NCBI GenBank assembly: GCA_029288615.1 | Contig: JARIGV010000025.1 | Location: 1-35,092, forward strand | From: Candidatus Tayloriibacteriota bacterium | Lineage (GTDB): Bacteria > Patescibacteriota > Minisyncoccia > Phycocordibacterales > CAIRYW01 | Reading direction: 5' to 3' | DNA: 35,092 bases | Shown: positions 1 to 35,092 of the stretch, piece after piece | How the letters are laid out: the number at the start of each line of letters is the position of its first letter | How positions within the stretch are numbered: position 1 is the first letter of the stretch | Notes under the pieces: generated by a model | The model's database searches: none | Told to the model about the DNA's origin: nothing | The model's input: the letters and a program-made list of their open reading frames with translations, nothing else | Made by a program: the position numbers and the translations under genes

Positions 1-51
1 AGGTCTGTGACTGACAGACAAAATATTTGTGACCGATTCCCCATCTCCACT

Positions 52-80
52 CGTAAAAAAAATAGCGCCTCTAAGCGCTT
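52..80 (-). terminator. Rho-independent terminator for the minus-strand ORF ending at 80
   Basis: Minus strand AGCGC-ttagag-GCGCT (64-79) followed by ATTTTTTTTAC. Confidence 0.6.
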
Positions 81-355
81 TAATCTTTTATCTTCCCGAG
101 AACCCAATCGTCTCCGTGAGAAACATTCTCCGCCTCGAGGACGGCGGTGCTCTTGTGCGACCACATCTCCTGCGCAGATCCCTCAATCGAGAGAAGCTGC
201 CACTTGCCGATCACGGCTTTTTTTACGCAGAGACCTTCGAGCTTTTCGAAGTGATCTTCGGAATCAAGAAGGACCGTAATCTGACGCCCTGTTCCCGGAT
301 TTGGAAGAATGAGGCGAACATGGAGTTTCGCGGTAAGGAATGTACTGGATGTCAT
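80..355 (-). CDS. hypothetical protein, 91 aa
   Basis: ORF with ordinary amino-acid composition; terminator hairpin immediately after its stop favours it over the plus-strand ORFs. Confidence 0.5.
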   Translation of the reverse strand: MTSSTFLTAKLHVRLILPNPGTGRQITVLLDSEDHFEKLEGLCVKKAVIGKWQLLSIEGSAQEMWSHKSTAVLEAENVSHGDDWVLGKIKD

Positions 356-480
356 AAGTTGTATGCGGTTTTAAAACTGGAATGACCATATCAATAAATA
401 TTCTCTGTTGCAAATATACAGATTTTTATTTTGAAAATTTTTGTTCCGTGATATTTTGGAATTAAATCTGCACCTTTCAT

Positions 481-711
481 ATGAGCAAAAGAAAACCGAC
501 AGTTGTGATCTACGAATGGGACGGTGATCGTTCTTCTGCCGCCGGCGGTTTCAATATTATTGTGACCGTGGGAGGAGAAGACATGAGAAAAGATGGCGGA
601 AGCTATGATACTGCTGAAGAAAGACAGCAGGAGCTCGAAAAAATCCGTGTCACAGCAAAAAAGATCGCAGAAGATCTTGAGGTAAAACATTCCGAAGATC
701 TTTTAAAATAA
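481..711 (+). CDS. hypothetical protein, 76 aa
   Basis: ATG ORF followed directly by terminator hairpin GGTGGcgctgCCACC-AATTTTTATTT. Confidence 0.6.
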   Translation: MSKRKPTVVIYEWDGDRSSAAGGFNIIVTVGGEDMRKDGGSYDTAEERQQELEKIRVTAKKIAEDLEVKHSEDLLK

Positions 712-717
712 AATAAT

Positions 718-743
718 GGTGGCGCTGCCACCAATTTTTATTT
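718..743. terminator. probable bidirectional terminator
   Basis: GGTGGCGCTGCCACC stem with AATTTTTATTT on plus and A/T-rich tail on minus strand, between convergent ORFs. Confidence 0.6.
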
Positions 744-1835
744 AAAAGTAAAAACTACTATCTCTGAATCAGTACCGACTCTAAGCGGCGGACCCCATGT
801 TCCTACTCCGCTTGATGTATACACTTGAGTCTCGCCCGATCTTTGAAGACCGTATGCAAAACGTCCGTATGCCATGCGAGCAAAATATTCAAATGGCCAC
901 TGTTGTGCCTTGTGAGTGTGCCCAGATATCTGGAGAGAAATTCCCGCATCTTCAGCAATCTGTATATGACTAGGCTCGTGCTTCAAAAGTAGTGAAGGTA
1001 TATTTTTATCTATATGAAGATGTAAGAGAACATTTTCAAAATCTTTTTCTTCTGCAGTTGTCGCATAATCAACTCCCACAATCTGCAGACCATCAATAAT
1101 TTTCTTTTGATTATCTAGGACTTCTATTCCCGCTTCTTTTATTGCCTCTTCAAATAATTTTTGATCTCCATAACTTTCGTGATTGCCCATCACAAAATAA
1201 ATTCCCTGAGGAATATGTAAATCTTTCAGAGGAGAAATATTTTTTAAAATTCCCTCCGCCGCAGAGCCATCAAAAAGATCACCGCCAATAAAAAGAATGT
1301 CGGGAGATATATATTTTAATTTTTGTACCAATCTCTCTACAAAACTCTTACCATTGATCTGTCCAATATGAAGATCACTTATAAATACCACTTTCCTTTT
1401 TCTCCACGAATCTGAAATCCCTTTCAAAACGATCGCTACTTCTTTCACAACAAATGTCCTCTTGTGAAAAATTCCATACATACCTGCAAGAATTACGGCT
1501 CCAAAAATAAGGATTGCAAAATATCGTGAAGAATCGCCCACAAAAGCAAAGATTGGAATATAGAGTGCAGAAGCTAGAAAAAAATATCCAAAGAATCCCA
1601 TGTAGATCATTGTGAGTGTGGAATAGATTCTGGTGAAAACAGTATAGAAGCGCATTCCCAAAAGCATCGAGGCAATGAAGCTTACACTACCGAGAGCAAG
1701 AATCGACATAACAATATATGAAGGGCGCGAAAGACTGAGAACAAGAACAAGGGCTTCATAGAAAACAAAATTTGCCACAAATAAAAAAAGAATAACAACT
1801 ATGAGAAATACAAGAATTGATTTTAGACGATTCAT
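738..1835 (-). CDS. membrane-anchored metallophosphoesterase (YkuE-like)
   Basis: N-terminal TM helices, then SDLHIG, GGDLFDG, GNHE, GHTH motifs of calcineurin-like phosphoesterases. Confidence 0.9.
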   Translation of the reverse strand: MNRLKSILVFLIVVILFLFVANFVFYEALVLVLSLSRPSYIVMSILALGSVSFIASMLLGMRFYTVFTRIYSTLTMIYMGFFGYFFLASALYIPIFAFVGDSSRYFAILIFGAVILAGMYGIFHKRTFVVKEVAIVLKGISDSWRKRKVVFISDLHIGQINGKSFVERLVQKLKYISPDILFIGGDLFDGSAAEGILKNISPLKDLHIPQGIYFVMGNHESYGDQKLFEEAIKEAGIEVLDNQKKIIDGLQIVGVDYATTAEEKDFENVLLHLHIDKNIPSLLLKHEPSHIQIAEDAGISLQISGHTHKAQQWPFEYFARMAYGRFAYGLQRSGETQVYTSSGVGTWGPPLRVGTDSEIVVFTFK

Positions 1836-1872
1836 GACATCAATTGTATCTGGTATAGAACCGAAACAACAT

Positions 1873-1900
1873 TTGACATATATGATTATAGTTGTATAGT
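1873..1900 (+). promoter_or_regulatory. sigma70-type promoter for the TPR gene
   Basis: TTGACA (1873-1878), 16-nt spacer, TATAGT (1895-1900); expected start site only a few nt before ATG 1913. Confidence 0.55.
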
Positions 1901-1912
1901 TTATTTAGTTTT

Positions 1913-2410
1913 ATGCTCTATCTACACGAACCTGCAAAGGTCCCAAGTACGGAAACCCAACATGCGCTTAATGCCGCCGACGGCTATATGTTCTTCTCTC
2001 TTCTTGATGAAGCTCTCGCAGAACTTGAGCGGATTCCGAAAAAAGAACAGAAAGAACCTCCCGTTATGCTCGCGCAAGTGCGCTTGCTCCTCCATAAAAA
2101 GGAGTGGCGAAAAGCGGAATGGGTCTCTGCAGAAGCTACAGGTCTTCATCCTGGCGAGGGTGAATTCTTTGTTCAACGCGCTTTCGCACTCCATCAATTG
2201 GACAGGTGTGAAAAAGCTGAGCAAGTGCTTATGGCCGCACCAGATTGGATTCGGAGAACTGGTATTCTCCACTACAATCTGGCCTGCTACGAAGCGAGGC
2301 TCGGCAATATCACCACCGCACGCAAGTGCATCGATGAGGCGATCGAGATTAACGCCGGTATTAAAAAGTCGGCGAAAGTCGACCCGGACCTACAAGTACT
2401 TTGGAGCTAA
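1913..2410 (+). CDS. TPR-repeat protein
   Basis: Helical A/L/E-rich repeats (e.g. LHYNLACYEARLGNITTARKCIDEAIEIN); ATG at 1913 preferred over the upstream 1892 start because of the promoter position. Confidence 0.7.
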   Translation: MLYLHEPAKVPSTETQHALNAADGYMFFSLLDEALAELERIPKKEQKEPPVMLAQVRLLLHKKEWRKAEWVSAEATGLHPGEGEFFVQRAFALHQLDRCEKAEQVLMAAPDWIRRTGILHYNLACYEARLGNITTARKCIDEAIEINAGIKKSAKVDPDLQVLWS

Positions 2411-2411
2411 T

Positions 2412-2447
2412 CCCGCACACATAAAGTGAGAGCGGGAATTTTTTATA
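2412..2447 (+). terminator. Rho-independent terminator
   Basis: TCCCGC...GCGGGA followed by ATTTTTTA. Confidence 0.7.
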
Positions 2448-2483
2448 TAAAGATTTAAATATTTTATCCAAAAAAATAGCAGC

Positions 2484-2873
2484 CTAGGCTGCTTTGGTAA
2501 GTTCCGACTCTTTCAGAACCTCATTGAGAATTTCAAGTACATCAGGCCTTGTAACCTTCGAAAAAATGTCGTGGTTTTTGGTGAAGATGGGCGCTGTGCC
2601 ATCTTCTTGATCGACGACAACTGCAGCCAATGATCGGCTGTCTTTGTCACACGTCACACCTGTGCCCCAAAAATGAAACTCAAGCGACCATTTTCCTGCC
2701 TCGCTTTTAGGTTGAATCATTTTGAGAAGAAGACATGTGACTTGTCCCAAGCAAAGTGTGACAACTGTCTCACCCGCTTCTTTTTCCTCCTCCTCTGCAT
2801 ACAGACTCCTTTTGTACTTCTGAAAGAGCTTCGGAACCACATTGAAAGTAGTGGATTCCATAATTGTCGGCAT
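2484..2873 (-). CDS. hypothetical protein, 129 aa
   Basis: ORF with ordinary composition; minus-strand AGCAGCCTAGGCTGCT-ATTTTTTT hairpin overlaps the stop. Confidence 0.6.
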   Translation of the reverse strand: MPTIMESTTFNVVPKLFQKYKRSLYAEEEEKEAGETVVTLCLGQVTCLLLKMIQPKSEAGKWSLEFHFWGTGVTCDKDSRSLAAVVVDQEDGTAPIFTKNHDIFSKVTRPDVLEILNEVLKESELTKAA

Positions 2874-2968
2874 AGTATCACCCTTGCCAAAAAAGTAAAG
2901 CTGTGCCGAAAACTTATTTTCTTTCTTTATATAAAGCGCGCAGTGAAACGCTTCGACATGAAGGCAAA

Positions 2969-3301
2969 ATGTTCGAGATCGAACGACTTCGTGTACACAA
3001 ATATGTAAGCGAAGACGGAGCGGTGATCCTTAGGCACAATCAAAGAGCACGTATTGCTTCAGATTCCCTGCCAGAGTTCCCCTGCTTTCTGCTCACTCTT
3101 TTTAAGACGAGTAAGACATCATCTCCGATCGAACTCTGTACCATTCAACTTTTCGTGATTGATAGCGAAGTGTACCGGAAGATCATTTTCGGATCACAGC
3201 GAACAGCATTCGAAGAGTACGAAGTCGCTTATGATGCACTCGATCTGGCAAGAGCGTTTCTCCGTACATTGCATGCATTTATTGATAACGAGCACGAATA
3301 A
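2969..3301 (+). CDS. hypothetical protein (start at ATG 2969 preferred)
   Basis: ORF 2903-3301 with internal ATG (MFEIERLRVH); followed by CGAGC...GCTCG-ATTTTTTT terminator. Confidence 0.5.
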   Translation: MFEIERLRVHKYVSEDGAVILRHNQRARIASDSLPEFPCFLLTLFKTSKTSSPIELCTIQLFVIDSEVYRKIIFGSQRTAFEEYEVAYDALDLARAFLRTLHAFIDNEHE

Positions 3302-3358
3302 GGCTCGATTTTTTTGCATCTAAAAAAATTTCTCATCCGTATAAATATACGTTAGAGT

Positions 3359-3622
3359 ATGACTACGTATATGTCGCATAAAACTTTTATTGTTTGCATA
3401 GTCATCGTTGTTGTCATTTCAGCAGGGCTCCTATGGTATAACAAAGTCACCACACTTCCAGAAACAGGCATCGATCTTCTTTCTACAAAAAAGTCTGACA
3501 TACCTATTGAAAATAGCACCGCAACATCCGGGACAACCACTCGCGAACTAGCAACATCGACAACGATCACAGCAACTTCAACAGCTACTTCTACCCCACA
3601 TGATGCTCCGTTACAAAAATAA
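3359..3622 (+). CDS. single-pass membrane protein with Ser/Thr-rich extracytoplasmic tail
   Basis: One N-terminal TM segment then TSGTTTRELATSTTITATSTATSTP; overlaps the next ORF by 23 nt, suggesting coupling. Confidence 0.55.
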   Translation: MTTYMSHKTFIVCIVIVVVISAGLLWYNKVTTLPETGIDLLSTKKSDIPIENSTATSGTTTRELATSTTITATSTATSTPHDAPLQK

Positions 3623-4613
3623 AAAAACTTATTGGATAACTGGTTTACTTGGAACAATATTCCTTTCTTTTGCTGGCGGATGGCTTTTTGAGAAAAAATT
3701 AGAGCCACAGATTTCACTACCAGCGCCAGTAGATGTGCGCATTAATTCTCCCGAATATCACTTCATCAATCCCCTCCTTTTTTCTAAAGTAAGTAAAGAC
3801 TTTTACGCGGATGAATTTGCATCTTATACAAAAAATATAAATGATTTTATTGCCAGTTCAACAAAAAATGGTGCTGCGGATAAAATTTCTATTTATTTCC
3901 GTGACCTTAACACAAGTCATTGGACTGGAATTAACGAAGATGAGACATACGAACCTGCAAGCATGCTTAAAGTTGTTGTTATGATCGCTTGCCTTCGTTT
4001 GTCCTACACTGACCCAGGTTTTCTTTCCCATACTCTTTACTACGCGGGACCAGACGAGAGTGGACAACACTACAAGCCAGAACACACTCTATCTGTTGGT
4101 AATCACACAATTTCCGAACTTATGAATGCAATGATTATCGATTCTGACAACGGCGCAACATCTGCACTGCTTTCAGATAGCGATATCAATAATGCATTCC
4201 AGAATGTATATTCGACTTTCCGTCTCCCTTCCGTGTCGAATGCAGACCAAACAGACTATATGTCCGCACGTTCATATTCTGTGATTTTCCGTTCACTTTT
4301 TAATTCAACATATCTTCCTTGGAATCTTTCAGAGGAAGCACTTCAATTATTGAGTTATTCAAATTTCAATGATGGCATTGTTGCAGGAGTACCTGCGGGT
4401 ACGATTGTGTCTCATAAATTTGGCGAATTCACGCATACTCCAGCAACATTTTCAGGAAATGACGAACTCCATGATTGTGGCGTTGTCTATTATCCCAACC
4501 ATCCATATCTTCTCTGCATTATGGCAGCTGGAGAAAATTGGGACAGGCTTCAAAAAACTCTCGCTGGAATTTCAAATATCACATATGATTTCGTAAAAAG
4601 TTCGCAAGAATAG
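3600..4613 (+). CDS. serine hydrolase, class A beta-lactamase-like fold
   Basis: N-terminal TM anchor; SxxK-like SMLK in PASMLKVVV, SDN in DSDNGAT, KFG in SHKFGEF at the KTG position. Confidence 0.75.
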   Translation: MMLRYKNKKTYWITGLLGTIFLSFAGGWLFEKKLEPQISLPAPVDVRINSPEYHFINPLLFSKVSKDFYADEFASYTKNINDFIASSTKNGAADKISIYFRDLNTSHWTGINEDETYEPASMLKVVVMIACLRLSYTDPGFLSHTLYYAGPDESGQHYKPEHTLSVGNHTISELMNAMIIDSDNGATSALLSDSDINNAFQNVYSTFRLPSVSNADQTDYMSARSYSVIFRSLFNSTYLPWNLSEEALQLLSYSNFNDGIVAGVPAGTIVSHKFGEFTHTPATFSGNDELHDCGVVYYPNHPYLLCIMAAGENWDRLQKTLAGISNITYDFVKSSQE

Positions 4614-4653
4614 TCGTTGACTTTTTTTGAAAGAGGAGCAGACTTCTCAACAA

Positions 4654-5007
4654 ATGAACATTCGCGAGTTCGTCAATCACCTCCCAGAGTATGAAGGTGG
4701 GACTCTGGATTTGCAGCATCTTTTCACGGGCGAAGAAATAACGATTGGTATTGGGAAAGTTTTTCTTGAGAACAATCGCATTTCAGTAAAAGCTTCGTGG
4801 GTGCTTTCCCTCAAAGCTGGATGTCTTGAGTCAACACCTGAACTCATCACTCGCTTCTACATTGGAGAAATTCCGATGCTTGAAAAAGTTGTTGAGCGAC
4901 TTCCCGACAAAAGAGCAACTCTCATTTCAAAAGATAGGAAAAAATTCTTCTGGCAGCCACAGCGAGGACAGAAGCCTCTCACCGCGGAAGCATATCGAGG
5001 ATATTAA
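4654..5007 (+). CDS. hypothetical protein
   Basis: ORF with GAGGAG Shine-Dalgarno-like element upstream; followed by CGGCCacctGGCCG-AATTTTTA terminator. Confidence 0.55.
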   Translation: MNIREFVNHLPEYEGGTLDLQHLFTGEEITIGIGKVFLENNRISVKASWVLSLKAGCLESTPELITRFYIGEIPMLEKVVERLPDKRATLISKDRKKFFWQPQRGQKPLTAEAYRGY

Positions 5008-5032
5008 TCGGCCACCTGGCCGAATTTTTATT
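5007..5032 (+). terminator. Rho-independent terminator
   Basis: CGGCCACCTGGCCG followed by AATTTTTATTTT. Confidence 0.7.
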
Positions 5033-5069
5033 TTCAAAAAATAATTTTTTATTTTGTTATAATCTTTTT

Positions 5070-5741
5070 ATGCGAAAACTATTTTATTTTGTCCGACACG
5101 GTGAAAGTGAGAATAATGCAAAAGGACTTCGACAAGGTCCTGACGGAAAACTTTCTGAGAAAGGACGCGAACAAGCAAAACAGACCGGTGAAAGACTTGA
5201 GCATCATCCAATAGAAATCATTCTCGCGAGTCCTTATGAGCGTACAAAAGAAACTGCGGAGATCATTTCACACTATGTGAAGAAACCAATTGAGTACAAC
5301 GCCCTCCTCGCAGAAAGACGTAACCCAAAAGAGATTATCGGCAAATCGATTACCGATCCAGAAGTCATTCGCATTGTGGAGATCATGGACAAAACTTCAC
5401 ATGATGATAATTTTCGTTTTTCCGATGAAGAAAATTTTGCAGATCTTAAGGCGCGTGCAAAAAAACTTCTCGACTTTCTTGCAGAGCGGCCGGAGACATT
5501 TACACTTGTTGTCACTCATGGAATTTTTCTTCGCCTCGTTGTTGCATATATTCTCGAAGGTGAAAAACTGACCGCACGAGAGTACAACAAATTAAGTTTT
5601 CTCAATGGCTCAAACAACGCATCTGTCACAGTGTGCGAATATAAAAAGGGATTCTTCGTACCAAAGAAAGAAAAAGGCTGGCACTTGGTCGCATGGGACG
5701 ACTACAGCATTGGCATAGATCTTAAAAGTAGGCCCATCTAA
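5070..5741 (+). CDS. histidine phosphatase / phosphoglycerate mutase family protein
   Basis: FVRHGESENN motif, LSEKGREQA, second catalytic His in VVTHGIFLR. Confidence 0.9.
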   Translation: MRKLFYFVRHGESENNAKGLRQGPDGKLSEKGREQAKQTGERLEHHPIEIILASPYERTKETAEIISHYVKKPIEYNALLAERRNPKEIIGKSITDPEVIRIVEIMDKTSHDDNFRFSDEENFADLKARAKKLLDFLAERPETFTLVVTHGIFLRLVVAYILEGEKLTAREYNKLSFLNGSNNASVTVCEYKKGFFVPKKEKGWHLVAWDDYSIGIDLKSRPI

Positions 5742-5800
5742 TCGGTCAGATTACTCTTTTTACCCTGTCTTCTTTTGCAGGGAAATCGTGAGAAAATATA

Positions 5801-5828
5801 TTGACTTTTCTAAAAAGTAATGTATATT
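5801..5828 (+). promoter_or_regulatory. sigma70-type promoter with dyad overlapping -35/spacer
   Basis: TTGACT (5801-5806), 16-nt spacer, TATATT (5823-5828); ACTTTT-cta-AAAAGT dyad at 5804-5818. Confidence 0.55.
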
Positions 5829-5904
5829 CCGTACATACAGCACTTTGATAGATTTGCTATAAAACTAGAGATTGCGTGAAGAGATATGTGGATAGGATGT
5901 GGAC

Positions 5905-5952
5905 CGGCGCATAGAAAAGGAGGGTAAAAATACTTCCCTTTTCTATGCGCCG
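5905..5952 (+). promoter_or_regulatory. 16-bp perfect leader hairpin
   Basis: CGGCGCATAGAAAAGG (5905-5920) complementary to CCTTTTCTATGCGCCG (5937-5952). Confidence 0.75.
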
Positions 5953-5999
5953 CCACCCACTCCGGGTTAGACGGTGAATCAAAACCAAAACGAAACACC

Positions 6000-6911
6000 A
6001 TGAATCAGCCCATACCGCACTCGGCGCCAAAACCGCCGAATGGAACACATATTCCGCCGGCGCCAAAACCGCCAGTGGAACATCATGAGGAAGAGCCCAT
6101 GCCCGCAAACCGCGTGGAACAACACGAGCGACAGAAAGTGGAAACGTCACCTTCGCCAGAATCGAAAAAATTCCGCCCGAAGAATGGCAAACCTCCTTCG
6201 AGCTTTGAGTTCTTCAGTGACATGTCTCCTCGGGATCAGGAAGCAACCTACCTCGAACTTCTCGATGACCGCAAACAAAAGGACCTCCTTGAGAAGCGCG
6301 TTGCGGTGCTTGAGAAAACCAAAGGCATGACACTTGGGGAACTCATCTGCGTTATCGGCATCGCAATCGTCCTCGTGAACCAGATCCTTCAATGGGTCGG
6401 CATTGGCACTCCCAAAGCCAGAGTCAACGAAAGCCAGATCGCGGCTGAAGTGAGTAAGAGTCTCCCGACGCCCGAGAAAATCGACAGCGCTGCGATCGCG
6501 CAAGCGACCGCAAAGCAAACCGTCGACTCGATCGCTCTGAAGTTCCAGAAAGGTGAGATCACTCTTCCCTCTCCTCCGACTACGGTCAAGGAGACGACGA
6601 CAGTAACAGCAACCGCCCCTCATCTCTCCGATGAGGACCTTGGTCGCATTACCACTGCTGTAAAGGAAGAAGTTGGAAAGTTTGCGCAAGCGAACAAACC
6701 AACTGCCCCACTCAAACTCGAACTCACCGCCGAAGACGCTTCCAAGCTAGCCAATCAAATGGCTCCATACCTTGCAAAAGATATGCTTGAAAAACTCTTC
6801 TACGGCGGTGTCGAAACGGGTCAAGGCACCGTTACAGGTGCTCTTACGCCGGACAAAAACGGCGATCAAGAACTTTGGATCGGCGTTCCCAAAGGCCGAG
6901 GAAAAAAATAG
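6000..6911 (+). CDS. hypothetical single-TM protein with Pro-rich N-terminus
   Basis: ATG ORF with proline/charged N-terminus, one TM (LGELICVIGIAIVLVNQILQW), terminator after stop. Confidence 0.8.
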   Translation: MNQPIPHSAPKPPNGTHIPPAPKPPVEHHEEEPMPANRVEQHERQKVETSPSPESKKFRPKNGKPPSSFEFFSDMSPRDQEATYLELLDDRKQKDLLEKRVAVLEKTKGMTLGELICVIGIAIVLVNQILQWVGIGTPKARVNESQIAAEVSKSLPTPEKIDSAAIAQATAKQTVDSIALKFQKGEITLPSPPTTVKETTTVTATAPHLSDEDLGRITTAVKEEVGKFAQANKPTAPLKLELTAEDASKLANQMAPYLAKDMLEKLFYGGVETGQGTVTGALTPDKNGDQELWIGVPKGRGKK

Positions 6912-6921
6912 CAAATCCACA

Positions 6922-6958
6922 CCATCGAGGCGACCCAGTCGTCTCGAATTTTTTTATA
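6922..6958 (+). terminator. Rho-independent terminator
   Basis: CGAGGCGAC-cca-GTCGTCTCG followed by AATTTTTTTA. Confidence 0.75.
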
Positions 6959-7100
6959 CCAAACCACACTTTTTTAGAAATTCTTTGCAAGGCACATACC
7001 CCTTGCGCATCTTCAAATTTAATTGTAGAATCCGCACGTTCTTTACATAACCTATAGATTCATAAACCAAACCAAAACGAACCAAACCGACATCATACTT

Positions 7101-8795
7101 ATGACTCCAGCAACCCACATGGATACAGGCCGTCTTGCAAATGGCCAAGGTGCGGATCCGACGCAAGAAACGCCGAAGGCAACCGAGGTAACAAACGGCA
7201 GACCGGCGACAAAGGCCCCGCTCCCGCTGTGGAAACAGCGTGAGCTTGCGGCTCAAACCTCAAAAAAGCAGCTCGAAAAGGAGCTCGAGGAAATCGCTGC
7301 AGCGAAAGCCGCGGCGGAGCCCACAGGCCTCCACTCGAGCAAACACAACGTCAGTGGCAAGACCTATGGAAACCATCAGCTCATCTTCGCGGACATCCGT
7401 GAATGTGAGGGAGTTATTCACCCGAAGCTCGTGCTTCGTTCGAAGACTCCCTACTCCGGGCTCATCAGCCCGAGTCTGCAAGGTTTCTGCTTCGTAAACG
7501 GCGAGTTGAGTAATCTTCGCGGCAACCTGAGCGGCATTCGCTGCAAAGGACTCATCCAAGATCACATTCTCGAGCCCACCGACGTCTCCGGACTCGGCGA
7601 CGTCGAAGAGATCGAGAAGATTCAGGCGACAGCCTGGCAACTCCTTTCCGAAGCGACCGAGCTCGAGGGCAAGAAAGGCTACGACCATCCGAAAACGAAG
7701 AGAGCGTACGCAAAGGCGTTTCGCGAATTTCGTCGGGTAGAACCCGAGTGCCTCAAGCACGTGGTCTGGCTCGACAAAGTCTTTCTCAAGCCTTCCGGCT
7801 ACACAAAAGACGAAGTCGCAGCGTTTCAGAAAATTACGGAGACGCACTTGTGGAGCCATCTCCATAAGCAGTTCGAGGAGGATCAAGCACGGCTCGACCA
7901 GCTCGGCAAAGAGCGTGGCTGGAAACAGACTCGTCAGTTCGGCTTCAGTATCGGTCCGTCGCGCATTGAACGCGACGCAGATGGAAACTTCCTCCGCGCT
8001 CGTCCGGTTTTCGACCATCTCGATCTTCGCTCTCAAGCAGAGAAAGATTGGGTGCTCAAACCATACGTGCCAAAGGAAGAAGAACCCGAAGCGGAGTTCT
8101 GGGATCGGTGGTTTGTGGAAAGCTCCGAAATCCAGGTGAGACTCACCGAACTCGGATTCGTTCGACTCAAGGATGAGGACGGTAAAGACGAAAGCGACTC
8201 CGCCTTCAAAGACCGACTGCTCGCTCTCGACAAGAGCGAATTCGATCCGATCCGCACCATTACGGCGCACAAAAGCAAAGAAGACATCATTGCGTGGCTT
8301 CTTCGCTTCGACGTCGTGGTCAAGCAAAGGATCGAGAAAGGCCGTGACGGCTCGATCTGGATCATCCCTGAAAGCGGTGGTGGCGAACCGCGGCTCATCT
8401 GGGAGAAACCAATCGAGAAGCTCCGGCTCACTTCGAGCGAGGAAAAAGCTCTCGAGGAACGCTGGGTCACAAAATTCGTCCGACAAAACGGCGAAATGTG
8501 GCCCGACGTCACGTCTTACCCGATGCTCAACAGTATCGCGGCAATTCGTGAATTCCTAGCTTTGTCGATCGACGATGCCCGGGCGATCATTCACCCGCCC
8601 GCCCCACTCCAGCTCCAAGAGCCGAATGTCCACGAAGCGGAAGCGGCGTCTATTGAGGATGCCAAGCCTGAGATCGTAGAACGCGAGTCCGGGCCTAGGT
8701 CCGAGCCAGAGCCTGAGGCATCGGCCACACCGACGCCGGAGCCAGCAGCAAAGCCGGCACCAAAGCCGCGCTTCAAGTTCTTCTCGAGAGGATAG
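7101..8795 (+). CDS. hypothetical protein, 564 aa, Pro/Ala/Glu-rich C-terminal tail
   Basis: Long G+C-rich ORF; no family recognised; flanked by terminators. Confidence 0.85.
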   Translation: MTPATHMDTGRLANGQGADPTQETPKATEVTNGRPATKAPLPLWKQRELAAQTSKKQLEKELEEIAAAKAAAEPTGLHSSKHNVSGKTYGNHQLIFADIRECEGVIHPKLVLRSKTPYSGLISPSLQGFCFVNGELSNLRGNLSGIRCKGLIQDHILEPTDVSGLGDVEEIEKIQATAWQLLSEATELEGKKGYDHPKTKRAYAKAFREFRRVEPECLKHVVWLDKVFLKPSGYTKDEVAAFQKITETHLWSHLHKQFEEDQARLDQLGKERGWKQTRQFGFSIGPSRIERDADGNFLRARPVFDHLDLRSQAEKDWVLKPYVPKEEEPEAEFWDRWFVESSEIQVRLTELGFVRLKDEDGKDESDSAFKDRLLALDKSEFDPIRTITAHKSKEDIIAWLLRFDVVVKQRIEKGRDGSIWIIPESGGGEPRLIWEKPIEKLRLTSSEEKALEERWVTKFVRQNGEMWPDVTSYPMLNSIAAIREFLALSIDDARAIIHPPAPLQLQEPNVHEAEAASIEDAKPEIVERESGPRSEPEPEASATPTPEPAAKPAPKPRFKFFSRG

Positions 8796-8818
8796 GAATC
8801 AACAAGGTTAACAACAAT

Positions 8819-8851
8819 GGAGGTCGCCATGCGCGCCTCCAATTTTTTATA
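8819..8851 (+). terminator. Rho-independent terminator
   Basis: GGAGGtCGCcatgcGCGCCTCC followed by AATTTTTTAT. Confidence 0.75.
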
Positions 8852-8876
8852 CTCGAAACTTCTTAAACAACTCGAG

Positions 8877-8946
8877 AAATCCAAGGTCTGGCCTTGGATT
8901 TTGGAGCACTTTTTACCCGAGGGCAGACCTTGGACAAAAAGTGCTC
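8877..8946. repeat. interleaved inverted-repeat element (pseudoknot-capable)
   Basis: AAATCCAAGG/CCTTGGATTT (8877-8886/8892-8901), CCAAGGTCTG/CAGACCTTGG (8881-8890/8924-8933) and GAGCACTTTTT/AAAAAGTGCTC (8904-8914/8936-8946). Confidence 0.8.
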
Positions 8947-8952
8947 ATGGAG

Positions 8953-8980
8953 TTGATTTGATAGAAAAATATGCTATAAT
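8953..8980 (+). promoter_or_regulatory. sigma70-type promoter for infC operon
   Basis: TTGATT (8953-8958), 16-nt spacer, TATAAT (8975-8980). Confidence 0.65.
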
Positions 8981-9001
8981 TATTGGGCTTTTTTCATATT
9001 C

Positions 9002-9036
9002 CCTCTCCGCAGCTCATGTTGCGGTGAATATAGAGG
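9002..9036 (+). promoter_or_regulatory. leader hairpin that could sequester the infC Shine-Dalgarno
   Basis: CCTCT (9002-9006) + CCGCA (9007-9011) pair with AGAGG (9032-9036) and TGCGG (9020-9024); AGAGG is the likely SD. Confidence 0.55.
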
Positions 9037-9052
9037 AAACAGCAAAAATACA

Positions 9053-9568
9053 TTGGCAACACCAGAAACAAGAATCAACCATAATATTAGAGCTCGCGAG
9101 GTGCGAGTGATCGGTCCTGCGGGCGAAAACTACGGAGTACTTTCCCTCTCCGAAGCCCTTAGTAAAGCAGCCGAGCATGGCCTTGATCTCATCGAGATCT
9201 CGCCCGGAGCAGTACCTCCCGTTGCAAAAATAAGTGATTATGGTAAATTCCAGTACGAAGCCAATAAGAAACGAAAGGCAGCTGCCGCAAAGCAGCACAA
9301 CGTTGAAATCAAATCCCTTCAGGTAAAAATCGGCACTGGCGAGCACGATCTCGACCTCAAAGCGAAGAAAGCATCACAGTGGCTTGGCGAAGGGCATAAG
9401 ATACGTATAGAGCTTTTCCTCTCAGGACGCTCAAAGTATCTCGACGAGAAATTCCTTCGCGAAAGACTCGACCGAATACTGAAGCTCATCTCGGTTCCCT
9501 ACAAGGTAGCAGAGCCCGCAAAGAGAGGTCCAAAAGGCCTCGCAATGCTTCTCGAAAAAGACAAGTAA
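9053..9568 (+). CDS. infC: translation initiation factor IF-3
   Basis: Canonical IF-3 sequence (RINHNIRAREVRVI...LVEIS-like DLIEISPGAVPPVAKISDYGKF); TTG start. Confidence 0.97.
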   Translation: MATPETRINHNIRAREVRVIGPAGENYGVLSLSEALSKAAEHGLDLIEISPGAVPPVAKISDYGKFQYEANKKRKAAAAKQHNVEIKSLQVKIGTGEHDLDLKAKKASQWLGEGHKIRIELFLSGRSKYLDEKFLRERLDRILKLISVPYKVAEPAKRGPKGLAMLLEKDK

Positions 9569-9577
9569 TATAGAGAA

Positions 9578-9763
9578 ATGAAAACGAATAAATCATACAC
9601 AAAAAGACTAAAGGTAACGAAAAACGGAAAGATCAAAGCGCGAAAGCCAGGTCAGAACCATTTCAACGCCAAGGAACGACGCTCAAAGCAGCTTAATAAA
9701 AAGAGATCTGCAGATTTCCCTATGAGCCAGCGAGACAAACGACGTTTCCTCATTAATGCATAA
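9578..9763 (+). CDS. rpmI: 50S ribosomal protein L35
   Basis: MKTNKSYTKRLKVTKNGKIKARKPGQNHFNAKE, between infC and rplT. Confidence 0.95.
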   Translation: MKTNKSYTKRLKVTKNGKIKARKPGQNHFNAKERRSKQLNKKRSADFPMSQRDKRRFLINA

Positions 9764-9773
9764 ATAAACTGTC

Positions 9774-10118
9774 ATGACACGAGTAAAAAAAGGAGTTAAC
9801 GCTCTCAAAACACGAAGAAATGTTCTCAAGATGGTGAAAGGCTATCGTTTTGCGCGAGGCAATAAAGAGCGCGCAGCTTACGAAGCAATCTCACACGCTG
9901 GAACATATGCTTTCGCTCACCGACGAGACAAGAAGAATGATTTCCGACAGCTTTGGAACGTTCGCCTCTCTGTCCCCCTCAAGGAAGCAGGTATTTCATA
10001 CAGCAAATTCATCGGCGGCCTTAAGAAAAAGGGCATCGTGATCGATCGAAAGATTCTCGCAACTCTTGCAGCAGAATCACCTCGAACATTCGGAAAACTC
10101 ATCGAGGCTGTAAAATAA
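9774..10118 (+). CDS. rplT: 50S ribosomal protein L20
   Basis: MTRVKKGVNALKTRRNVLKMVKGYRFARGNKERAA; canonical gene order. Confidence 0.97.
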   Translation: MTRVKKGVNALKTRRNVLKMVKGYRFARGNKERAAYEAISHAGTYAFAHRRDKKNDFRQLWNVRLSVPLKEAGISYSKFIGGLKKKGIVIDRKILATLAAESPRTFGKLIEAVK

Positions 10119-10130
10119 ACAGCAGTAATA

Positions 10131-10170
10131 AAAACAAAAGCCGCTCCCCTTCGGGAGCGGCTTTTGTTTT
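10131..10170. terminator. bidirectional terminator, 18-bp stem
   Basis: AAAACAAAAGCCGCTCCC-cttc-GGGAGCGGCTTTTGTTTT between convergent rplT and LOG-like gene. Confidence 0.85.
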
Positions 10171-10801
10171 ACCTAATATTTTGCAAATTCGGCGGACGGA
10201 ATGGATCCCCTTCACTTGAATCATTCACTTTTTTCTTTTTGACCATATCGATAAGTCTTTCCACTAATCGTTTTGGGTCGGAATCAAAAATAACATTTGA
10301 TGCATCACGATGACTATTTTCAAGAATTTCTTTGATGATGTCATCGGTTTTCCAATCATCGCTTGTCAGAACTCCTGTCGGTTTTTCATCTTCATAAGCG
10401 ATTGTAAATTCATGAAATGTACCAATTCGTCCTGGCCCTTCAATTACTGCGTCTGATGCACGTGTAAGGAAAAGATCTCGGCCAGGATAACCAAAGCCTG
10501 TGTAGATAATGATATCCATATAATCGAGCGGAAGTTTGTATACATCTACGTGCTCTTTTTCAGAACGCGCAGGAGAAAAACCAATCGACATTCCTCCTGC
10601 TTCTTTTGCGCCCATCGCAGCCCAAAACGGAAAGCCTGTCGTTGCTCCCGTTGTAAGCACCCCACCAGAAAGTGCGATCTGTCTTCCGATTTCTTTTGCC
10701 ATCTGATGATCTTCTGGAGGAAGGTGTCCCATATCAGCAGCACCCGAGACACAGATTTTTATTTTGAAATGATCGTGACGATCATTATGAAGTGTTTGCA
10801 T
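10169..10801 (-). CDS. LOG / TIGR00725-like Rossmann-fold protein
   Basis: KICVSGAADMG...GGVLTTGATTGFP...GRIGTFHEF, resembling the GxG / PGGxGTxxE pattern of LOG-like proteins. Confidence 0.65.
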   Translation of the reverse strand: MQTLHNDRHDHFKIKICVSGAADMGHLPPEDHQMAKEIGRQIALSGGVLTTGATTGFPFWAAMGAKEAGGMSIGFSPARSEKEHVDVYKLPLDYMDIIIYTGFGYPGRDLFLTRASDAVIEGPGRIGTFHEFTIAYEDEKPTGVLTSDDWKTDDIIKEILENSHRDASNVIFDSDPKRLVERLIDMVKKKKVNDSSEGDPFRPPNLQNIR

Positions 10802-10875
10802 GGATTAATTATATCCCTAGAGTGAGAAAATTAAAATTTTCTCACTCTGAACTCAGCTATTTATTGGTCTTAGAA

Positions 10876-12285
10876 TTAGAACTCTAGGACGACACTCTCT
10901 CCGTTCTGTGGATGTCTTGCATCGACACCAAGATAATCTTCAATGCGCTGTGCAAGATAAAGCGACGTCTTTGGTTCCCCCATCACAGTGTACACTCGCT
11001 TTATTGTGTCTCTCGTTTTTGAAACAAATTCGAGAAGATGTTCTGAATCCATGTGTGAAGAGTAGCCATTGATCGTCATAACATGCGCACGCACAGGCAC
11101 TTTATTTCCAAAGATCATCACATTCTTCTCACCATTTTGAATATGTCTTCCGAGCGTACCAAGTGACTGATATCCAATAAGGAGAATTGTATTTTTTGGA
11201 TCTGGTAGATAGTTCACCTCATGATGCATAATACGGCCACCATTACTCATTCCCGAACCTGCGATAATAATTTTTGGCGGCGGCACTTGGAGTATTTTTT
11301 TCGATTCTTCTGAATGCTCTACGAGCTTCAGATCTGGAAAATTGAAAATATCATCGCCGTGCTGCACCTCTTTTTTTGCTACAACATTAAAATTCTTCGA
11401 ATATTTTTCGTAAACTTTCGTAATCTTTATCGCAAGCGGTGAATCAAGAAATACCGGCATGCGTGGAATACGTGAATTCTCAAGAAGCTTATTCATTTCA
11501 TAGAGAATAATCTGGGTCTTCTCCAGTGAAAATGATGGGATTAAAAGTGTCCCCTTTCTTGAATACGCTTCTTCAATGACATCTTCGAGTTTACTAATGC
11601 GATCCTCGTGTGACTCATGATTGCGATCTCCGTACACACTTTCCATCACAAGATATGTCGCATCCGTAATGTCGTCTGTTGCTTTAAGAATTGGTGACGG
11701 CGTGTTTCCCAGATCTCCCGTAAAGACAATCTTTGTACCGTTATATGTAATTTCATACATCGCTGAACCCAAAATATGTCCGGCATCTTTCGCTACAACA
11801 CTAAATCCACCGCGAAGAGTTGTCGCGGAGTAATACGGAATCTCATGCCACAATTTAAATGCCGCTTCCACATCTGCCTCATCATACAAAGGCGTCTCAC
11901 CTGTAATTTCCATATCATTTTTAAAGATCTTAAGTGCGTCTTCATACATGATTGGAGCGAGCGCTTTTGTCTCAGGTGTTGAAAAAATTTTTCCTTTGAA
12001 TCCATCTTTCACGAGCTTTGGAATTCTTCCCAGGTGATCCATATGTGCATGCGTAAGGAGAAGATAATCCATATCAGCTGGGTTATATGAAAAAGGTGTG
12101 TGATTGTGCGTGTTAGATCCTTCATCTCCCTGTTCGAGACCACAATCAACGAGAATTCTTACCTTCTCTCCATTATCTTTATTTTCCTCTGGAAGTGTCT
12201 CGAGAAGAAAGTTCGCACCTGTTACAGTATTTACTCCTGTAATGAAAGTCAGTTTCAGTTTCTTTGTTTGTTTGTTTTGATCCAT
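10876..12285 (-). CDS. MBL-fold beta-CASP RNA metallohydrolase
   Basis: HAHMDHLGR motif, VFTGDLG, beta-CASP segment with SGMSNGGR, C-terminal SSHMDSEHLLEF. Confidence 0.92.
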   Translation of the reverse strand: MDQNKQTKKLKLTFITGVNTVTGANFLLETLPEENKDNGEKVRILVDCGLEQGDEGSNTHNHTPFSYNPADMDYLLLTHAHMDHLGRIPKLVKDGFKGKIFSTPETKALAPIMYEDALKIFKNDMEITGETPLYDEADVEAAFKLWHEIPYYSATTLRGGFSVVAKDAGHILGSAMYEITYNGTKIVFTGDLGNTPSPILKATDDITDATYLVMESVYGDRNHESHEDRISKLEDVIEEAYSRKGTLLIPSFSLEKTQIILYEMNKLLENSRIPRMPVFLDSPLAIKITKVYEKYSKNFNVVAKKEVQHGDDIFNFPDLKLVEHSEESKKILQVPPPKIIIAGSGMSNGGRIMHHEVNYLPDPKNTILLIGYQSLGTLGRHIQNGEKNVMIFGNKVPVRAHVMTINGYSSHMDSEHLLEFVSKTRDTIKRVYTVMGEPKTSLYLAQRIEDYLGVDARHPQNGESVVLEF

Positions 12286-12286
12286 A

Positions 12287-12694
12287 TTAGCTCTCTCTTA
12301 TTTTATCTATTCTCGGTTTTACAAAATAATAATATGCAAAGAATGCCCCAATGACATCGCAGACAAGATCAGAAAATGTGTCACGCCAATACCCCACAGC
12401 CAAAGGTGATGAAATATGAAAATGTGCTTCAAAAACTTCCCAGAGAAATCCTACAATAAGCGCCGCAGCTAAAGTGGTAAGTCTCTCCGCATAAAAAAAT
12501 GATTTCTTCCAGACATAAAATCCATACGCCCAGACAATAAGAGTCGTATCAGCACCACCCAAAAGATGGCTCGGAATATCGATCCAGTGATTCGTCCACT
12601 GAAGATGGAATTTGAGGACTGATATGTAAAAAACAGCCATAATAAAACTTATAGTGAGGATCTGACGGAGAAATTGTATTCTTTTTGCTGCCAT
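12287..12694 (-). CDS. small multi-TM membrane protein (VanZ-like?)
   Basis: Hydrophobic helices with conserved-looking GFLWEVFE and DTFSDLVCDVIGAFFA; ATG at 12694 or 12715. Upstream start at 12769 lies in a terminator. Confidence 0.7.
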   Translation of the reverse strand: MAAKRIQFLRQILTISFIMAVFYISVLKFHLQWTNHWIDIPSHLLGGADTTLIVWAYGFYVWKKSFFYAERLTTLAAALIVGFLWEVFEAHFHISSPLAVGYWRDTFSDLVCDVIGAFFAYYYFVKPRIDKIRES

Positions 12695-12721
12695 GTACGA
12701 ATAATTATACCCCATATATTT

Positions 12722-12765
12722 TAGAGAAAAAGAAAAAACCGCACCTGGCGAAAGTTGCGGTTCTT
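12722..12765 (-). terminator. Rho-independent terminator ending the structured RNA
   Basis: Minus strand AACCGCA...TGCGGTT stem (12737-12743/12756-12762) followed by TTTTTTCTTTTT. Confidence 0.75.
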
Positions 12766-12895
12766 TCAAGGGCTATCAACTACGTGTTACTCCTAAATCA
12801 AATTTAGGTGGGACACTCGACGGCCACCCGAGGATGTCCGAAAGATACAGTCCCTTAAAAACACGTAACTTAAGGTAACTTCGTTGATAACCACT
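12766..12895 (-). ncRNA. candidate structured RNA (stand-alone sRNA or riboswitch-like leader)
   Basis: Closing stem 12771-12780/12883-12892, 8-bp stem 12781-12788/12860-12867, hairpin 12792-12798/12802-12808, and internal stems around 12810-12854; promoter upstream, terminator downstream. Confidence 0.65.
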
Positions 12896-12898
12896 AAT

Positions 12899-12926
12899 GA
12901 TTTTACTCCTCTCCTCTTTTCAATCA
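12899..12926 (-). promoter_or_regulatory. sigma70-like promoter for the structured RNA
   Basis: Minus strand TTGATT-N16-TAAAAT, placing the start about at the base of the closing stem. Confidence 0.5.
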
Positions 12927-13034
12927 AGCACGACAGCAAAAAAGAAAACATTTCACAAATTTTTCAAGAAAAAAATTTAAAAACCGCTAAAAATCTCACT
13001 TTATTTTTCTATTGATTTTTATTAAATCTATTTC

Positions 13035-13063
13035 TTGCTTTTGATACCCTTCCCGACTATAAT
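13035..13063 (+). promoter_or_regulatory. sigma70-type promoter for ndk
   Basis: TTGCTT (13035-13040), 17-nt spacer, TATAAT (13058-13063). Confidence 0.6.
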
Positions 13064-13098
13064 GACCGCACGTTAAATTATCAGAAATTTTGTTACAT

Positions 13099-13605
13099 AT
13101 GGAAAAAACACTTGTAGTACTAAAGCCTGACGCAATCCAGCGAGGCATTGCAGGAGAAATCCTCACTCGTTTTGAGAAAGTTGGACTTAAGATTGTCGGT
13201 GCGAAAATGCTCGCCCCTTCATACGATCATCTTTATCACCACTATGAGAACATCGGAAAGATGGTCTCACGCCGAGGCCAGAAGGCTTTCGATGTCACGC
13301 TTGCTATGATGAACGCAGGTCCTGTTATTGCTCTCGTACTCGAAGGAGTTGAGGCAGTAGCCCTCGTTCGAAAGATGGTAGGAGCAACAGAGCCAAAGTC
13401 TGCTCTCCCAGGAACAATCCGCGGAGACTACTCTCACATGAGCTTCGGACATGCTGATGCAAACGATGTTGGTATTCCAAACCTCGTTCACGCTTCAGGC
13501 GATACAACAGAAGCAGCTCTCGAAATTGCACACTGGTTCTCTGAGTCTGAAATCTACACATACGAAACAGCTCACGAGAAATTCACACAGACGAAGAAAA
13601 AATAA
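13099..13605 (+). CDS. ndk: nucleoside diphosphate kinase
   Basis: MEKTLVVLKPDAIQRGIAGEILTRFEKVG... GTIRGDYS; His in NLVHASG. Confidence 0.95.
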   Translation: MEKTLVVLKPDAIQRGIAGEILTRFEKVGLKIVGAKMLAPSYDHLYHHYENIGKMVSRRGQKAFDVTLAMMNAGPVIALVLEGVEAVALVRKMVGATEPKSALPGTIRGDYSHMSFGHADANDVGIPNLVHASGDTTEAALEIAHWFSESEIYTYETAHEKFTQTKKK

Positions 13606-13614
13606 ATCCCATAT

Positions 13615-13653
13615 AAAACAAAAGCCGCGCCCCTCGGGCGCGGCTTTTGTTTT
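13615..13653. terminator. bidirectional terminator, 18-bp stem
   Basis: AAAACAAAAGCCGCGCCC-ctc-GGGCGCGGCTTTTGTTTT between convergent genes. Confidence 0.85.
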
Positions 13654-16456
13654 ATGATTTCGGTTTCAAAAGATCACCAAACGGATCAGCGGGTAATTTA
13701 GGCTCTGGTGGTGGATCTTTTCTATATTTCTTCATGATATCCGCTTCAACAATATGCCTATCACGGCCATAGGTAAGATATGAAAGCTCTTTGAGTTTGC
13801 TCGCAACCTCTTTATTCCCTTTCTTTGGTGGAAGCGTCTCCATACTAAATGGCCTTACTGGTCTTCCGTTTGCGAGAAGTTTTACATATGCATTTCTATT
13901 ATCAAGATTGATGAGATCATTTGCAGTAAACACTGGTTCGAATTGTTTTTCCAAATATTCTGCATCATCAGCACCGACACGAAATGCTGCAATAGAACCA
14001 ACGTTTCCAAATACAGCGTCTTTTATTTCGTCCTCGAGCTGCGCGATGAATTGGTGAGCAATCGTGAGTGAGAGTTTGTATTTTCGTGCTTCAGAAAGAA
14101 TTTGAGAGATCGAATTTGTCGTAATATTTTGGAATTCATCGATGAAAAGATAAAAAGGTGGAAGATCAGCACCGAGTGAATCTACACGCGAAAGCGCAGA
14201 CATAAGAATCTTTCCAACAATAATAAGACCGATAAGATTTGAGTTGATGTCACCGAGTCTTCCTTTTGAGAGATTTACAAGAAGAATTTTTCTCTTATCC
14301 ATGATCTCTCGGAAATTAAAAGTAGAATGTTCCTGTGCCACGATCGGTCGCATAATGTCATTTGTGAGGAATACATCGAACTTTGATGTGATATACGGCA
14401 CCACATTTGCAAGAGATGCTTCTCCACCTGCCTTATTTGCGATCTCCTGCCAGAATTGAAGAACAACAGGATTCTTGCAGCGAGAAAGTTTGAGTTCACG
14501 GAATTGTTTTGATGCAAGCACGCGTGATACGTCGAGAAGAGTATTTCCTGTTTCCGGATCATCCATCACAAGAAGAACGGCATTTCTAAAATACTGCTCG
14601 AACATAGGCCCACCTGCAGTCTTCATATCAAAAAGCTTATTGAAGATTGAAAGCATTTCATTGACCACAAATGTCTTCTGCTCTGGGAATTTTGGATCAT
14701 ATTCAAGCATGTTGAGAGCCATCGGACGTGGTGCATAGCCTGGATCAAAATAAATCACGTCCTGGTATCTCTCAGGGGGAATAAGAGCAAGAATATCTTC
14801 AATATCATTTCCGTGCGGATCGATCATGCAAACACCGGCACCATTTATAATGTCTTGAATAATCATATTCTTAAGAAGAGTTGTCTTTCCTGTTCCTGTC
14901 TGTCCAATGACATACATATGACGAAGTCGATCCTCGGGGGTTATAAAAATATTATGATGTGCATTGCGATCAACGTTGGCGCCAAGGAGTGTTCCATTTT
15001 CTGGAATATCAACGGGCGCAGGCGCTGTCGCAGCTTTTGCCACTTTAAGATGAGGAGAATTGATACTATTCGCTGGGAAATGAAGAAGAGTTGTCATTTC
15101 ACTGATTGAAAGTGGCACCGCTTCCCCCTTTTCAAATCTTCTATATGAAAAATTTCGAAGTGTTTCCTGAAGTTTTTTTGAAGACACAGCGCTCCAGACG
15201 AGTTTATTTCCTGCTGTATTTTCAAACTGATTAAATGATGATGCTATTTCTGAAGCGATTTGTTCTGCGCGATGAGAATTCTTTGCCGAAGCAACAATTT
15301 TTATATCAGCAAGTAGAATTGGCGAAGCAATTTTCTTCTTAATTTCCTCAATAACCCGCTCATTATTTTCTTTACCAGAGTGTGTCATTCCTAAAAGATC
15401 TTTCACCCCTTCAAATGCGATATCTTTTGTTGCTTTGCCAATCTCACCAAAAACACTATGGCGAATATCAAGTGCTTTTTTCAGTGGCACACCTTTTTCA
15501 AGCTCCTTTAAAGCTTCTTCATAGCGCGATAAATACCCTTCTTTGTCAGGCCGAATGATAACTTGAAGCGCTACACCTTCCCCATCACGGTCTATCTTTG
15601 AAAAAGTATTAAGGAGAACATGGAGAGGATCGTAGTCGAAATCTTCGTAAAGTTTTAAAGGATAAACTGAATTGGTATGTAGATGTGCCGTAAGAGCTGC
15701 TGGGGCGCCGTCGTAATTGAAAATATTGTAATCATCTTTCTTCTCAAAAACTTTCGCTTTCGGAAACACTGAAAGAATGTGTTTTTCAAAAAGATCTTTT
15801 TTACTCTCCGGTACGGCAACAAAAAAGACAGTCTCATGCGAGCCTTCAGGATTCGCAAGCTCAATAGAAAAATAATCATGTTCAGCTGCACTTGAGTTAC
15901 CAACAGAAAGAAGCCCGGCATAAAACTGTTCCATCGAGGAAATCAGTTCTTTGAGAGGCTTTTCGTCGTTCTCGGTTTTATCAGGAAAATTGATTTCGAA
16001 AAGTGCAGTACGAAGATCTTTCGCAAGTTCGCTTCGCCCTTCTACGTCAGGTGCTCCAAGTCCCGCTTTGACATATTGAACAAGAAAACGATGAAAATCG
16101 TCTGTAAGATGAGGATTTCCCATGAGGTCGACAATCGAAAGCGCGTTTCGGATTCCTTTTTCTTGCACGATGGCAAGAAGCTCTTCCATCTTTTTGTCGT
16201 GAGTTTCAGGAGCAAGCTCAAGAACGATTTCTTTCGCTTCTCTTTCAAGCATTTTGTAGCCTTTCTCGAGGACTTCATCAGGATGCTTGTGCGCATAATT
16301 TCGCACCTCTTGTCTGATGATGCTTTCACGGTCTGTCTTTTCAAAATTCTCGCTGACATGTTTCTCTTTATGAGACACAGCACGCAAAAGATGCTCGAGC
16401 TCTGCTTCGGGAGAATTTAGAGAAATGTTTTCAAAAGAAGAATGTTTTGCTTCCAT
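13652..16456 (-). CDS. type IV secretion-type ATPase (VirB4/VirD4/HerA-like)
   Basis: Walker A GQTGTGKTTLLKNMI, Walker B FYLFIDEFQN, MYVIGQTG and IAHQFIAQL segments typical of conjugation-type ATPases. Confidence 0.85.
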   Translation of the reverse strand: MEAKHSSFENISLNSPEAELEHLLRAVSHKEKHVSENFEKTDRESIIRQEVRNYAHKHPDEVLEKGYKMLEREAKEIVLELAPETHDKKMEELLAIVQEKGIRNALSIVDLMGNPHLTDDFHRFLVQYVKAGLGAPDVEGRSELAKDLRTALFEINFPDKTENDEKPLKELISSMEQFYAGLLSVGNSSAAEHDYFSIELANPEGSHETVFFVAVPESKKDLFEKHILSVFPKAKVFEKKDDYNIFNYDGAPAALTAHLHTNSVYPLKLYEDFDYDPLHVLLNTFSKIDRDGEGVALQVIIRPDKEGYLSRYEEALKELEKGVPLKKALDIRHSVFGEIGKATKDIAFEGVKDLLGMTHSGKENNERVIEEIKKKIASPILLADIKIVASAKNSHRAEQIASEIASSFNQFENTAGNKLVWSAVSSKKLQETLRNFSYRRFEKGEAVPLSISEMTTLLHFPANSINSPHLKVAKAATAPAPVDIPENGTLLGANVDRNAHHNIFITPEDRLRHMYVIGQTGTGKTTLLKNMIIQDIINGAGVCMIDPHGNDIEDILALIPPERYQDVIYFDPGYAPRPMALNMLEYDPKFPEQKTFVVNEMLSIFNKLFDMKTAGGPMFEQYFRNAVLLVMDDPETGNTLLDVSRVLASKQFRELKLSRCKNPVVLQFWQEIANKAGGEASLANVVPYITSKFDVFLTNDIMRPIVAQEHSTFNFREIMDKRKILLVNLSKGRLGDINSNLIGLIIVGKILMSALSRVDSLGADLPPFYLFIDEFQNITTNSISQILSEARKYKLSLTIAHQFIAQLEDEIKDAVFGNVGSIAAFRVGADDAEYLEKQFEPVFTANDLINLDNRNAYVKLLANGRPVRPFSMETLPPKKGNKEVASKLKELSYLTYGRDRHIVEADIMKKYRKDPPPEPKLPADPFGDLLKPKS

Positions 16457-16493
16457 TACAAATATTATACCTTGCCGCTTTCAAACTGTGGAA

Positions 16494-19400
16494 CTATTGT
16501 GCAGAGGTTGTGGATGCATCCGAAAAAGTTGTACTTGCATCTGAAGAAGTTACCGCAATGTCTGCGACGGTTGTGTCTGATGAAGTTGCTGTCGTATCAG
16601 ATATGGGAACAATAGTCGGAGTTGAAGTTGATGTTTCTTCTATTGTGGATGTTGCGTTCGTGCTTGAGACAGTTGAAGTTGATTCATCTGCTGGAGAAGA
16701 ATTTTCTGTTGATGATTGCTGTTTGTATGTTGTGACAGTCTGACCTGCATTTCGAAGGAGATTGTCGAGCTCAGTTTTTGTCACACATGTCTCCCCTGTT
16801 GAAGCACTACCAACACACAATGTTTCTTGATGTGAAGTACCGACAAACAAATCATGGATACCATTTGTCGCACTTCCAAACCACTCAACAAGCTTTTTCT
16901 TGAAGTCATCTGTGACGCTTGCGATTTCTTTTACAGCATTCACGAGTGCTGCGATGATTGGCCTATCTGAAAGTGTGAGGAAGCCATTTTTATCGACTCC
17001 AACTGCCTCAGGAATATTTTCTTTAACATTTTGCGCTGAGAATCCAGCATAGACTGTGCCTGTATCAAGACCTGTGTCTGCTTTCCATTTATAAAGAATT
17101 GGATTAATAGCAAGAATCTCCGACAAACTGTCAGTGAAATCTCCTTGGATATCCTTAAGCCTCTCGTCGGATGAAACAGTGAGGTTTCCATTTGCGTCAG
17201 TTGAAAGCGTACCTGCTCCGAAGTTTGCGAACTGCACTGTACCCGTAGTAGTAAGTTGTGCTGCGGGCGAAGACGTACCAATACCTACCTTTCCGAAGTT
17301 GTTGATTATAAAGTTTGTCGAAGTAGCAAGAGCTCCAGATGACGACGCTACAACAAAGAGCGACTGGTTGCCTCCGCCGTAGTTTGAGATTGCCAATTTT
17401 GCACCCGGGCTTGATGTACCAACACCAACAAGACCGCCAGTTGTAACATCAAAGCCTGGAGTATAGGAGTTTGCTTCAAACATCTGCAATTCTTCAAGAC
17501 CAAGATACGCTCCACCGTTGTTTGCTGTAACGTTTATTCTATACGCGCTGTAAAGTGTTGTGTTTGTGAAGGTGTACTGATTCCATCCAGACCAACTTGT
17601 TACGTTTGATCTCGTATCCAACACTACCCAACTTGTTCCGTTATAACCTTCAAAGGTCCAGTTTTTTGGTGCCCACGTTGGGTCGATCGCTCCATACATT
17701 TTATATGAAGTGATAGCTTTTGATGCTGCAAATTGATATGAGAGAAAACCAGAAGTTCCCTGCATGAACCATTTTGTCGTTATCGATCCATCGAATGCTT
17801 GCCATGTAGGCCATGAAGATGCGTTGTATTCTGCTGTTGAAGATGCAATACCACTAGGAGCGGTATAGCTCGTCATTGTAGGCACAGCATTTGTTGCAGC
17901 TATAGGAACGGCCACTTCAAACTGTGATGCAGACGATGTGTTGTTAAGTGACAAAGATCTGTTTGTCGAACTGTAATAGAGTGCACCATTGACGCTAAAG
18001 TTTCCACCACTACCCATGTTGATGCTGTAATTTGGAGATGTTCCAGTTGTCGCAATTGTTGTACCTCCTCCACTATCGACAGTGTATGTCGAATAGTTTG
18101 ATGTATCGTACCCAAGTGTTAATTGATTTGATGTTGTTCCTGTTACCTGAAGAAGAGCTGTTGGGGTTGTTGTACCGATACCAACATTTCCTGTTGTGTA
18201 ATAGATATTATTTCCCGATGTCGTCCATTGTGATGAAGCACCTCCACTTCCACCAATACATGAACCATTGATTGCAAAGCATCCCGCAACCAGATTGATA
18301 CCACCGGTTGTAGAAAATGTTGAAGTCGCCGTGCCGAAGTTAATTCCATTTGTATTACCAACAGAAAGAAGTGAGCCTGGAGTTGTTGTACCAATACCGA
18401 GTTTGCTTCCCGAGAGGACCATAGCAGATGCTCCGCCGACACCGTTGTTTGAGAAGAATAATTTTCCTCCTGTTGTTATGAGTCCAGAGTCGCCCGCTGC
18501 AGTACCAGTGACATAATCATTAGCATTAGCAGCTGAAAACCAATAACCCTCAACAGCAGTTCTTCCTATTGCATATGATGTATAGCTAGTGCTTCCGCCA
18601 GAAAGAAGTTTTATACCTGCATATGGTGTTGCTGGATTACCAGAAACTACGCTTAGCTTTGCGCCAGGACTTGTGTCTCCGATTCCTACATTACCACCCA
18701 CTTTCAAATGGAGTGCATCGGTAGCGTTAGGACCAAGAACAATATCGTACGCGCCGATTGTCGTGAGGTAACCTGAGCTTGGAGCATAAGCAGCACCCGA
18801 AGCAGCAGCACCGGCTTCAAGTACCGCACCTGAGGCAGGCGAAATAATTCCGGCTCGGAATTTTGCATAGGTACCCGTGATATTGTTTGTGATGTTTATT
18901 TGAGCTGTTCTGTCACCTCCCAAAGCAGATGCATATGGACCGAAAACAGAATACACACCATCGCCATTTGCTGATGATGCTGTATCGAAAGTAATTTGAT
19001 CTTTATTGTTTGCATTTGAACCGACAAATGTAAATTTTTGTATTGGTGTTGAAGTGCCCAATCCCACACTTCCATTCGACAAGAAGAGAGTTGATGTACC
19101 TGAAACTGCTGTGCCGCTCGCGCCATAAAATGCAATTTGTCCTAATGTTCCAGAGTTTACTGTTCCACTGCCGCTTCCACTTGAAAAACCAAGAGATGAA
19201 GTCGCTGTCCAGCTTGGCGCTGATCCAGATCCATTCGATACAAGAACGTATCCTGATGTGCCGGCGCTGAAATTTGCTTTAAGAGCGCCAGTAATATTTA
19301 AATCTCCCGCAACAGAAAGAAGACTACCTGGAGATGTCGTACCGATTCCAATATTGCCTCCAAGGAATGTCGCTGCGGCACCTGATCCTTTCTGTTCTAC

Positions 19401-22400
19401 AGCAAGCGTTGGATACGCTGATGTGCTTGAAGCAGAGAGCTGGCCCCAAGGAGTTGTTGAACCAACTCCCACATTTCCATTGAAATAAACACTTGATCCA
19501 CTACTTGTCCAAAGAGGTGAAAGGCCGAGAGAAGAGGTTGCAGTCAGTGTATATCCTCCTGAACTATTTCCTAAAAGAAGTTGTCCGTATGCAGGCGAAG
19601 ATGAAAGTCCTGTACCACCATACGCAATACTTAGTGTCGATGTCGATGAAACAACTCCACCCACAGCTTGAAGTGGACCAGTAAGTGATCCCACTGTAAG
19701 ACCATTTACCGCGGACACAGTAAGAGCCGTTGTTGATGCATAACGGAAGAATGAAGCAGTGCTACCGACTCCATTAAAGTTTGCTGCTGTTGTTGATGCA
19801 TATCCGGTATCATCACCAAGTCGCACATCAAGACCTGCTCCATCTCTCTTAAGAGAAACAAAAGTATTGCTTGCAGAACCTAGAATAATTCGTGGTGATC
19901 CACCACCAGTACTGTCACCAAATCGAAATACTCCATCTGATGCATTAGAAAGAAAACCAGTAATAGTTCCTGAAGTACTATTATCTCCCCACTGAAGTGA
20001 CTGCCCTCCTCCGATAAAGAGTGTACCCGCAACATGAGGCGATGAAGGAATTGAAAGTGTCACTGTATTTCCTGAAACCGATGTAGAAATTTGATTTGCT
20101 GTTCCAACAATTGATGTTGTTGCAGATGTTATACCAAGTGTTGAAGTTGAAATCGCGCCAGTCAAACCACCAATCGATGTAACACCACTGTTTGATAATG
20201 TATTGCCCGACCATGAAAGACCTGTGCCTGCACTAATTTGTGTAGATGGTGTATTGAAAAAAGTATTCCAATTTGAAGATGAGGCAGTGAGTGGAATTGA
20301 ATATCCAGAAGCAACGGAGAAAATTCCATTTGTACTGTCGTATGAAAGTGGTGATGTCGCAGAGAAAACTCCGCGTGATGTTGTTGTAGAAAATGACACA
20401 ATGCCAAGTGTCGATGTCGATACCCACTGTACACCAGATCCTGTTGTCTGAAGAATCTGTCCAGATGTTCCAGCATTGTAATTTGCTTTGAGCGCGCCTG
20501 TTATATTTATATTTCCAGCAACAGTAAGAAGGCTGTCCGGCGAAGTCGTACCGATTCCAAGATTTCCAGCATTTGTAAGACGTGCGAGCTCAACATTACC
20601 ACCGCTTCCACCTGTAAAAATTAAATCCCCTCCTGCAACGTTCTTCAAATAAGTATTTCCCGGAGCATCAGCATTGAAAAGTCCGACATATCGATTTCCT
20701 TGTATCAAACTTACACGCGGTGCACTTGCGTCAGTTGCTATTTCAACTCCATCATTGCTACCAGCAGCACCATCAGTATTGCGGACAAAAATTGCATCAC
20801 GAACATCAAGCTTTGCTTGAGGATCTGAAGTGCCGACGCCAACATTGCCACCACTATAATAAACACTCGATCCATTTGTACCCCACTGTGAAGATGTAAT
20901 TCCAAGAGACGAAGTCGCAACTGTACCGGTCAATCCACCAATTGATGTCACACCATTATTCGTAAGCATGTTACCACTCCATGAAAGACCAGTGCCAGCA
21001 GTGATAGCTGAAGATGGCGTCGTAAGAAAATTCTGCCACGCAGTTGTGGAAGCGGAGAGAGGAATGGAATATCCTGAAGCAACTCCAAAAGTTCCACTTG
21101 AGCTATCGTATGAAAGTGGTGATGTCGCAGAGAAGATTCCTCGTGTTGTTGTTGTAGAAAAAGATGAGATACCAAGTGTCGATGTCGAAATTGCACCCGT
21201 GAGACCGCCGATAGAAGTGACACCACTATTAGAAAGAGTATTCCCTGACCACGAAAGACCAGTACCTGCGGTAATTTGTGTCGACGGTGTATTGAAAAAA
21301 GTATTCCAACTAGAAGACGAGGCAGTAAGTGGGATTGAGTATCCGGAAGTGACACCGAATGTTCCTGTTGAACTATCGTATGAAAGAGATGAGGTAGCGC
21401 TCAAAACTCCTCGTGTTGTTGTCGTACTAAATGATGCACCACCTCCCCCTCCAGAAATTCCCGTAAGATGTGAGCCGTCTCCATAGAATGCATTTGCAGT
21501 GATATTTCCCGTCACAACAAGCGAATCTGCTGCCGCTGTTCCAAGTGTCGAACTTGCAGTTGTAATATTCGAAAGTCCTGTCGCGCTTCCTCCTGAAATA
21601 GTTGAATTAGAAATATTTTTTACATCGATGTTGTTTGTGATGTTTGTGATCGATGAACCAACAGAGCGAGCAAGAGAATCTGCTTGGGTTGAACGTGCGC
21701 CGACGAGAGCCTTATATGTCGCTGTGTTTACAGCAAGAAGTTCTTCGCGAAGATTATTGAGAGTGCTGTAGAAAAGAGATGGTGTAATGGTCGTTGCATT
21801 TGTTTGTGAGCTTAGAACAACAGGTGCTACATTTCCACCATACACCGAAGGCCGTGATGAAACTACTTGAATATTTGGAGATGATGAACTCGTAATACTT
21901 CCTGATGTATCTACAGTGATGTTGACATTGTTATCGTTACCTGTGTTTGGGGTATTGTTGCTTTGTACATACGACGCAACAGTTGGCTGTTCGAAAAGTG
22001 GGACAAGAGGATCAGAGAGTTTGTCGATGATGACATACCACACTTCCCCAACACTAGCGACCGACGCATCCGAAACAGAAACTTTAGGAAGAGAAATATG
22101 CGGAAGTGAAAGATGCGAAAAAGAAGCTGCAAGACTCTTTGTAGCAGAGAGCGGCATACCAATTGTTCCCAATGTGCCGTTACCGATATTTTTATAGAGA
22201 TCAAAAGTATGAGCAAAAAGCGGTATATAACTTTTTTCCACGCTCGCAAACGCAGTAGCAGTGTCTGAAAAGGCTCCAAATGTCGATGTAACGTAAAACT
22301 GACTGAGGAGATTGAGACTAATATTGAAAACAGCGTTTGTCTGAAAGCCAATATCAGTAATTGTAAGGAAATCGGAAACAGTTCCCTCATAAAGAGGTGC

Positions 22401-22523
22401 ATATATATCTTTAATTTTATTCAAAAAACTGTTTTCTTGAGCTTTCGGTGTTGCAGCGTAAGAGAAAAATGGGACAAAAACCAGTGATATGAAAAAGAAA
22501 ATGTATTTTCTTTTTTTATACAT
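16494..22523 (-). CDS. giant secreted fibre/adhesin-like protein with C-terminal Peptidase_S74 intramolecular chaperone domain
   Basis: N-terminal signal/TM segment; about ten [NK]xG[IV]GTxxPxxxL repeats; three ~90-aa tandem-type repeats; SDERLKDI...FSAQNVKENIPEAV S74 signature; Ser/Thr tail. Confidence 0.88.
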   Translation of the reverse strand: MYKKRKYIFFFISLVFVPFFSYAATPKAQENSFLNKIKDIYAPLYEGTVSDFLTITDIGFQTNAVFNISLNLLSQFYVTSTFGAFSDTATAFASVEKSYIPLFAHTFDLYKNIGNGTLGTIGMPLSATKSLAASFSHLSLPHISLPKVSVSDASVASVGEVWYVIIDKLSDPLVPLFEQPTVASYVQSNNTPNTGNDNNVNITVDTSGSITSSSSPNIQVVSSRPSVYGGNVAPVVLSSQTNATTITPSLFYSTLNNLREELLAVNTATYKALVGARSTQADSLARSVGSSITNITNNIDVKNISNSTISGGSATGLSNITTASSTLGTAAADSLVVTGNITANAFYGDGSHLTGISGGGGGASFSTTTTRGVLSATSSLSYDSSTGTFGVTSGYSIPLTASSSSWNTFFNTPSTQITAGTGLSWSGNTLSNSGVTSIGGLTGAISTSTLGISSFSTTTTRGIFSATSPLSYDSSSGTFGVASGYSIPLSASTTAWQNFLTTPSSAITAGTGLSWSGNMLTNNGVTSIGGLTGTVATSSLGITSSQWGTNGSSVYYSGGNVGVGTSDPQAKLDVRDAIFVRNTDGAAGSNDGVEIATDASAPRVSLIQGNRYVGLFNADAPGNTYLKNVAGGDLIFTGGSGGNVELARLTNAGNLGIGTTSPDSLLTVAGNINITGALKANYNAGTSGQILQTTGSGVQWVSTSTLGIVSFSTTTSRGVFSATSPLSYDSTNGIFSVASGYSIPLTASSSNWNTFFNTPSTQISAGTGLSWSGNTLSNSGVTSIGGLTGAISTSTLGITSATTSIVGTANQISTSVSGNTVTLSIPSSPHVAGTLFIGGGQSLQWGDNSTSGTITGFLSNASDGVFRFGDSTGGGSPRIILGSASNTFVSLKRDGAGLDVRLGDDTGYASTTAANFNGVGSTASFFRYASTTALTVSAVNGLTVGSLTGPLQAVGGVVSSTSTLSIAYGGTGLSSSPAYGQLLLGNSSGGYTLTATSSLGLSPLWTSSGSSVYFNGNVGVGSTTPWGQLSASSTSAYPTLAVEQKGSGAAATFLGGNIGIGTTSPGSLLSVAGDLNITGALKANFSAGTSGYVLVSNGSGSAPSWTATSSLGFSSGSGSGTVNSGTLGQIAFYGASGTAVSGTSTLFLSNGSVGLGTSTPIQKFTFVGSNANNKDQITFDTASSANGDGVYSVFGPYASALGGDRTAQINITNNITGTYAKFRAGIISPASGAVLEAGAAASGAAYAPSSGYLTTIGAYDIVLGPNATDALHLKVGGNVGIGDTSPGAKLSVVSGNPATPYAGIKLLSGGSTSYTSYAIGRTAVEGYWFSAANANDYVTGTAAGDSGLITTGGKLFFSNNGVGGASAMVLSGSKLGIGTTTPGSLLSVGNTNGINFGTATSTFSTTGGINLVAGCFAINGSCIGGSGGASSQWTTSGNNIYYTTGNVGIGTTTPTALLQVTGTTSNQLTLGYDTSNYSTYTVDSGGGTTIATTGTSPNYSINMGSGGNFSVNGALYYSSTNRSLSLNNTSSASQFEVAVPIAATNAVPTMTSYTAPSGIASSTAEYNASSWPTWQAFDGSITTKWFMQGTSGFLSYQFAASKAITSYKMYGAIDPTWAPKNWTFEGYNGTSWVVLDTRSNVTSWSGWNQYTFTNTTLYSAYRINVTANNGGAYLGLEELQMFEANSYTPGFDVTTGGLVGVGTSSPGAKLAISNYGGGNQSLFVVASSSGALATSTNFIINNFGKVGIGTSSPAAQLTTTGTVQFANFGAGTLSTDANGNLTVSSDERLKDIQGDFTDSLSEILAINPILYKWKADTGLDTGTVYAGFSAQNVKENIPEAVGVDKNGFLTLSDRPIIAALVNAVKEIASVTDDFKKKLVEWFGSATNGIHDLFVGTSHQETLCVGSASTGETCVTKTELDNLLRNAGQTVTTYKQQSSTENSSPADESTSTVSSTNATSTIEETSTSTPTIVPISDTTATSSDTTVADIAVTSSDASTTFSDASTTSAQ
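17154..17171 (-). other. predicted S74 autocleavage dyad SDERLK
   Basis: Ser and Lys five residues apart, as in endosialidase-type chaperone domains. Confidence 0.7.
17475..17890 (-). other. discoidin / F5-8 type C-like domain within the giant protein
   Basis: ASSTAEYNASSWPTWQAFDGSITTKWFMQ...YQFAASKAITSYKMYG...PKNWTFEGYNGTSWVVLDTR...YRINVTANNGGAYLGLEELQMFE. Confidence 0.7.
20140..21440 (-). repeat. three ~90-aa coding repeats (approx. 20140-20400, 20905-21165, 21175-21435)
   Basis: Near-identical SFSTTTxRGxxSATSxLSYDS...GYSIPL..TPS..I.AGTGLSWSGN.L.N.GVTSIGGLTG blocks. Confidence 0.85.
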
Positions 22524-22546
22524 AGAGATTAGTACAATTTTAACAT

Positions 22547-22570
22547 AAAAACCGCATCAAAGCGGTTTAA
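22547..22570 (-). terminator. Rho-independent terminator after map
   Basis: Minus strand AAACCGC-tttgat-GCGGTTT followed by TTATGTT. Confidence 0.55.
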
Positions 22571-22598
22571 AATGTGTGGATTTTTTATTTTTTGGAAT

Positions 22599-23369
22599 TT
22601 AAAGTGTTGTGAGAATCTCTGGTCCTTTTTTTGTGATAACAACAGTATGTTCGAAGTGTGCACTTCGTTTTTTATCGACAGTTGCATAGGTATAACCATC
22701 GCGAAGCACCCGAACACGTGATGTTCCTTCGTTAACAATCGGTTCGATCGCAATGACCATGCCAGGTTTAAGAGAAACTCCCTGCCCTTTCCTTCCAAAA
22801 TTTGGTACAAACGGATCTTCGTGCTGAGCATAACCAACTCCGTGGCCTCCAAGATTTTCTGCAAGAGAAAAACCTTTTGGTTTGACGTATTTTTCAATTG
22901 CTTCGCCGATATCACCCGTTTTCTTTCCCACTTGTGCTGCATCAATACCTCGCATCATTGCTTCTTCCGTAGTCTTTAAAAGTTTTTCAGCTTTAGCATC
23001 AATCTTTCCGCAACCAACCGTGATTGCTGAATCTGTGTAGAGTCCTTCAAAAATAATTCCAGAGTCAATCGAAACAATATCCCCTTCATTAATGATACGA
23101 TTATTTTCATTTGGAATTCCGTGCACCACTTCGTCATTTATTGAAATACACACAGCTGCAGGATATGGACGCTTTGCTCCATAAGGCGTGTAGCCTAAAA
23201 AAGCAGATTCGGCTCCGGCCTTTTTCATAAGAAAGCGCGCTTTGTCATCGAGATCAAGTGTGTGTACTCCTGGCACAATCATGTCTTTAAGCGACGCCAA
23301 AATCTCCGCGAGAATTTTTCCACCACGTCTGAGGCTTTCTATTTCTTCTCCTGTTTTTATCGTCACCAT
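22599..23369 (-). CDS. map: type I methionine aminopeptidase
   Basis: GVHTLDLD, EVVHGIPN, SIDSGI, GGHGVGYAQHEDP, EP(I)VNEG motifs; after adk. Confidence 0.95.
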   Translation of the reverse strand: MVTIKTGEEIESLRRGGKILAEILASLKDMIVPGVHTLDLDDKARFLMKKAGAESAFLGYTPYGAKRPYPAAVCISINDEVVHGIPNENNRIINEGDIVSIDSGIIFEGLYTDSAITVGCGKIDAKAEKLLKTTEEAMMRGIDAAQVGKKTGDIGEAIEKYVKPKGFSLAENLGGHGVGYAQHEDPFVPNFGRKGQGVSLKPGMVIAIEPIVNEGTSRVRVLRDGYTYATVDKKRSAHFEHTVVITKKGPEILTTL

Positions 23370-23977
23370 TAGGAGTTAAAAATTTTTGAAACGATTTCCT
23401 TGTGTACGTCGTCAATCGCCTGTTCTCCGTTGATCTCATTGAAAATAACTTTCGTATCGGTCTTATAGAGATCGATGATTGGTACGATTGCTTCTTCAAA
23501 CCATCCCATACGTCGTGCTATTGCATCCGCTTCATCATCATGCCGCGCTCGCTTCAAAAGTTTTTCTGTCGCCCACTCTTTCGATACGTTCATAAAAACA
23601 ATATGAACTTTAGCAAAGTCAAAAACTTTTGGCTTATCATAAAAATAAAAAATTGTATCAAGTATCGCTTTCTCAGCAAGTGTACGAGGAGACCCATCGA
23701 TGATCATGTGAGTATTTTCTTTGAAATCTCTCGCGATCACATTCGCCCACATCATTGATGCAAGAAAAGATGGCACAAAGTTTCCTGCATCAATAATTCT
23801 TTTAGCTTCATTTGCAGTGTATGTGCCCGTCTGCATGAATTTTCGAAATTCATCACCTGTTGCAACATAGAAAACATCTTGCGATGTATTTTTTTTAAGA
23901 TACTCAGAAAGAAGAGCGGTCTGCGTACCTTTGCCGCAGCCGCTTCTTCCTAAGAATACGAAGAGTTCTGGTTTCAT
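23369..23977 (-). CDS. adk: adenylate kinase-like nucleoside monophosphate kinase
   Basis: GRSGCGKGTQ P-loop, TGDEFR, DGSPRT, RARHDDEADAIARRM; secY-adk-map order. Confidence 0.88.
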   Translation of the reverse strand: MKPELFVFLGRSGCGKGTQTALLSEYLKKNTSQDVFYVATGDEFRKFMQTGTYTANEAKRIIDAGNFVPSFLASMMWANVIARDFKENTHMIIDGSPRTLAEKAILDTIFYFYDKPKVFDFAKVHIVFMNVSKEWATEKLLKRARHDDEADAIARRMGWFEEAIVPIIDLYKTDTKVIFNEINGEQAIDDVHKEIVSKIFNS

Positions 23978-23980
23978 TCT

Positions 23981-25255
23981 TTAATATTCTCGCATTGAGA
24001 TCTGTGCGTCAACTTTTTTGACGAGATCAATCACCACTGAGACAACGATAAGAAGCGCTGTACCACCGATTGCAACAGATGTAATTCCTGTGATCGCTTT
24101 CATGGCAAGTGGAAGCACTGCAACGAAGCCAAGGAATGTTGCGCCAACAAGAGTGATTCGTGTAAGGATCTTTGCGATATATTCAGATGTAGATTGTCCT
24201 GGGCGAACTCCAGGAATAAACGCACCACTCTTCTGGAGATTTTCTGCGATCTGATGTGGATCGAAAGTGACCGCTGTGTAGAAGTATGTGAAGAGGAATA
24301 CAAAGAGGAAATAAAGGATCGCGTATGTCCATCCATTTGCAAGCCATGAAAGAATAGTCGCCGCGACATCGTGAATTGTTCCTGTAGGATAGCTTCCGAT
24401 CACGAAGTTTAAAATAAGCTGTGGGAAAAGAAGGATTGAGAGAGCGAAGATGATTGGAATTACTCCGGCCTGATTAAGACGAAGTGGAAGATATGTTGAA
24501 ACACCTCCGTACACTCGATTACCTCGTACACGCTTTGCGTACGTCACAGGAATTGGTCGTTCCGCTTCTGTGATATAGACCACCGCATACACAATGAGGA
24601 ATGCTACCGCAACGAAAAGAATATAGAGAGCGAGTTTTGACTGATCGTATGAGAAGAGCACCTGGCTGATACCTCGAGGAAGCGCCGCAACGATACCAGA
24701 GAAAATAATGAGTGATACTCCGTTTCCAATTCCAAATTCAGTAATGAGCTCACCGAGCCACATGAGAAGGATTGAACCTGTTGTAATCACCACAACGTTC
24801 ACTGTGAAATCAAAAGATGAAAGATTTCCAAGGATCGCCTGTTTTTCAAGAAGAATGATAAAACCGATAGACTGCACAAGAGCGAGAGGAACAGCAAGAA
24901 GACGTGAGTACTGGCTGAATTTCTTTCGTCCTGCCTCCCCTTCTTCCTGATACATGCGCTTGAGACCATCAAACATCATTGTAAGAAGCTGCATGATGAT
25001 CGATGCAGTAATGTAAGGACCAACGCCGAGCATCACGAGAGAGAGGTTTGAAAGTCCTCCTCCAGAGAAAACGTTGAGAAGTCCGAAGAATTGGTTATTT
25101 GCAAAAAATGCGACGAGTTTTACACGGTCAATTCCTGGAATTGGGATTGAAGCAAGCGCACGGAAAACAACAAGAGCTCCGAGCGTAAAAAGAATTCGCG
25201 TACGGAGAGTCTTGTCTTCGAATACAAGTCTTATTTTTTCGAGAAATGTTTGCAT
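23981..25255 (-). CDS. secY: preprotein translocase subunit SecY
   Basis: Multi-TM; PGID, YITASIIMQLLT, GNGVSLIIFSGI, NRVYGGVSTYLPLRLNQAGVIPIIFA. Confidence 0.97.
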   Translation of the reverse strand: MQTFLEKIRLVFEDKTLRTRILFTLGALVVFRALASIPIPGIDRVKLVAFFANNQFFGLLNVFSGGGLSNLSLVMLGVGPYITASIIMQLLTMMFDGLKRMYQEEGEAGRKKFSQYSRLLAVPLALVQSIGFIILLEKQAILGNLSSFDFTVNVVVITTGSILLMWLGELITEFGIGNGVSLIIFSGIVAALPRGISQVLFSYDQSKLALYILFVAVAFLIVYAVVYITEAERPIPVTYAKRVRGNRVYGGVSTYLPLRLNQAGVIPIIFALSILLFPQLILNFVIGSYPTGTIHDVAATILSWLANGWTYAILYFLFVFLFTYFYTAVTFDPHQIAENLQKSGAFIPGVRPGQSTSEYIAKILTRITLVGATFLGFVAVLPLAMKAITGITSVAIGGTALLIVVSVVIDLVKKVDAQISMREY

Positions 25256-25265
25256 AGAATGAAAC

Positions 25266-25715
25266 TTATTTTACTTCGCCTCCGGCCTTTTCGATAAGGG
25301 CGCGGACTGAAGCTGACACCATAACTCCTGAAACAGTGAGTTTCTTAGAGAGCTTTGATTCTTTTGAATCTCCAAGAATTTTCATCTTTGGAATTCGTCC
25401 TTTATATGTAGAAACAATTTTTGATGCGATAAGAGTTTCAGGATTTACTGCCGCTCCATTGTCAAAATGTTTTTCGATAGATGAAAGAGTGACAACAACC
25501 GGCTTCACTTCGATGCTCAAGTTGCTGTTCTTTCCACGTCCTCGAAGTTTTGGAAGTCGTTTAATAGCATCTCGGATTTCTGGGCGGATCTTGTGACCTG
25601 CGCGAGATTTCTGTCCTTTTGTTCCTCGTCCCGCAGTCTTACCACGCTTTCCTCCACGAGCAACAGTCATTCGCTTTTTGTTCTTTGTTTTTCTTTTGAG
25701 TGTATGTAGCTGCAT
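25266..25715 (-). CDS. rplO: 50S ribosomal protein L15
   Basis: RGGKRGKTAGRGTKGQKSRAGHKIRPE; operon position. Confidence 0.95.
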   Translation of the reverse strand: MQLHTLKRKTKNKKRMTVARGGKRGKTAGRGTKGQKSRAGHKIRPEIRDAIKRLPKLRGRGKNSNLSIEVKPVVVTLSSIEKHFDNGAAVNPETLIASKIVSTYKGRIPKMKILGDSKESKLSKKLTVSGVMVSASVRALIEKAGGEVK

Positions 25716-25721
25716 GGTGGT

Positions 25722-26360
25722 TTATTTATTTGTTACAACCGCGTCTCTGTTTGTCTCTCGGGGCTTCTTAAGCATAGAGAGAGCCTTAATAGCTGCACGA
25801 GCGATGTTGAGTTTGTTCTTTGATGGAGAGCGAAGTTTCGTATTGATGTCTTTAATACCAGCAAGTTCTACAACATCTCGTACTGCGCTTCCAGCAACAA
25901 TTCCCTTTCCTTTTGCGATAGAGAGAGTCACTCGTGCGCTCTTTTCTTTTGCAGATACTTCATGAGGAATCATCATATCTTTTGTAAGATTGATTTTGAT
26001 TGCCTTTCGTTTTGCTGCGCGATATGCCTTCTCGATTGCAAGAGCAGTATCTCCTGCTTTTCCAGTCGCAACACCAACCATTCCCTTTCGGTTTCCAACA
26101 ACGAGTGATACTGAGAAGCTGAATCGTCGTCCTCCTGAAGCAACTCGAGTCACACGTCGAATATCGATGATCTTCTGATCAAATTCTGGTTTTGCTCGGG
26201 GCTCGCGTCGAGGCTTTCGCTCATTCTTTCCAAAAGATTTTTTGTCTCCTCTTCGGTCGAAAGGTTTCTTTTCCTCAGGCGCAGGTGCAGCTGCAGTAGT
26301 TTCTGCCGCTACGGGAGCTTCTGTGTTTACTTCTGGATTTGTATTAATTTCGTCTGCCAT
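25722..26360 (-). CDS. rpsE: 30S ribosomal protein S5 with N-terminal extension
   Basis: RRVTRVASGGRRFSFSVSLVVGNRKGMVGVATGKAGD; acidic/basic N-terminal extension. Confidence 0.95.
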   Translation of the reverse strand: MADEINTNPEVNTEAPVAAETTAAAPAPEEKKPFDRRGDKKSFGKNERKPRREPRAKPEFDQKIIDIRRVTRVASGGRRFSFSVSLVVGNRKGMVGVATGKAGDTALAIEKAYRAAKRKAIKINLTKDMMIPHEVSAKEKSARVTLSIAKGKGIVAGSAVRDVVELAGIKDINTKLRSPSKNKLNIARAAIKALSMLKKPRETNRDAVVTNK

Positions 26361-26369
26361 AATTTTGTA

Positions 26370-26720
26370 TTAAAAAGATAGTCCTGCATTTCGTGCAGCA
26401 TCAGCGATCGCCTTTACTCGTCCTGTGTAAATGAATCCTCCTCGGTCGAAAACAACCTTCTTGATATTCTTTTCTGCTGCTTTCTTTGCGAGATCCTCTC
26501 CTACTTTCACAGCCTGCTCTGTTTTATTTTTTGCTTTGATAGTCATTCCAGATGAAGAAGCAAGAGTCTTTCCAGCCTCATCATCAATAAGCTGAGCGTA
26601 GATGAATTTATTTGACTTGAAGATAGAAAGTCGTGGTACAGAAGAAGTGCCAGAAATCTTTGCTCGAATTCTTCGGTGTCGCACTACTCTTTTTACTGTT
26701 TTTGAATTTGTCTTTGCCAT
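26370..26720 (-). CDS. rplR: 50S ribosomal protein L18
   Basis: [42 protein letters not shown]; operon position. Confidence 0.94.
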
Positions 26721-26742
26721 AGCTTTCTATAATTCTTTTATT

Positions 26743-27273
26743 TTACACAGACTTCTTACCCTGCTTCATAGCGATAACTTCGCCTTCATAACGAATTCCT
26801 TTGCCTTTGTAAGGCTCTGGTTTTTTGTTATCGCGAAGCTTTGCTGCGAACGCACCGACAGCATCCTTATCAATTCCTGACACTGTAATGATGCTCTTCT
26901 CGATTGTTGTCTTAAGTCCTTCTGGAATTTCAATTGTTACAGGATGAGAGAATCCAAGAGCGAAGACAAGAGTATTCCCTTTTACTTCTCCCTTGTATCC
27001 GATTCCTTCGATCTGAAGCTTTTTATCGAAACCTTTTGTCACACCAGTGATCATATTTGAAATGTGAGAAGCATATGTTCCCCAGAAAGATGACATCTGT
27101 CCTTTATCTCCTTTTGGAACAATCGTTACATCTTTGTCAGAAATAGTGATTTCGTAATCAGCTGGAAAATCTCGCTTGAGTTCCCCCTTTGCACCTTTGA
27201 CAGTCAAAGTACCGTTTGCGAATGTTGCTGTCGCTCCCTGAAGTTCTATAGATTGTTTTCCGATTCGTGACAT
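26743..27273 (-). CDS. rplF: 50S ribosomal protein L6
   Basis: MSRIGKQSIEL...PEPYKGKGIRYEGE. Confidence 0.96.
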   Translation of the reverse strand: MSRIGKQSIELQGATATFANGTLTVKGAKGELKRDFPADYEITISDKDVTIVPKGDKGQMSSFWGTYASHISNMITGVTKGFDKKLQIEGIGYKGEVKGNTLVFALGFSHPVTIEIPEGLKTTIEKSIITVSGIDKDAVGAFAAKLRDNKKPEPYKGKGIRYEGEVIAMKQGKKSV

Positions 27274-27294
27274 TGGCTTTATTTAAATGATGTA

Positions 27295-27690
27295 TTACCA
27301 GAGTTCAAAGAGAACTTCTCCTCCAACCTTTTCTTTTCGTGCTTCAACAGATGAGAGAACACCTTTTGGAGTTGAAACAATCTGAATTCCATATCCACTC
27401 TTTACTGATCGCATTGAGTCTGAACCTCGGTAGATGCGATGTGAAAGCTTTGATACTCGTTTTGCATCAGATACCTTTGGTGATCCATCTTCTTCGTATG
27501 CGATTTCAATATCAAATGACTTTCCTATTTTCTTTCCTTTCTTTGAAAAGCTCTTTACGTAGCCTTCTTTTTCCAAAACAACAAGAATAGATTCAACAAA
27601 CTTTGAATATGGAAAAGTAATAGTCTGCTGGCTAGCTTTGCCGGCGTTCTTGATTTTAATGATGAGGTTTGAAACTTTATCGCTTACCAT
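27295..27690 (-). CDS. rpsH: 30S ribosomal protein S8
   Basis: SDKVSNLIIKIKNA...GYGIQIVSTPKGVLSSVEARKEKVGGEVLFELW. Confidence 0.95.
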   Translation of the reverse strand: MVSDKVSNLIIKIKNAGKASQQTITFPYSKFVESILVVLEKEGYVKSFSKKGKKIGKSFDIEIAYEEDGSPKVSDAKRVSKLSHRIYRGSDSMRSVKSGYGIQIVSTPKGVLSSVEARKEKVGGEVLFELW

Positions 27691-27869
27691 GATGATTTCT
27701 TAATTCCTGGGATCTTTCCTTCATTCGCAGCCTCTCTAAAGCAAACTCGGCAGAGATCAAAATCTCTCATATAACCTCGTTTCTTTCCGCAGCGAAAACA
27801 GCGTCGTACGACTCGAGTCGAGAATTTCGGTGTCTTTTTTGACCGTGCGATTGTTGAAGTTTTTGACAT
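27684..27869 (-). CDS. rpsN: 30S ribosomal protein S14, zinc-binding type
   Basis: CFRCGKKRGYMRDFDLCRVCFRE; ATG (MSKTSTIARSKK) preferred over upstream TTG at 27887. Confidence 0.94.
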   Translation of the reverse strand: MSKTSTIARSKKTPKFSTRVVRRCFRCGKKRGYMRDFDLCRVCFREAANEGKIPGIKKSSW

Positions 27870-27902
27870 ATTAGAAAAATAGCTCAAACGAGCGTGGAAG
27901 AC

Positions 27903-27931
27903 ATACTAACAAGAGTCGAAGGCTATGTCAA
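27903..27931 (-). promoter_or_regulatory. sigma70-type promoter for the rpsN half of the spc operon
   Basis: Minus strand TTGACA-N17-TAGTAT (27926-27931, 27903-27908). Confidence 0.7.
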
Positions 27932-28001
27932 ATGATTTTTGCCTTATTTTGAGCCCTCAAAACAAAAGTTTAGCCTGGGAACTGAGCGGCCCGAATATTT
28001 A

Positions 28002-28029
28002 TTGACTTTTCACCTAAAAGTGGTATAAT
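28002..28029 (+). promoter_or_regulatory. sigma70-type promoter with dyad overlapping -35/spacer
   Basis: TTGACT (28002-28007), 16-nt spacer, TATAAT (28024-28029); ACTTTT-cacct-AAAAGT dyad 28005-28021. Confidence 0.65.
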
Positions 28030-28151
28030 ACCGCAAAAGAACATTGATATTTTGGCTCTGTAGAGCGGGCTTTTCTTCCTTTAGACCTTTAAAGCAAGGA
28101 ACGCTCGCTCTACCCTAACATTAACCACAACACCAGAGCGGCGAACAAGAC

Positions 28152-28541
28152 ATGAAACCAGTCACCTACTTCCGCAAGATTCAGAAAAAGAAAAAAACCC
28201 TCCGCCAGACGAATGGATTCGTCGGCCGCCCAATCCCCGGCATCGTGCAAAGCAGAGCGCTTTCCGCAACTATCGAGCTCAAGATCGAGCGCCTGACGCA
28301 GATCCAATGCGCCATGATCTTTTTTGTGTGTTGCATTGCGATCAGCGCCGGGTACCTCTTCATGGTGCCCTACGAGCTTCACACGCTCAGAGCAAACTTC
28401 GATGGCACCATGTTTGGCGCTGAACTGGCTCTCCTTTCGGCGGCCATCTTCGCCACCGTGGTATGGAATTTCGAATCGCTCGTACCTCTCGAGCGAGTTC
28501 CGGAAGCCCAGAAAATGCCCAGGCGTCTCTATGTGCGCTAA
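28152..28541 (+). CDS. hypothetical small membrane protein
   Basis: Two TM helices; own promoter and downstream terminator. Confidence 0.7.
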   Translation: MKPVTYFRKIQKKKKTLRQTNGFVGRPIPGIVQSRALSATIELKIERLTQIQCAMIFFVCCIAISAGYLFMVPYELHTLRANFDGTMFGAELALLSAAIFATVVWNFESLVPLERVPEAQKMPRRLYVR

Positions 28542-28567
28542 TTAAAGAGCTAAAATCCAACCCAAGA

Positions 28568-28610
28568 AAGCGGCCGGTTCCCTGTGAATCGGCCGCTTCT
28601 CTGTTTTATA
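28568..28610 (+). terminator. terminator hairpin
   Basis: AAGCGGCCG (28568-28576) / CGGCCGCTT (28590-28598) then CTCTGTTTTAT. Confidence 0.6.
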
Positions 28611-28668
28611 AAAACTGACAACCAACACGGTATGACTATTTCGTAAAAAATGATACTGTAAAAAAAGT

Positions 28669-29019
28669 ATGAAGAAAGTCCTTTTGATATCCGAAAACGT
28701 AGCCTTCGCGAAACACCTGGGCGGAATGGCGAGCGACAACCTGATCTACTACGATTGCCCGGGCGATGCTATGCAGAGCCTTATGGCTCGTAAGCGAAAT
28801 GAATTTGGTGCCATTTTCCTGGATCCGGAATTTTCGGAAAACACTCTAGGCGATGTGATCGCTTTCGTGAGGAAAATCAAAGTCAAAGTGCCGATCGTCA
28901 TTCTTGCGGAAGAAGGCTACAAACTGCCGCCCGACGCCAAGAAAGACAACGTCACTTTTGTCGTCCGCGACATTGAGACTGTGGCGGAAGAGATCGAGCG
29001 CTACGCTAAAGCGGCGTAG
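28669..29019 (+). CDS. response-regulator receiver-like (degenerate) protein
   Basis: KKVLLISENVAFAKHL...YDCPGDAMQSL...FGAIFLDPEF...KVPIVILAEE: REC-like alternating pattern with altered acidic, Thr and Lys positions. Confidence 0.5.
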   Translation: MKKVLLISENVAFAKHLGGMASDNLIYYDCPGDAMQSLMARKRNEFGAIFLDPEFSENTLGDVIAFVRKIKVKVPIVILAEEGYKLPPDAKKDNVTFVVRDIETVAEEIERYAKAA

Positions 29020-29033
29020 AAAGACACAGATAG

Positions 29034-29066
29034 AGAGAGCAGCATTACGCTGCTATTTTTATTTAT
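29034..29066 (+). terminator. terminator hairpin
   Basis: AGCAGCattacGCTGCT followed by ATTTTTATTTATT. Confidence 0.6.
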
Positions 29067-29105
29067 TGTCATTTTTTAGAAAAGGAATATGATCTAGAAA
29101 GCCAT

Positions 29106-29480
29106 ATGTACGTAATTTCTTTCACAATGACTGGCACGTCTTGGAAGTGTGTGCGTGATTGGCAGGAACAAGCAGAGATGCTTGCAGAAAACCTTTCAGG
29201 GCAACTTTTCCAAAACCCGAAATACCCCAGAGTCATCCTCATTACAGCTACAATAGATGTAGAAGACGAAACAATCGATCAATGTATCGACCAATTTGTG
29301 GAAAGTGTTCCCACACCACATATCATATTCAGCATGAAACACCCTGCTGTAGGAGAAACAACGGGTGGAGTATGCGGAGCGTGCTTAGGAATAATATTTC
29401 ACGATGCAAATGCAGACGTGAGACACAGCAAGAAATATCGTCCTATGCACTCGTCACCAGAAACAAAACGCCGCTCATGA
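29106..29480 (+). CDS. hypothetical protein, 124 aa
   Basis: ATG ORF; terminator GCCGCtcatgatctGCGGC-AATTTTTATA at its end. Confidence 0.6.
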   Translation: MYVISFTMTGTSWKCVRDWQEQAEMLAENLSGQLFQNPKYPRVILITATIDVEDETIDQCIDQFVESVPTPHIIFSMKHPAVGETTGGVCGACLGIIFHDANADVRHSKKYRPMHSSPETKRRS

Positions 29481-29514
29481 TCTGCGGCAATTTTTATAAA
29501 AAATTCCGACTTAT

Positions 29515-29781
29515 TTAAGCCGGACGAAACTTTAGCCTCCAGACCACTTTGATGTGGCTGAAGCAGATTACTGCAAGCACAATGAAGGCGACCTTGATAT
29601 CAATCGTGAATACGCCATCGAGAATAACCTTGGTTACCCGCAAAAACCATGGGTCCGAACTTTGTGCAGCAAAGAAATACGGACCTTTTTCAAAGCCCAT
29701 GCCAAGCAGGAAAGAAAAAATTCCAATAAGGGTTAGGAAAAAAGCTCCGACGGAGCAAAGAACAAAACGAACGATTTTCAT
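29515..29781 (-). CDS. hypothetical small membrane protein
   Basis: Two hydrophobic segments; ATG at 29781 preferred over 29802. Confidence 0.55.
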   Translation of the reverse strand: MKIVRFVLCSVGAFFLTLIGIFSFLLGMGFEKGPYFFAAQSSDPWFLRVTKVILDGVFTIDIKVAFIVLAVICFSHIKVVWRLKFRPA

Positions 29782-29814
29782 ATGTTTCCATATATAACAC
29801 ATGGAGATATAAAA

Positions 29815-29850
29815 ACAAAAACCCGGCGCCTTAGGCGCCGGGTTTTTTAA
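29815..29850. terminator. bidirectional terminator after rplE
   Basis: AAAACCCGGCGCC-tta-GGCGCCGGGTTTTTT; U-tracts on both strands. Confidence 0.85.
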
Positions 29851-29859
29851 AATTTATAT

Positions 29860-30402
29860 TTATTTATTTCCAGGCTTTACGAATGGAAATCCGAGAGCTT
29901 CGAAGAATGCTCTGTTCTCTTCCTTGTTCTTTGCTGTCGTAACAATCGTGATTGCAAGTCCGAAAACATCTTTTACATCTTCGTCTGCTGTCTCAGGGAA
30001 AATTGTGTGTTCCTTGATACCGAGGTTAAGTGCGCTGACATCCACTGCGCTCTCTTTGATACCACGGAAGTCTTTTGTTCGAGGAAGTGCGATGTTGATA
30101 AGCTTCTCTACGAAGTTCATCATTCGCTCACCACGAATTGTTGTCTGGAATGCTACTGGATCACCCTGTCGCACTTTGAAAGACGCGATAGATTTCTTTG
30201 CCCCCTTCTCTGCTGCCTTCTGACCTGTGATGCGAGAAAGGCGGTTCTCAATGAGTTCTTTCTTTTTCTTATCTTTAAGAGATCCAATACCTGAAGACAC
30301 AATGATCTTCACGAGCTTTGGAGACTGCATAACGTTTGTATAACCAAACTTTCCTTTGAGATGCTCGAATGCCTTATTCTGTTTTTCTTTGATAGCGATC
30401 AT
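29860..30402 (-). CDS. rplE: 50S ribosomal protein L5
   Basis: KFGYTNVMQSPKLVKIIVSSGIG...GIKEHTIFPE; internal ATG (MIAIKEKQ) preferred. Confidence 0.95.
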   Translation of the reverse strand: MIAIKEKQNKAFEHLKGKFGYTNVMQSPKLVKIIVSSGIGSLKDKKKKELIENRLSRITGQKAAEKGAKKSIASFKVRQGDPVAFQTTIRGERMMNFVEKLINIALPRTKDFRGIKESAVDVSALNLGIKEHTIFPETADEDVKDVFGLAITIVTTAKNKEENRAFFEALGFPFVKPGNK

Positions 30403-30406
30403 AAAT

Positions 30407-30706
30407 TTATATTTCTTTTCCTGTCTTTCGAGCGATTCGAACCTTGTTTCCACCGCCTACTTTAAAACCAACTCGTGTTCCCTTATTACCTTCAACAAGA
30501 GCAACATTTGAAATATGAATTGGCATTGTGACATCGATGATCTGTCCTTTCTGATTTGTGCGAGTTGCTCGCTGGTGCTTCTTTACAACATTCACTCCTT
30601 CAATGAGAACGAGATCATGTTTTGGAAATACACGAAGAACCTTTCCTTTCTTTCCTTTGTCCTTTCCTGTAAGCACTATGATGTTGTCTGATTTCTTGAT
30701 CTTCAT
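30407..30706 (-). CDS. rplX: 50S ribosomal protein L24
   Basis: KIKKSDNIIVLTGKDKGKKGKVLRVFPK. Confidence 0.95.
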   Translation of the reverse strand: MKIKKSDNIIVLTGKDKGKKGKVLRVFPKHDLVLIEGVNVVKKHQRATRTNQKGQIIDVTMPIHISNVALVEGNKGTRVGFKVGGGNKVRIARKTGKEI

Positions 30707-30715
30707 ATCTGTATA

Positions 30716-31087
30716 TTAAACAATTTCAGGCGCAAGAGATGCGATCTTCTGATAACCAAGCTCTGCGATTTCTCGTGGGATTGGACCGAAGATACGTCCT
30801 GCGAGTGGATCCTGCTTTCCTTTTTCAAGGATAACAACTGCATTCTCGTCGAATCGAACATATGAACCGTCCTTTCGGCGAAATGGTTTCTTCTGTCGTA
30901 CAACAACAGCCTGGAGAACATCCTTCTTCTTTACTGACTTTCGAGGCTCAGCCTTCTGTACTGAAAGTACCACGATCTCGCCGATTTCAGCGTATCGCTT
31001 CTTTGAGCTTCCGAGCACCTTGAAGATACGTCCGATCTTTGCTCCGGAGTTGTCGCTTATTTGAACTATTGATCGTGGTTGAATCAT
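30716..31087 (-). CDS. rplN: 50S ribosomal protein L14
   Basis: MIQPRSIVQISDNSGAKIGRIFKVLG...RIFGPIPREIAELGYQKIASLAPEIV. Confidence 0.97.
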   Translation of the reverse strand: MIQPRSIVQISDNSGAKIGRIFKVLGSSKKRYAEIGEIVVLSVQKAEPRKSVKKKDVLQAVVVRQKKPFRRKDGSYVRFDENAVVILEKGKQDPLAGRIFGPIPREIAELGYQKIASLAPEIV

Positions 31088-31096
31088 AAATTTACT

Positions 31097-31360
31097 TTAC
31101 GCAATAACTTTAAAACGCTTGTCCTTTGAGATTGGCGCGCACTCTTCGATAGTTGCTTTGTCGCCGATCTTCTTTGTATTTCCTTTGTCGTCTGCCTTGA
31201 ACTTCTTGCTTCTCTTGATGTACTTCTCGTACTTAGGAGCTTTGATATATCGCTCAACAAGGACAACACATGTATCTTTCATCTTATCTGAAACAACAAC
31301 TCCTTCGAGTACTCGTTTCTTTGATGCTGTATTCTTTTGTTCTGTTTTCTTTGTTGCCAT
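31097..31360 (-). CDS. rpsQ: 30S ribosomal protein S17
   Basis: [37 protein letters not shown]. Confidence 0.95.
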
Positions 31361-31364
31361 TGTA

Positions 31365-31565
31365 TTACTTTACAGATGCTTTATTTCGCATGTTCATTTC
31401 AGTGAGGATTCGTGCGATGTCTTTCTTGTTTGTCTTCAAAGCCTTCACATTCTTGCTTTTTGATCCTGAAGCTCCGAATCTTTCAGATCGAATAGCTTCT
31501 TTCTTTTCTGCAAGAAGAGTTTTGAGGTCAGTGATATTCTTTTCTTTTACTTCTTTCGCTTTCAT
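31365..31565 (-). CDS. rpmC: 50S ribosomal protein L29
   Basis: [25 protein letters not shown]...[13 protein letters not shown]; operon position. Confidence 0.92.
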
Positions 31566-31570
31566 GTTTT

Positions 31571-31993
31571 TTAGTGCTCTCGCGCAATTATTTTAGTTTT
31601 TACAGGAAGTTTTGCACCTGCTGCACGAAGAGCTTTCTTAGCAATCTCGTCTGAAATACCATCGACTTCGAAGATGATTCGTCCTGGTTCAATCTGGAAG
31701 CAGTATCCCTGTGGATCTCCCTTTCCTTTACCCATCGGAGTTTCAGCACCTTTCTGAGTAAATGGTCGATCTGGGAAAACCCTAATCCACATCTTTCCTG
31801 TCTTTGAAACAGATCGTGCAATCACCTTTCGTGCAGACTCAATCTGCTTTGACTGAATGCGGTGGCTTGTCATCGCTTTAAGTCCGTGTGAACCAAATGA
31901 AAGATTTGCTCCTCGTGTTGCAACGAGAGGTCTCTTCGCATTTCTTCGGGCATTCTGCCATTTTCGATGTTTTACTTTCTTAGGAAACAACAT
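31571..31993 (-). CDS. rplP: 50S ribosomal protein L16
   Basis: MLFPKKVKHRKWQ...LSFGSHGLKA...RVFPDRPFTQKGAETPMGKGKG. Confidence 0.97.
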   Translation of the reverse strand: MLFPKKVKHRKWQNARRNAKRPLVATRGANLSFGSHGLKAMTSHRIQSKQIESARKVIARSVSKTGKMWIRVFPDRPFTQKGAETPMGKGKGDPQGYCFQIEPGRIIFEVDGISDEIAKKALRAAGAKLPVKTKIIAREH

Positions 31994-31998
31994 GGCGG

Positions 31999-32655
31999 TT
32001 ATTTATTGAAAACTTCACCCTTGTAAATCCAAACCTTGATACCAAGATCTCCTTGAGGAATTGTCGCTCGGTATGTTGCGTAGTCGATGTCTGCTCGAAG
32101 TGTCTGAAGAGGAATTCGTCCCTTCTTCATTACTTCTGAACGAGCCATGTCAGCTCCTCCGAGTCGGCCTCCGAGATAAATCTTGATTCCCTGTACATCT
32201 CTGTTTGCCATCACCTTCTCTACCGTCTGCTTCATAACACGGCGGAATGGCATTCGCTTCTCAAGCCCTTCAGCGATCATCTGTGCAACAATCATTGCAT
32301 TTGCTTCTGGTGTGCGAATTTCTTCAATGTCGATTTTTACTTCCTGTCCGAGAAGAAGCTTCTGTCGTCCGAGGAATTTCATAACATCATTTCGAAGTTT
32401 TACAGAACCTTCTCCATTTCGTCCGATGATAACACCAGGACGTGAAGTTTTGATGATAAGCCTAAGAGACTTCTCACCTCGCTCCATTTCAATTGAGCTT
32501 ACATACATTCCTTTGAGTCTCTTTTCGAGGTACTCACGAAGAAGAACATCCGCTTTAAGGAAATCACGGAATTTCTTGTGTGAAGCAAACCATCGGCTCT
32601 TCCAGTCGCGAATGATTCCAAGTCTATGTGAATATGGGTGAACTGTATGTGACAT
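31999..32655 (-). CDS. rpsC: 30S ribosomal protein S3
   Basis: HPYSHRLGIIRDWKSRWFA...RPGVIIGRNGEGSVKLR...GRLGGADMARSE. Confidence 0.97.
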   Translation of the reverse strand: MSHTVHPYSHRLGIIRDWKSRWFASHKKFRDFLKADVLLREYLEKRLKGMYVSSIEMERGEKSLRLIIKTSRPGVIIGRNGEGSVKLRNDVMKFLGRQKLLLGQEVKIDIEEIRTPEANAMIVAQMIAEGLEKRMPFRRVMKQTVEKVMANRDVQGIKIYLGGRLGGADMARSEVMKKGRIPLQTLRADIDYATYRATIPQGDLGIKVWIYKGEVFNK

Positions 32656-32660
32656 ATTAA

Positions 32661-33104
32661 TTATTTTTCGCTTTTCTTAGTTGTCTTTGTAGCTCTCTTT
32701 GGTTTTTCTGCCTTTGCCACCTTCTCCGCTTTTGCTTTAGGAGCTTTTGCTACCTTTTCTGCTTTTGGCTCTGAACCTTCCTTCATTCCTAAAACAATAG
32801 CAATATGGCTTGTTCGCTTATTGATTGGAAAACCTGATCCTCGTGCACGTGGCATCATTCTTTTCATTGTAATGCCTTTGTCTACACGAATTTCTTTTAC
32901 AAAAAGTCCGTCTGTCTCAACTCCAAAGTTTGTCTTTGCATTTGCGATCGCGCTATCGAGAAGCTTTGAGATAACAGGAGCAGCTCGTCGGTCAGCAAAC
33001 ATCAAAACATTCTTAGCCTGCGCTACATTCTTGCCTCGAATGAGGTCCGCGATAATGCGTACCTTTCGTGGAGACTGTCTGTATGTGTTGAGGTTTGCTT
33101 TCAT
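32661..33104 (-). CDS. rplV: 50S ribosomal protein L22 with Lys/Ala-rich C-terminal extension
   Basis: YRQSPRKVRIIADLIRGKNV...MMPRARGSGFPINKRTSHIAIVLG. Confidence 0.95.
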   Translation of the reverse strand: MKANLNTYRQSPRKVRIIADLIRGKNVAQAKNVLMFADRRAAPVISKLLDSAIANAKTNFGVETDGLFVKEIRVDKGITMKRMMPRARGSGFPINKRTSHIAIVLGMKEGSEPKAEKVAKAPKAKAEKVAKAEKPKRATKTTKKSEK

Positions 33105-33125
33105 GTTACTAAATTAAATGTGGAA

Positions 33126-33467
33126 TTATTTCTTTGTGTCTGTAGTAGCCTTAGCGCTCTTTGCAGCAGCGATTTCAGCTTCTTTCTTAGCAGCATCCTG
33201 CTCTTTCTGCATCTTTCCTCCGTGTCGTAGGAATTTCTTTGTAGGTGAGAATTCGCCAAGTCGGTGTCCTACCATGTCTTCAGTTACTAAAACGTCTACA
33301 TGGACCTTTCCATTGTAGACACCAAAAGTAAATCCAACCATTTCTGGGCTAATCTGGCATGCGCGAATCCATGTCTTAATAACGCCTGTTTCAAGAGGCT
33401 TCTTGCCCTCAATCTTCTTGAGGATTCGTTCGTCTACGTATGGTCCTTTCTTAAGTGATCGTGTCAT
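33126..33467 (-). CDS. rpsS: 30S ribosomal protein S19 with C-terminal extension
   Basis: [19 protein letters not shown]...[19 protein letters not shown]. Confidence 0.96.
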
Positions 33468-33506
33468 TTTTAGATAAAGAAAATAGCCCGTTTAGGCGTA
33501 GGGTAC

Positions 33507-33534
33507 ATATTAACAGAATATTTTTGGGTGTCAA
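33507..33534 (-). promoter_or_regulatory. sigma70-type promoter for the rpsS operon
   Basis: Minus strand TTGACA-N16-TAATAT (33529-33534, 33507-33512). Confidence 0.65.
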
Positions 33535-33573
33535 ATAAATAGCAAAAAGAAATTCAGTATATAACTCTATCTA

Positions 33574-33602
33574 TTGACACATCTATATATGTCTGTTAGT
33601 TT
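33574..33602 (+). promoter_or_regulatory. sigma70-type promoter, divergent from rpsS
   Basis: TTGACA (33574-33579), 17-nt spacer, TAGTTT. Confidence 0.55.
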
Positions 33603-33662
33603 TGCAAAAAACCGGCCCGCCACAACAAGTGGGCCACAACAAAACCACCGCAGTACATTACC

Positions 33663-34484
33663 ATGAATACCAAACATACTCCCACCTTCGGCGACCGCTT
33701 GAAGAGTCCTTTGATGTGGCTCTTTTGCAAGCTCTTTCCGCTCGCTGTCCCCCTTCTCAAAGGAACAGTCTTCGCGGACGTGAAGCTCGAGAGCTGGGCA
33801 AGCCTGTTCCACCGCATCAACCGGCCCGACAGTTGGACCGGACGCTGGATCCTTCGCCAGATGCTCGACCTCGCTGCCAAGGAGAATACCAAGGACAAGA
33901 AGCGCCAGAAAAGCAAAGAAGTCTGCCTCATCGGCATGGGCGCCGGCCGCAAATTTGCCATGAAGGCCTGGAAACAAATCCTCCTCAATTCGAAAACGTT
34001 CGGCGAACGCTTCGAGGTTTTCATCGCCGTCGATGACTACCAGTTGAAAGAAGAGGCGTGTGCGGCCTGCAAAGAGTCCGCCAGAACTATCGACGAGTGG
34101 AAACTTCTCTGGCCTTACCTGAGCCCCGACGCCCAGAAAGTGGTGATCGCGGCCTCGCTCGAGCCACTCAGCGAAGAAAACTTCGCCACCTTTGAACAGG
34201 TGGAGCATTTGCTCGAATTCACCGAGGCCGGCACTCCCGAGCAGCAAATGCGCGTACACCAGGTGCTTCTCGCGAAGGCGACAACCCCCGAGCAAGCCCT
34301 ACAAGTAGCGCACATCGTGGGGGCCGATACACAGATCGGAGTCGAAGCCATGGGCAGAGCTCACCAGCTCGGCCTTCATGCTTTGACTAATCGCAAAGCT
34401 CTCCCCGGAAGCGGTGAGACGATGCAGGTCGTTTCAAACGGGCAGCCCGAAGAAGACGAGCCGGTAGTCGCCGCTGCCGGCTAG
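33663..34484 (+). CDS. hypothetical protein, 273 aa
   Basis: G+C-rich ATG ORF with promoter, CA-rich leader and CCAGC...GCTGG-AATTTTTTTT terminator. Confidence 0.75.
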   Translation: MNTKHTPTFGDRLKSPLMWLFCKLFPLAVPLLKGTVFADVKLESWASLFHRINRPDSWTGRWILRQMLDLAAKENTKDKKRQKSKEVCLIGMGAGRKFAMKAWKQILLNSKTFGERFEVFIAVDDYQLKEEACAACKESARTIDEWKLLWPYLSPDAQKVVIAASLEPLSEENFATFEQVEHLLEFTEAGTPEQQMRVHQVLLAKATTPEQALQVAHIVGADTQIGVEAMGRAHQLGLHALTNRKALPGSGETMQVVSNGQPEEDEPVVAAAG

Positions 34485-34512
34485 CTCGCAGTCAAGTATT
34501 CACACATCAACA

Positions 34513-34545
34513 CCAGCCCCACAAAGGCTGGAATTTTTTTTATAA
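34513..34545 (+). terminator. Rho-independent terminator
   Basis: CCAGCcccacaaaGGCTGG followed by AATTTTTTTTATA. Confidence 0.75.
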
Positions 34546-34616
34546 AAAACAAAAGGACCATCAAATGCTTCATATAAATTGACAATAACGAATTATTTGG
34601 GTTAACTTGCCTCATT

Positions 34617-35075
34617 ATGTCTTCGTTCATTTTAGCTGTCATAAAGCTCGGAAACCTCAACAACCAAATGTTTACCTACACCATCACTCTCAGCGGTGTA
34701 GGACAAAAACAAGAGGTATTATGTGAAATCTTCTACCCTCTCGATCCAGAAAAAATGGAACAACGGGTCTCGACTCAACCTCAAAACACAGATCTTTTCA
34801 ATTTCACCGCGTCGCAAAAGACCGCAGAAGAAATTGAGACCCATAAAGAAGAGCTGGGTGCAGAATTGCTCTCGATCGGCGAAGTAATACCGAACGCCAA
34901 GATCCATTCGGGAGTTGTGAGTCTTATTTTCAGCATTACCTCAAAATTTGGACTTCTCTCCCCTCATCTTCTTCAGAACTTTCCCTACCTCTGGCAAGAA
35001 GACGCAGAATTTCACTTCAAGCTTCCGGTCACCAACGAAAGCCAAATAGTGAAGTTCTTCGAGGCTCTTAAGTAA
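34617..35075 (+). CDS. hypothetical protein, 152 aa
   Basis: ATG ORF; TTGACA-N17-TTAACT upstream (34579-34607); internal ATG at 34668 possible. Confidence 0.6.
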   Translation: MSSFILAVIKLGNLNNQMFTYTITLSGVGQKQEVLCEIFYPLDPEKMEQRVSTQPQNTDLFNFTASQKTAEEIETHKEELGAELLSIGEVIPNAKIHSGVVSLIFSITSKFGLLSPHLLQNFPYLWQEDAEFHFKLPVTNESQIVKFFEALK

Positions 35076-35092
35076 ATAATCCACCCATGTTG

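Follow-up and report, generated by a model that had tools for sequence, protein, structure and literature searches.

6S RNA is a small RNA by which many bacteria switch off RNA polymerase, and B. subtilis has two 6S RNAs. In B. subtilis 6S-1, a central bubble collapse helix between the distal 5' bubble and the 3' strand of P2 forms once pRNA synthesis breaks P2 (PMC8876501), and a truncated, short-armed 6S-1 still completes the 6S cycle in vitro with ~10-fold lower affinity (PMC8876501). Core polymerase, too, can be bound by a 6S-like fold, as the actinobacterial Ms1 shows (PMC9130861). No study of 6S RNA in CPR bacteria, Parcubacteria, Saccharibacteria or Patescibacteria came up in a full-text literature search, an earlier mention, e.g. 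in Barrick 2005 or Wehner 2014, being possible; one paper mentions 6S RNA and Patescibacteria together, but its subject is the SRP in mitochondria. Here we describe an RNA from a 35,092-nt stretch of DNA of a Candidatus Tayloriibacteriota bacterium (the window), which is, with high confidence, a divergent, short-armed 6S (SsrS) RNA of the Paceibacteria (Parcubacteria).

Expression signals and predicted transcript borders

A preliminary description of the window had proposed a structured RNA with its own promoter and terminator, and all elements named in it were found on the minus strand. Covariance models R1–R3 (described below) delimit an RNA body of 127 nt (12768-12894, minus strand; fold z -5.7) with a predicted 5' end at ~12893-12895. 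The minus-strand fold energy amounted to -61.8 kcal/mol compared to -40.8 ± 3.7 kcal/mol for shuffles (z -5.68), and 0 of 200 shuffles were as low. The promoter, seen in the sequence and in a promoter scan, is TTGATT-N16-TAAAAT (12927-12900), comprising a -35-like TTGATT at 12922-12927 and a -10 box TAAAAT at 12900-12905, where homologues have TATAAT at the same position. A -10 box with at least five of six matches was found at the expected distance upstream in 25 of 29 homologues (2.4 in shuffles), and in 19 of the 29 it is a perfect TATAAT. Downstream of the RNA, the stem AACCGCA/TGCGGTT and a T tract form an intrinsic terminator (12727-12762, minus strand); a terminator is present in 26 of 29 homologues against an expectation of 1.4. 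The gene that follows on the minus strand has a TATAAT of its own at 12704-12709, 10 nt before the ATG, giving a near-leaderless mRNA, which makes a separate transcript the simplest reading of the window RNA. With its own promoter, its own terminator and about one copy per genome, the RNA behaves as a stand-alone gene, and the suggestion of a stand-alone sRNA is supported.

Homologue searches and covariation

A BLASTN search of the relatives with the RNA returned terminator-like noise and no homologues. Covariance model R1, made from the single window sequence in the three-way-junction fold of the preliminary description, recovered homologues over their full length, with a best E of 2e-8, from six further genomes of the order. 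R2 was built from six of these sequences, all from members of the order; among 297 genomes of the order, 145 contain a match to it, nearly always a single one. R3, built from 30 sequences, finds it in 34 of the 40 nearest relatives, with about one copy per genome, and in 106 of 288 genomes of a phylum sample. No copy was found by R3 in the near relatives G007, G008, G025, G026, G035 and G038, which may reflect true loss, incomplete assembly or further divergence.

The alignment of the R1 homologues revealed the core AAGGG-A-NNN-UAaCUUUCG-(variable hairpin)-CGUCGAG-NNN-A-CCCACCUA...UAGG, in which NNN/NNN covaries (GUC/GAC, GCA/UGC, GCU/AGC, UUC/GAA); the exact core is also present in named genomes including Candidatus Vogelbacteria and Taylorbacteria. 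A covariance model from homologues had been called for, and in the alignment of 30 homologues both partners change in 33 of the 39 base pairs, with 93% paired cells compared to 38-45% in slid controls; since this alignment had been made to fit the structure of R2, it is biased in favour of that structure. In a seven-sequence MAFFT alignment, which was unfitted, two-sided changes are already seen in 23 of 35 pairs. Comparative support thus extends to P1, the GGG/CCC arm, the apical stem and the CCTA..TAGG hairpin. The proposed pseudoknot GGTGG/CCACC is not conserved, and neither it nor the proposed pairing GGACA..CTCG/CGAG..TGTCC is supported: the homologues have these letters either within the covarying apical stem or within the invariant CCCACCU, which runs into the hairpin. 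A covarying 5-bp helix, GTTAC/GTAAC (P2), had been missed. The three-way-junction fold of the first model was rejected, since the homologues conserve GTTAC/GTAAC beside P1 and the pairing TACGTGTT/AACACGTA is an alternative to it.

Relation to Rfam 6S RNA

A search of the window against Rfam 15 gave no match at gathering scores and none to RF00013 (6S) even at E 10; up to this E-value there were two matches only, both at chance level. ARAGORN found no tRNA or tmRNA. Of the earlier statement that no known class fits, the part on SRP RNA, RNase P and tmRNA holds, as none gave an Rfam or ARAGORN match, yet the RNA belongs with high confidence to a known class as a divergent 6S RNA below the Rfam threshold. 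The RF00013 gathering score was passed by none of the 41 relatives searched, and RF00013 as shipped finds nothing in the genome of the window. The homologues do reach RF00013 below the threshold: L026 matches model positions 18-170 of 187 with 23.9 bits (E 0.0035 over all Rfam families), and the alignment comprises the core GGGAGC...GCACCCACCUGG, the A.A mismatch, the central bubble and the following hairpin, with the 6S signature letters GGGagc...gcaCCCACCUgg aligned. L051, L054 and L064 also match RF00013 below the threshold, exactly at the position and strand of the RNA, and weak RF00013 matches in the relatives G021 and G039 coincide with matches of the covariance models. These two matches, G021:C3:20608-20737 and G039:C47:2412-2488, are far below the RF00013 cut-off and coincide with true family members.

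In the opposite direction, RF00013 finds 6S RNA in 24 of the 288 Patescibacteria genomes, four times above the cut-off and in none of these four cases in the class of the window. Many of the loci that RF00013 finds in other classes are also matched, with coinciding coordinates, by R2, which contains no sequence from those genomes, and R3 matches 20 of 20 tested loci at their coordinates, with E 4e-8 to 2e-5 at the four above the cut-off. The GGG-A-NNN...NNN-A-CCCACCU motif at the border of bubble and arm is nearly invariant in the homologues and aligns to the RF00013 consensus; the A·A mismatch and the hairpin after CCCA are common to the homologues and both are features of the Rfam 6S model. 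At the level of sequence and covariation, these matches show that the window RNA is homologous to the recognised 6S RNAs of other Patescibacteria, and, being reciprocal, they lead us to assign it to 6S as a divergent member. Judged by the same searches, almost all members of the order fall short of the Rfam 6S threshold. R3 gave no match on E. coli 6S RNA (ssrS), a very distant comparison which is not a defining feature of 6S; the link runs via intermediate Patescibacteria sequences and the Rfam model.

Anatomy of the RNA

The overall fold in 30 homologues is that expected of 6S RNA, a single hairpin-like structure with a closing stem, a large central bubble and a terminal arm. The closing stem consists of P1 and P2 (all features on the minus strand). 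In P1 the 5' strand GGTTATCAAC (12892-12883) pairs with the 3' strand GTTGATAGCC (12780-12771), as had been proposed, and both strands covary in the 30 homologues; the bubble-proximal P2, with the 5' strand GTTAC at 12875-12879 and the 3' strand GTAAC at 12786-12790, covaries as well. The central bubble is asymmetric. Its 5' strand, CTTAAGTTACGTGTTTTTAA (12855-12874), is unpaired in the consensus and would, by comparison with 6S, be the template side for pRNA, while its 3' strand carries the hairpin CCTAAAT-ttg-ATTTAGG (12808-12792), already named in the preliminary description, in which five of six pairs covary. The terminal arm on the "-35 side", GGG-A-C ... CTTTCG-hairpin-CGTCGAG ... G-T-CCC (12810-12854), includes the GGGAC/GTCCC pairing named earlier (12854-12850/12814-12810), and its core is a conserved one, shared by the homologues and the Rfam 6S consensus. 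At the site of the A·A mismatch of its relatives, the window RNA has an A-U pair. Folded alone, the window RNA partly closes the bubble in its minimum-energy fold (-43.8 kcal/mol compared to -37.4 kcal/mol for the open-bubble form), with a probability of 0.06 for the 3' bubble hairpin. Since the predicted free-state ensemble partly zips the bubble, its open form in the window is a comparative, not an energetic, conclusion.

Alternative fold and proposed polymerase cycle

The sequence TACGTGTT in the distal 5' bubble (12867-12860) can pair with AACACGTA in the 3' strand of P2 (12788-12781), a pairing which had already been noticed and which corresponds to a central bubble collapse-type helix. 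This helix and P2 (GTTAC/GTAAC) are mutually exclusive. In the window the collapse pairing is stronger than in shuffles (z -2.7, P 0.02), and when nt 13-27 were barred from pairing, mimicking the pRNA, the TACGTGTT/AACACGTA helix was the best fold. Across 30 related homologues the mean z was -1.13 ± 0.30, the pairing being strong in roughly one third of them and lacking in some others; the collapse helix is suggestive, not established.

The structure, conservation, promoter and terminator, synteny and family membership of the RNA are results of the comparison; polymerase binding, promoter mimicry, pRNA synthesis and release we infer by analogy to the 6S family. As a 6S RNA it would mimic an open promoter and sit in the active site of the holoenzyme of RNA polymerase and the housekeeping sigma factor, down-regulating transcription under nutrient shortage. 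With rising NTP levels, the polymerase would transcribe the 5' bubble strand, together with the neighbouring 5' strand of P2, into a short pRNA. P2 would break as a result, leaving its 3' strand GTAACACGTA available for pairing with TACGTGTT of the distal bubble. The collapsed RNA and its pRNA would then leave the enzyme, a step that follows the release model of B. subtilis 6S-1 (PMC8876501). Since the truncated 6S-1 works in vitro, the short arm of the window RNA should be no obstacle to this cycle.

The short arm and its lineage-specific motif CTTTCG/CGTCGAG could also be taken to indicate a 6S-derived RNA that, like Ms1, binds the polymerase core or another form of the enzyme and not the housekeeping holoenzyme, for which Ms1 is the precedent. 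We consider this very unlikely, because the RNA retains the core sequence of 6S as well as the bubble and the hairpin in its 3' strand, and an arm shortened by truncation still allows the cycle in 6S-1 (PMC8876501).

Genomic neighbourhood and second copies

The RNA lies between the gene for a nucleoside diphosphate kinase (ndk, 13099-13605, plus strand) and, downstream and outside the RNA, that for a small membrane protein of 135 aa (12287-12694, minus strand), for which no Pfam or NCBIfam family was found; the membrane protein has the shared motifs D..H..GG, WE..E and D...D..GG. The order ndk - 6S - small membrane protein or β-CASP nuclease is conserved: ndk was found on one side in 20 of 29 loci and, on the other side, the membrane protein in 19 and the β-CASP nuclease in 6, together 25 of 28 loci. 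In the window the β-CASP nuclease gene is the next after the membrane-protein gene. In other classes neither ndk nor the membrane protein nor β-CASP was detected beside the RNA within ~1.5 kb on each side. The synteny, together with an RNA that occurs elsewhere without these neighbours, speaks for orthology and for action in trans, and against a leader that acts in cis.

The preliminary description had offered, as a second possibility, a terminator-type riboswitch, i.e. a cis-regulatory leader of the membrane-protein gene in which a ligand toggles the folds and the terminator. The terminator directly upstream of the gene, the mutually exclusive helices and the same membrane-protein family after the RNA in 19 of 28 loci fit such a leader, but the gene has its own TATAAT, the RNA persists where the gene is replaced by the β-CASP nuclease (6 loci) or absent, as in other classes, it is about single-copy and nearly universal among relatives, unlike a regulon, and its core matches 6S. 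A riboswitch is, therefore, very improbable. Even less credible is a convergent origin of the 6S likeness in a novel RNA class, as the missing Rfam match of the window and the missing R3 match on E. coli 6S might suggest, since the reciprocal matches between these models and RF00013 at identical coordinates, including loci above the Rfam cut-off, and the identical invariant letters GGGA...ACCCACCU already largely refute it. The window RNA is neither a riboswitch nor a new RNA class.

A second, weaker match was found in the genome of the window at G000:C16:50463-50577(+) (locus L083:964-1078, 32.6 bits). It contains AAGGGAGCA...UGCACCCAC and has a closing stem, and a terminator follows at once; its fold alone is unremarkable (z -1.2) and a clear 3' bubble hairpin was not seen. 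It is probably a second 6S-like RNA, and the two may form a pair of 6S RNAs as in B. subtilis. Rfam matches on this copy were discarded as terminator noise. Two 6S-like copies close together, the second of them diverged, were also observed in L070 (G039:C47; 1501-1626 and 1956-2080) and in G062:C10 (6913-7041 and 7114-7241). Elsewhere in the window, 16494-22523 (minus strand) encodes a repetitive surface-type protein of 2009 aa with a C-terminal Peptidase_S74 (chaperone of endosialidase) domain, an end also known from phage tail fibres.

Discussion

The window RNA is a known kind of RNA and represents an overlooked, widespread subfamily: the RF00013 cut-off is passed in 4 of 288 genomes of the phylum; searched with the new models, most of the relatives sampled and more than one third of the phylum sample have the RNA. 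From this distribution it follows that even genomes of ~0.8 Mb, probably host-dependent, still keep an RNA brake on RNA polymerase, the brake role being that expected from the 6S family. More speculative, and in our view rather doubtful, is the idea that a short-armed 6S subfamily is general across the Patescibacteria, having lost the long -35 side and gained the conserved internal loop CTTTCG/CGTCGAG, with a polymerase recognition that would differ from that of model 6S RNAs (e.g. less dependence on sigma region 4), in ultra-small, probably host-dependent bacteria. For annotation, the alignment yields a model that can replace the current one at once, and the RNA offers a minimal 6S for structural studies that ask which portions of the arm are required.

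Among the known systems, the actinobacterial Ms1 shares with the window RNA a 6S-like hairpin with a bubble, is likewise hard to find by sequence and is associated with RNA polymerase, as would be expected of the window RNA from its family, but it binds the core enzyme without the primary sigma factor. B. subtilis 6S-1 has in common with it the 3' bubble-strand hairpin that is possible in the free RNA and the ability of the 3' strand of P2 to pair with the distal 5' bubble (PMC8876501), but the arms of the window RNA are much shorter. The RF00013 6S RNAs of other Patescibacteria classes (e.g. L031-L046) share the closing stem, the large central bubble, the GGG-A-NNN/NNN-A-CCCACCU core, the 3' bubble-strand hairpin, the stand-alone gene and reciprocal covariance-model matches at the same coordinates. 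Compared to these, the window RNA lies below the Rfam cut-off, has 127 nt instead of about 185, replaces the A.A mismatch by an A-U pair and carries a shorter terminal arm with its own internal loop CTTTCG...CGTCGAG.

Follow-up and report, generated by a model that had tools for sequence, protein, structure and literature searches.

Patescibacteria are ultrasmall bacteria with a presumed life attached to other cells. The candidates usually put forward for how most of them recognise their hosts and hold on to them are type IV pili and unnamed adhesin-like proteins. The window analysed here, a contig of 35,092 nucleotides from a 788-kb Patescibacteria genome (98.8% complete), carries a gene for a 2009-aa fibre-like protein with a Peptidase_S74 chaperone domain near its C-terminus, which raises the question of whether the gene is a phage tail relic or encodes a surface fibre of the bacterium itself. 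We propose, with a probability of roughly 0.68, that it encodes a chromosomal, Sec-exported, trimeric adhesive fibre that is cut by its own S74 domain, binds glycans and is most likely directed at host cells. The initial annotation had also read it as a chromosomal, secreted, probably trimeric fibre with a self-cleaving chaperone, and this part of its interpretation stands for this Patescibacteria genome, the chaperone being a conserved one; its description of the C-terminal tail as unusual does not.

The open reading frame lies on the minus strand (22523 to 16494), a detail absent from the initial annotation, in the secY-adk-map neighbourhood that had been described. Genome and viral collections were searched with two-sequence alignment, and the named best matches in the genome collections were Ca. 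Kaiserbacteria and other Parcubacteria. The locus comprises:

13652..16456, minus: TraG/VirD4-like ATPase, conserved downstream neighbour, with homologues in 41 of 41 relatives
16494..22523, minus: fibre gene, 2009 aa, a single open frame, with an N-terminal region homologous to the syntenic protein of genome G003
22549..22568, minus: terminator-like hairpin in the interval between map and the fibre gene, from a consensus scan only
22599..25255, minus: map, adk and secY, conserved upstream neighbours, syntenic within the taxonomic order

The ancestral gene order in this taxonomic order is secY-adk-map-TraG, and the map-fibre-TraG arrangement was found in the window genome and in one other genus of the same family (G003). 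The fibre proteins at this shared locus have recognisably homologous N-termini and strongly diverged bodies. The consensus scan returned 7 terminator-like hairpins against 4.5 expected, and the one that follows map suggests that the fibre gene may be transcribed separately. An operon role specific to the fibre and the TraG/VirD4-like ATPase was rejected, since homologues of the ATPase are universal in the relatives and it usually adjoins map without a fibre. The S74 match is absent from two of the four genomes of the family (one only 71% complete), so the lifestyle of the family as a whole does not depend on the fibre.

This setting bears directly on the reading of the gene as a prophage or domesticated-phage tail fibre, i.e., a phage tail remnant working, or once working, on virions. 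Both the S74 domain and the CBM32-like domain described below have relatives in phage tail proteins and are therefore probably shared with phages at some depth. However, the gene is flanked by ribosomal-protein, secY-adk-map and TraG genes in an order conserved through the taxonomic order, and the same locus, with a homologous N-terminus, recurs in another genus. In PHROGs, the neighbours match families of unknown function and of hydrolase and kinase types, together with a weak P-loop terminase match, and no capsid, portal or tail gene is among these matches. Flanking phage structural genes, which the initial annotation had held would make this a prophage tail gene, were looked for and none occurs in the 35-kb contig. 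Furthermore, the protein carries an N-terminal signal, a feature absent from cytosolic phage fibres, and phage S74 domains are C-terminal, with 1-14 aa after them. A prophage origin was thus rejected on synteny and housekeeping neighbours, and the phage reading, largely refuted, is highly improbable; the gene is a chromosomal one at a non-phage locus, as had been stated. The protein is organised as follows:

22455..22523, minus: N-terminal hydrophobic signal, residues 1-23, with an AxA-like site SYA^A, by sequence inspection
21489..22454, minus: N-terminal region, residues 24-345, fold unrecognised, with a helix-rich stretch before the fibre, similar to the syntenic G003 fibre
17904..21488, minus: repeat body, residues 346-1540, low-charge and S/T/G/N/A-rich, with seven VGIGTxxP-type motifs, from motif positions and composition
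17466..17903, minus: CBM32 / F5/8 type C-like carbohydrate-binding domain, residues 1541-1686, from sequence and fold matches
17172..17465, minus: fibre tip stalk, residues 1687-1784, with the last two VGxGTSSP motifs, from sequence and profile matches
17001..17171, minus: Peptidase_S74 / ICA domain, residues 1785-1841, from Pfam and from structural matches to the MYRF ICA and 3gw6
17169..17171, minus: predicted nucleophile Ser1785, with predicted cleavage just before it; Ser in 107/107 of the aligned column
17154..17156, minus: predicted general base Lys1790; Lys in 109/109 of the aligned column
16839..17000, minus: C-terminal part of S74 and long helix (model helix residues 1853-1893; H140-180 of the AF2 model)
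16728..16838, minus: double-cysteine module (C1903, C1913), a beta hairpin and helix, from two invariant Cys and AF2
16497..16718, minus: low-complexity Ser/Thr-rich tail, residues 1936-2009, 54% S+T, from composition

The hydrophobic N-terminal segment, MYKKRKYIFFFISLVFVPFFSYA^ATP, is present as reported and is signal-peptide-like by eye. Residues 24-345 show weak but significant similarity only to the syntenic G003 fibre (phmmer E 2e-6 among 18 proteins). The long repeat body is real, with nine [VIL]G[IV]G[TSD]xxP motifs found in addition to larger repeats such as GTGLSWSGN, and the VGIGTxxP stalk motif aligns to the Bdellovibrio MAT structures 8ond, 8oml, 8ojn, 8on4 and, weakly, 8ol4 in the PDB. 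No cell-wall anchor (LPxTG, SLH) was seen in the fibre protein, which counts against the proposed adhesive fibre, whose retention on the cell is presumed.

The S74 assignment, made initially from a sequence pattern, is borne out by a match to Pfam PF13884 over residues 1785-1841 (E 7.6e-10, 39.4 bits, cut-off 22), and the profile of the region matches the solved S74 proteins 8jov (tail fibre), 7dc3 (MYRF) and 6f45 (long tail fibre). The AlphaFold model has a pLDDT of 81-90 over most of the domain and shows the ICA fold with its C-terminal coiled-coil helix, matched by Foldseek to the MYRF ICA 7dc3 with a probability of 1.00 and to the endosialidase chaperone 3gw6 with up to 0.89. The Ser-Lys spacing of five holds (S1785, K1790), with Ser1785 corresponding to S587 of MYRF and S911 of endoNF, and the dyad is invariant in the collected Patescibacteria domains, its columns having been counted over 113 domain alignments. 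Autoproteolysis is therefore probably under selection, and self-cleavage is probably retained in the window fibre.

Overlooked in the initial annotation, a CBM32-like domain sits below the chaperone at residues 1541-1686. It matches phrog_17517 (E 8.5e-26) and the GH92 mannosidase 7nsn (phmmer E 1.3e-20; fold match E 1.2e-11), and its AF2 model (pLDDT 82.8) is matched by Foldseek to many CBM32 structures with a probability of 1.00, while the full-length Pfam scan of the fibre protein returned no match for it. PA14 (56.5 bits) occurs in a second S74 fibre of the same genome, and a GDSL acylhydrolase in a close relative of the window S74 region; judged from these assignments, the fibre cargo is swapped among relatives, as in adhesins and depolymerases. 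That both of these fibre genes in the window genome encode predicted sugar-binding modules strengthens the adhesive reading. Since a sugar-binding domain is combined with a self-cleaving assembly domain, as in virus tail spikes, the fibre probably serves to grip host cells or other surfaces coated with sugars.

Which surfaces these would be is a separate matter, as CBM32 and PA14 bind diverse glycans; carbohydrate binding fits biofilm or particle attachment equally well, and a living host as the target does not follow from sugar binding. The same assembly chemistry could thus serve a structural surface-layer or biofilm/particle-binding fibre whose target is an environmental polysaccharide or the organism's own coat, and Bacteroidota records, from hosts that are not known epibionts, hold up to 16 S74 proteins each. 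Against this, the diverged body and swapped modules look more like recognition than like a fixed structural lattice, an epibiotic life is widely inferred for Patescibacteria, and adhesin-like proteins are essential in a cultured Saccharibacterium (PMC11665869). We consider such a structural or environmental function unlikely.

For the host-directed adhesive fibre, the following sequence of events is envisaged. The chain would be exported by Sec, N-terminus first, with its N-terminal region remaining cell-proximal; the S74 domain near the C-terminus would nucleate the trimer and thread the triple beta-helical stalk. In the correctly folded trimer, the Ser1785-Lys1790 dyad would cut just before Ser1785, leaving a mature fibre of ~1,760 residues per chain that ends in an exposed beta-helix tip, just below which the CBM32-like domain could bind surface glycans, most likely those of a host cell. 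The released 225-aa C-terminal piece, consisting of the chaperone, the helix, the double-cysteine hairpin and the Ser/Thr tail, would form its own trimer.

This C-terminal piece departs from what had been supposed. A Ser/Thr tail of about 80 aa after the chaperone had been described as unusual; the tail exists, with a length of 74 aa, and ~94 aa (helix and double-cysteine module) separate it from the S74 match, downstream of which lie 168 aa in all. Such extensions are the norm in Patescibacteria, where 110 of 123 S74 proteins continue for at least 60 aa beyond the domain (median 216), in contrast to 1 of 32 from Bacteroidota plus phage (Fisher p 4e-21, uncorrected for phylogeny), and many of the Patescibacteria relatives have similar Ser/Thr tails. 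The two cysteines of the module are invariant in 20 sequences, and its strands and helix are modelled by AF2 with a pLDDT of 82-89. The same module also follows Peptidase_G2-like domains (one reaching 21.5 bits against a cut-off of 25); Peptidase_G2 is the other self-cleaving chaperone, and none was found in the genome of the window organism. The extension is left unexplained by a simple discard-the-chaperone model and counts against the proposed fibre in that form.

It may also be that self-cleavage yields two functional products, as in MYRF, the C-terminal piece (S74, double-cysteine module and Ser/Thr tail) being itself functional, either kept on the cell or set free as a soluble trimer. 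The extension being the rule in Patescibacteria and rare outside, the invariant cysteines and the recurrence of the module after Peptidase_G2-like domains speak for this; the low-complexity, unconserved tail and the ~10% of Patescibacteria S74 proteins without an extension speak against it. This reading, which is possible though somewhat doubtful, is compatible with the adhesive fibre and would extend it.

The closest characterised analogues are the mosaic adhesive trimeric (MAT) fibres of Bdellovibrio bacteriovorus, such as Bd3182. Their structures have been solved as trimeric beta-helices, and S74 self-cleavage has been demonstrated at S782 of Bd3182 (PMC10769870). Like the window protein, these fibres are large secreted chromosomal fibres, in a bacterium that lives on other bacteria, with a signal peptide (by inspection only in the window fibre), a beta-helical stalk with a capping-loop motif, an S74 domain with an SDxxxK-type motif and adhesive domains near the tip; moreover, the window stalk profile matches five MAT structures in the PDB. 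However, S74 is described as the chain terminus in MATs, whereas 168 aa follow the match here; a ~130-aa beta domain follows the MAT signal peptide, where the window N-terminal region is different or unrecognised; and MAT tips are TNF-like or C-type lectin rather than CBM32. The window fibre is thus MAT-like and is not filed as a MAT member. The chaperones of phage endosialidases and the T5 L-shaped tail fibre (3GW6, 4UW8) share the Ser-Lys dyad five residues apart and the upstream fibre, and the endosialidase domain has the same fold by Foldseek (3gw6). Unlike the window fibre, these are cytosol-made virion proteins with a C-terminal S74, without a signal peptide and not at housekeeping loci. 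MYRF (7DC3; PMC8326128, PMC3742443) is the best structural match of the window S74 (28% identity, probability 1.00) and has an internal S74 followed by a further C-terminal part, giving two products after cleavage, as predicted here; in MYRF, S74 is preceded by a DNA-binding domain and followed by a membrane segment, whereas the window protein has neither.

Across the phylum, S74 was found in 91 of 380 sampled genomes. N-termini could be read in 29 of the Patescibacteria S74 fibres sampled, and at least 9 of these start with a DNA-binding domain of the MerR, HTH_17 or integrase-SAM kind. In most of them a membrane segment comes next, a combination that recalls MYRF; in contrast to MYRF, several relatives carry both elements before the fibre. 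More speculatively, and on balance improbably, the phage S74 domain could have become, in Patescibacteria, an internal self-cleaving joint of giant surface fibres, with two working trimers arising from cleavage; in the relatives with a DNA-binding domain and membrane segment, fibre assembly or host contact would be linked through the membrane to transcription or DNA binding, as a bacterial counterpart of MYRF, and the window protein would be the signal-peptide-type member. A literature search with a narrow search string found no description of S74 in Patescibacteria, and the searches made found none of a phylum-wide internal S74 with a conserved module downstream or of fusions between S74 fibres and DNA-binding domains. 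If borne out, the internal S74 and the DNA-binding fusions would add to a mechanism that is known in phages, in Bdellovibrio and in animal MYRF. A self-maturing fibre with a sugar-binding domain near its tip is a directly testable candidate receptor-binding protein, which could be expressed in E. coli, making cultivation of the organism unnecessary.

Peptidase_S74 (S74), a self-cleaving intramolecular chaperone (ICA) domain, is the sole Pfam domain reported in the 2009-aa product of 16494..22523, and its presence at residues 1785-1841 (39.4 bits; cut-off 22) bears out the initial annotation, as do the reading frame itself, which lies on the minus strand, the N-terminal hydrophobic signal and the long repeat body with VGIGTxxP-type motifs. 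Seven of these motifs fall in the body and two further ones in the tip stalk.

Features of the fibre protein (residue numbers; gene on the minus strand)
1-23: hydrophobic signal
24-345: unrecognised N-terminal region, whose one match is the fibre at this locus in a sister genus
346-1540: low-charge repeat body (62% S/T/G/N/A, 5.8% charged)
1541-1686: CBM32 / F5/8 type C-like domain (phrog_17517, phmmer, fold)
1687-1784: tip stalk
1785-1841: Peptidase_S74 (Pfam, 39.4 bits)
C-terminal to S74: helix, then hairpin with C1903 and C1913 (AlphaFold model)
C-terminal end: 74-aa tail, 54% Ser+Thr (composition)

The proposed Ser-Lys dyad is likewise present, as S1785 and K1790. Across 113 Patescibacteria domain alignments, the aligned positions hold Ser in 107/107 and Lys in 109/109 of the rows with a residue there, and no column exceeds these two in conservation, a level that one Ala and one Gly column also reach. 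Residues 1714-1945 were modelled with AlphaFold (mean pLDDT 72.9, mostly 81-90 across S74); in this model the S74 domain resembles the ICA of myelin regulatory factor (MYRF; 7dc3, Foldseek probability 1.00, E 1e-5) and, at probability 0.63-0.89, the chaperone of endosialidase (3gw6). A profile of the stalk plus S74 matched one phage fibre, MYRF, one phage long tail fibre and five mosaic adhesive trimeric (MAT) fibres of Bdellovibrio in the PDB, the last through the VGIGTxxP motif. Cleavage in MYRF and endoNF reportedly requires this dyad (PMC8326128).

Residues 1541-1686 match phrog_17517 (E 8.5e-26) and a stretch of the GH92 mannosidase 7nsn (phmmer, E 1.3e-20); their model (pLDDT 82.8) retrieved 7nsn and many CBM32 structures with Foldseek at probability 1.00, and Pfam reported no CBM32-like domain there. 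The second S74 gene of the same genome (contig C25, 1308 aa) carries PA14 at 719-815 (56.5 bits). L037, from a relative, has a very similar S74 (70% identity over 128 aa) but a GDSL acylhydrolase as its cargo, and the S74 fibre of another relative (L028:4461-10673) contains right-handed beta-helix repeats.

The window, contig C36, belongs to a 788-kb genome that is 98.8% complete. Gene order in relatives agrees with an apparently chromosomal gene beside secY-adk-map, and no capsid, portal or tail gene lies near the locus. Where the region is present in relatives, the secY-adk-map-TraG order is mostly retained without the fibre gene (e.g. L049, L053, L056, L057, L058, L061 and L062; L055 over its covered part). 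In the window and in G003 (L027), a genome of the same family and another genus, map and TraG flank a gene for a fibre of about 2,000 aa; in G001, also of this family, only ~850 bp separate the two genes. The two fibres can be matched by short stretches near their N-termini (IIDKxSxPLVPLF, NxLRxExxxxNT; E 2e-6, from a small set) and by 30% identity in the C-terminal part, most of the body having diverged. The TraG/VirD4-like ATPase (13652-16456) is a core gene that adjoins map in most relatives examined; since homologues occur in 41/41 relatives, it is not a fibre-specific neighbour. A consensus scan placed a terminator-like hairpin between map and the fibre gene. By eye, a -10-like box lies ~7-10 bases before the ATG of the TraG-like and fibre genes (16457-16500 and 22524-22560, minus strand), which suggests leaderless transcripts for both.

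S74 scores above cut-off in 18/41 relatives and in 91/380 genomes across the phylum; the S74 part finds its best named matches in Ca. Kaiserbacteria, Taylorbacteria and further Parcubacteria, plus a few Bacteroidota. These matches, and the small genomes of the relatives, are the basis for assigning the organism to Patescibacteria. Three Bacteroidota records (G419, G420 and G421: Saprospirales, Flavobacteriales, Lewinellaceae) hold 7 to 16 S74 proteins each; wherever its position was measured, S74 lay at the C-terminus or close to it. Two ORFs contain two S74 domains (L099:1-3456; L115:1-1533, its second copy without the dyad motif). Many Patescibacteria fibres (L026, L029, L034, L037, L183, L252, L269, L271) bear a two-cysteine motif, approximately YxPGxTLxPxCxPxDxNC, directly after the signal peptide; it is absent from the window protein.

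The Ser/Thr tail of about 80 aa had been considered unusual, a view that does not hold within the phylum: at least 60 aa follow S74 in 110/123 Patescibacteria S74 proteins (median 216, among sequences that share kinship, with the longest values being lower bounds because some loci end at the edge of the stretch). In phages and in the three Bacteroidota records S74 closes the chain, the medians being 8 and 33, with at least 60 aa in 1/32. One recurrent form of extension is the double-cysteine module of the window protein (20 sequences, two invariant Cys), which in this genome is confined to the two S74 proteins. Peptidase_G2 is the other self-cleaving tail chaperone, and in relatives the module, with its low-complexity tail, also follows Peptidase_G2-like domains (L164, whose 21.5 bits fall short of the cut-off of 25; L162 and L166, by eye); thus, it seems from these sequences to accompany self-cleaving chaperones rather than S74 alone. 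On cleavage, the module would depart with the chaperone. Most economically, the C-terminal trimer may have a use of its own, or the extension may aid the chaperone in clearing the envelope before folding. Elsewhere, S74 precedes an intein/Hint-like domain in L069:1-2160 and L109:1-1290 (a sub-threshold Pfam match), which may be a second self-processing element.

Among 29 S74 ORFs with a readable N-terminus, a non-random set of long frames, 14 begin with a hydrophobic signal and nine with a DNA-binding domain above the Pfam cut-off, namely MerR (G174, G186, G229, G281, G103), HTH_17 (G225) or integrase SAM_1 (G045, G392, G308); the loci are L249, L250, L264, L272, L276, L280, L256, L278 and L279. 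By sequence likeness, G068 has a SAM-type N-terminus like that of the last three, and locus L281 is similar to those listed. In all fusions, the DNA-binding domain and S74 share one stop-free frame. In all six MerR/HTH cases the DNA-binding domain is followed by a membrane segment, as it is, less clearly, in G045 and G068; the scan showed none in G392 and G308. Two further S74 fibres of the same taxonomic order (L028:4461-10673 and L030:6800-10804) start with an HTH_17-like region below cut-off and a membrane segment. The combination of a DNA-binding domain with S74 recalls MYRF; however, in the Patescibacteria fusions the membrane segment precedes the fibre, and therefore cleavage would not release the DNA-binding part.

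The S74 domain and S74-bearing bacterial fibres are already known; what is new here is the fusion to DNA-binding domains, and the Patescibacteria form in which S74 is internal and a conserved module follows it. A search of open-licence papers found no description of either form. The domains, fold, dyad and locus are computed steps of the proposed mechanism; we infer the trimer, the cleavage, the surface location, the ligand and host attachment. The fibre would be exported by Sec with its N-terminus remaining proximal, S74 would drive trimerisation, and cleavage just before S1785 would leave an exposed beta-helix tip with the sugar-binding domain nearby. MAT fibres offer the strongest analogy, which is not proof of membership, and differ in that S74 of the window protein is not terminal; a Bdellovibrio protein of like design has been shown to self-cleave, and its family serves prey handling (PMC10769870). 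The constant assembly end with swapped cargo looks like the design of adhesins and depolymerases, and the fibre may attach to surface glycans.
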